The position numbers were made by a program, and so were the translations under genes. Source: Bordetella parapertussis (GTDB lineage: Bacteria > Pseudomonadota > Gammaproteobacteria > Burkholderiales > Burkholderiaceae_B). From it: a stretch of DNA of 11,459 bases. A model generated the notes under the pieces. That model saw nothing but the letters and a program-made list of their open reading frames with translations, made no database searches and had not been told where the DNA came from. Where the stretch lies: contig CAMBLP010000064.1 in assembly GCA_945868195.1 (NCBI GenBank), forward strand, positions 1 through 11,459, read 5' to 3'. Positions 1 to 11,459 of this stretch are shown in pieces. Each line of letters opens with the position of its first letter. Position 1 is the first letter of the stretch.

Positions 1-20
1 TCTGAGAAAGAAAGTGACAT
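1..20 (-). CDS. Possible 5' end of a leftward gene (partial)
   Basis: An ATG on the minus strand (first base at 20) is preceded by a good Shine-Dalgarno sequence, AGGAG, at complement 28-32 with a 7-nt spacer. Only six codons (MSLSFS) lie inside the window, so the product cannot be named. It would lie downstream of tRNA-Asn in the same direction. The alternative is a rightward gene ending at the TAG at 49-51, whose last residues would read SEKESDMIVLLNKPET. The strong ribosome binding site makes the leftward reading somewhat more likely, but both rest on very little sequence. Confidence 0.35.
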
Positions 21-47
21 GATTGTTCTCCTGAATAAGCCCGAAAC

Positions 48-73
48 GTAGCGATGGTTTTGTGCATCGCTGC
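48..73. other. Hairpin between tRNA-Asn and the left edge
   Basis: AGCGATG (50-56) and CATCGCT (65-71) are perfect inverted arms of 7 bp around an 8-nt loop. A G-T pair and a G-C pair extend the stem to 48-73. Neither side is followed directly by a T-run (leftward it runs into ACGTTTC), so it is not a textbook intrinsic terminator. It could still end or process the tRNA-Asn transcript. Confidence 0.4.
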
Positions 74-104
74 CTTCCGCCGGAAACGGCTATCAGAAGT
101 AGAT

Positions 105-180
105 TGGCTCCCCGAGCTGGACTCGAACCAGCGACCTGCGGATTAACAGTCCGTCGCTCTACCGACTGAGCTATCAGGGA
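105..180 (-). tRNA. tRNA-Asn (anticodon GTT)
   Basis: This 76-nt leftward tRNA has the 3' CCA encoded (complement 105-107). The acceptor arms TCCCTGA and TCGGGGA pair over 7 bp with one G-T wobble, and the discriminator base is G. The D-arm (GCTC/GAGC), an anticodon stem around the loop CTGTTAA and a T-arm with the loop TTCGAGT are all clear. The anticodon GTT reads AAC and AAT codons. The gene is complete and looks functional. Confidence 0.97.
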
Positions 181-190
181 ATAGTGTTAA

Positions 191-220
191 ATATTAAGGC
201 TTATAGCTTTTGACTTTCAA
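191..220 (-). promoter_or_regulatory. Candidate sigma70 promoter of tRNA-Asn
   Basis: On the minus strand, TTGAAA (complement of 215-220; 5 of 6 to consensus) is followed after 18 bp by TAATAT (complement of 191-196; 4 of 6). The -10 box ends 10 nt before the mature tRNA 5' end. This is the same distance as for the TATAAT of tRNA-Thr in this window, which supports the assignment. It overlaps the rightward promoter candidate at 210-237. Confidence 0.45.
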
Positions 221-237
221 GCTGAGAATTCGATAAT
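210..237 (+). promoter_or_regulatory. Candidate sigma70 promoter for corA
   Basis: TTGACT (210-215; 5 of 6) is followed after 16 bp by GATAAT (232-237; 5 of 6). Transcription would begin near 244, giving corA a leader of about 190 nt. Its -35 box shares a base with the -35 box of the divergent tRNA-Asn promoter candidate, so the two could not be occupied at once. This is a sequence match only. Confidence 0.45.
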
Positions 238-324
238 TTTAAACACAAAAGATTCTAGCATAATCTGATAAGAAATTGGTGGCTTGAAGCCCATCCTAAT
301 CAAACGCGCAGCCAAAGAGCGATA

Positions 325-360
325 ATGGCTTGCTACAGGATGATTTCCCAACGCAATTAG
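325..360 (+). CDS. Candidate short leader ORF upstream of corA (11 codons)
   Basis: ATG at 325 opens an 11-codon frame, MACYRMISQRN, ending at TAG 358-360. A weak ribosome binding site, AAAGAG (314-319), lies 5 nt before it. The bases around the start can fold: AGCCA (310-314) pairs with TGGCT (326-330), and GC at 308-309 with GC at 332-333 across one bulged T, so the start codon would be partly hidden. A second, four-codon frame (MTKT) occurs at 409-423, just before corA. Short leader peptides upstream of a corA gene are known from Salmonella (corL), but no sequence similarity is claimed here. Expression is unproven. Confidence 0.2.
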   Translation: MACYRMISQRN

Positions 361-435
361 ACGCAACGATCTCAAGGAAATTAACCCGAGCCTCAAGAGT
401 CCATCTCATGACTAAAACTTAAGGTTTATCCAGAA

Positions 436-1401
436 ATGCTGATCAATTGTGTTGTTTATCGTGACGGTAACAAGCTGACAGACATTAACATTGCTGACAT
501 CAGTGAATGGATCACTCAGCCTGACTGCTTTGTTTGGGTGGCCATGCGTGACGCTTCCTTGGATGAGCTCAATCAAATGCAGGAGGAGTTTTCATTACAT
601 CCACTTGCAATTGAAGATGCCGTCAAAGGACATCAACGACCGAAAATTGAGGAATATGGAGATACGATATTTATCGTTATGCAATTGCTTGAACAGAGAG
701 CCGATACGCTACATGTGGGTGAAGTCGCTATTTTTGTGGGTCGTAACTTTGTCCTTTCCGTTCGAAGAGACAGTGATCAAAACTTTCTCGGCGTTAGGGT
801 CAGGTGCGAACAAGAGCCCGAACTACTCAAACTAGGCGCAGGTTTTGTTTCCTATGCCTTAATGGACGCCGTGGTAGATCGTTATTTTCCGATCGTCGAA
901 GCTCTAGAAGCAGATTTGGAATCTATTGAGTCAAAAATATTTATAGAAAACTCAGCACGTTCAAATATTGAACAACTCTACGCCCTCAAACAACGCAGTG
1001 CCACGCTTAGACATGCTGTTGTGCCTTTGCTAGAAGTCGTAGGAAAATTGCATAGCGCACGTGCACCCGCCGTTTGCATGAATAGTCAAGAATATTACCG
1101 AGACGTGCATGATCACTTAGCTCGCATTAACGGCACTGTGGATGCGGTACGCGATACAATTGCGACAGCCATTCAAGTGAACTTGTCTATGGTTACCATC
1201 GCAGACTCGACTGTTGTGAAAAAACTAGCAGCTTGGGCCGCAATATTTGCTGTATCAACGGCCTTGGCTGGCGTCTGGGGCATGAACTTCGAAGTCATGC
1301 CTGAATTGCAATGGACGTATGGCTATCCCGCTGCACTCGCTGCCATCGCGTCAATTACCGGCTTTTTGTACTGGCGCTTTCGCCGCAAAGGTTGGCTCTA
1401 A
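436..1401 (+). CDS. corA: CorA-family magnesium/cobalt transport protein
   Basis: This is an inner-membrane pentameric channel that takes up Mg2+ (and Co2+) along the membrane potential. The 321 residues match the usual CorA length of about 316. The N-terminal three quarters form the cytoplasmic regulatory domain, including a long acidic helical stretch near residues 150-170. Two membrane segments close the protein, at about 262-282 and 296-315. The signature GMN is at residues 282-284, right after the first segment, followed by the short acidic loop FEVMPELQW. The tail ends in the basic [10 protein letters not shown] typical of proteobacterial CorA. The start at 436 fits the family N-terminus (MLINCV); the only visible ribosome binding site is a weak AAGG 11 nt upstream. 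A leader of about 190 nt is possible. The stop overlaps that of the convergent ygiQ. Confidence 0.95.
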
Positions 1402-3887
1402 CTCTTGCGCCGTGGCGGTAAACCGGTGTGTTGCGTGAGTATCTGACCCGATCGAACTGGCTTGGCAGACCTTTCTGCTGCAGTTGGTTTCACTGACTGG
1501 CCAGATTTCACCGAAGCCTTTTCACCTACTCTCACTGGCGCCTGAACGACAGGCTTTCCATACGACGCGACAGGTCTGACAGATTGACCGGATCGCACAG
1601 GCTGGGCAGTTTTCACTCCCCTTGTAGCAGAAGCTTCAGTACTATTTTTACGACGCACACTGGTGTAGCTGCCATCAGTCTGTGGCTGATGAAATGGAAT
1701 CAAATGTTTTTTTCCATTGCCGATTAGATCGGAGCGTCCCATTGCCTTAAGTGCCTCGCGCAGCAAGGGCCAGTTATTGGCATCGTGATAACGTAAAAAT
1801 GCTTTATGTAAACGACGACGGCGATCACCGCGCACGATATCTACCGTCTCACTCTCACGCGTCACGCGACTCAAAGGATTGCGACCCGAATGGTACATGG
1901 CGGTCGCTGTGGCCATCGGGCTTGGATAAAACGTTTGGACTTGATCCGCACGAAATCCATGGCTCTTGAGCCACAGAGCCAGATGCATCATGTCTTCGTC
2001 TGCAGTGCCCGGATGTGCGGCGATAAAGTAAGGCACAAGAAATTGCTTTTTACCGGCCTCCAGACTGAACTTATCGAACAGCTGCTTAAACCGATCGTAG
2101 CTGCCGATACCGGGCTTCATCATCTTGGATAAAGGCCCCATCTCGGTGTGCTCTGGTGCAATTTTGAGATACCCACCTACATGATGGGTCACGAGCTCTT
2201 TGATGTACTCAGGTGATTTAACCGCCAAGTCATACCGCAGACCCGAACCAATCAGGATTTTCTTTACGCCTTTCACGGCGCGGGCCCGTCGGTACATATG
2301 AATCAACGAGCTGTGATCTGTATTGAGGTTTTGACACACATCTGGATAGACGCAACTCGGCTTGCGACAGGCAGACTCAATCTCAGGACTTTTGCAACCG
2401 ATGCGATACATATTGGCGGTCGGACCACCCAAGTCTGAAATCACACCTGTAAAACCTGGAACCTTGTCGCGGATATCCTCAATTTCACGGATGACAGAGT
2501 CTTCGCTACGGCTTTGAATAATCCGGCCCTCGTGCTCCGTGATGGAGCAAAAAGTACAGCCTCCAAAACAACCGCGCATGATATTGACGCTAAAACGAAT
2601 CATTTCCCATGCGGGGATCTTGGTTACGCCATCGTGACCACCGTTTTCATCCGCATAGACAGGATGTGGGCTTCGCGCATAGGGTAGATCAAACACCAGA
2701 TCCATTTCTGCGGTCGTTAACGGAATGGGCGGAGGCGTAATCCAAACATCACGTGCAGTCCTGCCGTCTCCATGCGCCTGAACGATCGCGCGGGCGTTGC
2801 CTGGATTGGTTTCCAGATGCAGCACTCGGTTGGCATGGGCATACAACACAGGATCTGATTTGACCTGCTCATAAGAAGGCAAACGAATTACGCTGCGATC
2901 GCGAGGAGGAACTTTGAGCTTGCCTTTGACTTGCAAGGCAGGATTAGGTTGAAAGAGTAGCGGCGACTCTGTTTTGCCACCCATCGCGCCTGTGGCAGCC
3001 TTGCCGCCTTTGGTTGCAGTTTTAGCATTAACCTCGTCTGCGACAGCACGCGCCTCATCATTACGCGCACAGCTTTCGCCTTGCTCGAGTGCTTGCTCAC
3101 TAATCATCAAGTAAGGATTGACGTGAGCCTCTACCCTGCCCGGCGCATCAACACTCGTCGAGTCAATCTCAAACCATCCCTCAGGGGTCTCGCGGCGTAC
3201 GAACGCCGTTCCGCGCACATCGGTAATATGTTGAACAGGTTCCTTGGCCGCTAAACGGTGGGCAATTTCCACCACTGCGCGCTCAGCGTTGCCATACAGA
3301 AGCAAATCACATTTGCTATCAACCACGACCGAGCGACGAACTTTGTCAGACCAATAGTCGTAGTGCGCGATCCTTCGCAGCGAGCCTTCGATACCGCCCA
3401 AAATAATTGGTACATCTTTGTAGGCTTCTTTGCAGCGCTGGGTGTAGACAATCGCAGCGCGATCGGGGCGCTTGCCGCCGACATCACCAGCGGTATAGGC
3501 GTCATCACTGCGCATTTTGCGATCCGCCGTATACCGGTTGATCATCGAGTCCATGTTGCCTGCGGTCACGCCAAAAAACAGATTAGGCTTGCCAAGGGCC
3601 TTGAAAGGCTCGGCACTTTGCCAATCCGGCTGCGCAATGATGCCAACGCGAAAACCTTGGTTTTCCAGCATCCGGCCAATCACGGCCATGCCAAAGCTTG
3701 GATGATCCACGTACGCATCGCCCGTCACGATAATAATGTCGCAGCTGTCCCAGCCAAGCTGCGTCATCTCCTCGCGGCTCATCGGCAGGAAAGGCGCCGC
3801 GCCAAAGCGAGAAGCCCAGAACTTGCGATAGCTGCTCAGGGGTTTTGCATTGCGGGGGAAAAGGGAAACGTCAGCGTAGGTGGTCAT
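1398..3887 (-). CDS. ygiQ: YgiQ family radical SAM protein (UPF0313)
   Basis: This is a large radical S-adenosylmethionine protein of the YgiQ family, whose reaction is not established. The N-terminal domain contains the family stretch [15 protein letters not shown] and [13 protein letters not shown] at roughly residues 34-67. The radical SAM domain has [10 protein letters not shown] with cysteines 440, 444 and 447 (CxxxCxxC) to bind a [4Fe-4S] cluster, and is followed by SITEHEGR. More cysteines follow in the [12 protein letters not shown] region. The C-terminal part fits DUF3362. At 829 residues it is longer than E. coli YgiQ (739 as I recall), because of a Gly/Ala/Lys-rich insert near residues 288-310 and a basic repetitive tail from about 760. 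The start gives the expected N-terminus and has a weak AGGG upstream. A promoter candidate (TTGTTT, 17 bp, GATAAT; complement 3897-3925) would give a very short leader. The gene converges with corA. Confidence 0.95.
1401..1610 (-). repeat. Repetitive basic C-terminal tail of YgiQ
   Basis: The last 70 residues (760-829) of the YgiQ protein are low-complexity, rich in Lys, Arg, Ser, Pro and Val and free of acidic patches. Three imperfect copies of a V-R/K-S-G-Q unit occur, with SGQ at residues 766-768, 795-797 and 813-815, each next to VRP, VKP or KPV. This looks like a disordered nucleic-acid-binding or linker tail. E. coli YgiQ also ends in a basic low-complexity tail, so the property, if not the sequence, is shared by the family. 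Confidence 0.6.
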
Positions 3888-3896
3888 ATCCCTACT

Positions 3897-3925
3897 ATTA
3901 TCCGAGTAATTACCCTTATAAACAA
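3897..3925 (-). promoter_or_regulatory. Candidate promoter of ygiQ
   Basis: On the minus strand, TTGTTT (complement 3920-3925; 3 of 6 to consensus) is separated by 17 bp from GATAAT (complement 3897-3902; 5 of 6). Transcription would start only a few bases before the ygiQ ATG at 3887, so the leader would be almost absent. The -35 box is weak and this is only a candidate. Confidence 0.3.
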
Positions 3926-3950
3926 GGTTCGCCTCAAAATCTATAGGGTC

Positions 3951-3978
3951 TTCAGGCTCAAAAGTGCTCTGCTATAAT
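3951..3978 (+). promoter_or_regulatory. Promoter of tRNA-Thr (consensus -10)
   Basis: A perfect TATAAT lies at 3973-3978, 10 nt before the mature tRNA. The -35 region is poor: TTCAGG (3951-3956) at 16 bp spacing is the best match. No run of G+C typical of a stringent discriminator is seen; the bases after the -10 are T-rich. Confidence 0.6.
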
Positions 3979-3988
3979 TTTTTTCTAT

Positions 3989-4064
3989 GCCGATGTAGCT
4001 CAGTTGGTAGAGCAGCTCATTCGTAATGAGAAGGTCGACAGTTCGATTCCGTTCATCGGCACCA
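3989..4064 (+). tRNA. tRNA-Thr (anticodon CGT)
   Basis: This 76-nt tRNA has an encoded CCA. The acceptor arms GCCGATG and CATCGGC pair perfectly and the discriminator is A. The D-arm is GCTC/GAGC and the anticodon loop is TTCGTAA, giving anticodon CGT, which reads ACG; the layout matches E. coli thrW. The T-stem is unusual: GACAG (4037-4041) faces CCGTT (4049-4053), which leaves an A-C mismatch (4040/4050, positions 52 and 62) plus a terminal G-T wobble. The other arms are normal, so the gene is probably functional. Confidence 0.96.
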
Positions 4065-4070
4065 GTCGCA

Positions 4071-4107
4071 AGAGGACGTAGAGCCTCAGGGTCTTACGTC
4101 CTTTTTA
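4071..4107 (+). terminator. Intrinsic terminator after tRNA-Thr
   Basis: AGGACGTA (4073-4080) and TACGTCCT (4095-4102) are perfect 8-bp arms. A G-T and an A-T pair extend the stem to 10 bp, with a 14-nt loop. The stem is followed by a T-run (4102-4106). It ends the tRNA-Thr transcript. On the other strand the stem is not followed by T's, so it would not efficiently stop the converging aldehyde dehydrogenase transcript. Confidence 0.85.
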
Positions 4108-4125
4108 ATCCCCCCATCTTCTGCC

Positions 4126-5652
4126 TCAATCAATCGTTGGCGCATAACCAAACGGCTGACTCGGGTGAGCGGCCGTCTCTACCCACACACTTTTGACCTG
4201 GGTGTATTCCTCGAGAGCTTCGACACCGCTTGAGCGGCCATGACCGCTGGCGTCATAGCCCCCGAACGGCGAGGCGACATTGATCACCTTGTACATGTTG
4301 ATCCAAAAAGTACCCGCCCGGACTTGACCCGCCACACGAAACGCGCGACCAAGATCCCGCGTCCAGACCGCGCCAGCCAAGCCAAAATCACTATCGTTGG
4401 CGATCCTGATTGCATCTTCCTCCGAGTCAAATGGAATCGCCACCACGACCGGTCCAAAAATTTCAGTTCTCGCGACAGCCATCTCGTTGGTGACATTTTT
4501 TAAAACGGTCGGCCGAACATAAAAACCTGTCTGTGGAGACTCTACCTGCGAATAACTTCCAACGATCTCTGCGCCCTCACGCACACCCGTATCAATCATG
4601 TTCCTGATGTGGCGATACTGTGTTGCGTTCTGAATCGGTCCCACTTCAGTCTCAGCCGAACTGGGTTCGCCGACACGCAGTTTGCTTGCGCCCTCGGAGA
4701 CCATGTTCACGAACTTCTCGTAAATACTGCGCTGGACCAAGAGCCTTGAGCCCGCCACGCAGCTTTGTCCCGCACTACCAAAGATCGCGGCTTGCGCGCC
4801 GATGCAGGCTCGCTCTAAATCCGCATCTTCAAATACGATGTTGGCCGACTTGCCTCCGAGCTCCAACACACAGGGAATGCCGCGAACAGCCGCAGCGGCA
4901 GCAATTTTTCCGCCTGTCGCAGGAGAACCGACGAATACGACTTTCTTGACAGCCCGTTGACTCAAGGCAGCTTGACCAATCGTATGCCCATAGCCCACTA
5001 AAATATTGATCACGCCTTTTGGAATACCTGCTTGCTCAGCTAATTGGGCGACAGCCAGCGAACTTAAGGGCGTGAGCTCTGAGGGTTTGAGCAAGACAGC
5101 ATTACCCATACAAATTGCAGGCGCAATTTGCCAGCCACAAGTAAACATTGGTGCATTCCAGGGCGTAATCTGCAGGACAACACCAAATGGCTCTCTTCGG
5201 GTGTAATTCAAATGCCCACTTGGCACTGGGATGACATTGCCATAGAGCTTGTCCGTCCAGCCGCCGTAGTACTCGAACATTTCAGCGACGCGCAATGCCT
5301 CGCCACGGCAGTCCCGTATCGGCTTGCCCGCAGAGAGCGACTCTAGCTGAGCCAGTGACTCGATATTCGCTCTCACTAAACGCCCGACCTCTTGCATCAA
5401 CCGACCGCGCTCAGCGTGACTGAGTGCACCCCACACACGTTGCGCTGCACTTGCAGTCGTGGAGGCATGTTGCGCGACACGTTCAGTCGCATCTCGATAT
5501 GTTAAAAAAATATCGCCCGTCGCTGGATTGACTAGACTGATTTCCGCACCCTCGCCGATGATCATCTCACCGGCCACGTACGAGCCAATATGACCTTGAG
5601 GAAAAAAAACCTGATAGGCCTTCATCAATTGTTCTGTTTGACTGACGCTCAT
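4126..5652 (-). CDS. NAD(P)-dependent aldehyde dehydrogenase
   Basis: This 508-residue member of the ALDH superfamily oxidises an aldehyde to the carboxylic acid with NAD(P)+, in the cytoplasm. PWNAP has the oxyanion-hole Asn166, and VLLKPSE contains coenzyme-binding Lys189. FVGSPATGG is the nucleotide-binding turn. LELGGK holds the general base Glu264, and GQSC the catalytic Cys298. Having both Glu264 and Cys298 points to a hydrolytic enzyme rather than a CoA-acylating methylmalonate-semialdehyde dehydrogenase, which lacks that Glu. The C-terminal region (PFGGYDASGHGR) resembles the DhaS/betaine-aldehyde-type branch, but the substrate cannot be read from the sequence. The ATG overlaps the stop of the upstream dehydrogenase (ATGA), with AAGGAGG 8 nt before it, inside that gene (complement 5661-5667), so translation is probably coupled. 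It ends 19 nt from the tRNA-Thr terminator, facing it. Confidence 0.93.
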   Translation of the reverse strand: MSVSQTEQLMKAYQVFFPQGHIGSYVAGEMIIGEGAEISLVNPATGDIFLTYRDATERVAQHASTTASAAQRVWGALSHAERGRLMQEVGRLVRANIESLAQLESLSAGKPIRDCRGEALRVAEMFEYYGGWTDKLYGNVIPVPSGHLNYTRREPFGVVLQITPWNAPMFTCGWQIAPAICMGNAVLLKPSELTPLSSLAVAQLAEQAGIPKGVINILVGYGHTIGQAALSQRAVKKVVFVGSPATGGKIAAAAAVRGIPCVLELGGKSANIVFEDADLERACIGAQAAIFGSAGQSCVAGSRLLVQRSIYEKFVNMVSEGASKLRVGEPSSAETEVGPIQNATQYRHIRNMIDTGVREGAEIVGSYSQVESPQTGFYVRPTVLKNVTNEMAVARTEIFGPVVVAIPFDSEEDAIRIANDSDFGLAGAVWTRDLGRAFRVAGQVRAGTFWINMYKVINVASPFGGYDASGHGRSSGVEALEEYTQVKSVWVETAAHPSQPFGYAPTID

Positions 5653-6530
5653 GCTTGCTGCCTCCTTGCACTCAATTCAACAATCCTGTTGAAATCCTCG
5701 TCATCACCAATACATTGCGCACTCACACCCCACAACTCTGCGACCTTAGCTGCAAGCGGTCGATCTAGAGACAACGCAGAGATCAGCTCCTCCGAGAGTC
5801 GCACGTCTTTACGCATCAACTTCATCGTGAAACCTGAGTCGAACTTTCCGTTCATGATCCAAGTCGGATAACTATGCTCTGTAATAAAACTTCGGCCTGA
5901 GCCCGCGTTGATTCCTTGAAGCAACTGTTCGGTGGGTACCCCTGCTTGTTCCGCCATCCGAGTCACCTCTCCGGCGATCAACAAATGCGCCGCAGCGAAA
6001 AGATTATTCGCAATTTTTGCGACATGACCTGCACCACTATCACCGACATGGACCCGTTTTGCCGTCATGGCCGCTAGAATGGGCTCAGCACGCGACAAAT
6101 TAGCTGCAGAGCCACCGATGACCATCGCCATCGTGCCCGTGATCGCCCCTTTGGGGCCGCCACTCACAGGCGCATCCAGCATCTGCATGCCCACAGCATT
6201 TAGTTTTTTAGCCAAACGACGCGTGGTATCAGGGTGCGAGGTCGACGTGTCAACGACCAATAATCCTTGCTTGGCATTCGCAATAATCCCCTTGGGACCT
6301 GCCACCACTTCTTCGACAATCGCTGCGGTCGGGAGTGACAAAATCACAATGTCGCACTCAGCGACAACTTCGCCAATACTTTCTCTGACAGCAATACCCT
6401 CTTGAGCGAGCGCTTCACGAATGGCAGGTGAAACATCGGTACCGACTACCTTGAAGCCTTTGCGAAGGAGAGTCAAGGCCATCCCTCGTCCCATGTTGCC
6501 CAAGCCGATCACACCAACAGTATTGAACAT
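5649..6530 (-). CDS. NAD(P)-dependent beta-hydroxyacid dehydrogenase (3-hydroxyisobutyrate dehydrogenase family)
   Basis: Enzymes of this family interconvert a 3-hydroxyacid and the matching semialdehyde; members include 3-hydroxyisobutyrate dehydrogenase and tartronate semialdehyde reductase. The 293 residues are the usual length. The N-terminal Rossmann motif is GLGNMGRG (residues 9-16), with Asp32 in a VGTDVSP turn that favours NAD over NADP. The substrate motif DAPVSGGPKGA starts at residue 119. The catalytic Lys172 and Asn176 lie in GHVAKIANN. GGAGA-like purines (GGAGA, complement 6538-6542) are 7 nt from the start. It is first in a two-gene leftward operon with the aldehyde dehydrogenase and is divergent from fhs across 109 bases. 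A TTGACG lies upstream, but no -10 box sits at a proper distance. Substrate unknown. Confidence 0.92.
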   Translation of the reverse strand: MFNTVGVIGLGNMGRGMALTLLRKGFKVVGTDVSPAIREALAQEGIAVRESIGEVVAECDIVILSLPTAAIVEEVVAGPKGIIANAKQGLLVVDTSTSHPDTTRRLAKKLNAVGMQMLDAPVSGGPKGAITGTMAMVIGGSAANLSRAEPILAAMTAKRVHVGDSGAGHVAKIANNLFAAAHLLIAGEVTRMAEQAGVPTEQLLQGINAGSGRSFITEHSYPTWIMNGKFDSGFTMKLMRKDVRLSEELISALSLDRPLAAKVAELWGVSAQCIGDDEDFNRIVELSARRQQA

Positions 6531-6639
6531 GTATGTATCTCCAGACTAAATACTAAAAACCAAGCAAAACCTTTCGGCGAACACCGTCAAAAGCTTAATT
6601 GGTCTAGGATATAGGTTTTAAATAATACCAAGAGACCCC

Positions 6640-8313
6640 ATGCTTTCAGATCTTGCCATTGCCCAAGCGGCGGACAAAACGCCCATCCTAAAACTCGCTC
6701 CCGCCAAAGCAGGCATCCCCGAGGATGCTCTTGAGCCCTATGGACGCTTTAAAGCAAAGCTCTCGCTTGACTATATTCGTTCACTTGAGGGCCGCCCGAA
6801 TGGGAAACTCATCCTCGTCACGGCGATTTCACCCACCCCCGCCGGAGAGGGAAAAACAACCACAACGGTCGGACTTGGCGATGCTCTCAATCACATCGGC
6901 AAGCGCGCCATGATTTGTCTGCGCGAGCCCTCGCTCGGTCCAGTATTCGGCATGAAGGGTGGTGCTGCGGGTGGCGGGATGGCGCAAGTCGTCCCGATGG
7001 AAGACATCAACCTGCACTTTACGGGCGACTTTAACGCCATCGCCTTGGCGAACAATCTATTAGCGGCACTGATCGACAACCATATCCATCACGGCAATAA
7101 GCTTCAGTTTGACGTGCGACGCATCACTTGGCGACGCGTCGTCGACCTCAATGACCGCGCGCTACGTCAAATCGTCGTCGGCCTTGGCGGGACCGCCAAT
7201 GGCTTTCCTCGCGAAGACCACTTCGACATCGTCGTGGCCTCCGAAGTGATGGCAATATTTTGTCTGGTCAATAGCCTCAAAGATCTCAAAGAGCGCCTCG
7301 GTGAAATCGTCGTCGGACATTCCCTCTCTGGCCAACCCATCCGCGCACGTGACTTGCAAGCACAGGGCGCCATGGCCGCCTTGCTCAAAGAAGCCTTGGC
7401 GCCCAATGTGGTCCAGACGCTAGAGAACAACCTCGCGCTCGTACACGGAGGTCCCTTTGCAAACATCGCCCACGGCTGCAACTCCGTGCTCGCAACCTCC
7501 ACAGCGCTCAAACTCGCAGATTATGTCGTCACCGAAGCAGGTTTTGGTGCAGATCTCGGCGCTGAAAAATTTCTGGATATTAAGTGCCGAAAGGCAGGCC
7601 TGGCACCCTCGGCCGTCGTACTCGTCGCAACAGTGCGTGCCTTGAAATATCATGGGGGCGTAGAGGTCAAAGACGTCGGCACTGAAAATCTCGACGCTTT
7701 ACAAAAGGGTCTCGTCAATCTCGAGCGTCATATCCATAATATTCAGCACAATTTTGGTCTGCCTTGCGTAGTCGCGATCAACCATCGAACCGAAGACACT
7801 CCAGCTGAAATCGAACTTTTGAAATCAACGGCCGCTGCGCTCGGCGTCGAGGTTGTCTTGGCCCAACACTGGGCCAAAGGCGGTCCAGGCGCGGCCGAAC
7901 TCGCACACGCCGTCGTCAAGCTGTGCGAGCAACCCAATCATTTTAAATTTCTATACGAAGACGATGCCTCACTTTTAGAAAAAGTGAGCACCATCGCCGT
8001 CAAAACCTATGGTGCCGAAGGCATCTCTTGCGACGCTAAAGTCAGAGGACAGTTTGCACGCCTCGAAGCCGATGGCTATGGTCATCTCCCTGTTTGTATC
8101 GCTAAAACACAATACTCATTTTCGTCAGATGCCAAACTACGTGGCGCACCAAACGGACATACCCTTGCGATTCGTGAAGTACGTCTCGCGGCTGGCGCAG
8201 GCTTTGTCGTGGTGGTGTGCGGTGACATCATGACGATGCCCGGCCTACCTATCGTGCCCGCGGCCAATGGCATTGACATCAACGAGGCTGGAGACATCAC
8301 AGGTCTCTCTTAG
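6640..8313 (+). CDS. fhs: Formate-tetrahydrofolate ligase
   Basis: This enzyme joins formate to tetrahydrofolate with ATP, giving 10-formyl-THF for purine and formyl-Met synthesis, or works in reverse. It is cytoplasmic. The 557 residues match the family length. The phosphate-binding loop [13 protein letters not shown] (from residue 66, Lys72) is intact. So are the family stretches [44 protein letters not shown] and [14 protein letters not shown]. The C-terminus ends in the expected GDITGLS. The start gives the normal [11 protein letters not shown]-terminus, with a weak AAGAGA 4 nt upstream. A possible promoter, TTGGTC (6599-6604) with AATAAT (6621-6626), is weak and would leave almost no leader. 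The gene is GC-richer by eye than corA or the TAXI gene. It appears to be a single-gene unit. Confidence 0.97.
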
Positions 8314-8317
8314 ACCT
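8301..8317 (+). terminator. Weak hairpin over the fhs stop codon
   Basis: AGGTCT (8301-8306) and AGACCT (8312-8317) are perfect 6-bp arms around a 5-nt loop and include the fhs TAG (8311-8313). A T-rich stretch (TCCTTTTCTT) comes only about 10 nt later, so this is a poor intrinsic terminator at best. It is the only hairpin noticed between fhs and the lipocalin gene. Confidence 0.25.
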
Positions 8318-8421
8318 TATCAAAGTCCTTTTCTTAAACACCATCAATCCTAGGCGCTTTATAGTGGCCTTTGGCGTCATAAAATATTGCGGGATCTCTC
8401 TGACTCGGCTACCCTTGATCT

Positions 8422-9015
8422 ATGATAAAGATGAATACGCTGAGTACGTCTCAACTCCTATGCTCGCGACTCGCCAGCACCATATGGGTCGCCTTTGCCG
8501 CAGCAACCCTCATCCTCGCCATGTCTGGCTGTTCAACAGCACCTCCAGAGGGACTGATTTCCGTCACTCCTTTTGACGCCAATCGCTACCTCGGTAAATG
8601 GTATGAAATCGCCCGTCTGGATCACTCATTTGAGCGCGGTCTCACAGATGTCAGCGCCACGTACTCCCTCAAACCAGACGGCAGCCTCGAGGTCATTAAC
8701 CGCGGCTTTATCACCAAAAAGGACGAATGGAAGTCCGCCAAGGGTCGTGCCTTATTTACAGGCAGCCAAAATCAAGGCTCACTCAAAGTCTCTTTCTTTG
8801 GTCCCTTTTACGGTGGCTACCATGTCGTCGCCCTCGACCAAACTGGTTATCAATGGGCGCTTGTCGCCGGTCCTGATCGTGACTACTTATGGCTACTGGC
8901 TCGCACTAAAGCACTCACACCCGATGTGCGTGATGCGCTCGTCGCACAGGCAAATAAAATGGGCTTTGCAACAGACAAACTTATCTGGGTATCGCACACC
9001 AGAGCGGACAATTAA
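8422..9015 (+). CDS. blc: Outer-membrane lipocalin lipoprotein (Blc family)
   Basis: This is a bacterial lipocalin, a one-domain beta-barrel thought to bind and carry lipids such as lysophospholipids at the outer membrane. The first 36 residues are a lipoprotein signal with a hydrophobic core (VAFAAATLILA) and the lipobox MSGC, giving lipidated Cys37. Ser38 follows, not Asp, so sorting to the outer membrane is expected. The mature part starts the barrel with GKWYEIARLD (Gly58-Trp60, the lipocalin GxW motif), then TDVSATYSL, and ends with the conserved DYLWLLAR strand. About 160 mature residues agree with Blc. The start is uncertain: ATG 8422 and ATG 8431 are in the same frame and neither has a clear ribosome binding site. 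The TAXI protein gene begins 20 nt downstream, so the two probably share a transcript. Confidence 0.93.
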   Translation: MIKMNTLSTSQLLCSRLASTIWVAFAAATLILAMSGCSTAPPEGLISVTPFDANRYLGKWYEIARLDHSFERGLTDVSATYSLKPDGSLEVINRGFITKKDEWKSAKGRALFTGSQNQGSLKVSFFGPFYGGYHVVALDQTGYQWALVAGPDRDYLWLLARTKALTPDVRDALVAQANKMGFATDKLIWVSHTRADN

Positions 9016-9035
9016 ATACCGAGGTACAGACTGGC

Positions 9036-10415
9036 ATGGATAGTTTTAAACATGAGGTGCGCGATCATGTAATCGCCATTTACGAAATAGCGCGCGATGA
9101 GATGCGAAATGTGTTTCAGTTTATCCGCGAAGCTTGGTTACTCATCCTTTTATTACTTTCACTGATCGCCATTGCCATTTGGTTGGCTAAACCCGCACCG
9201 CCAAAGCACGTCCTAATAGGCACGGGCGCTGTCGGAGACTCCTATGAAGATCTTGCCAAACTCTATGTTGACTACTTTAAGAAAAACGGTGTCACACTTG
9301 AGCTCGAAAAGACAAAAGGCGCCGAAGAAAATATTCAGCGCCTCAAAGATCGACATAATCGTATGCAAGCAGCATTTATTCAAGGCGGCGTGGTAACTAG
9401 TCGCGAACAAGCGCAAGGCCTTCAATCACTTGGGAGCCTTGAATACGAACCATTTTGGATTTTTTATAGAAAGGACTTGTATCCTTCCGGCTCGACACCA
9501 AGATTTGAATTACTTGAACACCCCATCTCGATCGGAGAACCAGGGAGCGGCACCTACTTTCATGCACTGCGCCTCCTGCAGTTGACACACCGAGATTTAC
9601 CTAAAAATTTCAAAACCCTTTCGAATCACGATGCCGTAGAAGCTTTTAAAAATGGCACGATCGATACTGTGGTCATGGTCGATGGTTCAGACTCAGAAAA
9701 TGTCCAAGCCATGATTAACGATCCAAAAGCACGTGTTGCCGGATTTGCCAAAGCAGATGCCTTTGCACGCTTATTGCACTACTACCATGTCTTAAGTATT
9801 CCAGAGGGCTCCTTAGACTTAGCACTTAATGAGCCACCTCAAACGATTCAGACCATTGCCACTACCACCAATCTCGTGATTGATCCTAATATGCACCCCG
9901 CGATTCAGCTATTGTTTTTACAGGCAGCTGAAAAAATAAACGGCGGGCGATCATTTTTTTCAAGCTACGGGGAATTTCCCGAATACAAAGATTCGATCAT
10001 TGAGGAAAGTGATGTCGCCAAAAGTTTTTATGCGAATGGCACACCACGCTTATTGGAATACATGCCATTTTGGCTAGCCGAGTTTCTCAACCGCATGGTG
10101 ATTTTGTTATTACCTGCGGCTGCGTTCGCATATCCAATTATAAAGACCATGCCTACCTATCGGCTGCGTCGAGTACGTTCACGTCTCAACGAAGTGTATG
10201 GTTCACTTAAACTCTTTGAGCAAGAGCTCGAAAACAATTTCGATTCAACCCAACAAGAAGCATATTTACAAAAAATCGATGAACTTGATAAAAAGGCACA
10301 AAACTTGCGTGTCCCTCGCAGTCTGATAAGCGAGTATTACACCTTGCGCACGACAATCGATTTTATGCGTAATTTGATCGATCGGTCTGTTAGAAACGCG
10401 AGGCCTGAAGCCTAA
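9036..10415 (+). CDS. Membrane-anchored TAXI-family TRAP solute-binding protein
   Basis: TAXI proteins are the solute-binding part of some TRAP transporters and are normally secreted periplasmic proteins of about 320 residues. This one has 459. A membrane segment at residues 33-51 ([17 protein letters not shown]), with no cleavage site visible, leads into the binding domain (about 57-340). That domain starts with [13 protein letters not shown] and contains [11 protein letters not shown] (from residue 167), the family ligand-binding loop. A second membrane segment follows at about 350-369. The last 90 residues are charged and helical, with a likely coiled coil, and should be cytoplasmic. No TRAP membrane subunit gene is in the window. 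GAGG lies 11 nt before the start, and the lipocalin gene is 20 nt upstream. The stop overlaps that of ispH. It could be an anchored receptor or sensor; the ligand is unknown. It is AT-richer by eye than fhs. Confidence 0.88.
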
Positions 10416-11359
10416 CCGACCTTACGCGACAATCCCTTGGGCAAAGGAAAAGCAACATTTTCGTGCAGTCCATCCATGGTCCGCACGGAAATCGCTCCAA
10501 GTTCTTTTAAGCGTTGAATGACCTGTTGAACCAGCAACTCGGGCGCAGAGGCACCGGCGGTGATACCGATGCGTTGCCGCCCCTCAAGCCAAGCCGGATC
10601 GATCGACTCAGGACCATCTATAAGATAAGAAGCGATCCCCATGCGCTCGGCGACTTCGCGCAGACGATTGGAGTTTGAGCTGTTGGCACTACCCACCACC
10701 AACACCAAATCCGACGCAGGAGCGAGGACTTTGACCGCATCTTGACGGTTTTGAGTCGCATAGCAAATATCGCTCTTTTTAGGTTCCTGAATATGTGGAA
10801 ACCGCGTTCGCAGCGCCTGCGCAACCTCTGCTGCATCATCGACCGAAAGCGTGGTCTGCGTCACAAACGCGAGCTTATCAGGATGCGCAACCTGAAGCGC
10901 CAAGACGTCTTTGGTCGTCTCCACCAAATACATCCCATTTTTCGACTGTCCCAGCGTACCCTCGACCTCTGGATGTCCCTTATGGCCAATCATCACGATT
11001 TCACAACCGGCCGCACGCATGCGTTCGACCTCGACATGCACCTTGGTGACCAAGGGACAGGTCGCGTCAAACACTTGTAATCCGCGCTGCCCTGCTTCGA
11101 CGCGAACAGCTTTGGAGACGCCATGCGCGGAAAACACAACAATGCCACCCTCAGGCGCTTGATCGAGCTCATCGATAAATACCGCGCCTTTGCGTTTCAG
11201 GTCCTCGACCACAAAACGGTTGTGCACAATTTCGTGACGCACATAAATAGGTGCACCATGTAACTCAAGCGCACGCTCGACGATATCGATAGCACGATCC
11301 ACACCCGCAAAGAAGCCTCGCGGTTGTGCCAGCAGGATTTCAGCGCCCGAGTTTGACAT
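10412..11359 (-). CDS. ispH: 4-hydroxy-3-methylbut-2-enyl diphosphate reductase, with a missing cluster cysteine
   Basis: IspH (LytB) is the last enzyme of the MEP isoprenoid pathway. It reduces HMBPP to IPP and DMAPP using a [4Fe-4S] cluster held by three cysteines. Using the ATG at 11359 (315 residues; SD GGGAG 7 nt upstream), the protein aligns with E. coli IspH end to end. Cys101 (DATCP) and Cys199 (DICYAT) match E. coli Cys96 and Cys197. The first ligand is lost: [11 protein letters not shown] has Phe17 (codon TTT, complement 11309-11311) where the family has Cys. His46, His79, His129, Glu131, Thr169, the SSNSN stretch and TAGASAPE are kept. A GTG at 11362 is an alternative start. The gene overlaps fkpB by TGATG and should be coupled to it. 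Either this copy is impaired, or the base is a sequence error, or the cluster is held differently. Confidence 0.96.
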
Positions 11360-11459
11360 CACAGCACTCCCAGTAAATCGATATCGACCCGCAGCGTCAG
11401 GCCCGCCATTGGGTGGTTAAAGTCAAACAAAGCCGAGTCGTCGGCGATCTCTTTTAAGA
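11359..11459 (-). CDS. fkpB: FKBP-type peptidyl-prolyl isomerase, SlpA/FkpB type (3' end only)
   Basis: The last 32 codons and a TGA stop are present; the gene runs off the right edge. The visible residues include [11 protein letters not shown] followed by [10 protein letters not shown], which matches the C-terminal FNHPLAG...F-D-I strand of SlpA/FkpB proline isomerases. These are cytoplasmic folding helpers. The gene precedes ispH, as it does in many proteobacteria including E. coli, and its stop overlaps the ispH start (TGATG), with the ispH ribosome binding site inside its final codons. Confidence 0.88.

Follow-up and report, generated by a model that had tools for sequence, protein, structure and literature searches.

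Of the complete genes in the window (the whole stretch of DNA analysed here, 11,459 nucleotides), the last is an ispH gene that encodes phenylalanine at the position of the first cysteine ligand of the [4Fe-4S] cluster, a position held by cysteine in every relative examined. Most probably it reflects either a mistake in this single sequence or a mutation bound to be lost, rather than a novel type of enzyme. The reading that we favour, and consider probable, is that the base behind the Phe codon arose as an error of assembly or consensus building, or was a minority or damaged base that entered the consensus, in an ordinary ispH from a Zwartia-like member of the Burkholderiales. It is preferred because the change is a single, isolated departure in a ligand codon, no relative shares it and the gene is otherwise normally constrained; the departure was itself chosen by a scan aimed at departures of this type. 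If so, the enzyme of the living cell would be a normal three-cysteine [4Fe-4S] IspH, and one base of the record would not represent the living population.

The product of the gene gives a full-length match to the NCBIfam model NF002188 (520.3 bits, cut-off 420) and matches TIGR00216 (323.4 bits, cut-off 187.85), and solved IspH chains (4h4c, 3ke8 and others) match its residues 6–311 with an E value of 4e-116. Chain 4h4c, to which the alignments described below refer, is presumably that of E. coli IspH. There are two options for the start of the gene, a GTG at 11362 and the next codon, an ATG at 11359, the latter being the position at which close homologs begin, and no internal stop is found in the frame. 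Membership of the protein in the IspH/LytB family is beyond doubt; the doubt attaches to the base of the record. The coordinates of the gene, of its three ligand codons and of other features of the window are collected in Table 1.

Table 1. Positions of the features discussed in the text; residue numbers 102 and 200 are counted from the GTG start.
Feature	Position	Strand	Remarks
tRNA-Asn (gtt)	105-180	minus	
tRNA-Thr (cgt)	3989-4064	plus	
Aldehyde dehydrogenase and hydroxyisobutyrate-dehydrogenase-like genes, 4-base overlap	4126-6530		near tRNA-Thr
TAXI-family TRAP solute-binding-like protein	9036-10415		between lipocalin gene and ispH; 44.3 bits, below cut-off 84.35
ispH (4-hydroxy-3-methylbut-2-enyl diphosphate reductase)	10412-11362	minus	NF002188 match; PDB IspH chain matches; no internal stop
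TGC codon, residue 200, third ligand Cys (E. coli Cys197), kept	10763-10765	minus	4h4c alignment
TGT codon, residue 102, second ligand Cys (E. coli Cys96), kept	11057-11059	minus	4h4c alignment
TTT (Phe) codon, position of first [4Fe-4S] ligand Cys (E. coli Cys12)	11309-11311	minus	alignment to 4h4c and homologs

The motif of the window protein reads [11 protein letters not shown], and its second Phe, encoded by TTT, aligns with the Cys of PRGFCAGVDRA in chain 4h4c in a stretch that contains no gaps. This Phe is residue 18 counted from the GTG and residue 17 counted from the ATG. The cluster ligands of E. coli IspH are Cys12, Cys96 and Cys197 (excerpt of PMC11218510). Of the three cysteines that hold the [4Fe-4S] cluster in IspH/LytB proteins, the record therefore keeps the second and the third and has Phe in place of the first, so that the original prediction of a Cys-to-Phe replacement at the position of E. 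coli Cys12 is correct as to both codon and alignment.

The rest of the protein is intact. The His, Glu, Thr and SSNS motifs, which comprise the substrate and proton-relay residues and the catalytic residues of IspH (in part after an excerpt of PMC9745026), are unchanged in the alignment to 4h4c, bearing out the accompanying claim that the other two ligand cysteines, the catalytic residues and the frame are preserved. Across the 173 homologs listed, 105 of the 316 IspH columns are conserved at 99% or more, and the window differs at only one of these 105, the ligand position; it likewise differs at one of the 113 columns that are invariant in 102 distinct relatives, again the ligand position. 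As the only departure in this set of 105 columns, the Phe is, by this measure of conservation, outside ordinary divergence. No co-varying change was found at the other 104 columns, and ispH shows, as judged from its conserved positions, no other sign of decay or of compensation.

Cys occupies the ligand position in all 173 homologs listed, 120 of them from a whole-protein search and 53 more from a search with residues 8–50; each search scored the 8000 candidates sharing most words with the query and retained the best 120 representatives of 90% clusters. The closest cluster representative among the listed homologs, P0001 at 97% identity, also has Cys; its cluster comprises 35 member sequences and 6 contigs. 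Single Phe members could be hidden, because the listed homologs represent 90% clusters. The search with residues 8–50 was designed to rank Phe variants higher, as better matches to the query, and none was present among its best 120. In the genome scan, 80 loci were kept of 108 found, 79 of them with PRGFCAGV and one with PRGYCAGV, that is, all with Cys. A degenerate DNA pattern for PRG[F/Y]FAGV, which covers Phe only and in the PRG[F/Y] context, had no match in any of 398 phylum genomes. This census is able to see the motif, since the matching Cys pattern was found in 370 of the same 398 genomes; the 28 that matched neither pattern are uninformative. The Phe pattern was equally missing from 268 genomes of the family, 254 of which match the IspH family model, the Cys pattern control having been applied to the phylum set only, and the viral contigs scanned for the Phe motif gave 0 matches in a scan that had no matching Cys control. 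Thus, to the question raised with the original prediction of whether close relatives have Phe in common, the 173 listed homologs and the 80 loci kept answer no. In the literature searched, which included excerpts of PMC8837944, PMC12447371, PMC11218510 and PMC9745026, no report was found of a naturally occurring IspH that lacks one of its ligand cysteines. That the gene might be a close copy of a plasmid-borne ispH was considered and rejected: the plasmid collection contains 85 matching records, of which the best listed is 65.3% identical.

The IspH proteins of Zwartia and related Burkholderiales (P0001-P0056) are 88–97% identical to that of the window, and at the DNA level the segment from fhs to ispH (6581-11457) aligns with locus L005 at 81% identity. 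All of these relatives (L001-L005; P0001-P0056) have Cys at the ligand position, whereas the window has Phe. With the solved IspH/LytB chains the window protein shares two of the three ligand cysteines, the substrate and proton-relay motifs and an open frame, but these chains carry the first ligand Cys where the record has Phe. The titles of two metagenome-assembled genomes may not fit their content: L075, titled Desulfobulbus, holds a 70% identical ispH, and L006, titled Bordetella parapertussis, an 85% identical one.

Regarding the origin of the codon, TTT was said to lie one transversion from the Cys codon TGT. This stands insofar as TGT is the codon used at the ligand position by 30 of the 102 distinct relatives (TGC in the other 72), but the five nearest loci all use TGC. 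Cys codon usage in the eight genes of the window is TGC 20 and TGT 17. A one-base change is a plausible, not a proven, origin of TTT. Starting from the TGC of the five nearest loci, two base changes would be needed, which counts against the error reading; two changes would suit a single error less well, unless the lineage had TGT. If a single base changed, the class is G to T / C to A. Errors of the C to A type are tied to guanine oxidation, both in living cells and as raised by acoustic shearing (excerpt of PMC5994075). They are not the commonest kind of error, because transitions outnumber transversions among the errors that remain after read-pair merging (same excerpt), and the class alone proves nothing on the origin of the ispH change. 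The distance between base 11310 and the end of the window is 149 bases; if the contig stops at the same point, this region may have less read support than others.

A further point against the error reading is that the remainder of the window is clean and shows no sign of a poor record. The proposal of a generally poor record was unsupported, as eight genes have no internal stops and two of them show no departure at any invariant column: 0 of 540 for ygiQ (20 rows), a radical-SAM family protein whose CxxxCxxC motif is intact, and 0 of 282 for fhs (26 rows). Elsewhere, departures were counted at 4 of 341 invariant columns in the aldehyde dehydrogenase gene, 6 of 194 in the hydroxyisobutyrate-dehydrogenase-like gene, including the radical L257R, 2 of 102 in the lipocalin gene and 17 of 287, of mixed kinds and with four relatives only, in the TAXI-type gene; corA, for which each run gave a single relative, was left out of the assessment. 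These counts come from a second conservation run, which dropped duplicate rows and rows below 68% identity or below 35% length. The first run had limits of 55% identity and 60% length, which left fhs with 5 rows and the TAXI-type gene with 8. Two of its departures, fhs R2L and P248H of the TAXI-type protein, resembled the class of the ispH change. With the 26 rows for fhs and the 4 left for the TAXI-type gene by the higher identity limit, R2L was gone and P248H stayed. By hand count, the G:C to T:A class fits 8 of the 30 departures of the second run (6 in the TAXI-type gene, 1 in the aldehyde dehydrogenase gene and 1 in ispH), a count made with no comparison to expectation and in which some of the eight carry an additional third-base difference. 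An excess of G:C to T:A changes in the window as a signature of damage was not established.

The main rival to a base error is a real allele that is dead or dying, arisen by spontaneous mutation in some of the cells or tolerated because the cell has another, intact ispH or takes up isoprenoids, which we regard as unlikely. In its favour, Phe is a radical substitute for a ligand that the enzyme cannot lose and stay active, a point that speaks for a base error as well: a review states that activity is lost completely when any single one of the three cysteines is mutated, and the laboratory Cys mutants of E. coli IspH, which like the window protein have lost one of the three cluster ligands but were made deliberately, are reported there as inactive (excerpt of PMC9745026). 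The lack of further decay in ispH is what a very recent change would be expected to leave, and genome G123, in which both ispH matches are full-length, makes a second copy possible in principle. Against this, ispH is single-copy in all eight related genomes compared, and two matches occur in just five (G080, G123, G155, G231 and G261) of the 254 family genomes that have one. The HMG-CoA reductase model TIGR00533, by which the mevalonate pathway was sought in the related genomes, matched 0 of the 8, compared with 5 of 14 control genomes; ispG is present in all eight. Across these genomes a second ispH copy appears possible but rare and an alternative isoprenoid route would be without support, and the second ispH that had been thought to be implied by the Phe was not supported. 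Moreover, if the only copy were inactive, one would not anticipate finding it in a consensus sequence. We infer that an erroneous base is most likely, in preference to a genuine allele.

A working variant, in which two cysteines and a further ligand (e.g. water, Cys120 or some other side chain) bind the cluster or in which the protein serves a different role, is very improbable, despite the intact state of the other active-site motifs. Phe does not ligate iron. Cys120 has no cysteine counterpart in 4h4c, where the residue is Glu, but it is not a private compensation, as the five Cys-bearing homologs compared also have Cys at that site. Neither a co-varying change at the 104 other columns conserved at 99% or more nor a Phe relative (173 listed homologs, 80 loci, 398 phylum and 268 family genomes) was found, and a changed function or a two-cysteine cluster, both suggested earlier, gained no support from these comparisons. 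The narrower claim of a natural IspH, functional or with a new task, that has a two-cysteine cluster and Phe at the first ligand position would be more improbable still. Were the change real and fixed, the Phe would break a rule kept in every relative examined, and it would mean that the reductase can keep its site-differentiated cluster on two cysteines. There is hardly any chance that the frame or the start was misread and that another cysteine fills the position, an outcome that had been named as fatal to the original prediction: the alignment to 4h4c is ungapped here and the nearest in-frame Cys is residue 102. With a wrong or minority base as the preferred explanation, the present value of the case is one of caution, in that a single base of a ligand codon in one record needs read support before biological claims are made.

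Some further observations concern the family and the neighbouring genes. Four genomes of about 0.8 Mb from the same family (G141-G144) have no ispH match listed, and four others of 0.7–0.8 Mb (G140 and G145-G147) do match; the former may be reduced symbionts that have lost the last step of the MEP pathway, or incomplete records. At L005, the closest syntenic locus, the aligned blocks that flank the dehydrogenase pair are only ~660 bases apart, so that the pair is absent there, and the best match to the aldehyde dehydrogenase in the genome of that locus (G005) is only 40% identical. The alignment with L001 spans positions 4145-8312 of the window. Finally, towards its end the TAXI-type protein has, as judged by eye, a hydrophobic segment as well as a charged tail, and its relatives, among them those of L002, L003, L004 and L005, are 71–83% identical to it.
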